A DNA stretch of 64,000 bases from Nitrospirae bacterium JdFR-85 (GTDB lineage Bacteria > Nitrospirota > Thermodesulfovibrionia > Thermodesulfovibrionales > JdFR-85): positions 1 through 64,000 of the forward strand of contig MTOU01000018.1 in the NCBI GenBank assembly GCA_002011745.1, in the 5' to 3' direction. Below, in pieces: positions 1 through 64,000 of the stretch (its first letter is position 1; every line of letters starts with the position of its first letter). The position numbers were made by a program, and so were the translations under genes. The notes below the pieces were generated by a model. That model had not been told where the DNA came from. It made no database searches and worked only from the letters and a program-made list of their open reading frames with translations.

Positions 1-3000
1 CTCTCTGTTATTGGATTACCATTGTTGTCAAGTCCATTGAATATGTAATACTTACCATCTTCCATCCTTATCAGTATCTTGTCTATTGAGTTCCAGAGTC
101 GCCTTATCTTTGTTGCCTGAAACTTCAGATATTTATATTTATCTCTGAATCCAAACCACTTTATCGCCTCATCTGGATAGAATCCTCCAAGCATTACCCT
201 GAATATCTCTGCTATCTCTCCCAGTGTCTTATTATCTGTCCCTATCATTGAGTATATATGTGCCATAGGCCCATTGAATGCTATAACTAAATCAGCATCT
301 TCTGTCTTTGATGTGGCTCTGTACTCTATGGGCGTCCCTTTGATCTTAAACACTTCTTCTATCTTCTCAGGAACAAGAAGACGATACTTATTCCTGACTA
401 CTGTATTCTGTATGCTGCCTACTGCCTTCATCACCTCCGCCAACTCCCATATGTGTAAGTTGTTGTTGGCAAGTTCAGGGTATTTCACCTTATCTACATT
501 GAACTTCTTCAATTTCAGTTTACATGAATCATCACCATGCCATATTTGCCAATCTGTTATATTTCCACTCTCATCTTTTATAGGTACAGACAACACCATC
601 TGTTCTGACGTCGGCATCGCTGTATGCCCGTGGTCTGCTGTTATGATGAATATCTTGTTGTCAAACTCCCCATACTTCTTTAACCATGAAATTATCTGCC
701 CTATCTTAACATCTGTTATTTCTATCAAAAATTGTCTGTATATATTCATCCCTTCAAAATGAGCTGCATGATCAAGCCCACCAAAGTACACTACAAATAA
801 TGCAGGAAAAGGCACCACGTTTCTTTGAAGAAGTAGATCCCTTAACTTTGCATTTAAGTATCTCAAAGAATAATAACTTGCAATATTGTCCAGTGCCTTC
901 GCCTCATCCAATACCTGGGGCATTAGAAAAATAATGTCTCCTACATCTGCTGTGGCCCAAAAATCTACCCCACGAGCATAATGACCGCTTACAAGTACAT
1001 CTCTATCATATGAGCCAAAATATTTACTTACATTATACTGTTTACCTATCCACTCAAATATCGTCATAGTAGATGAGTTCAAAATACTATTTTGTGATGT
1101 TTCTTTGGCCTCTGCACCTGGCAATACCGGTACAAAATCCCACTGTGCCTTTTGATTCTTACTGTATAGATCATATCCCTTAAATGCCCCAGACCCAAAG
1201 GTAATTAAACCTAATGGTGGATCAAAATATGGTGGAACTTTCCTACACTGAGGGCCTGAAGTACAATTGTAAATATCCCTCCCAAAAAACTCATTCCCCA
1301 CTATCCCTGTCTCCTTCGGCATCTTCCCTGTGAATATGCTGGCCCATGAGGCCAATGTGATACTTGGAAAGATGGCGGTTACATCCCTGAGTTTTATGTG
1401 CCTGTTTTCCCATCCTGTGGGGTCACATGTGGTCCCGTCGTATCTCCCACCAAGCACCTCACACAACCCCTTGAGGAGATTAGGCTCTATATAACAACTC
1501 TTCCCTCCACAGCCTCCTGGATCACTGTATGACACCTCATCAGGATTATATAGTACATCCTGCCTCAGCCCGTCTATGGCTATGAGAAATACTCCCACAG
1601 GCTCTATCCCTACATGCTCTTTTGCACCATTTATCTCTACCTCTATCTTGTTACCTATGCCTCCATAAAGAACGGCTGTATTGGAAAGGTCTGTCTTTCT
1701 TGCTGTCAGGGCAGCTTTTGGGAGATTTGAAACAATGAATCTATCCTTTGTCTGTCCATCTGCTGTTGTGTCTTTTATCTTTACAAGACATCTCCCTTCA
1801 GAGAGTTTAAATTCCAGAGGATACTCTGTGGGATAGTAGTTATTCACATCAGGCGGTGCTGTATCTGCCCACTGTTTGTCAACTGTTTTGATCTTCCCTG
1901 TGAGATTACCACAGTCCTCTGTGAGTGCCTTTGATATGAGTTCCACACGGTAGAGTTTTTCTGCTCTGCCACCGTCTGAGTACTTTATCTCTTTAACCTC
2001 ACCTTCCTCATTCACCACTTTTATCCTTGCCACCGGTAGTGCTGCTCTCTGGCTCCTTATCTCCACACCTGTGCCATAATTGAGAATTATTTCAATCTCA
2101 TACCTGCCTTCTTCATCAAACCAGAAACCCCTCGTCAGGGTTATTGTGCCCTCTGGCTCAGGTTCTATGGGTATGTACTCCACTGGTGTGCCATTCTTGT
2201 AAAGCACAAGATACCCTGAGTAGGCCCTGTACTGTGGTGGGGTTATCCTGTAGTTTATCCTGTAGTCCTCCTTTACAAACCCCAGTTGGTTTAATAGTAC
2301 AACCGGAAGGGGTTGAATATCTACCTCTACCCCATAGACCTCCATTGTGGCTGTGGCTGTCTGGGTGATGGTCTCTGTTTTTCTGCTACACTTAGAACAG
2401 TTTGCAATTGCCCTCTCCTGTTCTATACTCGCACTGCTCTGTATCTCTATGATATTCAGCCCTGGCTGAAGTGTGTACATGGCTGTATAGATGCCTTTAC
2501 CCTCTGCAGTACCCTCTATCCCTGAGAATCTGAGTGCGGCTTCTGTAAAGTCTGTTACTACCTCATACTGCCTGGAGCCCACTGTCTTAGGGCAGGTCTT
2601 GGTGTTGCCATCACAGTTAAGGGTTACATCTACATTCATGCCTTTCTCCACCAGATAGTACATCCTTGCCTTCAGGAGTATCTCCTCTCCAGGTGAGCCT
2701 GCATCTATGTTGTTGCCATAGGGGTCGGAGGGGTAGGTGTACTGTACTATCAGTTGTGCATCAGGCTCTGTGTCTCCATCACAGTTGCCAAATGCATAGG
2801 TGTACAGATGAAATACTTCCCTCAATTGCCCTGCCACTGCCTCTATGGGATACTCCGCACCAGGCATCCCTCCAAGTACTACCTGCACTGCTGCTCCATC
2901 AGGGGATGTCAGTACCTGTAGGCTCTGTGCAGCAGCCTTTTCACAATCCCGCCACAGAGGTATGTTATCTATACATGCCTCCTCTGTCCTTACGAGATAG

Positions 3001-6000
3001 GCAGCCCTTGTGTCCTGGTTGGGATTCGGACAGGTGGTCTGTTCTATGGGTTGTAGCACTGTGAAGTCTACAGGTATGTTTGATATGGGGTTTCCATATT
3101 GATCCTCCACTGCCACTGAGACAAACCCTGCAAAACTCAGTATCATCCCCCTCTGTCCGTCCCCTGAGAGTTTCCTTATATGGTGTGGTTTGTCCGGAAA
3201 ACCATAGACTGTGAATGGCACCGTGAGAGAGACACCCGTGCTCAGGCTCGCATCCACTATGTTCTCCCCTACCTGCTCTGGATAGGGGTATTTGGCCCTG
3301 TCTCTGTCTTCGTACCAGAGATAGGTAGGATTGTCCCGGGTGTATCTGCCAGGAATGAACTTTACAGAGGCTATCCCGCTGAAATCTGTCTTTACTGTGA
3401 TGCTCTGCTGCCCATTGGTGAATACCCCTCCTCCTGCCCTCACCGTGAATGTCACCTCTGCTCCCTTCACAGGTCTCATTTCTGCAGTATGTACCAGTAC
3501 CTGTAGGGGTATGGGAAGCTCCTTGCCCACCGTGCCCTCCTGCATGTCAGTGGCAGTTATCTTGTGGATGTATCTGGCCCGGGAAGAATCATACTCAGGT
3601 GGCTCTGAGTAGGGATTGATGAGCCTTTCCCTGTAGTACTCTTCCCATCGCTCCATTGACCAGGCTGTCATCCCCCCTGCCACCATACCACTGAGCATGT
3701 AGCCTGCCTCCCCAGTCTCAGGGTCCTCTTTGATGTAACCGATCCCCTCCCAGTCTTCATGGGTTATGGTGTTTGGCTCCTGATTTATGGCATATGGCAA
3801 CTGGACAATAAGACCCTGGTTCACGGCATCACGGATGTCTTCAATAATGTTTTCATCAAGTTCTAAACTGGAGAGTATATTGTCCACATTCGTCCTGTCA
3901 ATTGTCACTATCTCTAAGCCTGTCTGCTGGCTACTGTATGCTTTCTGTATGAGTTTTGCCGTTGAGATACCTTCTACCTGCCAGTTGTCTTCAAACACCT
4001 TGTGTTCAAGCACAGAGCCTTGAAGTGCCGACAGTTCCATGAACAGTTTGTGGCTTGTGGCTCCTGGCCTATCCCCAGTATTATGTGTGCTTTCCACTAC
4101 CTCTACTGCCCTGAGGTCTGCATCTATATATATACCTTTCAGTTGCATATCATAAGGGGTATCAAGCAGATAGGTTACCTCCACAACCCCTCCCACCGTT
4201 ACCACCGTGGGCACAGGCCTTATGAGGCTAAGATGTAGCAGTGATGCCAGTTCCTCCTCTGCTTCATCCCACCTCTTTATGTAATCCATGACCTGCTGAA
4301 AAAGCAGATCATCTGCCCCCTCTTCTGGCTCATGGCCTATGGCTGATGGCTTATAGCCTGTGGCTTTTTGAGAAACTATCCCCATGACTACAAGGTTGCC
4401 CACTGTGTGGACATTCTCTATAGCCTCTGGGCCATTCGGCGAGAGGAGTTCCACCTCGAGGGTATATTCCTCTCCTATGGCCAGTCCATCCCTGCCCACC
4501 GCCACCCTCTCGCCTGCTACCTGAAGCACCGGTCTTAACCTCACAAGATACCCAGGTGTGTTTGCTATGCCTCCATAGGAGTTTATTACCTGCTGGTCCT
4601 CTACTGTCTCAGGTTCATAGGTGATGGTTATCTTCTGATTTGAGAGTTTATATGCTGGAAGGGTTACATCAAAAAGGTCTTCTCCCTGCATGCTGCCTGC
4701 CCTGAACCGCACCTTATGTATAAGTTCCTCCGGTATCTCTGTGTATTCGTGGGTTATCAGTATCTGACGGAACTGTAGACTCGCAGGAAGTATCTTCATC
4801 TCTTCTGGTATGAGTGTTCTCCTCCTCTTGTAGTGCTCGGCAGGCTGCCCTGTCTCTGTGTAGAGCCTCTCTTTGAGATACTCAAGGGGTGTCAGTGTCT
4901 GTACCACCCTGAGATATTCTCCCCTCAGCTCCTCTGCTACCTGCCAGGCACCTTCTGCTCCTTGCTGATACTCATATCCCTTTACCTTTATGCTGGTGTC
5001 AAGGCCAAGCCAGGTCTTCCCATGCTCGTCTATTATTGCACCCCTGTAGTTGGCATAGGGCACCTGCGTCTCTACCCAGATGTGTTCTATCTGGAAGTTT
5101 GTTATCCTGCCTCCCTGTATTATCGGCTTATAGGGTATCCCTGCCTTCTGGAAATACTCTACTATAGCCTCAGGGCCTTCTACTCCAAGGAGATTCTTGA
5201 TCCTGTCAATTGGCTCACCCCTGCCCACAAAAAATTCCACCACTCCCCTGACATACCTGGCAGGATACCCAGAGGCCCTCAGCAGTGCCACAAGCAGTGT
5301 GGCCTGGTCACAGTCATTGCCAGCACCTTGCCTCAGTGTCTCTAAGGCTCCCTTCATGCAACCCCAGTACCACTCAGTCTTTATGTTGTTCTTTACCCAC
5401 TCATATATGGACACAGGACTCCAGTTCAGCTTCTGTGCAAGTGAGGCTATCTCTTCTGTGATGGGTGCCAGGGCGCTGCCCTTCAGATCCTCAGACCTTA
5501 CCTCCTTGTCCCCTCCAAGATAGGCAGGTTTTATGCCATCCCCTTCCGCAGGCTCCTTGGAAGGATATCCAAGATGACGGTAGGGAAGACTCCCCAGAAT
5601 GGACCTTTTCTTTTTGTATAGTATCCCCTGAAGTAGTCCCTTAAGTCTATGCAGATGCTGGTTTATGGCTCCTATCCTGTGGCGTATGGCAGATGGCGTA
5701 TCACCCTGTCTACTGCCTACTGTATGCCGTATGCTGTCTACTGTATCCAGATACTCCCTTATCACTTCCGTGTATCTCTGTCTTAACCGCTCGTGCCGCT
5801 CCGATGCCCTGCCTACAACTGCCTTCCCCCTCTGCTTGAACCTCTCTTTCATCAGCAGATTTAATACCTTTACCTCTTCAGCAAGCTTACTCAGCCTTTT
5901 TATCTCTTCTTCAGGACTGCTACCACTTTCAATCTTATCTATTGCTCTGTTGGTAACCTTGAGGCTCTCAATGAGCAGAGACTGTATCTGGGCCTCTATG

Positions 6001-6092
6001 GATCTGCCTGCCGCCTCCTGAAAGGAAATAAGTATAGAAATGATTGTTCCTATTAGAATTACTAACAGTAAAAGCCCCCTCTTACTGTGCAA
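1..6092 (-). CDS. Giant exported multidomain protein: transglutaminase-like, Ig-like repeats, type I phosphodiesterase (3'-truncated)
   Basis: One uninterrupted minus-strand frame of about 2,030 codons runs off the left edge, so the C-terminus is missing. The TTG start at 6092 has a GGAGG five bases upstream. An N-terminal hydrophobic segment (residues about 6-22) is followed by a charged, probably coiled-coil stretch. A transglutaminase-like fold has a plausible Cys261-His337-Asp365 triad (GNDCDQAT, HIWVE, GLDTS). Ig/invasin-like segments lie near residues 870-1010. The C-terminal third carries alkaline-phosphatase-superfamily phosphodiesterase motifs: Asp1507 (AIDG), Thr1579 (SIT), Asp1774/His1778 (GLDHAAH) and Asp1820/His1821 (TADHGH). 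All candidate metal ligands and the nucleophile are present. It probably acts in the periplasm or at the cell surface. The substrate is unknown and the architecture is unusual. Confidence 0.85.
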   Translation of the reverse strand, partial: MHSKRGLLLLVILIGTIISILISFQEAAGRSIEAQIQSLLIESLKVTNRAIDKIESGSSPEEEIKRLSKLAEEVKVLNLLMKERFKQRGKAVVGRASERHERLRQRYTEVIREYLDTVDSIRHTVGSRQGDTPSAIRHRIGAINQHLHRLKGLLQGILYKKKRSILGSLPYRHLGYPSKEPAEGDGIKPAYLGGDKEVRSEDLKGSALAPITEEIASLAQKLNWSPVSIYEWVKNNIKTEWYWGCMKGALETLRQGAGNDCDQATLLVALLRASGYPARYVRGVVEFFVGRGEPIDRIKNLLGVEGPEAIVEYFQKAGIPYKPIIQGGRITNFQIEHIWVETQVPYANYRGAIIDEHGKTWLGLDTSIKVKGYEYQQGAEGAWQVAEELRGEYLRVVQTLTPLEYLKERLYTETGQPAEHYKRRRTLIPEEMKILPASLQFRQILITHEYTEIPEELIHKVRFRAGSMQGEDLFDVTLPAYKLSNQKITITYEPETVEDQQVINSYGGIANTPGYLVRLRPVLQVAGERVAVGRDGLAIGEEYTLEVELLSPNGPEAIENVHTVGNLVVMGIVSQKATGYKPSAIGHEPEEGADDLLFQQVMDYIKRWDEAEEELASLLHLSLIRPVPTVVTVGGVVEVTYLLDTPYDMQLKGIYIDADLRAVEVVESTHNTGDRPGATSHKLFMELSALQGSVLEHKVFEDNWQVEGISTAKLIQKAYSSQQTGLEIVTIDRTNVDNILSSLELDENIIEDIRDAVNQGLIVQLPYAINQEPNTITHEDWEGIGYIKEDPETGEAGYMLSGMVAGGMTAWSMERWEEYYRERLINPYSEPPEYDSSRARYIHKITATDMQEGTVGKELPIPLQVLVHTAEMRPVKGAEVTFTVRAGGGVFTNGQQSITVKTDFSGIASVKFIPGRYTRDNPTYLWYEDRDRAKYPYPEQVGENIVDASLSTGVSLTVPFTVYGFPDKPHHIRKLSGDGQRGMILSFAGFVSVAVEDQYGNPISNIPVDFTVLQPIEQTTCPNPNQDTRAAYLVRTEEACIDNIPLWRDCEKAAAQSLQVLTSPDGAAVQVVLGGMPGAEYPIEAVAGQLREVFHLYTYAFGNCDGDTEPDAQLIVQYTYPSDPYGNNIDAGSPGEEILLKARMYYLVEKGMNVDVTLNCDGNTKTCPKTVGSRQYEVVTDFTEAALRFSGIEGTAEGKGIYTAMYTLQPGLNIIEIQSSASIEQERAIANCSKCSRKTETITQTATATMEVYGVEVDIQPLPVVLLNQLGFVKEDYRINYRITPPQYRAYSGYLVLYKNGTPVEYIPIEPEPEGTITLTRGFWFDEEGRYEIEIILNYGTGVEIRSQRAALPVARIKVVNEEGEVKEIKYSDGGRAEKLYRVELISKALTEDCGNLTGKIKTVDKQWADTAPPDVNNYYPTEYPLEFKLSEGRCLVKIKDTTADGQTKDRFIVSNLPKAALTARKTDLSNTAVLYGGIGNKIEVEINGAKEHVGIEPVGVFLIAIDGLRQDVLYNPDEVSYSDPGGCGGKSCYIEPNLLKGLCEVLGGRYDGTTCDPTGWENRHIKLRDVTAIFPSITLASWASIFTGKMPKETGIVGNEFFGRDIYNCTSGPQCRKVPPYFDPPLGLITFGSGAFKGYDLYSKNQKAQWDFVPVLPGAEAKETSQNSILNSSTMTIFEWIGKQYNVSKYFGSYDRDVLVSGHYARGVDFWATADVGDIIFLMPQVLDEAKALDNIASYYSLRYLNAKLRDLLLQRNVVPFPALFVVYFGGLDHAAHFEGMNIYRQFLIEITDVKIGQIISWLKKYGEFDNKIFIITADHGHTAMPTSEQMVLSVPIKDESGNITDWQIWHGDDSCKLKLKKFNVDKVKYPELANNNLHIWELAEVMKAVGSIQNTVVRNKYRLLVPEKIEEVFKIKGTPIEYRATSKTEDADLVIAFNGPMAHIYSMIGTDNKTLGEIAEIFRVMLGGFYPDEAIKWFGFRDKYKYLKFQATKIRRLWNSIDKILIRMEDGKYYIFNGLDNNGNPITE

Positions 6093-6121
6093 GTTCACCT
6101 CCAAAAATAAAATTGCAAAAT

Positions 6122-6149
6122 TCTATAGGACTACATCATCTTTTGTCAA
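6122..6149 (-). promoter_or_regulatory. Sigma70-type promoter for the giant exported protein
   Basis: On the minus strand TTGACA (6149-6144) and TATAGA (6127-6122) are separated by 16 bases. The site lies 30 bases upstream of the TTG start at 6092. The match is seen in the sequence; activity is inferred. Confidence 0.55.
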
Positions 6150-6174
6150 CTATCTTTAATCCTGTTCACCTGGT

Positions 6175-6372
6175 TTAGAGAATCTTTTCCTTTTTTATCT
6201 CTCTAACTATCTCTTCAACTGTCAGGTTCTTAAATAATCTCATCCGTTTTTTAGTATAATCCCCTTCCCCAGATTCGTATAAAAGAATAAATCTCGTAGC
6301 ACCAGTATATCCTAATTCTTTAACTAATGCATCCCATCCTTTTGTCTTTATTTCAGCAAGAGATATATCTAT
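6175..6372 (-). pseudogene. Short conserved ORF that has lost its start codon
   Basis: This 65-codon frame reads IDISLAEIKTKGWDAL and continues with GATRFILLYESGEGDY and NLTVEEIVREIKK. From memory it resembles a small bacterial family of about 60-70 residues often found beside toxin-antitoxin or PIN-type genes. The frame is closed by TAA at 6384-6382 and has no ATG, GTG or TTG near its beginning: ATA stands where a start is expected. The same frame is open again upstream of that TAA (to about 6550), overlapping the next plus-strand gene. It is either a decayed gene or one using a rare start. The function is unknown. Confidence 0.4.
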
Positions 6373-6531
6373 CCCTTTATTTTACCCTCTAAAAATTTGA
6401 TTTGGTAATTCATTCTTACTACCATATTCATCAGTGGAGAATGGCTTTGCTGGCGATTTTGCAAGGTCTTTCTTTAAATCAACTTTCAGTAATGGGTGTT
6501 TCCTCATTAGTTTCAACAGAAGGAACTCCTG

Positions 6532-7569
6532 TTGAAGATCCTCACTAAAATACCATATGATATTGTGATGTCCAAAGAATCTTTATTTGGGTGTATGCCA
6601 CAATTGGTAGAAATAGATATTGATAATATTCTTGTAGAAGAGAGTCTATTTAATCTAAATGAAGTTATATTCTCTGAAGATATACTTACAGATACCCTCA
6701 AAAGCTCTCTTGAGAGTCTTGGTGTATTAGAACCTGTACTGCTCTATAAATACAGAGACAAAGAAATACATCTGATAGATGGTAGAAAAAGAATAGAATT
6801 CTTAAGAGACAAGGGCCAGGAGAAGGTCAAGGCACTTTTACTACCAAAGTCTACACCTCTAAACGAATTATTCTCTTATATTCTCTATCAGAAAAAGACC
6901 CAGATTCTTGAAAGCACCATAAACACTATACAGTTTATTAAAAAGGTGTCAGACATATGTGGAGATACAGACTGGATAATAAAAAATATCTGCATTCCCC
7001 TCAGAACAAAACCTCATAAGAGACTATTTGAAGAGATTGAGATAATAACAGAGCTGCCCTATGAAGTAAGAAGATTCTTCCATGAAAAGAGATTCTCATA
7101 TAAACAGATACTTAATCTTTCATATTATCCCCATGAGATACTCACCACAGTACTGTCCTGGAGAGGGGAGATTTACCTTACAGCATCCCTCTTTGAAGAG
7201 ATTGTGGTTCTGCTGAAAGATATACTTAAAGCAAACAGAACAAGTATTGAGGAGTTTCTCTCAGACCCCAAGATAAAAGATATATTTAAGGCAGATGGCC
7301 CCCAAAAAAAGAGGACAGAAGCACTTAGGGAGTTTCTCTTTAAGAAACGGTATCCCATACTTGTAGAGACAAATAAGAATATCAAGCAGGCTATAGACGA
7401 AATAGGTCTTCCTAAGAATATAGACATCTACTGGGATAGGACCCTTGAAAACAAGGAGTTGATTGTAAAATTAAAAATATCTCTTCCAGAAGACCTTATT
7501 CAGAATCTGGATATATTAAGCAACCAAAAGACTTTGGAGAAGATTTTAAAGGTACTGGATAAACTATAG
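6532..7569 (+). CDS. ParB/Srx-fold domain protein
   Basis: A 345-residue protein with an N-terminal ParB-like nuclease/CTP-binding type fold (residues about 25-105). It includes a GVLEPVLL segment and DGRKR at 83-87, in the place of the ParB arginine box. A helical region follows that could hold a helix-turn-helix (about 150-200). The TTG start at 6532 has AGGA seven bases upstream; internal ATG codons at 6571 or 6595 are alternatives. No parA is adjacent, so a chromosome-segregation role is not supported. The protein could be a ParB-like regulator or part of an accessory locus. It converges with the regulator at 7574. Confidence 0.6.
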   Translation: MKILTKIPYDIVMSKESLFGCMPQLVEIDIDNILVEESLFNLNEVIFSEDILTDTLKSSLESLGVLEPVLLYKYRDKEIHLIDGRKRIEFLRDKGQEKVKALLLPKSTPLNELFSYILYQKKTQILESTINTIQFIKKVSDICGDTDWIIKNICIPLRTKPHKRLFEEIEIITELPYEVRRFFHEKRFSYKQILNLSYYPHEILTTVLSWRGEIYLTASLFEEIVVLLKDILKANRTSIEEFLSDPKIKDIFKADGPQKKRTEALREFLFKKRYPILVETNKNIKQAIDEIGLPKNIDIYWDRTLENKELIVKLKISLPEDLIQNLDILSNQKTLEKILKVLDKL

Positions 7570-7573
7570 TCTT

Positions 7574-8212
7574 CTATGCCATAACCTTAGGGATACAATA
7601 AGTACAAGAAATGGCCCCTTCTACCTGGCATTCACTTCTCTTCACACTGTCTCCGAATATCTTACGGTACATCTCAAGTTCCATATTACAGCTCTCTCTA
7701 TATTTATGGGCTATTGAGGTTATAGGACAATTATAGTTTTTGATATAGAAGTACTCCCTGTCTTCTGTTAATTCAGAAAGATACCCCTCCTCTCGCAACG
7801 TTTTAACCATACTTTTCACTTTTTCTTCAAGAGAGGTTGTATTGTTTATATTCACACTCAATTTTTGTATAAATTCCTCTTTGAGCCATCCAAACACCTG
7901 ATTTACCTTCTTCCTTCCCTCCTTCTTCTCTATGGTTTCCAACAGTCTAATAGCAAAAAAATCATACTGCTTAGGGAATACCTTTTCTGCCTTTTCTGTC
8001 AACTTATATTCAAACTTAGGTCTTCCAATGCCACGTCTCTTTGGTGCATTGGTAACAAGTCCTTTCTTCTCAAGTGCCAGCAGATGTTGCCGGATACCCA
8101 TGGAGGTAATATTCAGGAATTTACTCAACTGGTCAGTGGTCATCCCTCCTTTTTTCTTCAGCAATTCAAGTATCTTCTGTCTTGTAGGATTCTCTTCCAT
8201 TATTTCATACAT
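7574..8212 (-). CDS. SufR-like winged-helix regulator with cysteine-rich C-terminus
   Basis: A 212-residue protein. Residues about 8-70 form an ArsR/DeoR-type winged helix (MTTDQLSKFLNIT, then GIGRPKFEYKLT as the wing). The C-terminal half has five cysteines, Cys162, Cys175, Cys195, Cys203 and Cys206, in the layout NCPI...ESCNME...ECQVEGAISCTYC. This layout is typical of the SufR group, in which the cysteines hold an Fe-S cluster that controls DNA binding. It lies 15 bases downstream of the lipoprotein gene and is probably cotranscribed with it. No suf or isc genes are near, so its regulon is unknown. ATG codons at 8212 and 8200 are both possible starts. Confidence 0.75.
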   Translation of the reverse strand: MYEIMEENPTRQKILELLKKKGGMTTDQLSKFLNITSMGIRQHLLALEKKGLVTNAPKRRGIGRPKFEYKLTEKAEKVFPKQYDFFAIRLLETIEKKEGRKKVNQVFGWLKEEFIQKLSVNINNTTSLEEKVKSMVKTLREEGYLSELTEDREYFYIKNYNCPITSIAHKYRESCNMELEMYRKIFGDSVKRSECQVEGAISCTYCIPKVMA

Positions 8213-8227
8213 TTAAGCAACCATTAA

Positions 8228-8743
8228 TCAAGATTTTTTAGAGCCGGCTTTTATCCCTTTAATTAATGTTATCCTATATTTCTCATGTTGAAATGGATGA
8301 ATTGTTGGAAACTTAGAGTAAAGCCATTTACTAAAGATCTGCTTTTCTCCTTCATAAATAGTTACATGAACCGCAGGATTCTTAGGTTCATTGGAAGCTG
8401 AGGTGATTGTTAGTCCATCCATGCGGAAATCAGGTAGAAACTCTCCTACTTTTATCTTTATATTAGAGTTTGGAATCTGATACTCATCTCCCAACTTTAT
8501 GGTAATCTGCTGCGAACTGTTGGTACTTTTGTCAACTATCTCCAACACCACTGCATCCCATTTACCTTTCACCTCTTCAGGCACAATCACTGTTGTCTGA
8601 CCTCTTGGCATAACTACTGTGGGTTGTTGCATCGTTGGTGTATGAGCAGGAGCAGGTGGCGGCTCTTCTTTCTCTTTACATCCTGTGATACTCAGTGCTA
8701 CTATTATAATTCCTACAAGTATAAATTGAACTTTTTTGCTCAT
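8228..8743 (-). CDS. DUF2155-family lipoprotein
   Basis: A 171-residue protein with a lipoprotein signal peptide: MSKK, a hydrophobic run, then lipobox ITGC with Cys22. A Pro-rich linker follows, then a domain with DFRMDGLTI, NPAVHVTIYEGE and FPTIHPFQHEKYRI, features I associate with DUF2155. ATG 8743 is preferred over the longer frame because AAGGAGG lies just upstream. It should be anchored in the inner or outer membrane facing the periplasm. The biochemical role of the family is not known. Confidence 0.75.
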   Translation of the reverse strand: MSKKVQFILVGIIIVALSITGCKEKEEPPPAPAHTPTMQQPTVVMPRGQTTVIVPEEVKGKWDAVVLEIVDKSTNSSQQITIKLGDEYQIPNSNIKIKVGEFLPDFRMDGLTITSASNEPKNPAVHVTIYEGEKQIFSKWLYSKFPTIHPFQHEKYRITLIKGIKAGSKKS

Positions 8744-8837
8744 AAAGCCTCCTTTTATAAGATGATTTGTAATTATAAATTGTATCATTTCAATCTTTAT
8801 AATTTCAAACAAATTTTGGTATAATTTTAATTGCTCC

Positions 8838-8914
8838 GGCGGTGTAGCTCAGTTGGTCAGAGCATGCGGCTCATATCCGCAGAGTCGGGGGTTCGAAGCC
8901 CTCCACCGCCACCA
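8838..8914 (+). tRNA. tRNA-Met (CAT), CCA encoded
   Basis: A full cloverleaf is visible. The acceptor GGCGGTG pairs with CACCGCC, the D arm is GCTC/GAGC, and the anticodon stem GCGG/CCGC encloses CTCATAT (anticodon CAT). The T loop is TTCGAAG, and ACCA is encoded at the 3' end. CAT could be elongator Met or lysidine-modified Ile2. The elongator-like acceptor and D arm favour Met. Confidence 0.93.
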
Positions 8915-9028
8915 TTGTTTATATCTTTTCTCTATAATAAAAGACCCTTCTATTAAGATCAAATATACACTCCCTTTTAACAGCTTTTATGTTATACTTA
9001 AAGCCAAAAAACTTTCAAGGAGGTAGAA

Positions 9029-10387
9029 ATGGGTGACACAAAGATTCTACTGCCAGAGAGAGAAATCCCTAAGAAGTGGTACAATATAATGGCAGATATG
9101 CCAAACCTCCCCAAGCCACCCCTTAATCCAGCAACTAAAAAACCTGTAGGTCCAGAGGACCTTACACCAATATTCCCAATGGGTCTTATTGAACAAGAGG
9201 TATCTACTGAAAGGTGGATAGACATACCTGAAGAGGTTTTACAGATCTATACCTTATGGAGACCAACTCCACTGCATAGGGCCAAAAGGCTGGAGGAGGC
9301 TCTTGGAACCCCAGCAAAGATATATTATAAATATGAGGGAGTAAGCCCTGCGGGGAGCCATAAGCCCAATACCTCGGTACCTCAAGCATACTATAACAAG
9401 ATAGCAGGTATAAAAAGGATAGCTACAGAAACAGGTGCTGGGCAGTGGGGCTCAGCAATGGCACTTGCAGGAAGTCTCTTTGGGATGGAAATCACTGTAT
9501 ATATGGTAAAGGTGAGTTACAATCAGAAGCCTTACAGAAGAATTGCTATGGAAACATGGGGAGCTAAAGTGTATGCAAGTCCTTCAGAATTCACCCAAGC
9601 AGGAAAAAAGATTTTAGAACAAGACCCTGACAATCCTGGTTCTCTCGGGATTGCTATCTCAGAAGCAGTAGAGGATGCAGCAACCCATTCTGACACAAAC
9701 TATGCACTTGGATCTGTGCTTAATCATGTACTACTACACCAGACAATTATAGGGCTTGAAGCAAAAAAGCAGTTTGAGCTTGTGGGCGATTATCCTGATG
9801 TAATCTTTGGTTGTTGTGGTGGAGGAAGTAACCTCGCAGGAGTGAGCTTTCCCTTTATACAGGACAAGATAAACGGCAAAGAACTGAAAGTGGTTGCTGT
9901 TGAACCTGCCTCCTGTCCTACCCTTACAAAGGGTGAGTTCAGATATGATTTTGGAGACACAGCAGGACTGACTCCTCTAATTATGATGTATACTCTCGGA
10001 CATGACTTTGTGCCTCCAGGCATACATGCAGGAGGTCTGAGGTATCATGGTGACGCACCACTTATCTGTCAACTCTATCATGATGGTATCATAGAGGCCA
10101 AGGCATATCATCAGACAGCAGTGTTTGAGGCTGCTGTTCTGTTCGCCCGTTCAGAGGGTATCATCCCTGCACCAGAGAGTGCACACGCTGTAAAGGCAGC
10201 AATTGACGAGGCAATACAATGTAAGGAAGAAGGCAAAAAGAAAACCATATTCTTCAACCTCAGTGGACATGGATATCTTGACCTTCAGGCATACGCAGAC
10301 TATCTTGAGGGCAAGCTGGAGGATTATGAATATCCAGAGGAGAAGATAAAAGAGGCACTGGCAAAATTACCAGTGATTGACATATAA
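9029..10387 (+). CDS. trpB: Tryptophan synthase beta chain, TrpB2 type
   Basis: A 452-residue PLP enzyme that condenses indole and serine to tryptophan. The PLP lysine is Lys112 in GSHKPNTS, and a glycine-rich phosphate loop ([11 protein letters not shown]) lies near residue 265. The long N-terminal extension and WRPTPLHRA motif are characteristic of the TrpB2 subfamily, which often stands apart from trpA. No trpA is adjacent here. TrpB2 is thought to salvage indole or to act with unusual partners. AAGGAGG precedes ATG 9029. The cobalamin riboswitch begins eight bases after its stop. Confidence 0.93.
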
Positions 10388-10394
10388 TTTTAAT

Positions 10395-10580
10395 TGAAGC
10401 CTTCAGGTGCCACAGGGCTTAAAAGGGAATCCCGTGAAAATCGGGAGCGGACCCGCCGCTGTGACCCTGAAAACAACCCTTTACCAGAAAGCCACTGTTG
10501 AGCACCAGGTTTAAGCTTGGTGCTTGATGGGAAGGCGGTAAAGGACAGGGAAGCCAGAAGACCTGCCTGAAGGCATGGAC
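10395..10580 (+). promoter_or_regulatory. Cobalamin (adenosylcobalamin-class) riboswitch
   Basis: The conserved blocks appear in order: GGTGCC, AAAAGGGAATCC, the GACCCGCCGCTGTGACC segment, the AAGCCA block and GCCAGAAGACCTGCC. The closing P1 stem GCCTTCAGG (10398-10406) pairs with CCTGAAGGC (10566-10574). It sits directly upstream of cobU-cobT-cobS, with an intrinsic terminator between. Cobalamin binding is expected to favour termination and shut down nucleotide-loop assembly genes. Confidence 0.95.
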
Positions 10581-10630
10581 ATTGCTCCTCGGGGGCTGGG
10601 AGTGATGTCAATGAGGATGAAAGCGGGTTA

Positions 10631-10670
10631 AATCCTCAGGGTTTTCAGAAAAGCCCTGGGGATTTTTTTT
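10631..10670 (+). terminator. Intrinsic terminator of the cobalamin riboswitch
   Basis: The arms ATCCTCAGGG and CCCTGGGGAT form a GC-rich hairpin, followed by eight T residues (10663-10670). It lies between the aptamer and cobU. This indicates transcriptional control by the riboswitch. Confidence 0.9.
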
Positions 10671-10688
10671 GAAAGCAAAAAGGATAAT

Positions 10689-11249
10689 ATGTCAAGAAAA
10701 ATAGAAATCATCCTCATTACAGGTGGTGCCAGAAGTGGCAAAAGTAGTTTTGCCTTAAGAAAGGCCGACTCTGTTCAGGGCTCAAAGGCATTTATTGCAA
10801 CAGCACGCCCTGAAGACCCTGAAATGATAGACAGAATAAAGAGGCACCAGAAAGAGAGAGGCTCTCACTGGAAGACTTACGAGTGTCCATTAAATCTAAG
10901 AAAGACTCTCAGAGAGGTTCTTCAACTCCATGATGTAATTGTGGTGGATTGTCTTACTCTCTGGATATCGAATCTGCTTTTTGATACGAAGGAACCAGAA
11001 AGGGTTAAAGAAGAGATAGATATGGTGATAAAGACCTTAGAAGAGGAAAGCAAGAATTCTGTTAAGCTTACAAAAAAGATCTTTTTTGTTACAAATGAGG
11101 TAGGAATGGGAATTGTTCCTGAGAACATACTGGCAAGACAGTTTAGAGACCTTGCTGGTTGGTGTAATCAGGCATTCTCATCTATAGCTGATGAAGTCTA
11201 TTTTGTAATCTCATCAATACCAATAAAGATAAAGGGGGAGTTGTTATGA
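10689..11249 (+). CDS. cobU: Adenosylcobinamide kinase / adenosylcobinamide-phosphate guanylyltransferase
   Basis: A 186-residue CobU. The P-loop is GGARSGKS near the N-terminus; DCLTLWISN and [11 protein letters not shown] are family motifs. It phosphorylates adenosylcobinamide and adds GMP to give AdoCbi-GDP, the substrate of CobS. It is the first gene of a riboswitch-controlled operon and overlaps cobT by four bases. The length is normal for the family. Confidence 0.95.
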
Positions 11250-12304
11250 GTTTGAGTAAGTCTTTAAAAAGAATCAAGCCGGTTAAAAGAGAGCTTTATG
11301 AAGTGGCACAGAGGAGGCTTGACAGCCTTACAAAACCTCCAGGCAGTCTTGGCCGTCTGGAAGAGTTTGCGAAGCGGTTAGTAGCAATATATGAGACAGA
11401 GATGCCAGAGATACCCCGAAAAGTGGTCTTTACCTTCGCCTCAGACCATGGTGTAGCAGAGGAGGGCGTGTCTGCATATCCTCAGGAGGTGACAAGACAG
11501 ATGGTCTATAATTTTATTCGGGGCGGAGCAGGTATAAATGTTCTGGCAAGACATGCAGGAGCTGATGTAGTAGTTATTGATATTGGAGTAAATTATGACT
11601 TTGAAGACCTTCCAGGCCTTCTGAAGAAGAAAGTCCTTTATGGAAGTAGAAATATGACAAAAGAGCCTGCCATGAGCAGGGAAGAGGCTACAAGGTGTAT
11701 TGAGACAGGAATTGAGCTTGCCCACCAATATGCAGACAGAGGCTATAGCATGTTTGCAACAGGAGAGATGGGAATAGCAAATACAACTCCCTCCTCAGCC
11801 ATCTGTGCAGTGATTACAGGGCATTCTATAACTAAAGTGACAGGGCGTGGCACAGGCATCAATGACGAGGCACTGAAACATAAGATAGAGGTGATTAAAA
11901 GGGCTATCGAGGTTAACAGACCAAAGGCATCTGACCCTATTGATGTCCTTTCAAAGGTGGGAGGTCCTGAGATAGGCGCCATAGCAGGACTCTGTATTGG
12001 GGCAGCAGAAAAAGGAGTGCCTGTGGTGGTGGATGGGTTTATATCTACCGCAGGAGCACTGATCGCCTATGAACTCAACAATACAGTAGCAGAATATATG
12101 TTTGCTGCCCATCTGTCACAAGAGATAGGCCACAGAGTAATGCTTCAGCATATGGGGCTCAGGCCTGTACTTGACCTTGATCTGAGACTTGGAGAAGGCA
12201 CAGGAGCAGCACTAGCAATGACAATCCTCGACGCAGGCCTTAAAATATACCGCGAGATGGCCACTTTTCAGGAAGCGGGCGTCTCGGATAAAAAGACGGC
12301 ATAA
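11246..12304 (+). CDS. cobT: Nicotinate-nucleotide:dimethylbenzimidazole phosphoribosyltransferase
   Basis: A 352-residue CobT, normal length. Recognisable motifs are [40 protein letters not shown], and a C-terminal [12 protein letters not shown] carrying the catalytic glutamate. It activates the lower-ligand base as its alpha-ribotide for CobS. ATGA overlap with cobU suggests translational coupling. Only two bases separate its stop from cobS. Confidence 0.95.
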
Positions 12305-12306
12305 AA

Positions 12307-13050
12307 ATGAGAAGGCTCTTGCTGGCATTCAGTTTTCTTACCATACTGCCTGTGCCATTCTCAACCACTCTTGAAGAGGAAGAGATTGGCAAGAGTTCAG
12401 TATTCTTTCCTCTGGTAGGTCTCCTGAAAGGGGTAGTGCTTTTTAGTGCATCGCTACTGCTGCTCAGGTTCTGGACAGCAGACACAGTAGCAGCACTGGT
12501 TCTTCTTGTCCATGTCACCCTTTCAGGGGCATTTCATCTTGACGGCCTTTCAGATACCTTTGATGCCCTGGCAGCCAGAGCAGATAGGGAGAAAAAACTG
12601 AAGATAATGAAAGACGGAACTGTTGGGGCCGTGGGGGCAGTAAGTCTTGTGTTGGTACTACTGATTAAATATCTTTTGCTGAAAGAGGTCCTTTCTGAGA
12701 AGTTATGGCCTGTGCTTTTACTGTTTCCCCTTGCAGGTACCATGGCGATGGTGGTTGTGAGTTGTCTGTTTAAGGCTGCCCGTACTGAAGGGCTCGGCAG
12801 TATATTTATAAAGGGAACAGGCCCTAAGGAGTTATTTATAGCAACCTCATTCACCATAGGAATTCTTGTCCTTAGCATCTACTTTTCCCCAAAAATAGAA
12901 GATATCTTCATTCCTTTTATTGCCTCCATGATGGTTGCTACAGTTGAAGGCAGACTCTTTGAAAAACACTTCCATGGGATTACAGGAGACAACATCGGTG
13001 CTGTAGCAGAGACCTCTGAATTGGCTTTTCTTCTCTTTTGTTTGATATGA
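12307..13050 (+). CDS. cobS: Adenosylcobinamide-GDP ribazoletransferase (cobalamin synthase)
   Basis: A 247-residue polytopic membrane protein. FLTILPVP at the N-terminus and HLDGLSDTFDALAAR (about residue 78) are CobS signatures, the latter with metal-binding acidic residues. It joins AdoCbi-GDP and alpha-ribazole(-phosphate) to form cobalamin in the inner membrane. It is the last gene of the cobUTS operon. The matching phosphatase gene cobC is in the second cobalamin block near 61 kb. Confidence 0.94.
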   Translation: MRRLLLAFSFLTILPVPFSTTLEEEEIGKSSVFFPLVGLLKGVVLFSASLLLLRFWTADTVAALVLLVHVTLSGAFHLDGLSDTFDALAARADREKKLKIMKDGTVGAVGAVSLVLVLLIKYLLLKEVLSEKLWPVLLLFPLAGTMAMVVVSCLFKAARTEGLGSIFIKGTGPKELFIATSFTIGILVLSIYFSPKIEDIFIPFIASMMVATVEGRLFEKHFHGITGDNIGAVAETSELAFLLFCLI

Positions 13051-13057
13051 TTTAATT

Positions 13058-13267
13058 ATGCATAAGATATGGATTAATAAATCATCCTCTTTTAAAGAGG
13101 CGGAAGATTTTGACAGAAGATACTATCTTAATATGACACCAAAAGAGAGAATAGAGACCGTTTTCATGTTGAGAGAAACACACTTCAGAATTAAAGGTAT
13201 TGATTATGAGAAGGCAGGAGAAGGATTACGAAGAATTCTTAAGGTTATTAGACAAGCATCAGGTTAA
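13058..13267 (+). CDS. Small conserved protein upstream of a nucleotidyltransferase
   Basis: A 69-residue basic protein with FKEAEDFDRRYYLNMTP and RIETVFMLRETHF. From memory similar small proteins commonly precede AbiEii-like or DUF6036-type nucleotidyltransferase genes. It overlaps the following gene by about 60 bases in another frame, which suggests coupled expression. The arrangement resembles a toxin-antitoxin pair, with this as the probable small partner. Its function is not established. Confidence 0.6.
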   Translation: MHKIWINKSSSFKEAEDFDRRYYLNMTPKERIETVFMLRETHFRIKGIDYEKAGEGLRRILKVIRQASG

Positions 13268-13673
13268 GTACTGTATAGTAGGTGCCTTTGCACTTGCATA
13301 TCATGGAGTGCCGAGATATACAAAGGACATGGATGTATTTGTAGAACCTTCTCTGGAAAATGCTCAAAAGCTTTTAAATGCACTAAAGGAGTTCGGGTTT
13401 TCTGAAATAGACCTTACTGCAGAGGAGCTTTCCAGAGAAGGCATGGTAGTCCAGTTGGGCTATGAACCTCTCAGAATAGATATAGTTACATCTATTGATG
13501 GTTGTACCTTTGAAGAGGTGTGGCAGAATAAGGTTAATGGAGAATTTGCAGATGTGAAGGCATATTTTATAGGACTCAGAGAACTCATAAAAAACAAAGA
13601 GGCATCTGGAAGGCCTCAAGATATTGTAGACCTTGAAAATCTCAGGAGGTTATACTATGGCAAAAATACTTGA
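13206..13673 (+). CDS. Nucleotidyltransferase-fold protein, putative TA partner
   Basis: About 155 residues. The N-terminal part contains YCIVGAFALAYHGVPRYTKD followed by MDVFV, a nucleotidyltransferase active-site pattern (G-A-x(n)-T-x-D-x-D-V/I). A later DIVT could supply the third acidic residue. ATG 13206 is preferred over the TTG six bases earlier because AAAGG lies about eight bases upstream. The 3' end overlaps the folD start. Together with the small upstream gene it may form a toxin-antitoxin module; this is inference from layout. Confidence 0.7.
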   Translation: MRRQEKDYEEFLRLLDKHQVKYCIVGAFALAYHGVPRYTKDMDVFVEPSLENAQKLLNALKEFGFSEIDLTAEELSREGMVVQLGYEPLRIDIVTSIDGCTFEEVWQNKVNGEFADVKAYFIGLRELIKNKEASGRPQDIVDLENLRRLYYGKNT

Positions 13674-14598
13674 TGGAAAGGCATTAGCAGAAGAAATAAA
13701 AAGAGAGGTAAAAAAAGAGGTGGAGTCTTTAAGGGAATTTGGGATAGAGGTTGGGCTTGGACTACTGCTTGTAGGTGCCAACTCTGCATCAAAACAGTAC
13801 TATAATGCTATATTAAAGGCATGCAGAACAGTAGGAATAAAGGCATTTGAGTTTTCTCTCTCAGAAGAGGCATCCATAAATGAGATACTAAACGTAATAC
13901 ATGAGGCCAATCGGGATGAAAGAATCAACGGACTTCTTGTACTGTTTCCGCTACCACGGAGAATAAACGCAAGAAGAGTAGTTAATGAAATCCTCCCAGA
14001 GAAGGATGTTGATGGTCTTGGGGCCATATCCATAGGAAGGCTTGCTGCAGATGAGTCAACCTTTCAGATATTCCATGAAGGTGTATATAAAGAATTAAAC
14101 CAGACAGGCTTTTTTCCCGCAGTCTCAGGATTTCTACCCTGCACCCCCTTTGGAGTTATAAGGTTGCTGGAGTACTATGGTATTGAATTAAAGGGCAAAC
14201 ATGCGGTTGTGGTAGGCAAAAGCCTCGCAGTTGGAAAACCTCTCAGCCTGATGCTCCTTGCAAAGGAGGCTACAGTGACCGTCTGTCATAGAGAGACACG
14301 TGATCTTTCACACCACACCCGCCAAGCAGACATCATCTGTACTGCCACAGGAGTCAGAGGCCTTATAAAAGGAGATATGGTAAAGGAAGGCGCGGTTGTG
14401 GTTGACATAGGAATCAATGTTCTTGAGGATGGTTCAATTGTTGGTGATGTGGAGTTTGATTCGGTTAAAGAGAAAGCATCCTATATCACTCCTGTACCAG
14501 GTGGTGTTGGACCAGTCACAATTGCAATGCTTCTGGAGAATACTGTCCGCTCAGCAAAAAGAACAGAAGCCATGAAGAGCCCTCTTATGCTGAGCTAA
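13657..14598 (+). CDS. folD: FolD-family methylenetetrahydrofolate dehydrogenase lacking cyclohydrolase residues
   Basis: A 313-residue FolD homologue; ATG 13657 has AGGAGG at 13644-13649. Family motifs include KDVDGLG, PCTPFGVIRLLEYY, VVVGKSLAVGKP and TPVPGGVGPVTIAML. In ungapped comparison with E. coli FolD, the catalytic Lys56 (YxxxK) corresponds to Ile in YYNAIL, and Gln98 in the LVQLPLP segment is Leu (LVLFPLP). Lys56 and Gln98 are needed for cyclohydrolase activity, so this protein may be dehydrogenase-only or repurposed. An insertion follows the GRL segment (ADESTFQIFHEGVYKE). It is somewhat longer than typical FolD. Confidence 0.88.
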   Translation: MAKILDGKALAEEIKREVKKEVESLREFGIEVGLGLLLVGANSASKQYYNAILKACRTVGIKAFEFSLSEEASINEILNVIHEANRDERINGLLVLFPLPRRINARRVVNEILPEKDVDGLGAISIGRLAADESTFQIFHEGVYKELNQTGFFPAVSGFLPCTPFGVIRLLEYYGIELKGKHAVVVGKSLAVGKPLSLMLLAKEATVTVCHRETRDLSHHTRQADIICTATGVRGLIKGDMVKEGAVVVDIGINVLEDGSIVGDVEFDSVKEKASYITPVPGGVGPVTIAMLLENTVRSAKRTEAMKSPLMLS

Positions 14599-14668
14599 CC
14601 TACACTATTCTTATGAGTCATCTCTAAAAAATCTTAATCTTCCAGAATGTTTGAAATGTTGCTAATGT

Positions 14669-14684
14669 GGGCATAAAAATTGCT
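14669..14684 (+). promoter_or_regulatory. Candidate sigma54 promoter of the hya operon
   Basis: GGCAT at 14670 and TTGCT ending at 14684 carry the -24 GG and -12 GC dinucleotides exactly ten bases apart (GG 14670-14671, GC 14682-14683). It lies just upstream of the sigma70-type site. Hydrogenase operons are often sigma54-dependent. No activator gene is adjacent. Confidence 0.4.
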
Positions 14685-14688
14685 TATA

Positions 14689-14717
14689 TTGACATTAAGT
14701 ATTTTTAGAAGTATAAT
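14689..14717 (+). promoter_or_regulatory. Consensus sigma70 promoter of the hya operon
   Basis: TTGACA (14689-14694), a 17-base spacer, and TATAAT (14712-14717) match the consensus exactly. The site is 40 bases upstream of hyaA ATG 14758. This is the best promoter match I saw in the window. Confidence 0.75.
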
Positions 14718-14757
14718 TATATTAATAATTAATAAACCCTTTAATAAGGAGGCTATT

Positions 14758-15849
14758 ATGGAAAAGGGGGAAGATATGGATCAAGGAACGGTTTATGAAT
14801 CGTTCCGACGTAGGGGATTTTCCCGAAGAGACTTTCTGAGATTCTGCACCATCATGTCTGCTACACTTGCCCTCCCATCCAGTTTTATTCCAAAGATTGC
14901 AGAAGCACTGGAGAAAAAACAGAAACCTGTGCTTGTATGGCTTGAATTCCAAGATTGCGCAGGAAACACAGAAGCCCTTCTGAGGGCCTCCAGTCCCACA
15001 GTAAAAGAGATTGTTTTAGATGTACTTGCCTTGGAGTATCATGAGACTGTGATGGCTGCGGCTGGGATGCAGGCAGAGCAGGCACTTAAAGACGCAATCA
15101 CAAAGTACAAGGGACAGTATCTTGTTGCAGTTGAGGGTTCCATCCCCCTGAATGATGATGGAGTATATTGCTGTATTGGAGGAAAGAGCGCGAAAGATAT
15201 CCTTAGAGAAGTAGCAGAAGGAGCTGCAGCAATACTGGCAATGGGTACCTGTGCTGCCTATGGGGGGCTGCCCGCTGCTGAACCAAATCCTACAGGTGCT
15301 GTAGGAGTAAGAGACCTTATCAAGAACAAACCTATAGTAAATTTACCTGGATGCCCTGTTAATGTAGAAAATATCACAGCCACAATAGTTCATTATCTCA
15401 CCTTCGGGACACTACCGCCCCTTGATGCTCAAGGAAGACCATTGTTTGCCTATGGCAAAAGGATTCATGACAACTGTGAGAGAAGATCACATTTTGATGC
15501 AGGCCAGTTTGTCCGACAGTGGGGCGACGAAGGCCACCGCCAAGGCTGGTGTCTATATGAGATGGGCTGCAAAGGGCCTGAAACATTCAAAAACTGTCCA
15601 AGGGTAAAGTATAATGAGGGAACCAGCTGGCCAGTTGGTGCAGGACATGGATGTATTGGCTGTGCTGAGCCAGCATTCTGGGACAAAATGAGTCCATTCT
15701 ACAGGAGACTACCCAGGACGCCAGGCTTTGGAGTTGAGACTACAGCAGACAAGATTGGCGCAGGGCTTGCTATTGCCACAGGTGCCGCAATTGCAGTGCA
15801 TGGAATTGGCAGAATCCTGTCTGGCGGCAGAAAAGAAAAAGAAGACTAA
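14758..15849 (+). CDS. hyaA: NiFe hydrogenase small subunit, Tat-exported
   Basis: A 363-residue electron-transfer subunit. ATG 14758 has AAGGAGG six bases upstream. A Tat signal (SRRDFLRFC, Arg23-Arg24) and a C-terminal hydrophobic anchor (about 325-345) place it on the periplasmic face, linked to the cytochrome b HyaC. Distal-cluster ligands are His237, Cys240, Cys265 and Cys271; the medial-cluster cysteines are 280, 299 and 302. Proximal-cluster ligands are Cys67, Cys165 and Cys199. The usual fourth ligand in CxxC is Asn70 (DCAGNTE). The two supernumerary cysteines of O2-tolerant enzymes are absent. Cys138-Cys139 are extra. It precedes the selenocysteine-containing hyaB by 21 bases. Confidence 0.95.
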   Translation: MEKGEDMDQGTVYESFRRRGFSRRDFLRFCTIMSATLALPSSFIPKIAEALEKKQKPVLVWLEFQDCAGNTEALLRASSPTVKEIVLDVLALEYHETVMAAAGMQAEQALKDAITKYKGQYLVAVEGSIPLNDDGVYCCIGGKSAKDILREVAEGAAAILAMGTCAAYGGLPAAEPNPTGAVGVRDLIKNKPIVNLPGCPVNVENITATIVHYLTFGTLPPLDAQGRPLFAYGKRIHDNCERRSHFDAGQFVRQWGDEGHRQGWCLYEMGCKGPETFKNCPRVKYNEGTSWPVGAGHGCIGCAEPAFWDKMSPFYRRLPRTPGFGVETTADKIGAGLAIATGAAIAVHGIGRILSGGRKEKED

Positions 15850-15870
15850 AAACAGAAGAGGAGGTGTAGT

Positions 15871-17583
15871 ATGGCAAAGAAGATAGCTATTGACCCTATA
15901 ACAAGAATTGAAGGGCATCTCAGGATAGAGGCAAAGGTTGAGGATGGAAGGGTAGTGGATGCCTGGGCTGCAAGCACCATGTTCAGAGGTATTGAGCTGA
16001 TACTCAAAGGGCGCGACCCCAGAGATGCATGGGCTTTTGCCCAAAGAATATGAGGCGTCTGAACTACGGTTCACGCAACCGCCTCGGTGAGAGCGGTAGA
16101 GAATGCACTCAATATAACAATTCCTGATAACGCAAGGATTATAAGAAACATCATCACTGCAATCCAGTATGTACAGGACCATGTTATACATTTCTATCAT
16201 CTACATGCCCTTGATTGGGTTGATATTGTAAGTGCCCTTAAGGCAGACCCTACCAAGACAGCCCAGCTTGCACAGAGTATTTCTGACTGGCACAATTCAT
16301 CAAAGACATATTTTGCAGGGGTACAGAAAAAACTGAGGGCATTTGTAGAGAGTGGCCAGATCGGTCCCTTCACCCATGGATACTGGGGACATCCTGCTTA
16401 CAAACTTCCACCTGAGGCAAACCTGATGGCAGTTGCCCATTATCTGGAGGCCCTTGATTGGCAGAGGGATGTGATAAAGATCCAGGCACTGCTGGGTGCA
16501 AAGAATCCCCATGCCCAGACATATCTTGTAGGAGGCATGGCTGTGCCTGTAGATCCCAACAGCCAGAATGCCCTCAATGCTGGAAGCCTTGCCTTCATGC
16601 AGGAGCTGGCAAAGAAGGCTTTGGAGTTTGTAAAAAAAGTGTATATCCCAGACCTGCTTGCTGTTGCCTCCTTCTACAAGGAATGGGCAAAGTATGGAGA
16701 AGGAGTGGGAAACTATCTCGCCTATGGAGTATTTGAACAGGATAACATCAGCAATACAGACAACCTCTGGCTACCTCGTGGAATCATCCTGAACAAGGAC
16801 TTGAGCAAGGTACATCCAGTAGATCAAGCCAAGATTACTGAGTATGTAACCCATTCATGGTATGAATACCCAGACGGAGATGGTAATGGAAGACATCCCT
16901 GGGAAGGAGTGACAAACTTCAAGTACACTGGGCCAAAGCCTCCCTATGAGTTTCTTGACACAGACAAAAAATACAGTTGGCTCAAGGCTCCCAGGTATGA
17001 TGACAAACCTATGGAGGTAGGCCCCCTGGCGAGGATGCTTGTTGCCTATGCCTCAGGCCATAAAAGGGTGAGAGAGGTTGTGAATGCTGTTCTTAAGCAT
17101 CTCGGAGTGGGCCCTGAAGCATTATTCTCAACCCTGGGCAGAACAGCAGCCAGAGGTATCGAAACACTTGTTGTGGCAGAGAAACTACCGGAGTGGATAG
17201 GAGAACTCGCAGAAAGTATGAAGAAAGGTGATCTTAGGATACACAATGGTGACAGATGGGACCCTTCCACTTGGCCGAAGGAGACACAGGGTTATGGCTG
17301 GCATGAAGCCCCAAGAGGTGCCCTTGGACACTGGATCAAGATAAAGGACGGCAAGATCGAGAACTACCAGATAGTTGTACCCAGCACATGGAATGGCTCC
17401 CCAAGGGATGCAAAAGGGCAGCGTGGTCCATATGAAGCAGCCCTCCTCGGCACACCAGTGGCAGACCCTGAAAAACCTATTGAGATCCTGAGAACGATAC
17501 ACTCCTTTGATCCTTGTATGGCCTGTGCAGTGCATGTACTGGATGCCACAGGCAGAAGAGTGGCAAAGATAAGGATAGCCTGA
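15871..17583 (+). CDS. hyaB: NiFe hydrogenase large subunit with two N-terminal selenocysteines (UGA 16051 and 16060)
   Basis: A 570-residue catalytic subunit if two in-frame UGA codons are read through. The N-terminal Ni-Fe motif, normally RICGVCTTVH, reads R-I-UGA-G-V-UGA-T-T-V-H, so codons 61 and 64 replace exactly the terminal and bridging cysteine ligands. The frame continues without a lesion to the C-terminal DPCMACAVH (Cys549, Cys552, maturation after His555). The real stop is also UGA, which excludes general UGA reassignment. A GGU-loop hairpin at 16078-16097 is a fitting bacterial SECIS. GGAGG precedes ATG 15871. The enzyme should oxidise H2 in the periplasm and pass electrons through HyaA to HyaC. 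The alternative, an inactivated gene, would need two coincident nonsense mutations in one motif. Confidence 0.9.
16055..16097 (+). promoter_or_regulatory. Tandem hairpins after the UGA pair; second is a candidate bacterial SECIS
   Basis: Hairpin A (16055-16076) has GCGT/ACGC and GAAC/GTTC stems around a TACG tetraloop with a two-base bulge; it contains the second UGA. Hairpin B (16078-16097) has a five-pair stem ACCGC/GCGGT, a bulged A, a three-pair stem CTC/GAG and apical loop GGT (16086-16088). The three-pair apical stem capped by GGU resembles the E. coli fdhF SECIS. The loop begins 32 bases after UGA-1 and 23 bases after UGA-2, both within the usual range. Codons here (ACC, TCG, GCG) are unusually GC-rich for this gene. 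Confidence 0.7.
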
Positions 17584-17594
17584 AGGGAGGAGTC

Positions 17595-18254
17595 ATGGAC
17601 AAGGAAAGAATAAGGACATATGCGTGGGAGTTTCCTGTAAGGCTTACACACTGGCTGAATGTGGTTAGTATACTCACCCTCTCTATTACAGGTTTCTACA
17701 TTGGCCAACCCTTTATCCACGCTGTAAAATCGAACCAGTATATAATGGGCTGGATGAGGTTTATCCACTTTGTGGCTGCCTATGTGTTTACCATGAGTGT
17801 GGCTTTCAGGATATACTGGATGTTTGTGGGAAACAGATATGCAAGGATAGGAGTGTTTATTCCTCATACATCAAGACAGTGGCGTGACCTCTGGGGAGCG
17901 GTGAAATTCTATCTCTTTCTGAGCAAAAAACCTCCCTATGCAGTAGGGCATACCGCCTTTGCAGGGCTTGTGTATTTCTTTATATTCCTGATATACCTGT
18001 TTCAGATATTTTCAGGATTCGCCCTTTATAGTCTGAGTCATACAGGAGACCTCTGGAACACGCTTGGATGGATGAAAGGTGTTATGCATCTTCAGACCCT
18101 GAGGCTCTACCACCATCTGGCCATGTATATCCTTATGGTCTTTGTGATAGGCCATGTATATCTCTCATGGTATCTGGATCTGAAGGAACGGAATGGCTTG
18201 ATCAGTTCAATATTCAGTGGATATAAATTCGTAACCGGGAAAGAGTGGGAATAA
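17595..18254 (+). CDS. hyaC: Ni/Fe-hydrogenase b-type cytochrome subunit
   Basis: A 219-residue integral membrane protein with about four transmembrane helices. Probable haem-ligand histidines are His19 (RLTHWLN), His58 (FIHFVAAY), and those in LYHHLAMY and IGHVYLSW. It takes electrons from HyaA and passes them to the quinone pool. ATG 17595 follows GGAGG and starts 11 bases after the hyaB stop. Its presence marks this as a membrane-bound respiratory uptake hydrogenase. Confidence 0.93.
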   Translation: MDKERIRTYAWEFPVRLTHWLNVVSILTLSITGFYIGQPFIHAVKSNQYIMGWMRFIHFVAAYVFTMSVAFRIYWMFVGNRYARIGVFIPHTSRQWRDLWGAVKFYLFLSKKPPYAVGHTAFAGLVYFFIFLIYLFQIFSGFALYSLSHTGDLWNTLGWMKGVMHLQTLRLYHHLAMYILMVFVIGHVYLSWYLDLKERNGLISSIFSGYKFVTGKEWE

Positions 18255-18255
18255 A

Positions 18256-18286
18256 GGAGGGAGGGGATTTCAATGTCCCTCCCTTA
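18256..18286 (+). terminator. Hairpin between hyaC and hyaD
   Basis: GGGAGGG and CCCTCCC form a strong stem just after the hyaC stop. No clear T tract follows, so it may attenuate, protect the hyaABC message 3' end, or terminate weakly. The downstream maturation genes could still be cotranscribed. Confidence 0.4.
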
Positions 18287-18320
18287 ATCTCCAAATCTTT
18301 TCTGAGTTGAACCTTAATTT

Positions 18321-18809
18321 ATGAACAAAAAGATGGCTATAGTGGGTATTGGCAATATACTCATGTCAGATGATGGAGTAGGAGTCTTCGCAGTAAGAGA
18401 ACTCCAGAACCGTTATATTTTCCCAGAATCTGTGAGACTGATTGATGGAGGCACCAAATCCCTTGAACTGCTGCCTTACATTGAACAGATGCAGAGGGTG
18501 CTCTTTATAGATGCAGTGAATTTCAGCAAACAACCTGGCTACATAGGAGAAGTATCAGAAGAAGAGATTCCTGAATACTTCAGCACAAAGCTGTCTGTCC
18601 ATCAGATAGCCCTTCCTGATCTCATAGGTGTAGGAAGGCTTACAGGGATATTGACTAATGAACTATACTTAATTGGTATTCAGCCTCTAAGTGTTAACAC
18701 TGGTTATGGCCTCACAGAACCTGTGAAGGAACAATTTGACAGACTTTTGGAAAGGGTGATAGAAAAACTGAAACAGTGGAATATACATCCAGAACCGCGT
18801 ACAATTTAA
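18321..18809 (+). CDS. hyaD: Hydrogenase maturation endopeptidase
   Basis: A 162-residue HybD/HyaD-type protease that removes the C-terminal tail of the large subunit after nickel insertion. The N-terminal GIGNILMSDDGVG motif and predicted nickel-sensing residues Asp18, Asp64 (FIDAV) and His94 (SVHQ) match HybD Glu16, Asp62 and His93. Its target is presumably HyaB, whose cleavage site after His555 is intact. This suggests that processing of the UxxU enzyme is conventional. It is followed by hypC. Confidence 0.92.
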   Translation: MNKKMAIVGIGNILMSDDGVGVFAVRELQNRYIFPESVRLIDGGTKSLELLPYIEQMQRVLFIDAVNFSKQPGYIGEVSEEEIPEYFSTKLSVHQIALPDLIGVGRLTGILTNELYLIGIQPLSVNTGYGLTEPVKEQFDRLLERVIEKLKQWNIHPEPRTI

Positions 18810-18831
18810 AAAGCAGAGGAGGCAAAGACTT

Positions 18832-19077
18832 ATGTGTCTTGCTGTGCCTTCAGAAATAGTAGAGATTGACGGACTGATAGCCACAATTGACGTGATGGGG
18901 GTAAGAAAAAAGATAAGCCTTATGCTACTGCCAGAGGAGGCAGAAGTGGGCGATTATGTACTTGTACATGCAGGATTCGCTATACAGAAGGTCCAGAAAG
19001 ATGTCGCCCTTGAGTCTCTCAGACTCCTGAGAGAGATGGCTGAGAAACTTCAACAGGAGAAACAGGATTTAGAATAA
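18832..19077 (+). CDS. hypC: Hydrogenase assembly chaperone HypC
   Basis: An 81-residue protein beginning MCLAVPSEIVEIDG. The invariant Cys2 binds the Fe(CN)2CO precursor and, in known systems, contacts the cysteines of the large-subunit precursor. If HyaB carries selenocysteine at these positions, HypC would meet a selenol. The sequence itself looks ordinary. GGAGG lies upstream. Other hyp genes are not in the window. Confidence 0.94.
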   Translation: MCLAVPSEIVEIDGLIATIDVMGVRKKISLMLLPEEAEVGDYVLVHAGFAIQKVQKDVALESLRLLREMAEKLQQEKQDLE

Positions 19078-19081
19078 ATAC

Positions 19082-20263
19082 TTACTCTTTCTCAAGCCAT
19101 CTGTTCCCTGTACTCATAATACCTATCGCACCTAAAGGAGCAGTCAAGAGTATGGAAAGCACTGCTACTGCAAGAATTATATCTCCAGACTTTACACCTG
19201 CCTCCAGAGGCACTGCACCTATTGCAGCTTGTACTGTTGCCTTTGGGATATAGGATATAACACAAAAGAGCCTCTCTTTAAAATTAAGCTCTGTTCTAAG
19301 TACACAGAGATAGGTTCCTATACTTCTGCCAATCAGGGCAACAAATACAAGAAAGGCACCCACAAGCCCTGCATTCCATGCAACTTTGATATTAACCTGA
19401 GCACCCACAAGGACAAATAGCAGTATCTCAGCAAATATCCAAACCTTTGCAAGTTTCTGCGATATCTTATGGGCTATGGTTTCTCTCTTCTCCAGAATTA
19501 TAAATCCTACTGTCATAACACCGAGGAGTGCAGATACAGCAATTCTGTCTCTCAGTATATCCTCAAGCCATGTCAGAAGCACCGATACAGCTATAATAGT
19601 TATTGTCATTTTAGTTGCTCGCAGGTTGTACTTCACGAATATCCTATAAAGAATATAACCTGTTGCGGCACCTGTAATAATACCCAGAATAATCGATTCT
19701 GGAATCTCCAAGAGTTTTACAAAGATATTCGTATGAAAACCTGTATACATACCAAGGAGTATAGAAAAAACTACTATTACAAAAACATCATCCACTGATG
19801 AGGCACCAAGTATCAGAGTAGGAATACCCTTCTTTGTACCCCTCTTCTGGTCAATAAAATTTATCATCAAGGGGACAACAACAGCAGGTGATACTGCAGA
19901 CAGTATTGCTCCCAAGATAGCAGCCTCTAAGTAAGTGATACCAAGGAACTTAGGAGCCAAAAGGGTAATAACCGCCCCTTCAAAAATAGCAGGCACACAG
20001 GACATCAGAAGTGCAGTTTTACCAACACGATTAAGGGTATCCCTCCTCAGTTCAAGCCCTGCCCTCAAAAGGATCACTATTAAGGCAACCATCCTGAGAT
20101 CAGCAGATACCCTAAGAAGCTCTGGTTGCATAATATTAAACACATAGGGACCACAGAGAATTCCCACCAACAGCATCCCTACAAGCCCAGGGAGGTTTAA
20201 CTTTCTGAAGAGATAATCAGCCAAAAGACCGAGAAGTACTACAAAAGCCAAACTTACTGCCAT
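19082..20263 (-). CDS. Cation:proton antiporter (CPA family) under a fluoride riboswitch
   Basis: A 393-residue polytopic protein of the CPA superfamily with about 11-12 transmembrane segments. ILSAVSPAVVVPL and SSVDDVFVIV are typical of cation/H+ exchangers. ATG 20263 is chosen because AAAGGAGGT lies six bases upstream; a longer start at 20287 has no good RBS. The gene follows a fluoride riboswitch and overlaps a 29-codon leader ORF. CPA antiporters are a known minority class of fluoride-riboswitch-controlled genes, so a role in fluoride resistance is likely. It converges with hypC. Confidence 0.85.
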   Translation of the reverse strand: MAVSLAFVVLLGLLADYLFRKLNLPGLVGMLLVGILCGPYVFNIMQPELLRVSADLRMVALIVILLRAGLELRRDTLNRVGKTALLMSCVPAIFEGAVITLLAPKFLGITYLEAAILGAILSAVSPAVVVPLMINFIDQKRGTKKGIPTLILGASSVDDVFVIVVFSILLGMYTGFHTNIFVKLLEIPESIILGIITGAATGYILYRIFVKYNLRATKMTITIIAVSVLLTWLEDILRDRIAVSALLGVMTVGFIILEKRETIAHKISQKLAKVWIFAEILLFVLVGAQVNIKVAWNAGLVGAFLVFVALIGRSIGTYLCVLRTELNFKERLFCVISYIPKATVQAAIGAVPLEAGVKSGDIILAVAVLSILLTAPLGAIGIMSTGNRWLEKE

Positions 20264-20343
20264 AAGAGACCTCCTTTGGATAGACATTTAGGAATTAGAT
20301 TATCTGGTAGGATCTTTCTTCTTGATTGATTCTGGTTCGCCAT
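20254..20343 (-). CDS. 29-residue leader peptide between fluoride riboswitch and antiporter
   Basis: The frame ATG 20343 to TAA 20254-20256 encodes a 29-residue basic peptide (MANQNQSRRKILPDNL, then IPKCLSKGGLLWQ). AGGAGG sits seven bases before the ATG. The antiporter RBS lies inside its coding sequence and its stop falls ten bases past the antiporter start, an arrangement that fits translational coupling. The sequence CTCCTG at the aptamer 3' edge can pair with CAGGAG of this RBS. It may be a coupling leader or a functional small protein; I do not recognise a family. Confidence 0.5.
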   Translation of the reverse strand: MANQNQSRRKILPDNLIPKCLSKGGLLWQ

Positions 20344-20369
20344 ATAGCCACCTCCTGCAAAGTATTTCT

Positions 20370-20432
20370 TCACAGGAGTCATCAGCCATATGGCAAACCA
20401 TACGGCGGTTAAAGGCGGACTCCATCGCCTGG
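20370..20432 (-). promoter_or_regulatory. Fluoride riboswitch (crcB motif)
   Basis: On the minus strand the conserved elements are GGCGATGGAGTCCGCC, TTTAACCGCC, a variable hairpin ATGG...CCAT, and GGCTGATGACTCC. These match the crcB-motif aptamer in order and spacing. It lies upstream of the leader ORF and the CPA antiporter. No T-tract terminator is visible, so control is probably at translation initiation. Confidence 0.92.
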
Positions 20433-20504
20433 TTAGAATTTTAAAACAAACACACTCTGAAAAACAAATTAAAAATATAAATTTAAATGATAAGTTTTGT
20501 AAAT

Positions 20505-21416
20505 TTATTCTCCAAAAAACTGGAGTATATATCTGCCCGAGACTATCAGGATAACCAAGGCGAGAATTAATTTTATCACCTTCTCAGGCATGTATCTCTG
20601 AACCCGAGCCCCGAGATACATACCACAGAGCCCCCCAAGACCAAAGAGTATACCGAGGGGCCAGTCAGCGGGCGCGGTAACACCACCCTTAAGTGGTATG
20701 GTACTGTAAAAAACAAGCCCTGATACAGAGGTCAAAAATGTACCCATAAGTACTGCACCAGAGACAACATACACAGGCAGATGGAGTATACTTACCAAGA
20801 ATGGAGCAATAATCGCTCCGCCACCAATACCGTAAATCCCCCCTATAATCCCTATCACAAGAGAAAGTCCTGTTACTGCTGCTACATTAAAGGATACATC
20901 CCTGTCAAGGAATCTGAATCTTATCCTGTTTATACTCCACGACACATTGCTTATTCTGAATGCCTCTTCTGGTAAGTTTGCCTTCTTGGAGGAGGCATCC
21001 TCTCTCATGCTTAATATCAATCTGTAACCAATAAAAAGCAGAACTAATCCAACAAAGAATTTGAAATCCTTGGGGTCAGGCAGGTATTTAACCCTTATCA
21101 GGTAACCTAAGAAAACCCCTGGTAATGTCCCGATTATGATACAAACTGTGAGAGGCCAGAGCATCCTCTCTTCTTTTATGTATCTATATACACCTCCAGG
21201 AATGCCTATGAGATTGTAGAGAAAGTTGGTAGAGCTGACAGAGGGAGAGGTGAAGTCCAGAATACTCATCTGGAAGGGTAGAATCAGGAATGCACCTGAA
21301 ACTCCACCCATAGAGGTGAAAAAGGATATAACCAGAGCAACAAGAAAGGGAACAAAGACATATGTCTCCACTCCAGAGATAGGAAATGTGACTTTTAATA
21401 ACTCGAGAAGACTCAT
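20505..21416 (-). CDS. TauE/SafE-family permease
   Basis: A 303-residue membrane protein with the duplicated TauE/SafE fold: an N-terminal half with SMGGVSGAFLILPFQ and a C-terminal half with GIIGGIYGIGGGAIIAPFL, joined by a hydrophilic linker. The family exports or imports sulfite, sulfonates and other small anions. It is divergently arranged with the two-component system at 21543. The fluoride riboswitch lies downstream of its stop and does not control it. The substrate is unknown. Confidence 0.85.
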   Translation of the reverse strand: MSLLELLKVTFPISGVETYVFVPFLVALVISFFTSMGGVSGAFLILPFQMSILDFTSPSVSSTNFLYNLIGIPGGVYRYIKEERMLWPLTVCIIIGTLPGVFLGYLIRVKYLPDPKDFKFFVGLVLLFIGYRLILSMREDASSKKANLPEEAFRISNVSWSINRIRFRFLDRDVSFNVAAVTGLSLVIGIIGGIYGIGGGAIIAPFLVSILHLPVYVVSGAVLMGTFLTSVSGLVFYSTIPLKGGVTAPADWPLGILFGLGGLCGMYLGARVQRYMPEKVIKLILALVILIVSGRYILQFFGE

Positions 21417-21542
21417 TTCTTTTAAAAGATGCTCCTGGTTGAGTAATCATAACATAATAAATTGAGTTTCTCAAACCTAAAAGTCTACTTGAGCAACAAT
21501 AATCAATTGACTTATAACAGAATATATTAGTAATGTAAAGTT

Positions 21543-22232
21543 ATGAACGAGAGAATCCTTGTCATAGAAGATGAAGACAAAATCTCTTCCTTGGTAAAGG
21601 CATATCTGGAAAAAGAAGGCTTCAATGTAGTGATTGCGAATACTGGCGAGAAAGGGCTCAGTCTCTTGAAAAAGGGATTTGACCTTTTGATCCTTGACCT
21701 GATGCTTCCAGATATTGATGGAGAAGAAATCTGTGAGGTGCTTAGAAAAGATTCTGATATACCAATAATTATGCTTACTGCAAAGAGCGATGAAGAGGAT
21801 AGAATAAAAGGGCTTGGAATAGGTGCTGATGATTATGTAGTAAAGCCTTTCAGTCCCAAGGAGCTTGTTGCAAGGGTAAAGGCACTTCTAAGAAGGAGCA
21901 GACCGAAAAAGAGTGTGCTCAGTTTTAACAAGGGTGACCTTATTATAGACACAGAGAGGTTTGAAGTAAAAAAATCAGGCAGGGTATTGAATCTGACCCA
22001 GACCGAGTTTAAACTCCTTCAGTGTCTCTCTGAACGGCCAGGGCAGGTCTTCTCAAGACTCCAGCTGGTCAACCTGATCCTTGGATATGACTTTGAGGGC
22101 TATGATAGAACCATCGATGCTCATGTGAAAAACATTAGACACAAGATAGAGGACAATCCGAGAAAGCCTGTTTATATAAAAACCGTATATGGAATTGGAT
22201 ATAAATTTATAGGCATCAGAGATGAGGACTAA
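21543..22232 (+). CDS. OmpR-family response regulator
   Basis: A 229-residue regulator with an N-terminal receiver domain: acidic pocket Glu9-Asp10-Glu11, phosphoacceptor Asp52 in LILDLMLPD, Thr/Lys switch in MLTAKS and VVKPFS. A C-terminal winged helix has LTQTEFKLLQCL and a DAHVKNIRHKIE recognition segment. The stop overlaps the kinase start by 11 bases, so the two are cotranscribed. The stimulus is unknown. Confidence 0.95.
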   Translation: MNERILVIEDEDKISSLVKAYLEKEGFNVVIANTGEKGLSLLKKGFDLLILDLMLPDIDGEEICEVLRKDSDIPIIMLTAKSDEEDRIKGLGIGADDYVVKPFSPKELVARVKALLRRSRPKKSVLSFNKGDLIIDTERFEVKKSGRVLNLTQTEFKLLQCLSERPGQVFSRLQLVNLILGYDFEGYDRTIDAHVKNIRHKIEDNPRKPVYIKTVYGIGYKFIGIRDED

Positions 22233-23598
22233 GATATTCTTTTCCTTCATGGTTATTATCTCCCTTGCCTTGCTCTCTAATATACTCTTTGAAAGATTGA
22301 TCATGAGAGACTTTTATGAGTATGTCCAGAGCACCCAAGAAGACCATATATACCAGCTCCTTGCATCTGTTGAAGGTTCTTACAAAAAAGGAACTTGGGA
22401 TAAAAAGCTTCTTTCAGAGGCATTGCATTGGGGAATGATGCTCGGGTATGACAGTTATGTTGTAGATGCTGCTGAAAGAAGAATCTTGTCCTCAAAAGAG
22501 GTATTCTCTACTCTGCCTGAGAATATGGTAAGAAGAATGAAATCACTGTTTGAATTGCCTGAAGGACAAGGAGAATATCAATGGTATCCCCTCTTTGTAT
22601 CAGGCGAGTATGTGGGCAAGGTATATCTGAGACCTCTAAAAAGGCTTGGCAATGTGCCTTTAAAGGAGTCTATATTTCGTAATCGAGGAAGAGAATTCCT
22701 TTTAATATCCTTCCTTATTGCCGGTGGTGGTTCTCTCTTTCTCGCAATAGTATTCACAATATTTCTCTCTATGCCTCTTAGGAGACTAACAGAGGCTGCC
22801 ACAAGGGTATCAAAAGGTGATTTCTCTACAAAGGTTAACTTAAGACATAGATTCAAGAGGCTATATAGGGTATTAAGCTGTGAGGATGAGATAGACAGAC
22901 TCACTGATTCCTTCAACTACATGGTAGAGGCATTAAAAAGAGAGGATGATCTCAGAAGACATCTTACTTCAAACATTGCACATGAGTTGAGAACTCCCCT
23001 AACAATAATCAGGGGTAATATTGAGGCATTAGAAGATGGAGTTATAGATAATCCCCAGGAAGCACTTAAGGTTATCAAAGCAGAAGTGATGAGAATAGTG
23101 AGTCTTGTTGAAGGAATCGAGGATATTACAAGAGCAGAGGCGAGTTTCTTTAAAAGAGGAGAGCCAGAGGAAGTTGAACTCAAAGAATTTATATCCTCAA
23201 CAGTAGAAGGTATGAAGAGCCTTTTTGTAGAAAAAGGTCTGTATCTTAAAACAACTGGCAAACCTTTAAAGGTGAAGACATATCCTGAGAAACTACAGAT
23301 AGTGTTGAAAAATCTTATCTCAAATGCCTATAAGTTTACTGACAAAGGTGGAGTAACTGTAAGCTGGGGCAGGCTTAAAAGAGGAGGATACTTTATAAGT
23401 GTATCTGATACAGGCAGGGGAATATCAGAAGAAGAGGCAAAAAAGATATTTGAGAGATTTTATAAGGATAAAACATCTACAGGTAGAGGGCTTGGTCTTT
23501 CTATTGTAAAGGAACTTGTGGAGGTGATGGGAGGAAGAATCACCTTCCAAAGTCAGCCTGCAAAAGGAGCCACATTTATAATTGAATTTTCCGGATAG
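22222..23598 (+). CDS. Membrane sensor histidine kinase
   Basis: A 458-residue kinase. An N-terminal transmembrane segment, a periplasmic sensor of about 130 residues, and a second helix (SFLIAGGGSLFLAIVF) are followed by a HAMP domain (PLRRLTEAATRVSKGDFS). The HisKA dimerisation domain has phosphorylated His254 in SNIAHELRTPL. An HATPase domain has the N box NLISNAYKFTDKGG and G boxes DTGRGIS and GRGLGLSIV. It partners with the upstream response regulator. Confidence 0.95.
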   Translation: MRTKIFFSFMVIISLALLSNILFERLIMRDFYEYVQSTQEDHIYQLLASVEGSYKKGTWDKKLLSEALHWGMMLGYDSYVVDAAERRILSSKEVFSTLPENMVRRMKSLFELPEGQGEYQWYPLFVSGEYVGKVYLRPLKRLGNVPLKESIFRNRGREFLLISFLIAGGGSLFLAIVFTIFLSMPLRRLTEAATRVSKGDFSTKVNLRHRFKRLYRVLSCEDEIDRLTDSFNYMVEALKREDDLRRHLTSNIAHELRTPLTIIRGNIEALEDGVIDNPQEALKVIKAEVMRIVSLVEGIEDITRAEASFFKRGEPEEVELKEFISSTVEGMKSLFVEKGLYLKTTGKPLKVKTYPEKLQIVLKNLISNAYKFTDKGGVTVSWGRLKRGGYFISVSDTGRGISEEEAKKIFERFYKDKTSTGRGLGLSIVKELVEVMGGRITFQSQPAKGATFIIEFSG

Positions 23599-23907
23599 TT
23601 GGGCTACCAATCGCACTCCTTGCTTTTCCAGGAACACCTCTGTTCTGGGCTTCTCATACATTCTTCTGTCCTTATACTCCTTTATCTCTCTGTGCCTAAG
23701 CACATGCCTTACTCACCTGTATCCCTAAAAATACTTCTCATAGAATTATAGACATTCATAAACATCCATGAATATATTCAGTACCTCCACAGCCTCTTAC
23801 TCTGCTCCGAATAATTTCTATAGAGCCCTTCGCCACCTTTCTTCTGTTGTCCCTCCCTCTGCTTCATTTTCTAAACCTTCTTTAAGACAAGCCCAGATAT
23901 AAATTCA
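23599..23907. other. Intergenic stretch without a supportable gene
   Basis: About 309 bases after the kinase. On the minus strand several short frames rich in charged residues occur (for example around 23580-23703 and 23800-23890), but they are interrupted by stops and match no family I recognise. It may be degenerate coding sequence at the edge of the accessory zone. Confidence 0.4.
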
Positions 23908-24237
23908 GTGTGCCAGAATGAAATATATGCAAAAGACAGCCTTATAGAGTTCTTACATGCTGACGAAAATGTGCTTTTTACTGTCATTTTTGGTTCTGTT
24001 GCAAAGGGTAAAGCAGGCCGACACAGTGATCTTGATATTGCAATCTATTTTAAAAAACCACCGGAAGGAGTATCAATTCTTCACTACACACTCAAGCTTT
24101 CCAAAAAGGCAGGCAGGGAAGTTCACCTTACGATTCTGAACAGTGCATCAGCCCTTCTCAGACATCAGGTGATGAAATGCGGAAGACCGATTGTAGTAAA
24201 CGCAGGGAATATATCAAATTCAGAGAAAGGACGATAA
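23908..24237 (+). CDS. MNT-type nucleotidyltransferase (antitoxin MntA-like)
   Basis: A 109-residue minimal nucleotidyltransferase with the active-site pattern Gly29-Ser30 (FGSVAKGKAG) and Asp41-x-Asp43 (SDLDIAI). In MntA-HepT systems this enzyme AMPylates and silences the HEPN RNase. The GTG start at 23908 is the only clear initiator before the motif. The following HEPN gene is broken, so this may be an orphan antitoxin. Confidence 0.75.
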   Translation: MCQNEIYAKDSLIEFLHADENVLFTVIFGSVAKGKAGRHSDLDIAIYFKKPPEGVSILHYTLKLSKKAGREVHLTILNSASALLRHQVMKCGRPIVVNAGNISNSEKGR

Positions 24238-24279
24238 CCGATTATCAGGAATACAAATATTTATCAGGTATGAATGTAT

Positions 24280-24663
24280 ATGATTGATAAAATACTCATT
24301 GAAAAGAAATTAAGAAAGATAGAGGAGTTTCTGAAAGAGATTGAATCGGTTAAAATAAAGGGGTACGAAGAATTTAAAGCCGATATTATAAAAAAGAGGT
24401 TTATTGAAAGAAACCTTGAACTTTTCTATTGAGCAGATGATAGATATATGCAAACACTTTGTTAGTGCCCTTGATCTGAAAGAGCCTGAGACATATTCTG
24501 AATGTATAGAAAGGCTTACAAAAGCAGGCATAATCTCTGAAGAACAAACAGAATCCATGCATATGATGGTGTAGATGATTCTATAACTTACGGGATTTAT
24601 AAAAAACACCTTAACGACTTCAGGGACTTTATTGCCTGTATAAGAAATTACCTGAAGAAATAG
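24280..24663 (+). pseudogene. HepT-like HEPN toxin, frameshifted and internally deleted
   Basis: Three pieces of one HEPN (DUF86/HepT) protein are readable. MIDKILIEKKLRKIEEFLKE begins it. After a +1 change in a T run near 24422, IEQMIDICKHFVSALDL continues. A third frame gives RIHAYDGVDDSITYGIYKK to LRNYLKK-like ending. The segment that would carry the catalytic RNxxxH motif is missing most of its upstream part. The gene is therefore not expected to encode an active RNase. It follows the MNT antitoxin, as in intact MntA-HepT loci. Confidence 0.75.
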
Positions 24664-24700
24664 TAAAACATCTCAGAGAAGGAGATATAAAGTTTCGTCA

Positions 24701-24729
24701 TTGCATAGATACTTTCATTTTGTTATAAT
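24701..24729 (+). promoter_or_regulatory. Sigma70-type promoter of vapBC
   Basis: TTGCAT (24701-24706), a 17-base spacer and TATAAT (24724-24729) lie 33 bases upstream of vapB. A TATATATACAT stretch between the -10 element and the gene could serve as operator for the VapB RHH domain; that part is inference. Confidence 0.6.
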
Positions 24730-24762
24730 GTATATATACATCATAATCCAGAGGTGGTTGAT

Positions 24763-24999
24763 ATGAAACGCACGCAGATATATATAGATGAAGATACTTT
24801 TGACTATTTGAAAAGGGAAAGCAAAATTAAAGGAGTTACCATATCAGAGGTTATAAGGGAAAGCATAAGTAAAAGAAGGTCTCAGAATACTGAAAAGATA
24901 TTAACTACCCTTAATGCAGTGGCAGGGATATGGAAAAATAGAAGGTTTGATACTGAAAAATATATAAGAGGGCTCCGCAAAGACAGAACTCCATGGTAA
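24763..24999 (+). CDS. vapB: Ribbon-helix-helix antitoxin (VapB-like)
   Basis: A 78-residue protein. The N-terminal RHH motif RTQIYIDEDTFDYLKRES with ISEVIRESI binds DNA, and the C-terminal tail wraps the toxin. ATG 24763 is chosen over GTG 24754 because AGAGGTGG then has proper spacing. The stop overlaps the toxin start by seven bases. Confidence 0.85.
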   Translation: MKRTQIYIDEDTFDYLKRESKIKGVTISEVIRESISKRRSQNTEKILTTLNAVAGIWKNRRFDTEKYIRGLRKDRTPW

Positions 25000-25370
25000 T
25001 CGTTGATACAGATATATTGATATGGATTTTAAGAGGCAGGAAAGAGATTATTGAGAAATTTAAGAGTTTAATAGTTAAGTATGATGGCCATGTATTTATC
25101 ACACCTGTTCAGGTTGCCGAGATATATGCTGGTCTTAAAGGGAATGAAGAAGAAAAGGTAACAGCATTTCTTCGCACTTTAAGGACTATACCGATTGATT
25201 ATGAAACAGGCAGACTTGCAGGTGAGTTTATGAAGAAATACAGAAAATCACATAATATAACCATTGCTGACTCACTTGTTGCTGCCTCAGCAAAGGTACA
25301 TTCTTTCGGTCTATGGACATTGAATAAGAAACATTATCCAATGTTCAAATCTGACGAGTTAATAATGTGA
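24993..25370 (+). CDS. vapC: PIN-domain toxin (VapC-like)
   Basis: A 125-residue PIN-domain ribonuclease. Acidic residues Asp5 (MVIVDTD), Glu43 (VAEIYAGL) and Asp93 (IADSLVAA) form the metal site. VapC toxins cleave tRNA or rRNA and are neutralised by the upstream VapB. The reading frame is complete, so this appears to be the one intact toxin in the accessory zone. Confidence 0.9.
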   Translation: MVIVDTDILIWILRGRKEIIEKFKSLIVKYDGHVFITPVQVAEIYAGLKGNEEEKVTAFLRTLRTIPIDYETGRLAGEFMKKYRKSHNITIADSLVAASAKVHSFGLWTLNKKHYPMFKSDELIM

Positions 25371-25684
25371 CGAAAGTGAATAATTATTTTTTATGTTCTT
25401 TTATCAAATATATCCAAGTACTCAGTAGATTGGGAATAAAAAATGAGAAGGAGCTTAAAGAACTACTGTCTCTTTTTTCAAAGGGATTTAATCTTCTCTT
25501 TACTACAAAGACCCCAAAGATTGAGGTAGTCCAAAATGATCCTGCTGATAATAAATTTATTGAATGTGCCATGGCACTTAAGGCAGAGGTTATTGTTACT
25601 GGTGACAAGCATCTGCTTACCATAAAGAAATTCAGTAACATTCAGATATTAACGCCCAAGCAGTTTCTCAAACTCTTTATTTAG
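25367..25684 (+). pseudogene. C-terminal remnant of a second PIN-domain toxin
   Basis: The frame has YIQVLSRLGIKNEKELKELL, then QNDPADNKFIECAMALKAEV, VTGDKHLL and ILTPKQFLKLF. This matches the C-terminal half of PIN-family (COG1569-type) toxins. The N-terminal half with the first metal Asp (usually VVLDTNV) is missing. The open frame starts within the vapC stop, so the protein was probably truncated by a deletion that joined it to vapC. Confidence 0.65.
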
Positions 25685-25704
25685 GAAAACAATTTGTTAC
25701 CACA

Positions 25705-25729
25705 AATTACCACATCCGATGTGGTAATT
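25705..25729. repeat. Perfect 25-base palindrome at the left edge of the foreign block
   Basis: AATTACCACATC (25705-25716), a central C, and GATGTGGTAATT (25718-25729) form 12-base perfect arms. A partial copy, TTACCACA, lies immediately upstream at 25697-25704. It sits exactly where the foreign-looking frame opens (TTC 25728). It could be a protein-binding site, an integration scar or an assembly join. Confidence 0.7.
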
Positions 25730-28102
25730 CGCATCAGGAGGCCTCGTAAAACTCATCGAAAAATTCTGCGCAAAATACCCGGCATGGTGCGGAGGCTCTG
25801 CAGAAGACCAGACAGGAAAAGACTACGCAATCGCAAAAGCCTCTGTCGAAGCCCTGGTAACAGCAATAAACTGCGTGGCAGACCCAAAAAACTGCGAATG
25901 CACCAAAAAGGAATGCGTGTTTTACTCCTCCTTTCCTGGAGGGGGAGGCGGAGAATTCGGTGGCGGTGGAGCAGGGGATTACTGGCAACCACCAGAAGAA
26001 CAAAAATCCCGATTAACAGGAAGCGTAACCGCGCAGGAAGAAGAAAAAACATCAGATAAAATATCGGTAAAATGCAAAATTCCAGATTACGTCTGCTGCT
26101 GGATTGAAACAAAAAACGAATTTGGAGACGAAGAGGTAACACTATCAATCATAGGATGGGCAACCAAAGACGAATGTGCAGAAAAAGGAGGAAAAGAAAT
26201 ACAACCAAACGAGGACGGTTCCTGCGGCGGCAAAAACAACAAAAAACCATATACTCAAAATGAGATAGTATGCGATGTCAAAAACTTCCAGCTCCCTCAG
26301 GAGGTTTCCAAGGCAGAAGAGTGGATTCCCTATTACGGAGACCCAAAATTCCTTGTCTACTGGCAGAAGTTTCCCATAGAGGAGGACACATGGACTTTTA
26401 AAGACTCCTGGAAAACCTATGCTGCGATAATAGCCATATCAGCAATTCCGCTCCCAAGCTGGGGGAAGATAACACTGAAAGGCGCTACCAGGAAATTAGA
26501 ACAAGTTGTTAAAAAATATGCAGAAAAAGCCGCCACCGAAGGTGTAAAAAGAGAAATAAGAAGCATACAAAAACAGGCACTAAAAGAAATGCTGGAAGCA
26601 TGGAAAAGACACATCAAAGAGAAAGGAATATTCAAATCTGGTGGAAAAATCCTCCTCGGTTCCGGCACCCTAATGGTTGCCGATCTCATAGAAAGCTGGG
26701 GTGCAAAGTTTGAGGAACATCCGAACAAAATCCTTCTGAAAGTTGCAGGAGAGAAGCGACCTGAAGAATTCGATGTTCAACTCAAAAAATCCGTCCCGCT
26801 GTTTGTCGCATTCAAAAAAGAAATGCTGGATTTCCTTTTTGGTGAAAAGGCAAGAACTCTCCATTTTGTCTCTCCGTGCTATCTGAAAAACATGGAGGTT
26901 TATAAAATAGATGTGGGATGCGAGGAGTATGTTTACAATTCAGAAAGCAACACTGTGGTATGCAGAGGTCCGGACATAAAAAACACGGAGAACCTTCCGT
27001 TGTGCCAGCGCGTGAATTACCTGAGAAAGGGCGGTGTGGCAAACGCCCCGAAAGCGGAAGACCCTGTGATAGATTATGTTGAGGGCTTTGCGAGGGGAGA
27101 TGTTCCGGAATATGTGGAGATAACAGAAGACACAACCACAGTCGTGCTTGCGGACGGTGTCGTGATGAGGTTTGACATAAACAGCCCGCTCGCCGACGGA
27201 AAGGAAGCGAGGATTGTGGTGGACACAGGAAAAGAAACAAAAGAAATACACGTCACCAAGGCAGATGACTGCATAATAATGCCTGTTATCCCGTTAATTC
27301 GGCCAACCGATATAATCTGCGCGAGGACAAGGTCAAGAATGCAGAAGAGGGCATAAGAATTGTTAAAGGCGTTGCTACACGGGAAAGCAACGGCAAGAAG
27401 CTGGATGTTGAGGTATATTTCGAGCTTCCGGGAGAAAAGGGATGTGAAATAACGGAAGATGATGTAAAGGATTTGCTCGCTGCAGAAAGTTCCTTCTGGG
27501 AGAGGGCGGTGGAAAACACCAAAAGCTTCAGTATGCTGGATGCAGGCTGTTTCGGATACATAAAGGTTTCCGGAGAATGCGATGAGGGTGATGATGTGTG
27601 CAAGGCGCTGAAGAAAATCGGTGCAGGGTTCACACAATACTTCAGGTACGGAAGCTGGTTTTCAGTGAGCCAAATCAATTCGGAAATTGATGAATATAAA
27701 CGGACAAGACCGGACTACTGGATAGAGATTTTTGACAAAAACTCTGACGGGAAGATAGACCTGATAGGCATCAACAACGGCGCGAAACATGATCGGTGGC
27801 AATACATAAGCTATTCAGATTCCGGAAAGGGGAGTTTTGACACCGTGATGCTAAAAGACTGCAAAACCACCGCAATATTAGCCTCGAATTTTGAGAAATA
27901 CAACGATGACAAGCACGACCCGAACTACTGCTTTGCTGAGCAGAGCGGAACCTCGGCAGCGCTCAAGCTCGGCGGGGCTGTTATAGGCATAGGAGGGGCT
28001 CTCTTTGCAAGCGGGGGGTCAGCCCTGCTCCTGATGGCAACAGCAGGAGCAACCGGAGCAACCCTTGAGGTTATAGCTGATGTGAGGAATGCATGGCCGT
28101 AA
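25728..28102 (+). pseudogene. Large foreign-looking Cys-rich protein gene, 5'-truncated and frameshifted
   Basis: The frame opens right after TAA 25725 without a plausible initiator (first GTG at 25875) and runs to about 27290. Coding then shifts frame and continues as NSANRYNLREDKVKNAEEG, through YIKVSGECDEGDDVCKALKK, to 28102. A single-base change in the CCC run near 27290 would join both parts into one protein of about 790 residues. It has many cysteines, a Gly-rich stretch, EF-hand-like DKNSDGKIDL, and a C-terminal hydrophobic segment. Codon choice and composition differ from neighbours. The style is reminiscent of surface proteins of small (DPANN-type) archaea, but I recognise no family. 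Confidence 0.6.
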
Positions 28103-28111
28103 CCGTTTCAT

Positions 28112-28939
28112 CTAAAAAAATTCCAATTCGCCGTTTATTTCTGCCAGTCTTTTATGTCGCGGCCTGTAAAGACCATCCCACCAGATATCAACATAAACAA
28201 TATTCCCGTCTTTTTTTATTTTGAGGATTTTGTAGCGGTGGAGGGGATCTACAGATTCGTTTTTAAGATTTTGGATGTCATTTATTGCCAATTCCTTTCT
28301 GTCACTAGCAGATCTCCAATCCACTTTAGCAAAAAGCGGAGGCTCACGATTATTATATGCTTCCCACCTTGCCAGCACCACGTGTTCAGGGTTCGTGAAG
28401 TCATAAAGGTATCTTCCGTGTTCGTCCTTTTCCACACCGTCAGGATAAATCCAGCCCTCCTCGTCTATCCATGCGAGGCCGTCAAGGTATGGTTTGAGTC
28501 CGGGCTTTGGGGGTTTCTTGTGTTTGAGAATTTCCCTTAAAGCGGCTTTTCTCTCTTTTTCAGGAAGGGTTCTTATCTTTTCTACATCTTCCACAGTCAA
28601 GGTATCGGAATTTGGGCCAAGATGATAGCTTCCTTCCACGCCAGGGGTTTTCTTTGCGACTTCCGTGATCGCTGATTTCTCCTCCACTCCCTTATACCCC
28701 GGCTTCTCGTGAAGAACATCTCCAGGAGAGAACAGGGTTTTGTAGAGAAGGAAGCCTCCGACAGCGAGGCCGCCAAGGCCTGCGGCAAGGTATTTGGTTA
28801 TGTTTTTCTTTTTCTCGCCCCTCTCACCCACTGCCTGCCCCTCTCTTAGAAATCCAAAATAATTATACCAAACTTTTACTGCAGAGACACCCCCTTCTTC
28901 AACCCTCCTGATCCCAAAAATGGAAAAAAGAATTTGCAA
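28112..28939 (-). CDS. Foreign-looking membrane-anchored protein of unknown function
   Basis: Up to 275 residues. Basic GEKKKNITKYL precedes a transmembrane segment (AAGLGGLAVGGFLLYKTLF, about residues 52-70). A soluble domain follows with TLPEKERKAALREIL, Pro-rich KKPPKPGLKPYLDG, and a C-terminal VDIWWDGLYRPRHKRLAEI. An internal GTG (VGERGEKKK) may be the true start because the first 37 residues look unstructured. It is convergent with the large frameshifted gene and shares its composition. I recognise no family. Confidence 0.55.
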   Translation of the reverse strand: MQILFSIFGIRRVEEGGVSAVKVWYNYFGFLREGQAVGERGEKKKNITKYLAAGLGGLAVGGFLLYKTLFSPGDVLHEKPGYKGVEEKSAITEVAKKTPGVEGSYHLGPNSDTLTVEDVEKIRTLPEKERKAALREILKHKKPPKPGLKPYLDGLAWIDEEGWIYPDGVEKDEHGRYLYDFTNPEHVVLARWEAYNNREPPLFAKVDWRSASDRKELAINDIQNLKNESVDPLHRYKILKIKKDGNIVYVDIWWDGLYRPRHKRLAEINGELEFF

Positions 28940-28990
28940 TTGGGGGCTTTGAAAATAGCAGTATTATAAAGGAAAGGAGGTATAAATAAA

Positions 28991-29182
28991 ATGAAGTCCA
29001 CCAATGTGGAAGAGATTATTTCCTATTTAACAGAGGAAGATAAAAAACTTCTCTATGAGTTTGCCAAGAAACTTCTACAGGGTGAACAGTACAGAGGCTT
29101 AAGAGAAGAGATAAACAAACGAAGAGAAGAAATAAAGAAAGGTAAAGTTCTCACCCACGAGGAACTATGGAGCGAGATTTAA
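28991..29182 (+). CDS. Small antitoxin-like protein
   Basis: A 63-residue charged, helical protein (EEIISYLTEEDKKLLYEFAK, then REEIKKGKVLTHEELW). The C-terminal KVLTHEELW-type ending is typical of RelB/ParD-like antitoxins encoded just before a RelE/ParE toxin. AAAGGAGGT precedes ATG 28991. Its partner is truncated. Confidence 0.65.
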   Translation: MKSTNVEEIISYLTEEDKKLLYEFAKKLLQGEQYRGLREEINKRREEIKKGKVLTHEELWSEI

Positions 29183-29255
29183 AATTCTTTATGCTAAAAG
29201 CGTCAAAAAAGACCTGAAGAGCATCCCACCAGAAAAAAGACAAAAGATTAAGTAA
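29178..29255 (+). pseudogene. Truncated RelE/ParE-like toxin
   Basis: FKILYAKSVKKDLKSIPPEK followed by RQKIK and TAA 29253 matches only the first strand and helix of RelE/ParE toxins. No initiator is obvious, and the catalytic C-terminal two thirds are absent. It is the decayed partner of the antitoxin at 28991. Confidence 0.6.
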
Positions 29256-29392
29256 TGCCATAAACTAAAACTAATGGCTTATCCGTCCGTAAAGTTGCTC
29301 TCAAGGTTGTCTTCGGCTTTTGGCTGAAGGCAGCGGCCCTGGTCAGTTGATTTTTGCATACCTTCTCTTGCCAGATGGCCATTGGTAAAAAC

Positions 29393-29421
29393 TTGAAAAA
29401 TTGTCCTTCTTGGGGTATAAT
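29393..29421 (+). promoter_or_regulatory. Sigma70-type promoter of the DUF4143 ATPase
   Basis: TTGAAA (29393-29398), a 17-base spacer and TATAAT (29416-29421) lie 39 bases before ATG 29461. Confidence 0.6.
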
Positions 29422-29460
29422 TCACTTATAACTGCAAACATTTTTAAAAAGTTTGTGAAA

Positions 29461-30750
29461 ATGGTTGTAAGTAAACTGAAAAGAATTGTAATATCACAAC
29501 AGGAAGAGATAAAGGAAAAGTTCCAGAGGGAGAATATCATTGTCCGGGACATTGACCTGAACCGGCTGAAGGGCTACCTTTCTGCTCCAAACATCTTGGC
29601 CATACTTGGTATAAGAAGATGTGGCAAATCAATTCTCACCTGGCAGATAATCGGCGAGAAGACATTTCCGTACATTAACTTTGACGATGAGAGGCTTATA
29701 GATTTTCAGACTAAGGACTTTGACAGCCTTTTAGAGGTATTTTATGAACTCTATGGAGACTTTGACACCATAGTGCTTGATGAGATACAGAACATAAAGG
29801 GATGGGAGCTCTTTGTAAACCGTCTGAGAAGGACCAAAAGAGTAATTATCACTGGCTCAAACTCAAAGTTGCTCTCAGGGGAGCTGACAAACCGTCTGAC
29901 AGGCCGATACATAGATTTCGTGCTTTTTCCGTTCAATTTTAAAGAATACCTTCGGTATAAAAGGCTCTCCTTCAGCCAGGAAAGTCTTTATTCAACAAAG
30001 TCCGTGGGGCTTCTCAAAAAGGCTCTTGAGGAATACCTGAAGACAGGTGGTCTGCCCGAGGTCTATCTTCTTGGCAGGGACATGCTTGTGAGGATATACG
30101 GTGACATTCTGGAGAAGGATGTCCTAAGAAGGGGAAATATCAAAAAAAAGACCACCTTTAAGGAACTGGCAAGATACCTAGTGTCTAACTCCTCTCTGGA
30201 GTTTTCTTATAGCAAACTTAAAAATGTCTTTGCAATAAAAGATGTCCATACAATTAAAAATTGGGTCTCACTGCTTCAGGATTCATATCTGGTTTTTACC
30301 TTAGAGAGATTCTCTTTTAAACTCAAAGAACAGTTCATAGCACCAAAGAAACTGTACTGCACTGATACAGGGCTTTTTAATACGATAGGTTTTACATTTA
30401 CCGAAAATATAGGACACATAATGGAGACCTTTGTGGCAGTGGAACTACTAAGAAGGCGTAACTATAGGTTCACATCAGAGGAGGTCTATTACTGGAAGGA
30501 CCACCAGCAAAGAGAGGTGGACTTTGTGGTAAAAGAGGGGAGAAAGGTTAAGGAACTTATTCAGGTCTGCTATGACATAGAAAACCCTCGCACAAGGGAA
30601 AGAGAGACAAAGGCACTTCTTAAAGCCGCAGATGAACTGAACTGCACCCGTCTCAGTGTGATTACCTGGGACCTGCAAGGACAGGAAAAAATCCAGGGAA
30701 AAGAGATAAGATTCACTCCTCTTTACAGGTGGATCCTGGAGGTCCCATGA
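29461..30750 (+). CDS. AAA ATPase with DUF4143 domain
   Basis: About 429 residues. Walker A is GIRRCGKS, Walker B is TIVLDEIQN, and a sensor segment reads VIITGSNSKLLSGEL. The C-terminal DUF4143 region has a PD-(D/E)XK-like pattern (YYWKDHQQREVDFVVKEG). This family is widespread, often multi-copy, and of unclear function. ATG 29461 is preferred because the promoter's -10 element lies downstream of the TTG at 29401. It borders the accessory zone and is followed by about 160 bases without a gene. Confidence 0.85.
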   Translation: MVVSKLKRIVISQQEEIKEKFQRENIIVRDIDLNRLKGYLSAPNILAILGIRRCGKSILTWQIIGEKTFPYINFDDERLIDFQTKDFDSLLEVFYELYGDFDTIVLDEIQNIKGWELFVNRLRRTKRVIITGSNSKLLSGELTNRLTGRYIDFVLFPFNFKEYLRYKRLSFSQESLYSTKSVGLLKKALEEYLKTGGLPEVYLLGRDMLVRIYGDILEKDVLRRGNIKKKTTFKELARYLVSNSSLEFSYSKLKNVFAIKDVHTIKNWVSLLQDSYLVFTLERFSFKLKEQFIAPKKLYCTDTGLFNTIGFTFTENIGHIMETFVAVELLRRRNYRFTSEEVYYWKDHQQREVDFVVKEGRKVKELIQVCYDIENPRTRERETKALLKAADELNCTRLSVITWDLQGQEKIQGKEIRFTPLYRWILEVP

Positions 30751-30909
30751 GGTTACCCAAACACATCCACTTCCAGACCTAAAGAAGTATCCACTTTTGC
30801 TGATTTTTAGTTTCTCAAATTCCATGGTGCTGGTTGTAATGAGTTGGCCATTGAAGGGGAGCTGTGGATAAAGAAGAAAGGTTTGGGTGTGGGGAAATCA
30901 AATCCATAT

Positions 30910-32319
30910 CTATTCCTGTATAAATGCCTTCAGCCACTTGCTCCTTGATGGATGCTTCAATTTTTTTAATGCCCTCACTTCTATCTGTCTCACCCTTTCC
31001 CTTGTGACTGACATCGCCTTTCCAACCTCTTCAAGGGTATGGGGTGAGCCCGTCTCATCAAGACCATATCTCCTCTTTATCACCTCTGCCTCTTTTGGAT
31101 GAAGTGTACTGAGCACCTTTTCTAAATGGGCCCTTAAGTCTTCTCTCATGGCTTCATCAAGGGGGGAAACAGACTGTTCATCCTCTATGAAATCCATCAA
31201 CTGACTATCCTCATCATCTCCGACAGGTGTCTCTAAAGAGAGGGTATCCCTTGTCACTCTTATAATATCTTTTATCTTCTTCTCTGACAGACCACTCTTC
31301 TGAGATATCTCTTCAATGGTAGGTTCACGCCCCAGTTCCTGGAGCAACTCCCTTGAGGTCTTCATATAAGTGGCTATATTTTCAATAATATGTACAGGAA
31401 GACGCACTGTCCTGGAGTATTCTGCAAGCGCCCTTGTAATTGCCTGTCTTATCCACCATGTGGCATAGGTACTAAATTTATAACCCCTTTTATAGTCAAA
31501 TTTTTCTACTGCCTTGATAAGACCGATATTACCCTCTTGAATTAGGTCTTCAAGACTGAGCCCTTTCCCCATATATCTCTTTGCAATACTCACAACAAGC
31601 CTAAGATTTGCCTCTATCAGACGCGACTTTGCATCTGATATTATTCTCTCAGCCTTCTCAAGGGCTTTAATAACCCTCCTCAACTCTTCCACCTTCATAC
31701 CCACAGCCCGTTCAATTCTGTTTGCTGCTCTGTCCTGTGTCTTCTTTTTCTCTTCCAGAAGAATATAGAGCCTCTTTATCTCATCGGCAAAGGCAGATAT
31801 TGCAGAATCTTTCAGTTCTAAGTGTAGAATCTCTTTCAGAATATTATCTCTGTTTATTCTTAACTGTCTTATTATTTTTCTGTTATCTCCAACATCCTTT
31901 TCTCTCAGAAGTCGTAACCTCTCCTGGAACAATCTATTTATATTCTGTGTATGATGGTAAAACTTATTTTTTATCTCAACAAGATCTTCCTCTGTTTCAT
32001 CATAACTGAGATTCACTATCTCATCAAGAGGAGCTTCACCTCTTTCTATTACCTCTCCAAGCCGTATCAGCTTCTTTAGAACTCTTGGTACTGAAAAAGT
32101 GGCCATCATAAGAAGTCTCTTGCCTTGGTCTATCTTTTTCGCAAGCTCTAACTCCCCCTCCTTTGTGAGCAGGGGAACACTCCCCATCTCCTTTAGGTAG
32201 GTTGTAAGTGCATCAGAACTCTCCTCCTTGGTAAATTCTACAGATCTCTCCACCTCTTCAGGGGCCTCTGTGATAATTCTTTCATCAAATAAATCAAAGA
32301 GCTCAAAGTATTCCTTCAC
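30910..32319 (-). CDS. rpoD: Primary sigma factor RpoD
   Basis: A 469-residue sigma70. Region 1.2 has [16 protein letters not shown]. Region 2 has [20 protein letters not shown] and [17 protein letters not shown]. Region 3 has [10 protein letters not shown]. The region 4 helix-turn-helix is [20 protein letters not shown]. It lacks most of region 1.1 and has a moderate non-conserved insert between 1.2 and 2. It overlaps dnaG by 17 bases as the last gene of the macromolecular synthesis operon. Confidence 0.97.
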
Positions 32320-34021
32320 TTCTGCCCTCCTTGATAATTGATAAAAATCTTTGTTGGAGTTCTATTAATGTTTCCTGATCTTTCTCCTTCTCCGCCTCTT
32401 TTATCCATGCCTGAAGTTCTGTTATCCTTCTCCTGAGAGATTTTGCTCTGATTTTTTTGATACAGTCCATAATGGTCTCCTCAAGCTCTTCTTTGTCAAT
32501 CTTTAGACTTACTATTAATGAAGACAGAAAAGACATCTCCTCTTCTTCAAGTACATCATTCAGGAATGTCTCTGGTGTCGTGTTGGTAAGTTTTAGATAT
32601 ATGGTTTTTACTAAAGGTTTCTCAAACATATCTGGCGACAGTTTCCCACTTATAAGCTCCGAATACTCTGGATGCGATGCAAAGATTGCAATAATAGTCT
32701 CCTCTGCATCGGGCACAATCACCTTTGTCTGCACACCTCTGTCAGATACCCTATTTTCAGATTTCGGAAACCTATAATACCTTCTCACCTCCTCTATAAG
32801 AAACTGTTCTGAGATGCCTGTCTTCTCTGATACCCTTTTCAGAAGAGAACCCTTTAGAATAGAGTCCCTGATCTCAGCTATAATCTCGATCAGTTCTCTT
32901 ACTGTCTCTGCCTCCTTCTCCTGTACAGAGAAGTAAAAATCTATAATGTCTTTAGTTTCAGAAAAGAGTTTTTTTAAACCCTCCACTCCGTATTTCCTTA
33001 AAAATGTATCAGGGTCTTCCCCTTCTGGCAGAGAAAGCACCTTTGCTGTAATACCAACCTGATAGCAGAGTGCAAGCGCCCTCTTGGATGCCTTTAACCC
33101 TGCCTCATCAGAGTCAAATACCAGCAGCACCTTATCAGTAAGTGTCTTTAATCTTCTCACCTGAGCCTCTGTCAGAGATGTTCCAAGAGGAGCAACGGTA
33201 TTTGTGAGACCAAACTGATGTGATGTCAACACATCGAGATATCCCTCCATTAATATTACATATCCTTTCTTCTTTACCTCATCTTTTGCCTGATACAGCC
33301 CAAAGAGTTCTGAAGATTTCTTAAAGATTGGTGACTCTGGGGAATTAATGTACTTAGGCCCCAGTTGCTCTTCTGAGACCACTCTTCCGCCAAAGGCTAT
33401 TATCTCTCCACGGATACTCGTTATAGGAAAGACAATCCTTCTTCTGAACATATCCATAATAACTCCATCTTCTGTCTTTTTACACACCCCTGCATGCAGT
33501 ATCTGGCCCTCTGTATAGCCTGCATTTATCAGATACTTATAGAGAAGGTCTCCTCCAGAGGGAGCGTATCCAAGCATAAAGGTATTGATAATCTCATCAG
33601 ACAAACCTCTTCTTTTAAGATATCCTTTTGCTTCAGATGAGTTCTGCAATTGTTCTCTAAAGAACTCTGTAGCTCTTTGGTGAATACTCAGCAGCATCCT
33701 CCGCGTAACTGAAGTAGAAGGTTTCACAGCAGAGGTTTCTATTTTTATTCCAGCCTTTTCAGCAAGCATCTTAACTGCTTCCAAAAAACCTACACCCTCA
33801 TATCTCATCATAAATGTGATTATATCTCCTCCTACACCACACCCAAAACAATGGAAGAACTGTTTTTCTGGATTGACTACAAAGGATGGAGTCTTCTCTG
33901 AATGAAAGGGACATAATGCCTTGTAATTTCTCCCAGCACGTTTAAGATCAAGATATCTGGACAAAAAGTCAACAATATCAATCTGGTTCTTTATCTCATC
34001 AACTGCCTGAGATATATTCAT
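32303..34021 (-). CDS. dnaG: DNA primase
   Basis: A 572-residue primase. The zinc site is Cys37, His40, Cys58 and Cys61 (CPFH, FHCFGCG). The catalytic core has [13 protein letters not shown], and the TOPRIM domain has Glu in [11 protein letters not shown] and Asp residues in FDSDEAG. A C-terminal helical region contacts the helicase. ATG 34021 is chosen over a TTG 45 bases upstream because the latter has no spaced RBS. It makes RNA primers for replication and is coupled to rpoD. Confidence 0.96.
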
Positions 34022-34084
34022 TTCTTTCCGATTCTTGTTTTTGTAAAAATTTTTTCGATTGCTCAACCCCCTGTTAGAAGGAGT

Positions 34085-35044
34085 TTACTTTTCCCTCCTT
34101 ACAACCCTTCTGAATCCTGAACACTCGATCACCTCGATATCCTCTTCAAGTATTGCATCAAAGAGGAGATTAAGCCCCAGATTGTCACTTGCAATATGGC
34201 CTGCAATCACAACATTTAAGTGATTCTTCTCTGCCTCTTTTCGATGTTCTTCACTGAGATGCATGGCTACAATGGTATTTACGCCACTCAGGGTAAGGGA
34301 GTTAAATATCTCCTTTGATCCCTCTGTCCCTCCTGTCATATCAACAAATATCTTTCCAGCCTTTCTATCTTCTGAACCGATGAGCACTTTTGGACCTGCG
34401 CCACTTTTTGCTGCCTCTCTGTACTCTGGCAGCTCAAGCAGAAGATCCAGAATATCCCTTATAAAATAAGGCTTCTTCTCATCAAAAAGCCTCTGCAGAT
34501 ATGAGGCAACCATATTGTCTGCAGGGGTATGAAGGCAGATAAAAGGCACTCCAAGAACCCTTGCAGCATCCACTGCCCTCTGGTGATTCACAGGCATGAG
34601 CCTTCTTTCCACCTCTTTAATCCGATTATCCATTAATGCTTCTGCTATATTTATTGGTACACCAAATCTGCCCAGAATATCTGCTTGAATCTTCATAACC
34701 TCATATAGGTTTGCATAGGCCATACCCTCAGGATGATGCGATGCTATAAGATCTACATTTTTACCATTTCTTCTCAATGCATCTGCAAGCAGAATCTCTC
34801 CCACCTCTATATCAATCCCTGCAACAATGGTCCTTATCTCTTTATTCCCATCCCCATACAGGATCCTTGTATCAGAGTAAGGATTACTTAAACTCTCTTT
34901 ATCAAAAAACTCCCTCTCTCTGTCCTTCATCTCTTCATACTTTTTTCTCGCGCGCTCCAGCTCTTTCTCTACAGCCTCCTTACCCCTGGGGTCATTCTCA
35001 ATACCAACCTGAACAGCCTTTTCATACAGTTGCCTCAGAGTCAT
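34085..35044 (-). CDS. NIF3-family metal-binding protein
   Basis: A 319-residue protein with NIF3/NGG1p-interacting-factor features: GIDIEVGEILLADAL, ASHHPEGMAY, CLHTPADN and VIAGHIASDNLGLN, with His and Asp residues as probable metal ligands. The N-terminus is a charged coiled coil (about residues 15-45). NIF3 proteins are widespread and their activity is debated. It lies between yqeY and dnaG, an unusual insertion in the rpsU-dnaG-rpoD order. Confidence 0.8.
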   Translation of the reverse strand: MTLRQLYEKAVQVGIENDPRGKEAVEKELERARKKYEEMKDREREFFDKESLSNPYSDTRILYGDGNKEIRTIVAGIDIEVGEILLADALRRNGKNVDLIASHHPEGMAYANLYEVMKIQADILGRFGVPINIAEALMDNRIKEVERRLMPVNHQRAVDAARVLGVPFICLHTPADNMVASYLQRLFDEKKPYFIRDILDLLLELPEYREAAKSGAGPKVLIGSEDRKAGKIFVDMTGGTEGSKEIFNSLTLSGVNTIVAMHLSEEHRKEAEKNHLNVVIAGHIASDNLGLNLLFDAILEEDIEVIECSGFRRVVRREK

Positions 35045-35122
35045 ATATAGACCTCCTTCTGTATATTACTGACTCTTTAAGAAAATCACATCTGAGGAGA
35101 TAAGAAGAATTAATAAGTAAAA

Positions 35123-35572
35123 TCAGCCTCCAAGCAATTCTCTTACTTTCTGGTTTACCACCCTTCCGTCAGCCCTTCCTTTCACCTTTGGCATTATGGT
35201 CTTCATAACCTTACCCATATCCTTTAAAGACAAAGCCCCCACCTCACTGATCGTATCTTGAATAATCTTTTCCAATTCATCTTCAGAGAGTTCTTCTGGT
35301 AGATAAGCCTTTATTACAGAGAGTTCTTCCTCCTCTTTATGTACAAGATCAGTTCTTGAGGCCTTGTTGAATTCTTCAATAGCTTCCTTCCTCTGTTTTG
35401 CCAATGAAGAAAGGACTTCTATAGTCTCTTCATCAGTCAGTGGAGCACCCTTGTCAATCTCACGATTCTTAATAGCGGATTTTATAAGTCTGAGGGTTGA
35501 TACACGTAATCTATCTGAAGCCTTTAAGGCGGCTTTCAGATCTGCATCAATCCTCTCTTTTAATAAAGACAT
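35123..35572 (-). CDS. yqeY: GatB/YqeY-domain protein
   Basis: A 149-residue protein with ALKASDRLRVSTLRLI, AYLPEELSEDELEKII and a C-terminal MPKVKGRADGRVVNQKV typical of YqeY. This domain also occurs as the tail of GatB and may bind tRNA. It starts one base after the rpsU stop, in the conserved rpsU-yqeY order. Confidence 0.92.
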   Translation of the reverse strand: MSLLKERIDADLKAALKASDRLRVSTLRLIKSAIKNREIDKGAPLTDEETIEVLSSLAKQRKEAIEEFNKASRTDLVHKEEEELSVIKAYLPEELSEDELEKIIQDTISEVGALSLKDMGKVMKTIMPKVKGRADGRVVNQKVRELLGG

Positions 35573-35573
35573 T

Positions 35574-35774
35574 TTATCTGTTTTGTAAAAGTCTCATTCT
35601 TTTGAGTGCCTTTTTACGAGCTGCAAGAAGTTTCTTTTTCCTTTTTACACTCGGCTTCTCATAATGTTCACGTTTTTTGATTTCAGAGAGTATCCCTTCC
35701 TTCTCGCACTGTTTTTTAAATTTCTTTAGTGCGAGCTCAAAGGACTCACTCTCCTTTACACTCACCATTGGCAT
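35574..35774 (-). CDS. rpsU: Ribosomal protein S21
   Basis: A 66-residue basic protein with [18 protein letters not shown] and [20 protein letters not shown], matching bS21. It helps 30S initiation. It is the first gene of the rpsU-yqeY-NIF3-dnaG-rpoD cluster, downstream of a good promoter. ATG 35774 is preferred over the ATG two codons later from spacing to GAGGGG. Confidence 0.95.
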
Positions 35775-35831
35775 TACTTCTACACACCCCTCTCTTCAAA
35801 TGATTTTAATTAATAATGCGTAATCTAAAAT

Positions 35832-35861
35832 AATTTAGCAATAATAAATAAATAGTGTCAA
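35832..35861 (-). promoter_or_regulatory. Sigma70-type promoter of the rpsU operon
   Basis: On the minus strand TTGACA (35861-35856), an 18-base spacer and TAAATT (35837-35832) lie about 58 bases upstream of rpsU. Confidence 0.55.
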
Positions 35862-35923
35862 GTTTTAAAAGTCCCTCCTTTCGGATAATCTACTATAAGA
35901 TTCTAAAATGCCTTCTATTTTAA

Positions 35924-35942
35924 CCCCGCCATAAAGGCGGGG
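35924..35942 (-). terminator. GC-rich hairpin after nfu
   Basis: CCCCGCC and GGCGGGG with a five-base loop lie four bases past the nfu stop. The T tract downstream is weak (TTAAAAT), so termination is probable but not certain. Confidence 0.55.
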
Positions 35943-35946
35943 AATA

Positions 35947-36174
35947 CTATACAGCCTCTACAGCCTTGACCTCAGGTATATCCTGTTTCAGAATTGCCTC
36001 AATTCCTCCCTTCAATGTCATTATTGACATGGGACAAGTCCCACAGGCACCAGTGAGTCTCACTTTTACAACATTATCATCAGTAATCTCTACTAATTCT
36101 ACATCACCACCATCCCTCTGCAGAGCAGGTCTTATCTTGTTAATCACTTCTTCTACCTTTGTCTTGTCAAGCAT
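35947..36174 (-). CDS. NifU-like C-terminal domain Fe-S scaffold protein
   Basis: A 75-residue stand-alone Nfu domain. IRPALQRDGGDVELVEI and the CxxC Cys44-Cys47 (GACGTCPMS) are diagnostic. Dimers hold a bridging [4Fe-4S] cluster for delivery to apo-proteins. GGAGG precedes ATG 36174. It is apparently monocistronic, with a hairpin just downstream. Confidence 0.93.
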   Translation of the reverse strand: MLDKTKVEEVINKIRPALQRDGGDVELVEITDDNVVKVRLTGACGTCPMSIMTLKGGIEAILKQDIPEVKAVEAV

Positions 36175-36304
36175 TGAAATCCTCCTTTCTTTATAGATTC
36201 CATAGCTTAGTTTAACAAAACCCAGAGTCTATAAACAATGATTAAGGTCATACGAAAATCTTTTTTCCTTAACTATTTAGAAGCCTAACCTTTGGACGAA
36301 AACT

Positions 36305-37141
36305 TCACTTTTTTAAAGGGACAAAACCATATTTTTCATAAATACCTTGTGCAGTATCTGACATTATAAAATCCACAAACTTCTGTGCATTAGCAGGGTT
36401 GGGAGCATTTTTAAGAACAGTAATATAATATGTTACCCTGTCTCTCTGGTCAAAATCACTACCAGGCTCTATTACCTCAACTGCAAGCCCCTGACTTTTA
36501 GCATGTTCTGCCTCTGTAGCCCAGACAGGTCCTACATCAACAGTACCTTTCATCAGCCTCAAAGGGGTTTCACGATGGTGTACCACAGTGAGTATTGTAG
36601 TGCCTTCTGCCCTTTTGTCCTCCATAATTCTCTTCACAAGTTCCTTCCCTCCCACTTTCTCATACATATCAAGTATATAATGGGTAATATTCTCCATAGC
36701 TCCTGGCTGTGAGATCCTAACCTCGTCTCTTCCAAGATCTGCCACTGTCTTTATACCAGCAGGATTACCCTTTGGTACCAAAAGTACAATTCTGTTATGA
36801 AGATAAGGATAGTATTCTTTAATAAACCCTCTCTGCTTTAGCTCTAACATTGCATCCTCAGTAACAGAGGTGTAAACATCAGGACTTCCTGTAATTACTC
36901 TCCCTCGAAATAATGCCCCACCTGCGAGAATCTGTTTTAACTCAAGCCCTGGAGGCAGTGTCTCATAGAATATCTTTCTCACTTCAGGATAGAGCCTCTG
37001 GAACTCTCCTATCAATTCCTCCATCACCATAAACTGATTACCCGCCATGAATAGCACAAGATCTGCATCCTCCATAAACTCAATATTATGGAGGTCATCC
37101 TCTCTTGAAGAGGGAATTTCTGGATAGCTCTCAGAGTTCAT
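36305..37141 (-). CDS. ModA-like solute-binding protein without signal peptide
   Basis: A 278-residue protein of the molybdate/tungstate-type binding-protein class. ADLVLFMAGNQF starts the fold; GSPDVYTSVTEDAM, VLLVPKGNPAGI and QPGAMENITHYI line the expected oxyanion pocket. The N-terminus (MNSESYPEIPSSRED) is hydrophilic with no signal peptide or lipobox. ATG 37141 has a fitting GGGAGGGG. No ABC permease or ATPase is adjacent. It may be a cytoplasmic sensor or an export signal may have been lost. Confidence 0.75.
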   Translation of the reverse strand: MNSESYPEIPSSREDDLHNIEFMEDADLVLFMAGNQFMVMEELIGEFQRLYPEVRKIFYETLPPGLELKQILAGGALFRGRVITGSPDVYTSVTEDAMLELKQRGFIKEYYPYLHNRIVLLVPKGNPAGIKTVADLGRDEVRISQPGAMENITHYILDMYEKVGGKELVKRIMEDKRAEGTTILTVVHHRETPLRLMKGTVDVGPVWATEAEHAKSQGLAVEVIEPGSDFDQRDRVTYYITVLKNAPNPANAQKFVDFIMSDTAQGIYEKYGFVPLKK

Positions 37142-37305
37142 CTTCCCCTCCCTTAATCTGAATTTCTAAAAAACTTTATTTATAATACTCCTTCCCTCGT
37201 ATATAAATCCATATCATTTAGGATCAATGCTTTTAATTGCTGATTTCTGTTATTATAAAAATGGTGGGAGTAAGAGCTAATCTAATTTAAAAGGAGCTAA
37301 CAAAA

Positions 37306-37926
37306 ATGGCAGAAAAAGAGGTCTTCCAACCACTCACATTCTGGGATAGGGTCTCGGTTGTCTTTTACAGGGCTGGTATACTCTTGAGTAGTCTATTGCT
37401 TCTTGGAGGAGGAATATTCATTGTCTTTTCTTTCGACAAAAGCACTTGGGTCACATTAGAGGTTAAGAACGAAAGGGGCTTTTTATTCTTTCTTCTCTGT
37501 TTATACCTCTCTGTAGGAATAAGTGTTGCCACCATACATCTTTATGCAAAACGTTTCAGAAGGCTGATCAGATTTCTGTATCTATCATCTGTTTTTGCCT
37601 TTCTGGTTATCCTTTTTCTCTCTACGGGACTGCCAGGTGATTTTATTATGAAAAATCCCATAGGTGCATTACTTCTAATGCCCCTGGCAGGCACTCTCGG
37701 CTTCATTGCAATGAAAGAGGCCTTCTGCTTCAGGCTCTATGAGGGCTATATGCTTGCTATTCTTCTGCCCTTTTTTGTATTTATTCTCTTTGTAAAAGTG
37801 CTGTCTCCTTCTCTAACAGGGGCATTTCTTGTATTCATTGGCCTGATTATGTGTTACTTCTGTTGGAGAAAATTTAAAATACCAATAGCCTATGATATAG
37901 GCGACAAGAGTGCATATGAGGTTTAG
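37306..37926 (+). CDS. DUF2301-like integral membrane protein
   Basis: A 206-residue protein with about six transmembrane helices. FWDRVSVVFYRAGILLSSLL, PIGALLLMPLAGTLGFIAMKE and AFCFRLYEGY are features I associate with DUF2301. The function is unknown. The gene starts a plus-strand group with a GroES-like gene 25 bases downstream. Confidence 0.65.
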   Translation: MAEKEVFQPLTFWDRVSVVFYRAGILLSSLLLLGGGIFIVFSFDKSTWVTLEVKNERGFLFFLLCLYLSVGISVATIHLYAKRFRRLIRFLYLSSVFAFLVILFLSTGLPGDFIMKNPIGALLLMPLAGTLGFIAMKEAFCFRLYEGYMLAILLPFFVFILFVKVLSPSLTGAFLVFIGLIMCYFCWRKFKIPIAYDIGDKSAYEV

Positions 37927-37951
37927 ATAATCTGGCTAAAGGACACCCTGT

Positions 37952-38314
37952 ATGAAAACAGTTAAGGAGATAATAATAGTAGGTCCCAGGGTCTTGATTG
38001 CACCTGATGAGTCTGAGGAGAGAACAGACGCAGGACTTTATCTTCCTCCTACTGTGAGGGAGAAAGAGGACGTAATGGGAGGGTTTGTTATAAAGACAGG
38101 CCCTGGATATCCAGTACCTGATATGGCTTCAGGTGCTGAGTCCTGGATGCAGAAACAACCAAACTATATTCCCCTTCAAGCAGAAGAAGGAGACTATGCA
38201 CTGTTTCTGAAAAAGGATGCTGTTGAGATAGAGTATGAGGGGAAGAGGTATCTTATAGTACCTCATTCATCCATCTTAGCACTCATAAGGACAAGTATCC
38301 AGGAAAATGAGTAA
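37952..38314 (+). CDS. GroES-like co-chaperonin family protein
   Basis: A 120-residue protein with the Cpn10 fold pattern: VGPRVLIAPDE at the start, TDAGLYLPPTVREKEDVMGG in the mobile-loop region, and DYALFLKKDAVEIEYEGKRY leading to a final ILALI. It carries an insertion (DMASGAESWMQKQPNY) and no groEL is adjacent, so it is a divergent paralogue. It overlaps the next gene by eight bases. Confidence 0.75.
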   Translation: MKTVKEIIIVGPRVLIAPDESEERTDAGLYLPPTVREKEDVMGGFVIKTGPGYPVPDMASGAESWMQKQPNYIPLQAEEGDYALFLKKDAVEIEYEGKRYLIVPHSSILALIRTSIQENE

Positions 38315-38984
38315 ACTGTCTTCTCTAAAAGAGTTCCAGTTTTTTAGAGACCTTCAAGATAAAGAACTCGATGAAATAATCCCATATATAAAGAAAGAAA
38401 AGTATCAAAAGAGACAGATCATCTTTAATGAAGGAGACCCCTCAAACTTTTTCTACATGGTTACAAAAGGGAGGGTCAAAATCACAAAGGTCTCACAGGA
38501 GGGAAGAGAACTCATTCTTGAGATTATAACACCAGGAGATTTCTTTGGAGCAGTGGCTGTGCTCAGGGGAATACCTTATCCTGCTAATGCAATTGCGATG
38601 GAGAATACAGAGGTTATAAAGATATCAAAAACAGACCTCTTCAGGATACTTGACAGATTCCCTCAGCTGATGTACTGCCTTGCAATGAGCCTTGGTGAAA
38701 GGATGCGAGGCTCACATGAAACTCTGAAGAATATTGCACTGGAAAGGGTCGAGTCAAGAATTGCATCCCTGCTTCTTAAACTCTCGGACAGGGTTGGCCA
38801 AAAGACTCCTCAGGGTGTGGTTATTGATATGAGGCTTACAAAACAGGATATAGCAGAGATGGTGGGGACAACCGTGGAAACCTCTATCAGGACAATGTCG
38901 AAATTCAAAAAAAAAGGTCTTATAAAGGAACAGAAGGGGAGGGTCATAATAACAGACCCTCAGAGATTAAGAGAACTGTTCTGA
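38307..38984 (+). CDS. Crp/Fnr-family transcription regulator
   Basis: A 225-residue regulator. The cyclic-nucleotide-binding beta barrel (about residues 15-130) has FNEGDPSNFFYMVTKG and EIITPGDFFGAVAVLRG. A long helix leads to the winged helix, with MRLTKQDIAEMVGTTVETSI as recognition element. No N-terminal FNR cysteines and no haem signature are seen, so the effector is unknown. Confidence 0.93.
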   Translation: MSKLSSLKEFQFFRDLQDKELDEIIPYIKKEKYQKRQIIFNEGDPSNFFYMVTKGRVKITKVSQEGRELILEIITPGDFFGAVAVLRGIPYPANAIAMENTEVIKISKTDLFRILDRFPQLMYCLAMSLGERMRGSHETLKNIALERVESRIASLLLKLSDRVGQKTPQGVVIDMRLTKQDIAEMVGTTVETSIRTMSKFKKKGLIKEQKGRVIITDPQRLRELF

Positions 38985-39392
38985 TCACTCTTCCTTAGAG
39001 AGCAGAATTCTTAACATTACATAGAGAAATATAATAGAGGATGCCACCTCTGCAAGGGCTGAAAGAAAGGCAACTGTTCTGTATATCTTCACCTCTGGGT
39101 TCTGTTGAGATAGAGTGTAAAATACTACCAGCCCCAGAAGTCCTATGTTAGCAAGATAGAACTGGAACTCACAAATAGTCTTATTCTTTATGAGCTTTCC
39201 TGCAAATCTCGGTAGTATATGGTATCCAACACCATATATCATCATCGTTACCCATCCAAGTAGCATCAGATGGGAGTGAACAAATCTCAGACTCAGAAAA
39301 GAGGGTGACAGAGCCATTAATACACCCAAAACAGAGGCGATACCTAAGTAGATTATGCTTACAATAATAAAGTTCTTAACAAATCTGTCCAT
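38985..39392 (-). CDS. Four-helix membrane protein resembling part of haem-copper oxidase subunit I
   Basis: A 135-residue protein with four predicted transmembrane helices. RFVHSHLMLLGWVTMMIYGV and GYHILPRFAGK recall the CcoN/NorB-type core, with candidate haem-ligand histidines. It is far too short for an oxidase. Similar stand-alone proteins occur in several anaerobes and their role is unknown. Confidence 0.65.
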   Translation of the reverse strand: MDRFVKNFIIVSIIYLGIASVLGVLMALSPSFLSLRFVHSHLMLLGWVTMMIYGVGYHILPRFAGKLIKNKTICEFQFYLANIGLLGLVVFYTLSQQNPEVKIYRTVAFLSALAEVASSIIFLYVMLRILLSKEE

Positions 39393-39497
39393 GTCTCGAG
39401 CCTCCTTCTTCTTAGATTCTGAACTGTTAAATATACTTTACCTTATATGAGGAGAGTTTGGTATGATTATTATCATATTATCAAAGGAATCTAAGGG

Positions 39498-39995
39498 ATG
39501 TTTGAAAAGAGATTATTGATTATTTTAATTTTGATTCTCAGTCTCAAAGGACCCCTTTATGGAGAAATTCTGGAGAGGGTGGTTGCCTTTGTTGACGATA
39601 TAGCAATAACACTCACTGAATTTAAGAAATACTATGCAGATGCAAAAAGGCTCTCACCAGATATAACACCTGAGGAGGCTATTCAGACTCTGATAAACAG
39701 GAATCTGCTGCTCAGAGAGGCTGAACGGTTAAGGATCAGGGGCAGAGATGATGATGACAAGATCCGCCGTTATATCGATATCAAGATACGGCTGTATATA
39801 AGGGTGAGTGATAGTGAGATAGAGAGATACTACAGAGAAAACATCAAATCCTTGAGCACAGAGCCTCTGGACAAATTAAGGAAGCATATCAAGAGGCTCC
39901 TCATAGAGAAAAAGACAAATACTCTTCTGCAGGAACATCTAAAAAAGCTGAGAGAGAAGGCCTATATCAAGATCAACTATATTCCAGCAGATTAG
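39498..39995 (+). CDS. SurA-N-like periplasmic protein without PPIase domain
   Basis: A 165-residue protein with an N-terminal signal sequence (RLLIILILILSLKGPLYG). ERVVAFVDDIAITLTEF and EEAIQTLINRNLLLREAERL match the SurA/PpiD N-terminal chaperone domain. No parvulin domain follows. It probably acts as a periplasmic chaperone. The 3' end overlaps the convergent acetyltransferase by four bases. Confidence 0.75.
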   Translation: MFEKRLLIILILILSLKGPLYGEILERVVAFVDDIAITLTEFKKYYADAKRLSPDITPEEAIQTLINRNLLLREAERLRIRGRDDDDKIRRYIDIKIRLYIRVSDSEIERYYRENIKSLSTEPLDKLRKHIKRLLIEKKTNTLLQEHLKKLREKAYIKINYIPAD

Positions 39996-40456
39996 AATAT
40001 CTCTTTAATTAAGGCATGCTCATCGCATTCTGGAAATTTATGGCACCTCAGGCAGTCACCCCATATCTTCTGTGGCAGAGTTGATTTCTCAATATCCTGA
40101 AATCCGAGGTTTCTGAAAAAATCTGGCTGATAGGTGAGGACAAACACCTTCCTGACACCAAGTGCCTTTGCCTCTCTGAGGGCCCTTCTGACCAGTTTGC
40201 TTCCTATACCCTTTCTCTGGGCATCACGATTTACTGCAAGGGAGCGTATCTCCGCAAGGTCTTCCCACAGGATATGAAGAGCACATACACCCGCAACTTT
40301 CCCATCTATCTCACATACAATATGATCACGGATATTCTCATATATTTCATTCAGTGATCGTGGCAACATCAGGTCTCTTCTTGCATAGGAATTGATAAGT
40401 TGTTGTATAGTTTTTGCATCCTGAACCATTGCCTTCCGGAATTTAATATACTCCAT
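39992..40456 (-). CDS. GNAT acetyltransferase, N-acetylglutamate synthase-like
   Basis: A 154-residue GNAT protein. The acetyl-CoA motif is VNRDAQRKGIGSKLV, followed by VFVLTYQPDFFRNLGF. Short stand-alone proteins of this type with IQQLINSYA and CLRCHKFPEC are often annotated as the N-acetyltransferase of arginine synthesis. ATG 40456 has GGAAGG upstream. It overlaps the korC 3' end. Confidence 0.8.
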   Translation of the reverse strand: MEYIKFRKAMVQDAKTIQQLINSYARRDLMLPRSLNEIYENIRDHIVCEIDGKVAGVCALHILWEDLAEIRSLAVNRDAQRKGIGSKLVRRALREAKALGVRKVFVLTYQPDFFRNLGFQDIEKSTLPQKIWGDCLRCHKFPECDEHALIKEIF

Positions 40457-41000
40457 TGTATCCTTCCTCAATAGCCCTGAAATTCTCTGAAATCTTGGAG
40501 TGATGACGTTCAGGTAAACTTCTCTTCAGTGCCTCTGCTATTGTATCCAGTGAAGCTATACCTGTGGCCTTAAGCAGTGCTCCAAAAAGTACCATATTTG
40601 CATACTTTACAGAACCTATCTCTGAAGCCTTCTCTGAGGCCCTAACCGCAATAAGGCTATAGTGTCTTGATACCTCTTTCTCATTCAGCCCACAGGAGCT
40701 CAAATCAACCAGAGAGGAATCGTATAACAGGATCCCTCCCTCTTTCAGCTTATTGATAAATCTCTTCATTGAAGGACAGTTCATAATAATAAGAATATCT
40801 GGCCTCGAGATTATGGGAGAACCTATGGGGTAATCCGAAATCACTACAGTGCAGTTGGCAGTACCTCCCCTCATCTCTGCACCATATGATGGAAACCATG
40901 TAACATTCTTGCCTGAAAGCATTGCTGTGGTAGCAATTACTCTGCCGAGAAGCAATACTCCCTGTCCTCCTGAACCTGCTATCAACAATGACTGCTCCAT
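40443..41000 (-). CDS. korC: 2-oxoacid:ferredoxin oxidoreductase gamma subunit
   Basis: A 185-residue KorC/KorG-type subunit: LLIAGSGGQGVLLLGRVIA, WFPSYGAEMRGGTANC and MVLFGALLKATG are characteristic. It works with the TPP-binding beta subunit in CoA-dependent oxidation of 2-oxoglutarate or a related 2-oxoacid. ATG 41000 overlaps the korB stop as ATGA. No alpha (korA) gene is adjacent. Confidence 0.9.
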   Translation of the reverse strand: MEQSLLIAGSGGQGVLLLGRVIATTAMLSGKNVTWFPSYGAEMRGGTANCTVVISDYPIGSPIISRPDILIIMNCPSMKRFINKLKEGGILLYDSSLVDLSSCGLNEKEVSRHYSLIAVRASEKASEIGSVKYANMVLFGALLKATGIASLDTIAEALKRSLPERHHSKISENFRAIEEGYNGVY

Positions 41001-41752
41001 CAGTTTATATCCTTCAGAACTCCCGTAGGATATACCTGTTTCATCTCTGTAGATATCCACTTAAGTGCTTCTACAGGCTTCATCCCCCAGTCTGTAGGAC
41101 AGGGTGAGAGAACCTCTAAGAATGTGAACCCTTTTCCTTTAATCTGATATTGAAGAGACTTCATCAAGAGTCTCTTTGTCTCTTTCACACCCTTTATCCC
41201 ATCTAAGGCAGTCCTTGCCACAAACACTGTACCCTTGAGCTGGGCAATAATCTCTGCCACAGGCAGGGGATATCCATGAATCTCGGGTATCCTTCCTTCT
41301 GGTGTTGTAGTAGTCTTCTGACCCAGTATGGTGGTAGGGGCCATCTGTCCCCCTGTCATTCCATAGTTTGCATTATTTATAAAAATCACTGAGAAGCACT
41401 CGCCCCTGTTGGCTGCATGAATTATCTCTGCTGTCCCTATGGAGGCAAGATCTCCATCTCCCTGATATGAGATAATCACTCTATTGGGCAACAGCCTTTT
41501 CAATGCAGTAGCTACTGCAGGAGGTCTTCCATGGGCACATTCTATAATATCGAAATTGAAATAATCATAAGCAAAAACTGCACATCCTACAGGGGCAATA
41601 CCTATGGTTTTACCCCTTATCCCGAGTTCATCCACACATTCACCAATGAGACGGTGCATAATACTATGGCCGCATCCGGGACAGAATCTAAAAGGAGTAC
41701 CTTTAAGGGAATCAGGTCTTTTGAAAACCTTTTGAATCCTTTGTTTTATCAT
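41000..41752 (-). CDS. korB: 2-oxoacid:ferredoxin oxidoreductase beta subunit (TPP-binding)
   Basis: A 250-residue beta subunit. FCPGCGHSIMHRL holds Fe-S-ligand cysteines, and YQGDGDLASIG with FINNANYGMTGGQ binds TPP-Mg. KRPDSLKGTPF near the N-terminus fits KorB. The preferred ATG 41752 overlaps the end of the upstream diguanylate cyclase by about 40 bases. The alpha subunit must be encoded elsewhere. Confidence 0.9.
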   Translation of the reverse strand: MIKQRIQKVFKRPDSLKGTPFRFCPGCGHSIMHRLIGECVDELGIRGKTIGIAPVGCAVFAYDYFNFDIIECAHGRPPAVATALKRLLPNRVIISYQGDGDLASIGTAEIIHAANRGECFSVIFINNANYGMTGGQMAPTTILGQKTTTTPEGRIPEIHGYPLPVAEIIAQLKGTVFVARTALDGIKGVKETKRLLMKSLQYQIKGKGFTFLEVLSPCPTDWGMKPVEALKWISTEMKQVYPTGVLKDIN

Positions 41753-43103
41753 AGAGATAGACTCTGCCTTTTCCTTCTGCTTTTGCCCTGTACATTGCCA
41801 TATCAGCAGCATAGAGGAGTTCCTTCTCTGATGTACCATCCTCAGGATATCCTGCAATTCCCCCGCTTATCGTTATTTTTACCTTTATAGGGATATTCCC
41901 TCCCGTGGAATTAAGAATCTCAAATGTGTGTTCATGAATCACCTGAGATATCCTCTCAGCCAGAAGGAGGGCCTCAGTTTTTGATGTTTTAGGAAGGACG
42001 ATCACAAATTCTTCACCACCATATCTTGCCACAATATCAGATTTTCTTGACTGCTTTGAAAGGATATCAGAAAACTCCTGTAGTATATAATCCCCCACCT
42101 GATGCCCATAAGTATCATTGATATATTTAAAATTGTCTATATCAAATATAACAACAGAAAACTTCTCCTCATACCGTTTCGATCTTTCAAGCTCTGTCTT
42201 TAAAGAGCTATAGAAGAATCTTACATTGTAAAGACCTGTTAAGGGATCAGTAATAGAGAGCCTTTTGGTCTCTTCAAAGAGTTTGAACTTTTCAATAATA
42301 AGAGAAACCTGATTCCCTATAAGATTGATTATCGAGGCAAGAGTAAAATCAAAAGCCCTCGGTTTTCTGCTTGCGATCAAGAGATATCCTTCTATTCTGT
42401 CAGATACCCTTAAGGCCACCACAGCCAGAAAAACCAGACCTTCCTCATCCAGAAGAGGATATCGCTTAATCTCATTCTCTTCAAGAACATACATGGGATA
42501 CTCTCTGAGAGGCAGATTCATTATTATATTCTCTACTTCTCCCTTATCAAACATCTTTATAAATCGGGGAGAGAAACCCTGCTGAGAAACCATAAAAAAA
42601 CTGTTATCTCTCAACATTATTATCATCCCAATGTCAAAATCAGTTATCATTAAAATCTTTGTGAGGAGGTCTTCAAAAAACTCTTTTGTATCCATTGAAC
42701 TTATAAATATCTCGGAAAGGGTATTAATTATCATTAGCTCTCTGTTTCTTCTAATAAGATCCTCTTCAATACTTAGAAAACGGGATATATCATAAAGGAT
42801 GATACTGAAAAACTGGCCGGTTTTATCTGGATGAACAATCACTTCATATTCTTTCTCTCCAAGAGCCACTCTATCTTTTGTCTCTTTTTTGCTCTCCTTA
42901 CATAAAAGAAACAACTTCCATATCTCTTCTGGATCTATCTCTCTTACATGTTTACCAACAAGAGGTTTATAGGAGACAAACATTTTTTCGAAGGCCTCAT
43001 TACAACTTACGATATTTCCGATATAATTTAAGATAACTAAAGGAATGCTGATTAAATTATTTATTGCCTCCTCAATCTTCTCATCAGGCAATTCTACAAC
43101 CAA
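41712..43103 (-). CDS. Diguanylate cyclase with PAS and GAF domains
   Basis: A 463-residue soluble protein. A PAS domain (about 15-120; PLVILNYIGNIVSCNEAFEK) and a GAF-like domain (about 140-290) precede a GGDEF domain with signature ARYGGEEFVI. An RKSD inhibitory site lies five residues before GGEEF, so product inhibition by c-di-GMP is expected. No EAL domain is present. The 3' end overlaps korB, an unusual pairing. Confidence 0.92.
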   Translation of the reverse strand: MVVELPDEKIEEAINNLISIPLVILNYIGNIVSCNEAFEKMFVSYKPLVGKHVREIDPEEIWKLFLLCKESKKETKDRVALGEKEYEVIVHPDKTGQFFSIILYDISRFLSIEEDLIRRNRELMIINTLSEIFISSMDTKEFFEDLLTKILMITDFDIGMIIMLRDNSFFMVSQQGFSPRFIKMFDKGEVENIIMNLPLREYPMYVLEENEIKRYPLLDEEGLVFLAVVALRVSDRIEGYLLIASRKPRAFDFTLASIINLIGNQVSLIIEKFKLFEETKRLSITDPLTGLYNVRFFYSSLKTELERSKRYEEKFSVVIFDIDNFKYINDTYGHQVGDYILQEFSDILSKQSRKSDIVARYGGEEFVIVLPKTSKTEALLLAERISQVIHEHTFEILNSTGGNIPIKVKITISGGIAGYPEDGTSEKELLYAADMAMYRAKAEGKGRVYLYDKTKDSKGFQKT

Positions 43104-43115
43104 ACCATTTACCTC

Positions 43116-44375
43116 CTACGCATTTACTTCCTCGGGTAGTGCTATCCTGCCCTTAATTGCAGAGGCTGCTGCCACAGCAGGACTCGAGAGATAGACCTCA
43201 CTCTCGGGATGTCCCATTCTTCCTACAAAATTTCGGTTGGTGGTAGAAACTGCTCTTTCTCCTTTTGCAAGTATCCCCATATGACCTCCCAGACAGGGAC
43301 CACAGGTAGGTGTAGACACCACAGCCTCTGCATCAATAAAGATCTCCAAAATTCCTTCTTTCATAGCCTGTCTGTAGATCTGCTGAGTAGCAGGTATCAC
43401 GATCATCCTTACATTTGGATTCACCTTCTTTCCTTTTATCACTTGAGCCGCCTCTCTCAGATCCTCCAGTCTTCCATTGGTACAAGAACCTATCACGACC
43501 TGATCAATAGTAATATCTGTTAGTTCCCGTGCAGGCCTCACATTGGCTGGTGAGTAAGGACAGGCTACAAGGGGTTCTATCTTTGAACAATCATATTCCT
43601 TTATTTCTACATATTCTGCATCAGGGTCTGAAGTATAGAGTTTATAGGGCCTTTTTGCTCTCTGCTTTACATACTCCTCTGTAACCTTATCAGGCACTAT
43701 GATTCCACTCTTGCCACCAGCCTCTATTGCCATATTACAGATGGTGAGTCTTGCATACATCGGTAGTTCCCTGATGGTCTCTCCCTCAAACTCCATCGCC
43801 CTGTAAAGCGCACCATCAACCCCTATATCTCCAATAGTATAAAGTATCAGATCCTTACCTCCTACCCACTTTCTTAATTTTCCATAATAAATAAACTTCA
43901 TGCTTTCAGGAACCTTGAACCAGCATTCCCCTGTGGCCATGGCAGCTGCTACATCAGTGGAACCAACACCTGTTGCAAAGGCTCCCAGTGCTCCATAGGT
44001 ACAGGTATGACTGTCAGCTCCTATAACAAGGTCTCCTGGAAGGACAAGCCCCTGCTCAGGTAGAAGGGCATGCTCTATCCCCATTCTTCCTACCTCAAAA
44101 TAAAGGCTGAGACTTTCTCTCCTTGCAAAATCCTTTACAAGCTTACATTGTTCTGCAGCTTTGATATCCTTTTGGGGGGTAAAATGGTCAGGTACAAGAG
44201 CGATCCTTTCTGGATCAAATACCCTTTTAGCACCTGTTTTCTCAAATTCCCTTATGGCAATGGGAGCAGTTATATCATTAGCAAGTATAAGGTCTACCTT
44301 TGCGTTTATTAATTCGCCTGGTGCAACCTCCTTTTTGCCTGCATGAGCAGCAAGAATCTTCTCTGTTATAGTCAT
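43116..44375 (-). CDS. leuC: 3-isopropylmalate dehydratase large subunit
   Basis: A 419-residue aconitase-family enzyme. Cluster cysteines are in [11 protein letters not shown] and [28 protein letters not shown] binds substrate. The size and sequence style are those of the shorter LeuC/HacA (archaeal-type) group. It needs a small LeuD, which is not in the window. It is in the leuA-leuC block. Confidence 0.93.
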
Positions 44376-44395
44376 TCAAGTCCTCCATGACGAAA

Positions 44396-45922
44396 TTATA
44401 CTCCCTTCTGAGGTATTCTCTTTCTGCCTTCAAGCTTGTTCAATGCATTTATATATGCCTTTGCTGAGGCCACTATTATATCAGTATCTGAACCATACCC
44501 ACGAACAGTTCTTCCATCTTCCTCCAGGGTTACTGTAACCTCTCCCAGGGCATCTGTACCACCAGTGATACTCTTTACCTCAAACTTCTCTAAATGGCTA
44601 TCAGTCTCTGTAAGACGGGCTATTGCCCTGTAAGTGGCATCCACTGGACCATCACCTGTGGCCGTTGTCTCCTTTATCTCACCTCTGATATTCATTTTTA
44701 CTGTTGCAGTGGGTTTCATATTTGTGCCACTGGAAACTTTCAGCTCTTCAAGCTTAAACACCTCTGGAACCTTTCTAACCTCTTCAGACACAAGAGCCTC
44801 TATATCATCATCGAAGATATACTTCTTTTGATCACAGAGTTGTTTGAATCTCATAAAGGCATGGTTGAGCTCTTCATCATTGAGTTCATAGCCCAGCTCT
44901 TTCAGCCTTTCTCTGAAGGCATGTCTGCCTGAATGTTTGCCAAGGACAAGTTTACTCTGGGGTATACCCACCATCTCTGGACTCATAATCTCATATGTAG
45001 ACCTCTCCTTTAGAAATCCATCCTGGTGAATGCCTGCCTCATGGGCAAAGGCATTTGCACCTACTATGGCCTTATTGGGCTGCACAACCATGCCTGTTAT
45101 CTTTGAAACAAGCCGGCTGGTCTTGTATATCTCTTCAGTGTGTATTCTTGTGTCTGCATTGAATATCTTTGGCCTCACCTTAAGTGCCATTACTATCTCT
45201 TCCATTGCTGCATTGCCTGCTCTCTCACCTATCCCATTTATTGTACACTCCACTTGACCAGCACCCTTCATTATCGCTATCAGAGAATTGGCCACTGCAA
45301 GACCAAGGTCATTATGACAGTGAACAGATATTGTTGCCTTGTCGATGTTTGGGACCTTATTCATCAGATACTCAATCAGTTCACCAAACTCCTGTGGAAT
45401 GGCATATCCTACTGTATCAGGTATATTTACGGTCTTTGCTCCTGCCTTTATCACCTCTTCTGTAACTCTACAGAGAAAATCCCTGTCACTTCTTGTTGCA
45501 TCCTCGGCTGAAAACTCCACATCATCTGTATACTGTCTCGCCTTCTTAACTGCATGCACAGCAGCCTCAAGAACCTCTTCTCTGCTCATGCGCAGTTTGA
45601 ACTTTAAATGAATATCCGATGTAGCAATGAATGTATGGATTCGGCCTGACTCCGCAGGTTTTATCGCCTCTGCGGCCCTTTCAATATCAAGGTCCTTTGC
45701 CCTTGCGAGACCAGCAACTGTTACCCCTTTTATCTCCTCGGATATCCTTTTTACCGCCTCAAAATCACCAGGTGAGGCCACAGGGAAGCCTGCCTCAATG
45801 ATGTCCACATTCAGACGGGCCAGTTGTCTGGCCACATGAACCTTCTCATCTACATTCATTGAGGCTCCAGGGGATTGCTCTCCATCCCTGAGGGTGGTAT
45901 CAAAGATCTTTATATAACGCAT
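44396..45922 (-). CDS. leuA: 2-isopropylmalate synthase
   Basis: A 508-residue enzyme. The DRE-TIM barrel has [16 protein letters not shown], metal ligands HCHNDLG and the active-site region [14 protein letters not shown]. The C-terminal regulatory domain (about 385-495), with [14 protein letters not shown] and [19 protein letters not shown], should give leucine feedback. It condenses acetyl-CoA with 2-oxoisovalerate. It lies 20 bases upstream of leuC. Confidence 0.95.
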
Positions 45923-45929
45923 TGTCCGT

Positions 45930-46655
45930 TTAATTTAATGTTGAATGCCTTTTCTTCCTTTTAGAATAAAAAAGATATATATTTTCTATTATACCCCAAA
46001 TAAGATAAATCATTGCAAAGGAAAAGAGAGCTGTCGGTGGATGCACTATAATAATATAAATAATAAGAAGAAAAAATACAAGAAACCAAAAGGGCTTTCT
46101 CTTGGTTAGATCAAGCTCCTTTAGTCCATGAAACCTGAGGGTGCTAACCATCAGCACTGACAGCACCCAGGTAAGCAATAGAACAGGTATACTCTCCTCA
46201 GGCGGGTCTGTTTTGAAACTGTGATAAAATATCACCAAAGAGGCAACCACTGTGGCAGCAGCAGGTACAGGCATTCCTGTGAAGAAGAGCTTCTCCTCTG
46301 AGACCATCTGGACATTATATCTGGCAAGTCTTAGGGCACCACAAGCAGCGAATAAAAAGGCTGTAGCTGTACCCACCCTTCCAAAAGGACTCAATGACCA
46401 TGTATAAAGAAGCACGGCTGGTGCAATACCAAATGCAACAAGGTCACTAAGAGAATCAAGCTCAAGACCGAATTTGGTAGTGCTATTTGTGGCTCTCGCG
46501 ACCCATCCATCAAGACCATCAAACACCATAGCTATTAGTACAGACCAGGCTGCCATTGTATACTCTCCTTTTATAGCATTAACAATCGCATAAAAACCAA
46601 AAAACATTCCACAAATTGTAAGTCCATTGGGCAGAAGATATACTCCCTTTTTCAT
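45930..46655 (-). CDS. pssA: CDP-diacylglycerol-serine O-phosphatidyltransferase
   Basis: A 241-residue membrane CDP-alcohol phosphatidyltransferase. The signature DGxxARxxxxxxxxGxxxDxxxD reads as [18 protein letters not shown] followed by LELDSLSD. About six to seven transmembrane helices follow. It makes phosphatidylserine and overlaps psd by four bases. Seven bases separate it from leuA. Confidence 0.94.
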
Positions 46656-47293
46656 TCTCCCTCCAATGTTGCCAGTATACTTTCTCCTGCCTTCACTTTC
46701 TGCCCCTCTTTTACTATTACCTTTACCTTCATATTCTTGGGCAGAAGGATATCAACTCTTGAGCCAAGCTTTATCATTCCAAAACGCTCTCCTCTGCGTA
46801 GACGGTCACCAGGCTTGACCCTGCATACAATCCTTCTGGCCAGAATACCTGCGATCTGTTTTAATACCATTCTTCCATAGGGTGTACTTAATAAGATTTC
46901 TGTATTCTCATTATACAGAGAGGCATCATCAGTGTAAGCAGCCCTAAATCCACCACTGTTGTGCCTTATACTTTCTACCACTGCATCACAGGGAGCACGG
47001 TTTACATGGACATCTAAGGGAGACATAAATATACTGATCTGTACTGCCTCGGTTCTCAAAAACTCCTCCTCCAGGATTTCTTTTATCAATATCACCTTAC
47101 CATCTGCAGGAGAGACAACAATATTCTTTTCTGAAGGTATATTCCTCTCAGGGTCCCTGAAGAAGTAAAGTAAAAACAGAAAGACGAGGGCTCCTGCCAA
47201 AGAAATGGTACTGATATCTGCAAGGTATGCCACTGTGCTGACAAAGCCAGCAATTACTATAGAAGGAACACCTTCTCTGGCAATTCTGATCAT
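46652..47293 (-). CDS. psd: Phosphatidylserine decarboxylase proenzyme
   Basis: A 213-residue short-type Psd. FRDPERNIPSEKNIVVSPAD and the C-terminal KLGSRVDILLP contain the Leu-Gly-Ser self-cleavage site; the serine becomes the pyruvoyl group. Two N-terminal hydrophobic segments anchor it. With PssA it forms phosphatidylethanolamine. Confidence 0.94.
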   Translation of the reverse strand: MIRIAREGVPSIVIAGFVSTVAYLADISTISLAGALVFLFLLYFFRDPERNIPSEKNIVVSPADGKVILIKEILEEEFLRTEAVQISIFMSPLDVHVNRAPCDAVVESIRHNSGGFRAAYTDDASLYNENTEILLSTPYGRMVLKQIAGILARRIVCRVKPGDRLRRGERFGMIKLGSRVDILLPKNMKVKVIVKEGQKVKAGESILATLEGE

Positions 47294-47323
47294 TTAAAAA
47301 TTATACCCTAAAAAATATCATTA

Positions 47324-48214
47324 TCAGCAAATGTTTTCCTCTTCTTCATCCCAGTACTCTTCCATCTTCTTCATAGCCCTTTTTCTTAAAAGCAGAACAA
47401 TAAAACCAACCACTGTAAGGAGTGCCCCCAGAAAGAAAAGGATCTCATAAATATGCTCTGCAATAAACCTAACCACCTGAGAGCCTCCTTTCAGTGAATT
47501 AATCCACTGTCTCTCTGCCTCTGGCAGGGATATCCCAAAGGTCTTTAAAAAGAGGTCCTCTGTAGAGTCCTGCCCTCTGAAGCCTTTTATAAAATCAACA
47601 AATCTCTTCTCTCCATAATTCTTTATTAAAAAGCCTGTGAAATTCTTACTCTCCTCATAGGCCAGAGAAAGGCCTACTTTGTCTGAAGGAAAGGTAGTGA
47701 GTTTAGAGATAGGGATTAGTCTATCAGAGAACACTGCTCTTCTGAGGGTCTCCTCGGTTCTTCCAAGGATAATCTCTGAGATGCCAGATGTAACCCACTG
47801 ACAGAAACCTTCATCAACCCATCTTGGGGGCTTCACCTCGGCTATTTTGAAGACAAAGAGATGGCAGAGTTCATGTTTGAGGGTCTCCTTCATCATATAG
47901 AAGTTCTTCATTCGTGAGTAATTAATTACTATAGTGTGCCTTGCAGGCACTGCAAAGGCACTGATATATCTGTTTTTTGTAATTTTTATAAACTCATTGT
48001 GTGTCATAAGGTGTATATGAATCCTGGCACTGATGGTAGTATTAAAAAGTTGAGAGAGTTCTCTCTGCACAGAGGGATATATTTTTACAACCTCCTCCTT
48101 TACACCCTTAAGAGGCTCTTCAAAGGTGACCAACACATTGTTGTTAGCCAATAAAGGAACTGCTGAACAGAAGAACAAAAGCACTACAAATACTATGAGC
48201 CTATTCCATGCCAT
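47324..48214 (-). CDS. Exported peptidase MA-like gluzincin, membrane-anchored
   Basis: A 296-residue protein with an N-terminal signal peptide (LIVFVVLLFFCSAVPLLA). The zinc motif is HELCH with a downstream Glu in WVDEGFCQW, matching the peptidase MA/M61-like gluzincin pattern. A C-terminal transmembrane helix (EILFFLGALLTVVGFIVLL) and acidic tail follow. It should be a periplasm-facing metalloprotease; the substrate is unknown. Confidence 0.82.
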   Translation of the reverse strand: MAWNRLIVFVVLLFFCSAVPLLANNNVLVTFEEPLKGVKEEVVKIYPSVQRELSQLFNTTISARIHIHLMTHNEFIKITKNRYISAFAVPARHTIVINYSRMKNFYMMKETLKHELCHLFVFKIAEVKPPRWVDEGFCQWVTSGISEIILGRTEETLRRAVFSDRLIPISKLTTFPSDKVGLSLAYEESKNFTGFLIKNYGEKRFVDFIKGFRGQDSTEDLFLKTFGISLPEAERQWINSLKGGSQVVRFIAEHIYEILFFLGALLTVVGFIVLLLRKRAMKKMEEYWDEEEENIC

Positions 48215-48300
48215 TCAGAATTAATTGTACCATATGAAGGTGATGAAACACCTAAGTTATTAGAGGTCTTGTCTTCAGATTCAGGTATAATATTCTTATA

Positions 48301-48777
48301 ATGATTAAAAGACAGGAAGATGAAAAATACATGTCCTTAGCACTACAGGAGGCAGAACAGGCCTTCAGAGAGGAAGAGGTACCTGTGGGAGCAGTAGTGG
48401 TTATAGATGGGAAGGTGGTGGCAGCAGAACATAACAGGAGAGAGCAGACACAGGACCCAACTGCCCATGCTGAGGTGCTTGCCATAAGAGAGGCTGCAAA
48501 AAAGAGAGGTAGTTGGCGTCTTACCGATGCCACAGTATATGTGACAAAGGAACCCTGCCCCATGTGTGCAGGGGCTGTTCTGAATGCCAGAGTAAAGAGA
48601 CTTGTGTTCGGCTGCAGAGACCCTAAGGGAGGAGCTGTTGAAAGCCTCTACAGAATCCCTACAGATGAAAGGCTCAACCATAAGGTAGAAGTCACAGGTG
48701 GGGTACTTAAAGAAGAATGCTCAGAACTTCTCAGGAGATTCTTCAGACAGAGGAGAGAGCATAAGGATTTGACATAA
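48301..48777 (+). CDS. tadA: tRNA-specific adenosine deaminase
   Basis: A 158-residue deaminase. Zinc ligands are His and catalytic Glu in THAEVLAIREA-type PTAHAEVLA, and cysteines in PCPMCAGA. NRREQTQDPTAHAE is diagnostic for TadA. It converts A34 to inosine in tRNA-Arg(ACG). It opens the tadA-tpiA-secG group. Confidence 0.95.
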   Translation: MIKRQEDEKYMSLALQEAEQAFREEEVPVGAVVVIDGKVVAAEHNRREQTQDPTAHAEVLAIREAAKKRGSWRLTDATVYVTKEPCPMCAGAVLNARVKRLVFGCRDPKGGAVESLYRIPTDERLNHKVEVTGGVLKEECSELLRRFFRQRREHKDLT

Positions 48778-48805
48778 CTACACTTTTTGGTGTTTAATTA
48801 ATACC

Positions 48806-49552
48806 ATGCGTCTGCCATTGATAGCAGCCAATTGGAAGATGAACAAGACCACTGCTGAAACAAGGGAATTCATAACAGAGTTCCTCCCCTTGGTGGATGG
48901 TGTTAAGGATGTAGAGATAGTTATTGCTCCTGCATTCACCAGTCTACCGGTTGCAGCCAAGTTCTTAAAAGGCAGCAATGTGAAACTGGCAGCACAGGAT
49001 GTGTTCTGGGAAACAGAAGGAGCATACACTGGAGAGGTCTCTCCTTTAATGCTGAAGGATGTGGAGTGCACCTATGTGATTATAGGACATTCAGAGAGGC
49101 GTCAGTACTTTAATGAGACAGATGAGATTGTAAATCGTAAAATAAGGGCAGCCCAAGAGGCAGACCTTGGCATAATCTTCTGTATCGGAGAAACCCTGCA
49201 GGAGAGAGAAGCTGGTGAAACCTTGCAGGTTCTGAAGAGACAGATCACAGAAGGCCTGAAGGGGTTATCTGCTCAAGGACTTGTTATTGCCTATGAACCT
49301 GTATGGGCTATAGGTACTGGCAAGACAGCAACACCTGAACAGGCAGAGGAGGCACACAGTTTTATTCGTAAAGAATTAAAAACACTCTATGGAAATGAAG
49401 CAGAGCAGATACGAATCCTATATGGAGGAAGTGTTAAGCCTGACAATATCGCCTCTCTTATGGCACAGCCAAATGTGGATGGTGCCCTTGTGGGAGGAGC
49501 ATCTCTGAAACCAGACAGTTTCTCCAAAATAGTGAGATTTAAAGAACCATAA
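48806..49552 (+). CDS. tpiA: Triosephosphate isomerase
   Basis: A 248-residue TIM. AANWKMNKT holds the substrate lysine, IIGHSERRQYF the catalytic histidine, and AYEPVWAIGTGKTA the catalytic glutamate and loop 6. YGGSVKPDN binds phosphate. The length is normal. It is followed by secG, a common bacterial order. Confidence 0.97.
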   Translation: MRLPLIAANWKMNKTTAETREFITEFLPLVDGVKDVEIVIAPAFTSLPVAAKFLKGSNVKLAAQDVFWETEGAYTGEVSPLMLKDVECTYVIIGHSERRQYFNETDEIVNRKIRAAQEADLGIIFCIGETLQEREAGETLQVLKRQITEGLKGLSAQGLVIAYEPVWAIGTGKTATPEQAEEAHSFIRKELKTLYGNEAEQIRILYGGSVKPDNIASLMAQPNVDGALVGGASLKPDSFSKIVRFKEP

Positions 49553-49568
49553 AGGAGGTTAGAGAAAA

Positions 49569-49925
49569 ATGGCATCTCTATTGATAATAATACATGTTTT
49601 CGTATGTATCTTTCTGATTGTGGTGGTGCTACTTCAAGGCGGTAAGGGAGCTGAACTTGGGTCAGCCTTTGGTTCAGGCTCAAGTCAGACACTCTTTGGT
49701 GCAAGGGGTGCAGCAACCTTTCTCAGTAAACTCACCACGGCTGTTGCTGTTATTTTTATGGTCTCCTCTCTTATATTAACCATAATCTCTTTTAAGAGAG
49801 GCTCTGTTGTAGAATCTGTGGTTCCTGAACATAAAACAATCCCGGCCCTACCAGAGCAGGGAGGGGTAAAAGAACTTCCACAGAAGGCACCCACAGAACA
49901 GAAGACTGACCAGACAGAGAAGTAA
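49569..49925 (+). CDS. secG: Protein translocase subunit SecG
   Basis: A 118-residue protein with two transmembrane helices around QGGKGAELGSAFGSGSSQT, the SecG signature. The C-terminal tail is long and Pro/Glu-rich. It stimulates SecA-dependent export. AAAGGAGG precedes ATG 49569. Confidence 0.93.
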   Translation: MASLLIIIHVFVCIFLIVVVLLQGGKGAELGSAFGSGSSQTLFGARGAATFLSKLTTAVAVIFMVSSLILTIISFKRGSVVESVVPEHKTIPALPEQGGVKELPQKAPTEQKTDQTEK

Positions 49926-49955
49926 CTATCTCATAACCCTACAGTTAAGGGTCTA

Positions 49956-50942
49956 ATGTCTGCCATTCGTGTTTCAGAACTTACCAAGTCTTTTGGCTCA
50001 ATAGTCGCTGTAAATAGGGTCTCTTTTGAAGTACAGGAGAATAGTATCTTTGGGTTCCTTGGTCCCAACGGTGCTGGTAAAACTACCACAATAAATATAC
50101 TCTGTACTCTTCTGAAACCTACCTCAGGGGAGGCCTCTGTATATGGATTTGATTGTGTAAAAGAACCTGCAAAGGTGCGTCAGGCTATTGGCATTGTCTT
50201 TCAGGATAGCACTCTTGATAAAGACCTAACTGCCTATGAAAATCTCCTCTACCATGCTATTCTATACAATGTAGACAGAAAGCTCAGGAAGACAAGGGTT
50301 GAAGAGGCTCTGAGGTTTGTTGGTCTCTATGACAGGAGGAATGACCTTGTAAAAAGGTTTTCTGGCGGAATGAGGAGAAGGCTTGAGGTAGCAAGGGCAG
50401 TGGTACACCAGCCCAAGGTCCTCTTCCTTGATGAGCCAACCCTTGGTCTTGATCCTCAGAGTCGTGCGAGTTTATGGGATTTTATAAAGAGACTCCCCAG
50501 TGAGAAAGGAGTAACTGTATTCATGACCACCCACTATATGGAAGAGGCAGAGGTCTGTGACAGAATTGCAATAATCGACAAAGGAAGAATCATTGCTGAA
50601 GGCAGTCCTGAGGAACTAAAGAAAACAGTGGGAGGTGATATAGTGTATCTGAAGACAAGAGACAACTTCGCTGCAAAGGATATACTTGAGAGAGCACTTG
50701 GTCTGAAGCCTGTGTTAAGAGAAAAGGAGATGTTTATCCCTGTGAAAAAGGGAGAGACCTTAATTCCTGAGATTATAAGACTTCTTGGTGAGAGTGTTAT
50801 CTCTGTAAGACTCCAGAAACCCACACTCAATGATGTATTTCTGAAACTTACAGGGAAACATATCCGTGACGAGGAATGGGACAGTACAGATGAATTCAGA
50901 GAGGCTATAAGAGCATACAGGAGGCGGTTTGATAGAGGGTAG
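49956..50942 (+). CDS. ABC-2 transporter ATP-binding protein
   Basis: A 328-residue ATPase of the DrrA/NodI type. Walker A GPNGAGKTT, signature RFSGGMRRRLEVARA, Walker B VLFLDEPTLGLDPQ and switch His in TTHYMEEAE are present. A C-terminal domain (about 240-300) precedes a charged tail. It pairs with the overlapping permease gene, probably for export of a lipid or drug-like molecule. Confidence 0.92.
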   Translation: MSAIRVSELTKSFGSIVAVNRVSFEVQENSIFGFLGPNGAGKTTTINILCTLLKPTSGEASVYGFDCVKEPAKVRQAIGIVFQDSTLDKDLTAYENLLYHAILYNVDRKLRKTRVEEALRFVGLYDRRNDLVKRFSGGMRRRLEVARAVVHQPKVLFLDEPTLGLDPQSRASLWDFIKRLPSEKGVTVFMTTHYMEEAEVCDRIAIIDKGRIIAEGSPEELKKTVGGDIVYLKTRDNFAAKDILERALGLKPVLREKEMFIPVKKGETLIPEIIRLLGESVISVRLQKPTLNDVFLKLTGKHIRDEEWDSTDEFREAIRAYRRRFDRG

Positions 50943-51696
50943 GACCATTTATGTTATAACAGCAAGGGAATTCAAAAAGTTTGTGAGAGAACGGACCAGA
51001 CTCTTGTCCACAATTGCAAGGCCTGCAATCTGGCTCTTTCTTGTAGGAGGTGGTTTGTCAAGAATCGTGCCTCTTAAAGGTGACATCACCTATATGCAGT
51101 TTTTCTTCCCAGGTATAATTGCCATGACAATACTCTTCAGCTCTATATTTTCTGCTATCTCTATAATATGGGATAAGGAATTCGGTTATATGAAGGAGAT
51201 ACTGGTTGCACCTGTATCAAGAACCTCAATAGTAATAGGCAAGGCACTAAGTGGAACCATAATATCCACTATTCAGGCATTCATTGTGTTGATGCTTTTT
51301 CCATTGGTAGGACTAAAAATAGGATTATTACAGATTCTGATGGCAGTCGGTGTTTCGGCAATGATAGCATTCTCCATATCCTCCATCGGCATACTTATAG
51401 CCACCTTCTATGAGAGCTTTGAAAGCTTCTCTATAATCATGAACTTTATCGTTATGCCCATGTTCTTCCTTTCAGGAGCGATGTATCCTGTAAAACAGTT
51501 GCCAAAGGTCTTCGGTATGATAGCCAAGATAAATCCACTCACCTATGGTGTAGATGCCCTGAAGAATGTACTTTTACCTACAGAGACAACAGCAATGGCA
51601 TCTGACTTTCCTCTATCTGTTGATCTATTGGTAATAGTACTGGTTTCGGTAGTCTTTCTCTTTCTAAGCACAGAATCATTTAAGAGAAGAGTTTAA
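50929..51696 (+). CDS. ABC-2 type permease
   Basis: A 255-residue permease with six transmembrane helices. AREFKKFVRERTRLLSTIAR leads into the first helix; MYPVKQLPKVFGMIAKINPLTY is typical of ABC-2 exporters. The TTG start 50929 overlaps the ATPase gene by 14 bases and has AGGAGG closely upstream. Confidence 0.9.
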   Translation: MIEGRTIYVITAREFKKFVRERTRLLSTIARPAIWLFLVGGGLSRIVPLKGDITYMQFFFPGIIAMTILFSSIFSAISIIWDKEFGYMKEILVAPVSRTSIVIGKALSGTIISTIQAFIVLMLFPLVGLKIGLLQILMAVGVSAMIAFSISSIGILIATFYESFESFSIIMNFIVMPMFFLSGAMYPVKQLPKVFGMIAKINPLTYGVDALKNVLLPTETTAMASDFPLSVDLLVIVLVSVVFLFLSTESFKRRV

Positions 51697-52361
51697 CCCA
51701 GTTTCTCAATGTCACTATTGGCTCCAAGTACCACTAAGATATCCTCTTTATGAATCACATCATCTGGTGAAGGATTAATATTCCATATCTCCTTCTTTTC
51801 ACCATTAACAATACTCTGGTGTTTTATAGCAATAATGCTTACTCCATATTCTGCTCTTAGATTAGACTCCCTTATAGATTTCTCCCAAAGAAATGCAGGA
51901 GCCGGCATCTCTACAATACTATACTCCGGAGACAAGACTATCTGCTCTAAGAACTCTGGCTTTATCAAGGATTGAGCAACTCGCTGAGCCATGTCCCTTT
52001 CTGGATATACCACCTTATTGACACCAATATGAGACAGAACCTTACCATGAAGGTCATTCACTGCCTTTGCAATAATCTCCTTGATCCCCAGCTCTTTCAG
52101 AAGCATTACAACAAGGATACTCGCCTCAATATTCTCTCCTATGCTCACCACTGCAACATCCACATTCTGGACCCCTGCCTCTCTCAGGGCCTTCTCATCC
52201 GTGGCATCAAGCTCAAGTGCAAGAGTAACCCTATCAGTAAGTGCCTTCACCTTTGTCTCATCCTTGTCAATAGCAAGTACCTCAGCATCGTGTTTCACCA
52301 AAGTCTCTGCCACAGCAGAACCAAACCTCCCAAGCCCTATAATGGCAAACTGCTTTTTCAT
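51693..52361 (-). CDS. ktrA: Potassium uptake regulator, RCK domain (KtrA/TrkA type)
   Basis: A 222-residue cytosolic protein. The RCK_N Rossmann motif GLGRFGSAVAETLV and an acidic Asp-Lys-Asp after the second strand bind nucleotide. An RCK_C domain starts at about residue 140. It gates the KtrB channel encoded upstream, 53 bases away. Confidence 0.92.
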   Translation of the reverse strand: MKKQFAIIGLGRFGSAVAETLVKHDAEVLAIDKDETKVKALTDRVTLALELDATDEKALREAGVQNVDVAVVSIGENIEASILVVMLLKELGIKEIIAKAVNDLHGKVLSHIGVNKVVYPERDMAQRVAQSLIKPEFLEQIVLSPEYSIVEMPAPAFLWEKSIRESNLRAEYGVSIIAIKHQSIVNGEKKEIWNINPSPDDVIHKEDILVVLGANSDIEKLG

Positions 52362-52414
52362 ACAATCAAATCTACCACCAGAGTGATCTAAAAGTCAAAA
52401 ACTTCTCTCCTGAT

Positions 52415-53767
52415 CTAACCAATCATAAGCCTTCCCTCAGGATATCTGATCCTCTCCTCCTTCTGCCTCAAAAGGGCCATAAAGAGGGTTAGAGGCCCGA
52501 GTCTACCTATCAGCATAGTAAGAATAATTATGACCTTAGACAAAGACGAAAAAGTAGCCACAAGACTTAAGGAATCGCCACTTCCAACAGAAAGTCCCAC
52601 TGTGCCAAAGGCAGAAACCACTTCAAACATGGTAGAAAGGAATCCTGTATGTTCAATGTCTTCAACAACAAAGGTGATGAAGGTGACATAAAGTACAGCA
52701 AGTGCCATTATTACAAGCGCACGTGAGACCAGAATCTCTGGTACCCTCTTTTTGAATATAACAGTATCCCTTCGACCCCTAATTGTTGACCATATATGAA
52801 GAAGTACTACTGTAAAGGTGGTAGTTTTGATTCCTCCTCCCGTGCTTCCCGGGGATGCTCCTATTATCATGAGTATAATTGTAAAGAATAGCGTCTGAGG
52901 CTGAAGCTCTGCATAGGGTATGGTATTAAAACCTGCTGTACGGGCAGTAACAGAGGCAAATACTGAAGAAAGCACCTTCTCGAAGAATTCCATATCTGAA
53001 AAAAGAAACTTTCTCTCATTGAAGAATATAACCATAGCTCCACCTATTATAAGCAGGGCTGTTACAGAGAGCACCACTCTGGTATGCTGCATCAGTCTCC
53101 TGTGTCTGTCTCTTAACTTCTCATAGAGGTCATTTATCACTATGAAACCTATTCCTCCAAGCACAATAAGGGTTACAACTGTTAGATTAAGTGTTATATC
53201 ACTTCTGTAGCGCACAAAACTATCGTGAAAAAGACTGAATCCTGCATTATTAAAGGCTGATATGGAATGGAAGACACCCATGAGGATAGCATCCTTAGGG
53301 GAAAACTCTTTTATGAAAACAGAGATCAGAATCAAAGCACCCAAGAGTTCTACACTAAAGACAAATATTAGCATTCTCTTCATAAACCTTATAATGCCTT
53401 CCAGAGAGCTGATATTTAATGATTCTTTTATCATCACTCTTTCAAAAAGACCTATCCTTCTGCCTGCAACAAGTGCGAGCATTGTGGCCATAGACATATA
53501 ACCGAGCCCGCCAATCTGTATGAGAAACAAAATCACGATCTTGCCAAAAAGAGTGAAATCTACAGAGGTATTTTTCACAATCAGTCCTGTTACACAGACT
53601 GAGGAGGTGGCTGTAAAGAGGGCATCAATTAGACTAATACCATGGGTTGTGGAATATGGCAGGATTAAAAGAGCTGTTCCGAAGGCAATCAATCCAAGAA
53701 ATCCACTTACAAGTAACTGTGCAGGCGAAAGCCTTCCAGAAGTATACTCCTCCATCGTGCCTCTCAA
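52415..53767 (-). CDS. ktrB: Potassium uptake channel subunit (KtrB/TrkH type)
   Basis: A 450-residue membrane protein with four membrane-pore-membrane repeats. Selectivity loops include SSVCVTGLIV, NNAGFSLF, RTAGFNTI and FGTVGLSVG, each with the key glycine. It imports K+ with Na+ or H+ and is controlled by KtrA. Confidence 0.93.
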   Translation of the reverse strand: MRGTMEEYTSGRLSPAQLLVSGFLGLIAFGTALLILPYSTTHGISLIDALFTATSSVCVTGLIVKNTSVDFTLFGKIVILFLIQIGGLGYMSMATMLALVAGRRIGLFERVMIKESLNISSLEGIIRFMKRMLIFVFSVELLGALILISVFIKEFSPKDAILMGVFHSISAFNNAGFSLFHDSFVRYRSDITLNLTVVTLIVLGGIGFIVINDLYEKLRDRHRRLMQHTRVVLSVTALLIIGGAMVIFFNERKFLFSDMEFFEKVLSSVFASVTARTAGFNTIPYAELQPQTLFFTIILMIIGASPGSTGGGIKTTTFTVVLLHIWSTIRGRRDTVIFKKRVPEILVSRALVIMALAVLYVTFITFVVEDIEHTGFLSTMFEVVSAFGTVGLSVGSGDSLSLVATFSSLSKVIIILTMLIGRLGPLTLFMALLRQKEERIRYPEGRLMIG

Positions 53768-53963
53768 CTTTTGGATAAGCCTAAACTAACAGATACGATA
53801 ATGTCAATCTAAATTAAAATATTACTTACAAAAACCGAATATAAACCTAAAAAAACATTCATAAAGAGGACTTTGGAATTTGGGCATTAAAAAATAATTT
53901 TACAAGCTTTTATTAGGAAATGTATTATATTAGCAATATTACAAGATATTTTGGAGGGCAGAA

Positions 53964-54458
53964 ATGAGGGCAAAAGATATAATGGAACCAATAAAAGGTT
54001 ATTTATCTCCAGAGAATACGTTAAAGGAAGCGGTTAATAAAATGAGGGTAACGCTAAGAGAAGAAAAAAAGATAGGTGTTAAAGGACTGGTAGTCCTCGA
54101 TAAGGACCAGACTCTTATAGGAATAATATCAATAATTGATATTCTCAAAGCCATAATACCTCATTATATGTCATTTACAGAACTCAGTGATTTTACATGG
54201 GATGGTATGCTTGAGGAGATGGCAAAGAAGGTAGCAGACAAAAAAATAAAAGAGATCATGACAAAAGAGGTAATCAGTGTATATGAGGATGCGCCATTGA
54301 TGGAATGCGCTATTCTTATGGTTAAACATAATCTTCAAAGAATTCCTGTCATAAATAAAGACAGAAAAGTATTGGGAATGATATATATACGAGATCTCTA
54401 TTATGCTATTGTAAAGGCCCTTTTTGATGAGAAGGAGGTAGACAACAATGGCTCATGA
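53964..54458 (+). CDS. CBS-pair protein
   Basis: A 164-residue protein with two CBS motifs: RAKDIMEPIKGYLSPENTL to GIISIIDILKAI, and KIKEIMTKEVISVYEDAPL to GMIYIRDLYYAI. CBS pairs bind adenosine nucleotides. It overlaps the following permease gene by 11 bases, suggesting it senses energy state for that transporter. GGAGG precedes ATG 53964. Confidence 0.88.
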   Translation: MRAKDIMEPIKGYLSPENTLKEAVNKMRVTLREEKKIGVKGLVVLDKDQTLIGIISIIDILKAIIPHYMSFTELSDFTWDGMLEEMAKKVADKKIKEIMTKEVISVYEDAPLMECAILMVKHNLQRIPVINKDRKVLGMIYIRDLYYAIVKALFDEKEVDNNGS

Positions 54459-55812
54459 GGCTACAACAGCAACATCACCCTTTGTAATGGACACTACATT
54501 CTGGACTGCCACAATAATATTTATAGCATCCTATGTGGCTATTGTGTCTGAAAGGGTACACAAGACCATTATTGCCATAGTTGGAGCCACACTGATGCTT
54601 GTACTGAAGGTACTTGAACAACATGAGGCATTCTATGTTGAGGAGTTCGGGGTTGATTGGAATGTAATATTTCTACTAATCGGGATGATGGTCATTATAA
54701 ATATACTTAAGACAACAGGCTTCTTTGAATATGTAGCAATAAAAAGTGCAAAGATCGGTCGAGGAGAACCCTTGAGGATAATGATGGTTCTCTTTGTAGT
54801 AACAGCCATCCTTAGTGCCCTTCTCGATAATGTTACCACTGTGCTGTTAATTGTACCTATAACCTTTCTTATAGCCGATGCACTTGAGGTTGATCCTGTA
54901 CCCTTTCTTATCATCCAGGTACTCGCCTCAAACATAGGTGGAACAGCTACACTGATAGGCGACCCTCCAAACATAATGATCGCATCAAAGGCAAGGCTTA
55001 ATTTTATTGACTTTATATATCATCTCACCCCTGTTGTTGTAGTATTAATGCTTGTGATGCTTCTGGTTATAAAGCTCGTCTTTGGAAGAAAATTGAAAAC
55101 AAAGGAAGAACTAAAAGAGAGAATTATGCAGATGAACGAAAGGGAAGCAATAAAAGACCCTGTTATGCTGAAGAAATCTCTCTTTGTCCTCGGTATAGTA
55201 CTCTGTGGTTTTGTCTTTCATGGAATGCTCAATTACAAACCTGCCACTATTGCCCTTTTCGGGGCAGGATTGCTGCTTCTGCTTTCAAAGACACAAAGTC
55301 CTCATCATTACCTTGCAGAGATAGAATGGCCAACCATATTCTTTTTTATAGGCCTTTTTATACTTGTAGGTGGTATCGTTAAGGTGGGACTTATTAAATG
55401 GCTCTCTATACAAATGCTTGATCTAACAGGAGGCAACCTCTTTGCAACAAGTATGCTCATAATGTGGTTTTCAGCCTTTGCTTCTGCAATAGTGGATAAC
55501 ATACCCTATGTTGCTACAATGAATCCCCTTGTAATAGACATGGCAAAACAGCTCTGGCCTGACAAAACAGGTTTAGACCTACTTCAACATCCAGACCTTA
55601 TGCCCGTATGGTGGTCTTTAGCACTTGGAGCCTGTCTTGGTGGCAACGGTTCACCTATTGGAGCATCCGCAAATGTAATCGTTGTGGGATTAGCTGAAAA
55701 GGCAGGAAGAAAAATAACCTTCCTGAGATTTCTCATGTATGGGGTACCAGTAACCATCCTGACCATCTTTATATCCATGATTTATGTCTGGTTAAGATAC
55801 TATGTATTATAA
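54448..55812 (+). CDS. ArsB/NhaD-type permease
   Basis: A 454-residue polytopic protein of the ion transporter superfamily. Two inverted repeats carry LLDNVTTVLLIVPITF plus GGTATLIGDPPNIMI, and AIVDNIPYVATMNPL plus GGNGSPIGASANVI. The NxxG/P substrate motifs are intact. Candidate substrates are Na+/H+ or an oxyanion; I cannot choose. AAGGAGGT precedes ATG 54448. Confidence 0.9.
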   Translation: MAHEATTATSPFVMDTTFWTATIIFIASYVAIVSERVHKTIIAIVGATLMLVLKVLEQHEAFYVEEFGVDWNVIFLLIGMMVIINILKTTGFFEYVAIKSAKIGRGEPLRIMMVLFVVTAILSALLDNVTTVLLIVPITFLIADALEVDPVPFLIIQVLASNIGGTATLIGDPPNIMIASKARLNFIDFIYHLTPVVVVLMLVMLLVIKLVFGRKLKTKEELKERIMQMNEREAIKDPVMLKKSLFVLGIVLCGFVFHGMLNYKPATIALFGAGLLLLLSKTQSPHHYLAEIEWPTIFFFIGLFILVGGIVKVGLIKWLSIQMLDLTGGNLFATSMLIMWFSAFASAIVDNIPYVATMNPLVIDMAKQLWPDKTGLDLLQHPDLMPVWWSLALGACLGGNGSPIGASANVIVVGLAEKAGRKITFLRFLMYGVPVTILTIFISMIYVWLRYYVL

Positions 55813-55913
55813 CTGGTAAATTTGACTTAATCCTGTAAACAGAGATAAAATAGTCTGCTGTGCTTTATAAAATCGATAACTTCAAGTAATACAACAGTAA
55901 GGGGGAGTATAGC

Positions 55914-57221
55914 TTGATTGAAGGATCTCATAATACCCTTGGTATCATAGTCTCTGGTGTGGTCTTTGCAATCACCTACATTGTCATTTTCACAGAAAAG
56001 ATAAACAGAACTATAGCTGCTTTTGTAGGCGCTGTCTCAATGATCATTGCTGGTATGATTTTCGGTTTTTATTCTCAGTCTGCAGCCTTGAAAGCAATAG
56101 ATGCCAACACTATCATTCTTCTCTTTGGAATGATGATGATAGTGGCAATGCTTAAGAAAACAGGTTTCTTCAACTACCTGGCTATATGGACTGCAAAGAA
56201 GACAAAGGGAGACCCTTGGAAACTCACCTTATATTTCGGAATTGTAACAACCGTAGTCTCTATGTTCTTAGATAATGTTACCACTATAATCATTATAGCG
56301 CCTATCACAATCCTTGTTGCAAAGATGTTAGGAATAAGTGCAATCCCCATGCTGATGGCAGAAGCACTTCTGTCTGACACCGGTGGAGTTGCAACCCTTG
56401 TTGGAGACCCTCCAAACATCATGATAGGCTCTGCTGCTGGGTATAATTTTAGTTACTTTCTTATCCATATGGGTCCTGTAGTATTTACTGCCCTTGTACT
56501 TACTACAATCTCTTTAAAGATAATCTACCGGAAGGAGTTAGCCAAGAAACCGCAGAATATTGATGCACTTATGCGTATGGATGAAAGAGACAGCATTAAG
56601 GACCTGGGAGGTCTCAAGAAAGTTCTTTTTGCATTAATGATAATAATAGTGCTGTTCTTCATTCATCATCATCTGCATCTACTCCCTTCATTTGTAGCCA
56701 TTATCGGAACCGCTGTAGCCCTTGCACTTTTAAGGCCAAACATCGATGAGATACTTCATGATGTGGAATGGAGTGTACTGCTCTTTTTCATAAGCCTCTT
56801 TGTATGTGTAGGTGGTATTGAACATTCAGGCCTTATCAGTAGAATAGCCAATTATATCGTCAGTGTTGGCTCATCCAATGAGGTACTACTCTTTCTCCTT
56901 GTCCTTTTTGGTTCAGCCATAATGAGTGCAATTGTTGACAATATACCATTCACAATGGCTATGATACCTGTTATACAGACACTGAAGCAACATGGTCTGG
57001 ATGTGGATTTCCTCTGGTGGGCTCTTGCCCTTGGCGTGGGGTTTGGTGGCAATGGAACACCCATAGGTTCTACAGCAAATGTTATTACTGTGAGCATGAG
57101 TGAGAAGACAGATAATCCCATTACATTCAAGACATGGTTCAAGTCTGGTTCAATAGTGATGGCAATTACTTGTCTCACAGGAGCTGTATTTGTTTTAGCA
57201 TTCTTTAGCTTTTATAAATGA
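55914..57221 (+). CDS. Second ArsB/NhaD-type permease
   Basis: A 435-residue paralogue of the upstream permease, with FLDNVTTIIIIAPITI, GGVATLVGDPPNIMIG, IVDNIPFTMAMIPV and GGNGTPIGSTANVI. The TTG start 55914 has GGGGGAG upstream. Its stop overlaps the second CBS gene as ATGA. The two permeases could be different-substrate duplicates or partner subunits. Confidence 0.88.
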   Translation: MIEGSHNTLGIIVSGVVFAITYIVIFTEKINRTIAAFVGAVSMIIAGMIFGFYSQSAALKAIDANTIILLFGMMMIVAMLKKTGFFNYLAIWTAKKTKGDPWKLTLYFGIVTTVVSMFLDNVTTIIIIAPITILVAKMLGISAIPMLMAEALLSDTGGVATLVGDPPNIMIGSAAGYNFSYFLIHMGPVVFTALVLTTISLKIIYRKELAKKPQNIDALMRMDERDSIKDLGGLKKVLFALMIIIVLFFIHHHLHLLPSFVAIIGTAVALALLRPNIDEILHDVEWSVLLFFISLFVCVGGIEHSGLISRIANYIVSVGSSNEVLLFLLVLFGSAIMSAIVDNIPFTMAMIPVIQTLKQHGLDVDFLWWALALGVGFGGNGTPIGSTANVITVSMSEKTDNPITFKTWFKSGSIVMAITCLTGAVFVLAFFSFYK

Positions 57222-57706
57222 TGGAGCAGATAATGAAAATAAGAGACTGTGTTTTAACCCCTGTAAAGACTATATCAAAAGAGGCAACAATAAAGGAGGT
57301 GGCAGAGCTACTGTATGAAACAGGACAACCAATTGTTGTTGTTGATGAAAACAACGATCCTGTCGGGATAATATCTTTTATCGATGTAATAAAAGTCTTT
57401 CTGCCAAACTTTCTTGACTTGATTGAAGACCCTGATATACTTAAACACCTGGGAGTTATAGATATCCTCAAGGATAAGAAAACTACCAAAGATCTTGCTG
57501 CTAAGGATATAATGTCATCCCCTGTCAGGACAGTAGACATAGATGACTCACTGCTTTCAGCAATAGCCAAGATGAAGAAAAGGATGCAGAGACAGCTGTT
57601 GGTAAGGGATGGCGATAAGATTATAGGATTAATAACTGCAAGAGAAATCCTTAAAGAACTTATAAAAATAATCAAAAAGACTATAGAAGATAGTCCAGAG
57701 CCATAA
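57218..57706 (+). CDS. Second CBS-pair protein
   Basis: A 162-residue CBS pair: KIRDCVLTPVKTISKEATIK to GIISFIDVIKVF, and AAKDIMSSPVRTVDIDDSLL to GLITAREILKEL. It is translationally coupled to the preceding permease. The permease-CBS couples mirror each other (CBS-permease, permease-CBS). Confidence 0.88.
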   Translation: MMEQIMKIRDCVLTPVKTISKEATIKEVAELLYETGQPIVVVDENNDPVGIISFIDVIKVFLPNFLDLIEDPDILKHLGVIDILKDKKTTKDLAAKDIMSSPVRTVDIDDSLLSAIAKMKKRMQRQLLVRDGDKIIGLITAREILKELIKIIKKTIEDSPEP

Positions 57707-57833
57707 TTTTCCCTTAATTGCCTATAAAAAAATTAAAAATCAAAAATTTTGACTTCTTTATAATCTTTTTTTTATCATTACTTTTGCTTTACCCCCTATG
57801 CAAAAATTTTTAATTCTCATATAGGAGGCTAAA

Positions 57834-58841
57834 ATGCGGTCACTTCTAAAAAGCGTTCCTGAGTTATTTGTTTTAATCGGTCTGACTGTTGTGGCTTATA
57901 TCATCATGTTCCTGTTTAACCAACTTCAGGGGACTGATGTATTAAGCCCAACAGGGATGTGGATGGTGGTAGTAGGGTCTTTCCTGTTCAGTACTTTTAT
58001 TGCGATTATAGCTGTGATTGCTGGGATTGGAGGTGGAGTGCTCTTTACTCCGGTAATGCTTGCATTCACATCTATTGACACTGTATTGATCAGGGCAACA
58101 GGGCTTGTAGTTGCGATGTTCAGCGGTCTTATATCTACAGGGCCTTTCATGAGGAAGGGTCTTGCAGATGTGAAGATCGTTTTCTTTTGCGCTGTGCCTA
58201 TCGTGATAGGAGGAATGTCTGGAGCCTTCAGTGCAATACACCTTTCAAAGGCGATGGGTGCCACAGGAGATGCGATAGTGAGGCTTCTGCTTGGAGGTGT
58301 TCTTGTATTTATTGCCTTTATGTTCATCTTTGGTGGTTCAAAGACCGAATATCCCCAACCCAAAAAGATTGACAGCTTCAGCAAAAAGCTTGGACTCTAT
58401 TCTGCCTACTGGGAAGAGTCTCTGCAGAAGGTTGTCAGCTTTCAGGCAACAAAGGCACTTCTGGGATTTCTACTCTTTTTTGCAGTAGGATTCACTGGTG
58501 GCTTTTTTGGTCTTGGTGGTGGATGGGCAGTGGTGCCGGTGCTTAACCTCGTGATGGCAGTACCTTTGAAGGTATCTGCTGCCTGCAGTGGAGTACTCCT
58601 CGCGATGGGTAATGCAGCAGCAATCTGGCCTTATATCCTATATGGCTCACTCATTGCTGTGCTTGCTGTGCCCTGGATGCTTGGACAGGTAATAGGAGGC
58701 ATTATGGGAGCATATATACTTGTCAGGATTAAGGCAGGGTTCGTGAGAAAGATCCTAATCGTGATCCTCTTTCTCACCAGTGCGAAACTTCTTTCAAGAG
58801 GGATTGAAGGACTATTCGGTATAGATATACCAATATTTTAG
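57834..58841 (+). CDS. TauE/SafE-family permease
   Basis: A 335-residue membrane protein with duplicated domains: IAVIAGIGGGVLFTPVML and GFTGGFFGLGGGWAVVPVL. The central hydrophilic linker is about 60 residues. The family moves sulfite, sulfonates or similar anions. GGAGG precedes ATG 57834. A small membrane protein follows 11 bases later. Confidence 0.88.
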   Translation: MRSLLKSVPELFVLIGLTVVAYIIMFLFNQLQGTDVLSPTGMWMVVVGSFLFSTFIAIIAVIAGIGGGVLFTPVMLAFTSIDTVLIRATGLVVAMFSGLISTGPFMRKGLADVKIVFFCAVPIVIGGMSGAFSAIHLSKAMGATGDAIVRLLLGGVLVFIAFMFIFGGSKTEYPQPKKIDSFSKKLGLYSAYWEESLQKVVSFQATKALLGFLLFFAVGFTGGFFGLGGGWAVVPVLNLVMAVPLKVSAACSGVLLAMGNAAAIWPYILYGSLIAVLAVPWMLGQVIGGIMGAYILVRIKAGFVRKILIVILFLTSAKLLSRGIEGLFGIDIPIF

Positions 58842-58852
58842 GAGGTTAAGAA

Positions 58853-59272
58853 ATGAGTGAAGACAGACCAAAACCAGCACTTTCAGGACGTGTTTATGGA
58901 GAAATTATATATTGGGGAACAGTTATAGGCTCAATAATATCTATCATCGGCTCTATGATAACCTTTGTCACGAAGAGAAACTATATTGATCCTGGCTATC
59001 TGCTGTCTGCCATCTGGCAGGGCAAAAGTGTAAAAGAGATATGGGAAGGAGCCACAGGTGCACTACCTAATGGACACTGGTATCTTCAGCATCTGTTTAC
59101 CGGTAATGGCATTGCTATGGCAGGCCTCGCCTTTGGGGTCTTTGTAGTAGTCCCTGCAATATTCAGTGCCGCAATTATGCTACTAAGAGAAAAACAGTAT
59201 GTCTTCAGTGTACTTGCATTCATTGCAGGGATTATAACTACTGTATCTATGTTTGGCTGGATATCTATATAA
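58853..59272 (+). CDS. Small membrane protein (DUF1634-like), partner of the TauE/SafE permease
   Basis: A 139-residue protein with three predicted helices (YWGTVIGSIISIIGSMITF, an internal AMAGLAFGVFVVVPAIFSAA, and a C-terminal VLAFIAGIITTVSMFGW). DUF1634-type proteins are often encoded beside TauE/SafE permeases. AGGAGG precedes ATG 58853, and an intrinsic terminator follows. Confidence 0.7.
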   Translation: MSEDRPKPALSGRVYGEIIYWGTVIGSIISIIGSMITFVTKRNYIDPGYLLSAIWQGKSVKEIWEGATGALPNGHWYLQHLFTGNGIAMAGLAFGVFVVVPAIFSAAIMLLREKQYVFSVLAFIAGIITTVSMFGWISI

Positions 59273-59289
59273 CAGACGTGGGAATCCTT

Positions 59290-59336
59290 AATAAGGGGGC
59301 CATCTTCTCAAAATTGAGAGATAGCCCCTTATTTTT
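59290..59336 (+). terminator. Intrinsic terminator
   Basis: AATAAGGGG and CCCCTTATT arms with an inner TCTC/GAGA stem form a long hairpin ending in a T run. It closes the transporter block before the uspA gene. Confidence 0.9.
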
Positions 59337-59390
59337 AGGAGTCAAATCCCATTTTCTGTGATATAATGAAATTGAAAGGGGGTAAGGAAA

Positions 59391-60221
59391 ATGTCAGTAT
59401 CTGATGCACTACTAAATACTAAAAATATCCTTCTGGCACTTGATGGCTCAGAGTACAGTGAGGGGGCGGTAAGAGAAGCGCTTAAATTCGCAAAGGTTAC
59501 AGGTGGTAGTCTTTACATTCTTTCAGTAGCTGAAGTTACCCTCGGACAACTAACTCATTCTCCAGATGTGGTAGAAACGATAGAGAGAGAAACCCTTGAA
59601 GTATTATCTAAGGCAAAAGAACGGGCTGAAAAAGAAGGCATTAATTGTGAAACTATTTTTCACAAAGGCGAAGAACCTTATCAGTTTATTGTTGAAGAGG
59701 CATCGGGCAAAAATGTAGATGTCATTATAATGGGCAGAAGGGGCAGAAGAGGCCTTAAAAAGCTGATGATGGGGAGTGTTACAGCTTTGGTGATTGGTCA
59801 TTCCCCCTGCAGTGTCTTCGTTGTTCCAAGGGCAGGAGAATTAAAGTTTAAAAGACTCCTTATTGCCACAGATGGATCAGAGTATAGTGAGAAAGCCATA
59901 TCTGCCGCAGTAGCTCTGGCAAAAAAACACGGAAGCAACATTGTAGCAATCTCTGTGGCACATAAAGAAGAGGAGATTCCAGAGGCAGAGAATAATGTTA
60001 AAAAGGTTAAGGAGATTTGCCATAAGGAAGGTATAAAGATTGAGGCTATTACAGTAACCGGCACCCCTTATGAAGCCATCGTTACCACTGCCCAAATTAA
60101 AAAGGCAGATCTTATCGTAATCGGAACCCACGGAAGAACAGGACTTACTAAACTCCTGATGGGAAGTGTAGCTGAAAGAGTGATAGCCCTGGCTCAATGT
60201 TCTGTGTTAGTGGCTAAATAA
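59391..60221 (+). CDS. Tandem universal stress protein
   Basis: A 276-residue protein with two UspA domains. Each has an ATP-binding signature: MGRRGRRGLKKLMMGSV (about 115-131) and GTHGRTGLTKLLMGSV (about 245-260). DGSEYSE occurs at the start of both. Tandem Usps are stress-responsive ATP-binding proteins. It has its own RBS region after the terminator. Confidence 0.93.
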   Translation: MSVSDALLNTKNILLALDGSEYSEGAVREALKFAKVTGGSLYILSVAEVTLGQLTHSPDVVETIERETLEVLSKAKERAEKEGINCETIFHKGEEPYQFIVEEASGKNVDVIIMGRRGRRGLKKLMMGSVTALVIGHSPCSVFVVPRAGELKFKRLLIATDGSEYSEKAISAAVALAKKHGSNIVAISVAHKEEEIPEAENNVKKVKEICHKEGIKIEAITVTGTPYEAIVTTAQIKKADLIVIGTHGRTGLTKLLMGSVAERVIALAQCSVLVAK

Positions 60222-60229
60222 TCTGTGGT

Positions 60230-60700
60230 TCAGAACCTGAGAGTAGCCTTTAGCCTTTTGGGGTTCAACAAAAGGTCAAGACCGTCTTCTGCTGACTTTA
60301 CAAGTATATCTGCTGAGCGGATGGCATCTGTAGCGCAACCTTCACGGAGAAGTACTGCGACGCCTATTCTGGCTGTCTGAAGCATCCTTCTGTCGTTGTT
60401 GCCGTTTCCCAAGGCAAAGACCTTCGCAGGGCCGAGGTTTTTAATATATTCTTCTTTCTGGATATCATGGTCTGCTCCCTGAAGAATGTGCAGTATACAG
60501 TTGACATCCTGAAGTTCCTCTTTTGCCCTTCCAAAGGTATCGGCTGTGAGGATATGGACTCTAAGCCTTTGTGAGAGTCTGTTGAGCCTCTCCTTCACCC
60601 CTGGGCATAAACGACCATCCTCCGAAAGAGTACCAGTGAAATCAGAGACGAGATGTTCTATCTCAACCCCTCCAAAACCTGGAATCTCAACCTTTATCAC
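60230..60700 (-). CDS. HAD-family hydrolase (P-type ATPase-like soluble)
   Basis: A 156-residue small HAD protein. DFTGTLSEDG carries the nucleophile Asp, and LGNGNNDRRML the metal-binding Asp. The size and motifs match soluble homologues of the P-domain of P-type ATPases. A phosphatase role is expected; substrate unknown. It overlaps cobC by one base. Confidence 0.85.
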   Translation of the reverse strand: MIKVEIPGFGGVEIEHLVSDFTGTLSEDGRLCPGVKERLNRLSQRLRVHILTADTFGRAKEELQDVNCILHILQGADHDIQKEEYIKNLGPAKVFALGNGNNDRRMLQTARIGVAVLLREGCATDAIRSADILVKSAEDGLDLLLNPKRLKATLRF

Positions 60701-61323
60701 TACACACCTCCGTAGGGAACATAATTCATAAGTCTCACTACCGGATTTCCATCAGGATACATATCAATAATATTCAGACATCCATAATCCTGTTCTATCC
60801 TGAATAGATTATGCAGTGGTAGTCCGAGAAAGTGGCAGAGTATCACCCTGTTTATTCCTCCATGGGCAACTACCCCAAAGCTCTCTCCAAGGTGTCGTTT
60901 CATAATCTCCTCTAAGGTCTTCAATGCCCTCTCTGCCACTTCAATGGTACTTTCTCCTTTGGGCGGATGAAACCTCAAGGGGTCTTTCTTCCAATTGTTG
61001 AACTCTACAGGATAAGCCTCGGATATCTCGCTAAAACTCATACCTTCCCATTCACCGAAGTTCCTCTCTCTAAGGTCTGATACTTCTGTAACCTTTACAT
61101 CCAATACCCTGCCGAGTATCTCAGCACTCTGAAGGGCACGCTTCAGATCAGAACAATAAAGGGCAGAAAGTCTAATTCCACTGGTCTGCATCTGTCTGGC
61201 CAGTAAGGTTAGCTGCTGTCTACCCCTTTCTGAGAGTTCAACATCAGTGTGTCCCTTGTATCGATACTCATCTGCGCCTTTGGTATGGCCGTGGCGTATA
61301 AGGTAAAGGGTAGTCTTCATCAC
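60700..61323 (-). CDS. cobC: Histidine phosphatase, alpha-ribazole phosphatase type
   Basis: A 207-residue phosphoglycerate-mutase-like protein. The catalytic LIRHGHTKG is followed by VELSERGRQQ; FGEWEGMSFSEI and VVAHGGINRVI complete the active site. CobC removes phosphate from alpha-ribazole-5'-P or adenosylcobalamin-5'-P. Nearby cobQ and cbiB support this over other PGM-like roles. Confidence 0.82.
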   Translation of the reverse strand: MMKTTLYLIRHGHTKGADEYRYKGHTDVELSERGRQQLTLLARQMQTSGIRLSALYCSDLKRALQSAEILGRVLDVKVTEVSDLRERNFGEWEGMSFSEISEAYPVEFNNWKKDPLRFHPPKGESTIEVAERALKTLEEIMKRHLGESFGVVAHGGINRVILCHFLGLPLHNLFRIEQDYGCLNIIDMYPDGNPVVRLMNYVPYGGV

Positions 61324-61332
61324 TGTTGTATA

Positions 61333-62055
61333 TTACCACTCCCTGTACGACTCTACCTTCTCAATCACCTCTATAAGTTTTTCAATAATCAACTCTACCA
61401 CCTTTTCACCTTTGTCCTTTGATGCCTTAAGAGGATTACCCCAGACCCCGCCTGGCCAGCATCTCAGCTTGTCCCTAACCACAATTGGTTTTGGAAAAGA
61501 GGGATACTCCTCCTCAGATGTGCCTTTTACCAGATCTGGTCTCAAAGACATAATGACTGATGTCTCGATCTCACCAGCATGGGAGTCATTCTCAGTTTCA
61601 GCTATCCTGGAGAGTTCATCCCAAAGTATATCATAAGGACAGACAACAGCCAGCTTTATTTCCTCAAGCTCTTCAACGAGTATTTCTGCCACTTCCTTGA
61701 GTGCATTAAGATGCAAACCACCACCATGTCCTGAAAGGAGGATAAAATTCCGTAGCCCCTTTCTATAGGCATCCCTTACTATATCAAGAGTCAGCCTTCT
61801 TAATGTCTCTGCTGAAATGGTGATCGTCCCTGGGTGCAACTTTGTAGAGGTACAGACCCCATAGTGTACAGGAGGAGCCACAAAGACCTCTTTTCTCTCT
61901 ACCAGTCTTCTTAAAACCTCCACTGGAATAATAGTGTCTGTACCAAGAGGCAGATGTCTGCCGTGTTCCTCTATAGTCCCAAATGGAATTATCACTGTCT
62001 TTGTCCTTCTGAGGCCTTCTCTGAACTCTTCCATTGTAATCTCATCAATAAACAT
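61333..62055 (-). CDS. Creatininase-family amidohydrolase
   Basis: A 240-residue metalloenzyme. Metal-binding residues lie in GTIEEHGRHLPLGTDT, LSGHGGGLHLNA and NDSHAGEIETS. The family includes creatininase, FAPy deformylase and MftE. Its place between cobC and cobQ is suggestive, but no cobalamin role is established from sequence. The start is 60 bases from the divergent region before cobQ. Confidence 0.82.
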   Translation of the reverse strand: MFIDEITMEEFREGLRRTKTVIIPFGTIEEHGRHLPLGTDTIIPVEVLRRLVERKEVFVAPPVHYGVCTSTKLHPGTITISAETLRRLTLDIVRDAYRKGLRNFILLSGHGGGLHLNALKEVAEILVEELEEIKLAVVCPYDILWDELSRIAETENDSHAGEIETSVIMSLRPDLVKGTSEEEYPSFPKPIVVRDKLRCWPGGVWGNPLKASKDKGEKVVELIIEKLIEVIEKVESYREW

Positions 62056-62237
62056 TACTTACCTCCCATCGAAAACCTAAATGTGTTACATAATACCACA
62101 AATATTCAGAGGTCTTGCAATTCAGCAGAAAATATACCTCTTTTGAATTTCCTCTTATGGTTGTTATAATTGTAGAATTGGTTTCTGGATTAACCCTTGC
62201 CAGGGCATACCATAATTTAACAAACCGTAAAAGACCT

Positions 62238-63746
62238 ATGGCAAAGGCATTGATGATACAGGCTACAGGCTCAGGGGCGGGTAAGAGTCTAACAGTTGCT
62301 GCCCTATGCAGAATATTTGCTGATATGGGGCTGTGGGTGGCCCCCTTTAAGTCCCAGAACATGGCCCTTAACTCCTATATCACTCCAGAAGGTGGGGAGA
62401 TTGGCAGAGCCCAAGCACTTCAGGCAGAGGCAGCAAGGGTACTCCCTTCTGTACACATGAACCCTGTACTGTTGAAGGCATCTGGTGAGGCAGGCGTACA
62501 GGTGATAGTACATGGAAAGGTGCTGGCTACCATGTCCTCCAGAGAGTACTATCGTTCAAAAAAGACTCTATGGAGAGCCGTAGAGGAGTCATACCACCAA
62601 CTGAGCAGTTCTTATGACATTATAGTAATAGAGGGAGCAGGAAGCCCTGCAGAGATAAACCTGATGGATGTGGATATAGCCAACATGGCAGTGGCAGAGC
62701 TCGCAGGAGCAGCAGTGCTTCTGGTTGGAGATATTGACCGTGGAGGTGTCTTCGCATCCCTGTATGGGACTCTGGAGCTTCTGGGAAGGTACAGGAAATA
62801 TGTGAAGGGATTTATAATCAATAAGTTTCGTGGAGATCTGGAAATCCTGAAACCAGGACTTGATATGATCACTCAGAAGACAGGGGTGCCAGTGATTGGG
62901 GTGATACCATGGATTGATGATATTGGTCTTCCTGAGGAAGACGGTCTTTGCATTCCAAGGGGCTCTATTCAATCATTAGAGAGGTTTGAAGGGATAAAAA
63001 TAGTGGTGCTCCGCCTTAAGTATATATCAAACTTTACAGACTTTGATCCCCTTTTGTATGAACCAGATGTGGAGCTTCTTTACTCTGACAGTGTTGTTGA
63101 GATAGAAAACGCTGATGTGGTTATCATACCTGGCTCAAAGAACACAGTAAAAGACCTTCTATATCTGAAACAGAAGGGTCTCATAGAGAGTATTCTCAGA
63201 GCATACCACAAGGGTACAGAGATTGTGGGCCTATGTGGTGGTTACCAGATGCTCTCAAAGAAGATACTTGACCCTGAGAGAATTGAGAGCACCTATCCTG
63301 AGGTAGAAGGTATTGGGCTACTGGATATTGAGACCATCTTTAATAAGGAAAAAATCACCTCACAGGTGAGTGCAGAACCTGAGAAAAGACAGACTCTTCC
63401 CTATAACTTTCAAGGACCTATTAAAGGATACGAGATACACATGGGCAGAACCAGAGGAGCGGTGGGACTTTTCAGGCTGAGGAGACTTACTCCAGGCAGA
63501 GAGCCCCAAGTGGTCCCTGACGGCTCAAGAAACCACAACTGTTGGGGGACATATATCCACGGAATCTTTGACAATGATGACTTCAGGCGATCTTTCATCA
63601 ATTATATTAGACAGAAGAAGGGGCTGAAGCCCCTTCAGACAGGCATTGTATATAGCAAGATGAAAGAAAGGGCCCTAAACAGATTGGCAGATCTTCTAAG
63701 AGACAGACTTGATATAGAGTTCATTCTGAGGCAACTGAGGCTATGA
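62238..63746 (+). CDS. cobQ: Cobyric acid synthase
   Basis: A 502-residue ATP-dependent amidotransferase. P-loop ATGSGAGKSLT and PFKSQNMALNSY form the N-terminal synthetase. The C-terminal class I glutaminase-like domain has nucleophile Cys in GLCGGYQML and TYIHGIFDND. It amidates four side chains of adenosylcobyrinic acid diamide. ATG 62238 starts the conserved fold. The stop overlaps cbiB as ATGA. Confidence 0.95.
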   Translation: MAKALMIQATGSGAGKSLTVAALCRIFADMGLWVAPFKSQNMALNSYITPEGGEIGRAQALQAEAARVLPSVHMNPVLLKASGEAGVQVIVHGKVLATMSSREYYRSKKTLWRAVEESYHQLSSSYDIIVIEGAGSPAEINLMDVDIANMAVAELAGAAVLLVGDIDRGGVFASLYGTLELLGRYRKYVKGFIINKFRGDLEILKPGLDMITQKTGVPVIGVIPWIDDIGLPEEDGLCIPRGSIQSLERFEGIKIVVLRLKYISNFTDFDPLLYEPDVELLYSDSVVEIENADVVIIPGSKNTVKDLLYLKQKGLIESILRAYHKGTEIVGLCGGYQMLSKKILDPERIESTYPEVEGIGLLDIETIFNKEKITSQVSAEPEKRQTLPYNFQGPIKGYEIHMGRTRGAVGLFRLRRLTPGREPQVVPDGSRNHNCWGTYIHGIFDNDDFRRSFINYIRQKKGLKPLQTGIVYSKMKERALNRLADLLRDRLDIEFILRQLRL

Positions 63747-64000
63747 TCACCCCTCTGGAGCTTGTGGCAGCAGTGACAATTGACCTGGTTGTTGGTGACC
63801 CCAAGAGTCTCCCCCATCCAGTAAGGGCAATGGGCTGGTTGGTACAGAAGACCGAGAGGCTTCTGAGAGGAGTGATGAAAGGTTCTGTTAGGGAGCTGCT
63901 GGCAGGGATAGTACTCGTGGTATGGGTCTGCTTTGTGGTGTTGGCTTCAGCGGTGGCGATAGAATGGGTCCTTAAAGGGCTGGGCAGCAGAGGCACAGTA
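63743..64000 (+). CDS. cbiB: Adenosylcobinamide-phosphate synthase, 3'-truncated by window end
   Basis: The first 86 residues are visible: VTIDLVVGDPKSLPHPVRAM is the CbiB/CobD signature, followed by hydrophobic segments. It attaches aminopropanol (phosphate) to cobyric acid in the membrane. It is translationally coupled to cobQ. Confidence 0.93.
   Translation, partial: MITPLELVAAVTIDLVVGDPKSLPHPVRAMGWLVQKTERLLRGVMKGSVRELLAGIVLVVWVCFVVLASAVAIEWVLKGLGSRGTV

Follow-up and report, generated by a model that had tools for sequence, protein, structure and literature searches.

A putative translational fluoride riboswitch on a short bridging ORF that overlaps a CPA2-type antiporter gene in a Nitrospirota bacterium

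Translational control by fluoride (crcB) riboswitches is established, and the switches of Pseudomonas syringae and Burkholderia pseudomallei have served as translational controls (PMC13273304); in this type the switch has ON logic and the 3' strand of the aptamer pseudoknot competes with a structure that hides the Shine-Dalgarno (SD) sequence of a transporter gene. Other fluoride switches, located on orthologs of the antiporter considered here (G140, G032, G196 and Clostridium), are of the terminator type, with a U-tract termination hairpin and no leader, and act before the antiporter SD. A third relevant system is the B12 riboswitch-uPPE2-ppe2 arrangement of Mycobacterium tuberculosis, in which an OFF-switch governs initiation at a small upstream ORF, uPPE2, that is read in another frame and ends across the start codon of ppe2 (a 4-nt AUGA overlap); ppe2 has no SD, translation of the uORF is required, and termination-reinitiation dominates (PMC11260477).

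The locus described here lies in a window of 64,000 nucleotides (the whole stretch that was analysed, positions 1 to 64,000 of contig MTOU01000018.1) from Nitrospirae bacterium JdFR-85, and we consider it probable that it represents a translational fluoride ON-switch acting on a disposable bridging ORF that is coupled to an exporter gene. It resembles the P. syringae and B. pseudomallei switches in aptamer class, in ON logic and in the competition between the pseudoknot strand and an SD-hiding structure; unlike in those switches, the masked start would be that of the short bridging ORF and not the transporter's, and the start codon region would in addition be invaded by the aptamer's P3 arm. 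With the terminator-type switches it shares the aptamer and the antiporter family. Like the ppe2 relay it has a riboswitch-controlled, out-of-frame uORF with an overlapping stop, whereas the downstream gene, far from being devoid of an SD, has a strong one, the overlap is of 10 nt, and the predicted ligand is fluoride, with ON logic. We found no report in the open-access literature of a fluoride switch with an upstream ORF, a leader peptide or coupling. The remark in an initial annotation of this DNA that the layout was unfamiliar among fluoride switches is thus borne out within that literature, although the relay logic as such has already been tested for B12 (PMC11260477). Each part is known elsewhere, and it is their combination in a fluoride switch that seems to be new.

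The aptamer, on the minus strand like all other features of the locus, extends over 20438-20366 and matches RF01734 with 55.6 bits (gathering score 34, E 1e-12) along the complete model, positions 1-64, so that its earlier description as a textbook crcB motif was apt. P1 (20429-20426/20417-20414) and the pseudoknot (GGAGTC 20423-20418 with GACTCC 20380-20375) are 100% paired across six members of one family, namely G000 (the window), G154, G120, G348, G394 and G250; the outer pairs of P3 (20406-20398/20393-20385) are retained in all six, with mid-P3 mismatches in some relatives. By its sequence the element is a genuine fluoride aptamer, from which we infer the fluoride response, and it is the sole fluoride riboswitch of a 2.33-Mb genome rated 100% complete. 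A TauE/SafE gene on the same strand ends 67 nt 5' of it, and a simple promoter scan yielded only two weak sites, near chance level. Elsewhere in the window, at 10388-10584 (+), there is a strong cobalamin riboswitch (RF00174, 105 bits).

The antiporter gene (19082-20263) encodes 393 aa from the ATG at 20263 and stands alone, since the next gene 3' of it, hypC, is convergent. The protein matches PF00999 (E 4e-51), its nearest solved relatives by profile are NHA2/SLC9B2 (7b4l, E 2e-49) and NapA (4czb), and on these matches it is a CPA2/NHA2-type antiporter, scoring below the cut-off of the CPA2 model TIGR00932 and reaching no curated cut-off of NCBIfam. No CrcB/FluC is encoded in the genome and neither of its two CLC-family proteins is under a fluoride switch, which makes fluoride export by the antiporter plausible.

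Between aptamer and antiporter lies a 29-codon leader ORF (MANQNQSRRKILPDNLIPKCLSKGGLLWQ, 20254-20343), with its ATG at 20343, an SD AGGAGG at 20351-20356 (anti-SD energy -11.6 kcal/mol) and a TAA at 20256-20254 that overlaps the antiporter start, the two ORFs having 10 nt (ATGGCAGTAA) in common in different frames. The antiporter SD, AAAGGAGG (20276-20269, -12.3 kcal/mol), falls within the leader, 5 nt 5' of the antiporter ATG; the program-listed ORF begins at ATG 20287, in frame and without an SD, and AAAGGAGG serves ATG 20263. Both the strong leader ribosome-binding site (RBS) with an overlapping stop and the antiporter RBS inside the leader had been noticed initially, and both are confirmed. 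That leader and antiporter are a single frameshifted gene was considered and rejected: a TAA directly precedes ATG 20287 in the antiporter frame, and the phases vary among relatives. There is no intrinsic terminator, i.e. no hairpin with a U-tract, between aptamer and antiporter start; one hairpin is predicted inside the antiporter gene.

In the predicted ligand-free fold the leader start is masked in two ways. CTCCTG (20378-20373) is complementary to CAGGAG (20357-20352), as the initial annotation had pointed out, and in both the MFE and the centroid fold this pairing is enlarged to an 11-bp SD-sequestering hairpin, CTCCTGTGAAG-AAATA-CTTTGCAGGAG (20352-20378). The CTCC of its 5' arm also belongs to the pseudoknot strand GACTCC, so hairpin and pseudoknot are mutually exclusive. 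Enclosing the hairpin is a predicted 17-bp anti-aptamer helix (20333-20400), in which 20400-20384, made up of P3 arm and loop, is paired to 20349-20333 at the beginning of the leader, covering the AUG and codons 2-4; with a duplex energy of -28.0 kcal/mol (z -5.8) it is stronger than the SD hairpin. The resulting 100-nt apo rod has -50.4 kcal/mol compared with -26.2 +/- 3.1 in shuffles (z -7.9) and, because both P3 and the pseudoknot strand are taken up in it, cannot coexist with the ligand-bound fold. In modelling limited to nested folds, the probability that the leader SD is unpaired rises from 0.18 in the apo state to 0.87 with the pseudoknot strand withheld. The AUG stays paired in the latter model because P3 is not forced to form there, so that the opening of the AUG is something we infer; in G394 the constrained fold leaves the SD unfreed. 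With an SD hidden in the apo fold and freed by the pseudoknot in these models, and with no intrinsic terminator, the switch is of the translational type, and the first step suggested initially, masking of the leader RBS in the absence of fluoride, is well supported in silico, with the AUG now included in the predicted mask.

Comparison among relatives points the same way. Across the six family loci, 84% of the cells of the P3-leader helix are paired and five pairs have changed on both sides, with columns 47/91, for example, showing CG, GC, GU, UA and UG. Only 1/500 shuffles reached the covariation score of the whole structure, which was also higher than that of every slid version. Alignment A2 gave no covariation score for the inner SD hairpin, as a base lying between the SD and the AUG in the window sequence had been put in the wrong place by MAFFT; read directly, the CTCCTG/CAGGAG core is present in all six sequences. 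The z values of the P3-leader duplex in the family are -5.8, -5.0, -3.7, -5.9, -2.1 and -3.1, against about 0 elsewhere: 127 riboswitches of the phylum have a median z of -0.04 for this complementarity, with the window ranking second-strongest and with the window, G348 and G154 within the four lowest. L129, L181, L198 and G398 lack the helix by the duplex test. Given the covariation and the family-specific complementarity, leader codons 1-4 appear to be constrained as RNA. A different P3-invading expression platform may exist in the same order, in G052 (L017) and G075 (L025) of one genus, where the first gene has an SD complementary to the P3 arm (CACTGAAAAGGAGGCA with TGCCTCTGATTTTCAGTG; z -5.0 and -2.8).

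Positional counterparts of the leader ORF were found in G394, G120 and G348 of the family, at L129 in another Nitrospirota lineage, and, by scanning, in the Planctomycetota (L198) and the Spirochaetota (L181, with a TTG start). Aptamer, SD mask and open bridging ORF occur together in 4/4 of the family loci with a preserved antiporter start (G000, G394, G120 and G348), the leaders having 29, 32, 37 and 38 codons, unrelated peptides, and stops that are either TAA (+7) or TAG (+8). Conservation of the leader, proposed initially as a check, therefore holds in the family for the open frame that ends on the antiporter start and not for the peptide sequence. No leader locus has an intrinsic terminator, while most other orthologs of the order and beyond have a terminator and no leader; at L130 the SD mask acts directly on the antiporter, and several orthologs have no switch at all. 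A tree of 31 antiporters calls for at least four changes in the leader state, in which gains and losses are not separated; this excludes a single origin without further change and suggests that the leader state arose repeatedly. In two family loci the antiporter itself has decayed while switch and leader are kept: in G348 (L064) it runs for 80 aa and then meets a stop, and in G154 (L062) only a C-terminal remnant persists, in frame with the leader.

One may ask whether the leader peptide itself could be what is selected, as a functional microprotein such as a fluoride-response or membrane peptide. The strong SD and the conserved position would fit such a role, yet the peptides resemble each other only at their very beginning, where RNA pairing dictates the residues, their lengths in the Nitrospirota range over 23-38 aa, and being unconserved they leave no coding signature; we therefore rejected a conserved peptide and regard a microprotein as highly improbable. 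The L198 leader looks by eye like a decayed CrcB/FluC gene, but Pfam gives no match at E<=1, and this candidate was likewise discarded.

Since an ORF of this size might be open by chance, the frames were compared in an unbiased set of five loci that had not been picked by ORF, i.e. the four family loci and L129; L181 and L198 were left out of these counts because the scan that found them lists ORF overlap. These tests treat the loci as independent, which is true only in part for four of them, and the loci are few. The leader frame is open in 5/5 loci, compared with 2/10 when the remaining two frames of these spacers are read (p 0.007), or in 7/7 against 2/14 when L181 and L198 are added (p 3e-4). 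In spacer shuffles of the five loci the probability of joint openness is only about 0.004-0.01, and the corresponding value for a stop no more than 20 nt from the antiporter start is 0.013, both being obtained as products. A stop fitting the phase is found in 7/7 leader loci (5/5 in the unbiased set) compared with 18/70 (+7) and 13/70 (+8) of the non-leader orthologs, the +7 and +8 stops being in part a consequence of the conserved antiporter start MAVS (ATGGCNGTAAG). Conservation of frame and stop thus supports the proposed relay at the level of sequence. These counts also bear on the idea that the leader is a relic, an unselected stub left when a switch that once drove another first gene found itself before the antiporter as the first intact gene. 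Such a history is suggested by G250, where the same switch directly drives a dynamin-like ORF, by the dynamin gene that lies 3' of the gutted antiporter in G154, and by the lack of peptide conservation. Nevertheless, a neutral stub should gather stops rather than stay open with stops matched in phase, and no leader resembles a known gene, so we consider a relic improbable.

The second step is less straightforward. It was originally proposed that the leader folds over the antiporter RBS and that its translation opens this site, but predicted accessibility of the antiporter start in the window is 0.42 with the native leader and 0.46 +/- 0.10 with shuffled leaders. There is no difference in G120 or L129 either, and no conserved leader-RBS helix; somewhat lower accessibility than in shuffled leaders, as such unmasking would predict, is seen only in G348 and G394. 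The antiporter SD, weak only in G348 and L129, is in the window as strong as that of the leader and not specifically hidden, making reinitiation or polarity likelier than RBS unmasking, which we consider very unlikely. The same strong, unmasked SD counts against the relay too, as it could load ribosomes independently, and some fluoride-independent expression of the antiporter is expected from it. It would be compatible with polarity, the main rival to coupling, in which the leader, translated when fluoride is present, shields the nascent mRNA from Rho or decay and the antiporter initiates on its own, with no reinitiation. Rho is encoded in the genome, and translational riboswitches are usually accompanied by Rho-dependent termination of mRNA left unprotected (PMC7266159). 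However, polarity alone leaves unexplained why, in seven loci whose spacing and phase have changed, the position of the leader stop coincides exactly with the antiporter start, whereas termination and reinitiation fit the tight stop-start overlap. We thus view polarity without coupling as rather unlikely, although both processes could act together.

In the mechanism that we favor, coupling by reinitiation, the P3 arm and the 3' pseudoknot strand would pair, in the absence of fluoride, with the leader start codon and SD, and the long rod so formed would keep ribosomes from loading. When fluoride is bound, P1, P3 and the pseudoknot would form, the rod could not, and the 29-codon leader would be translated. 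Ribosomes would then end at the UAA, located 7-9 nt beyond the first base of the antiporter AUG and beside a strong SD, where they would most likely re-initiate at the antiporter start. The peptide would be irrelevant; what would count is that no stop interrupts the frame between the switched SD and the start of the antiporter. We put forward only tentatively the broader reading that fluoride riboswitches have repeatedly evolved such a bridging-ORF relay, where a peptide-irrelevant ORF is selected when the switched SD is far from the exporter start and its stop tracks that start in the phase of the spacer, with the first codons doubling as an anti-aptamer strand in one Nitrospirota family.

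If so, short ORFs that follow riboswitches can be selected as carriers of ribosomes rather than for their peptides, as these loci suggest, and a start codon with the first codons after it may, by the predicted folds, serve as the anti-aptamer strand. The locus would also add a fluoride-switch expression platform that is missed by searches for terminators or for the SD of annotated genes. Should the coupling be real, it would join the tested B12 relay of M. tuberculosis and make the riboswitch-uORF relay a recurring design.

Fluoride riboswitches of the Nitrospirota have other targets as well. A dynamin-family GTPase often follows them: by motif, 17/148 loci of the phylum have one within 700 nt 3' of the switch, examples being L062:347-2104 (-) and L066 (PF00350, E 4e-30 in G154), and we found no paper linking fluoride riboswitches to dynamins in the open-access literature searched. 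At L287 and L288 (G061 and G103) the SD mask is placed directly on a conserved 71-aa membrane ORF, the stop of which overlaps or abuts the start of a transporter-like protein of about 431 aa. At L067 and L265 (G270 and G398, of the same family) the fluoride switch directly precedes an ATPase-like ORF (MQSSSINLIGREGQLK..GPEGCGKT), an unusual target.
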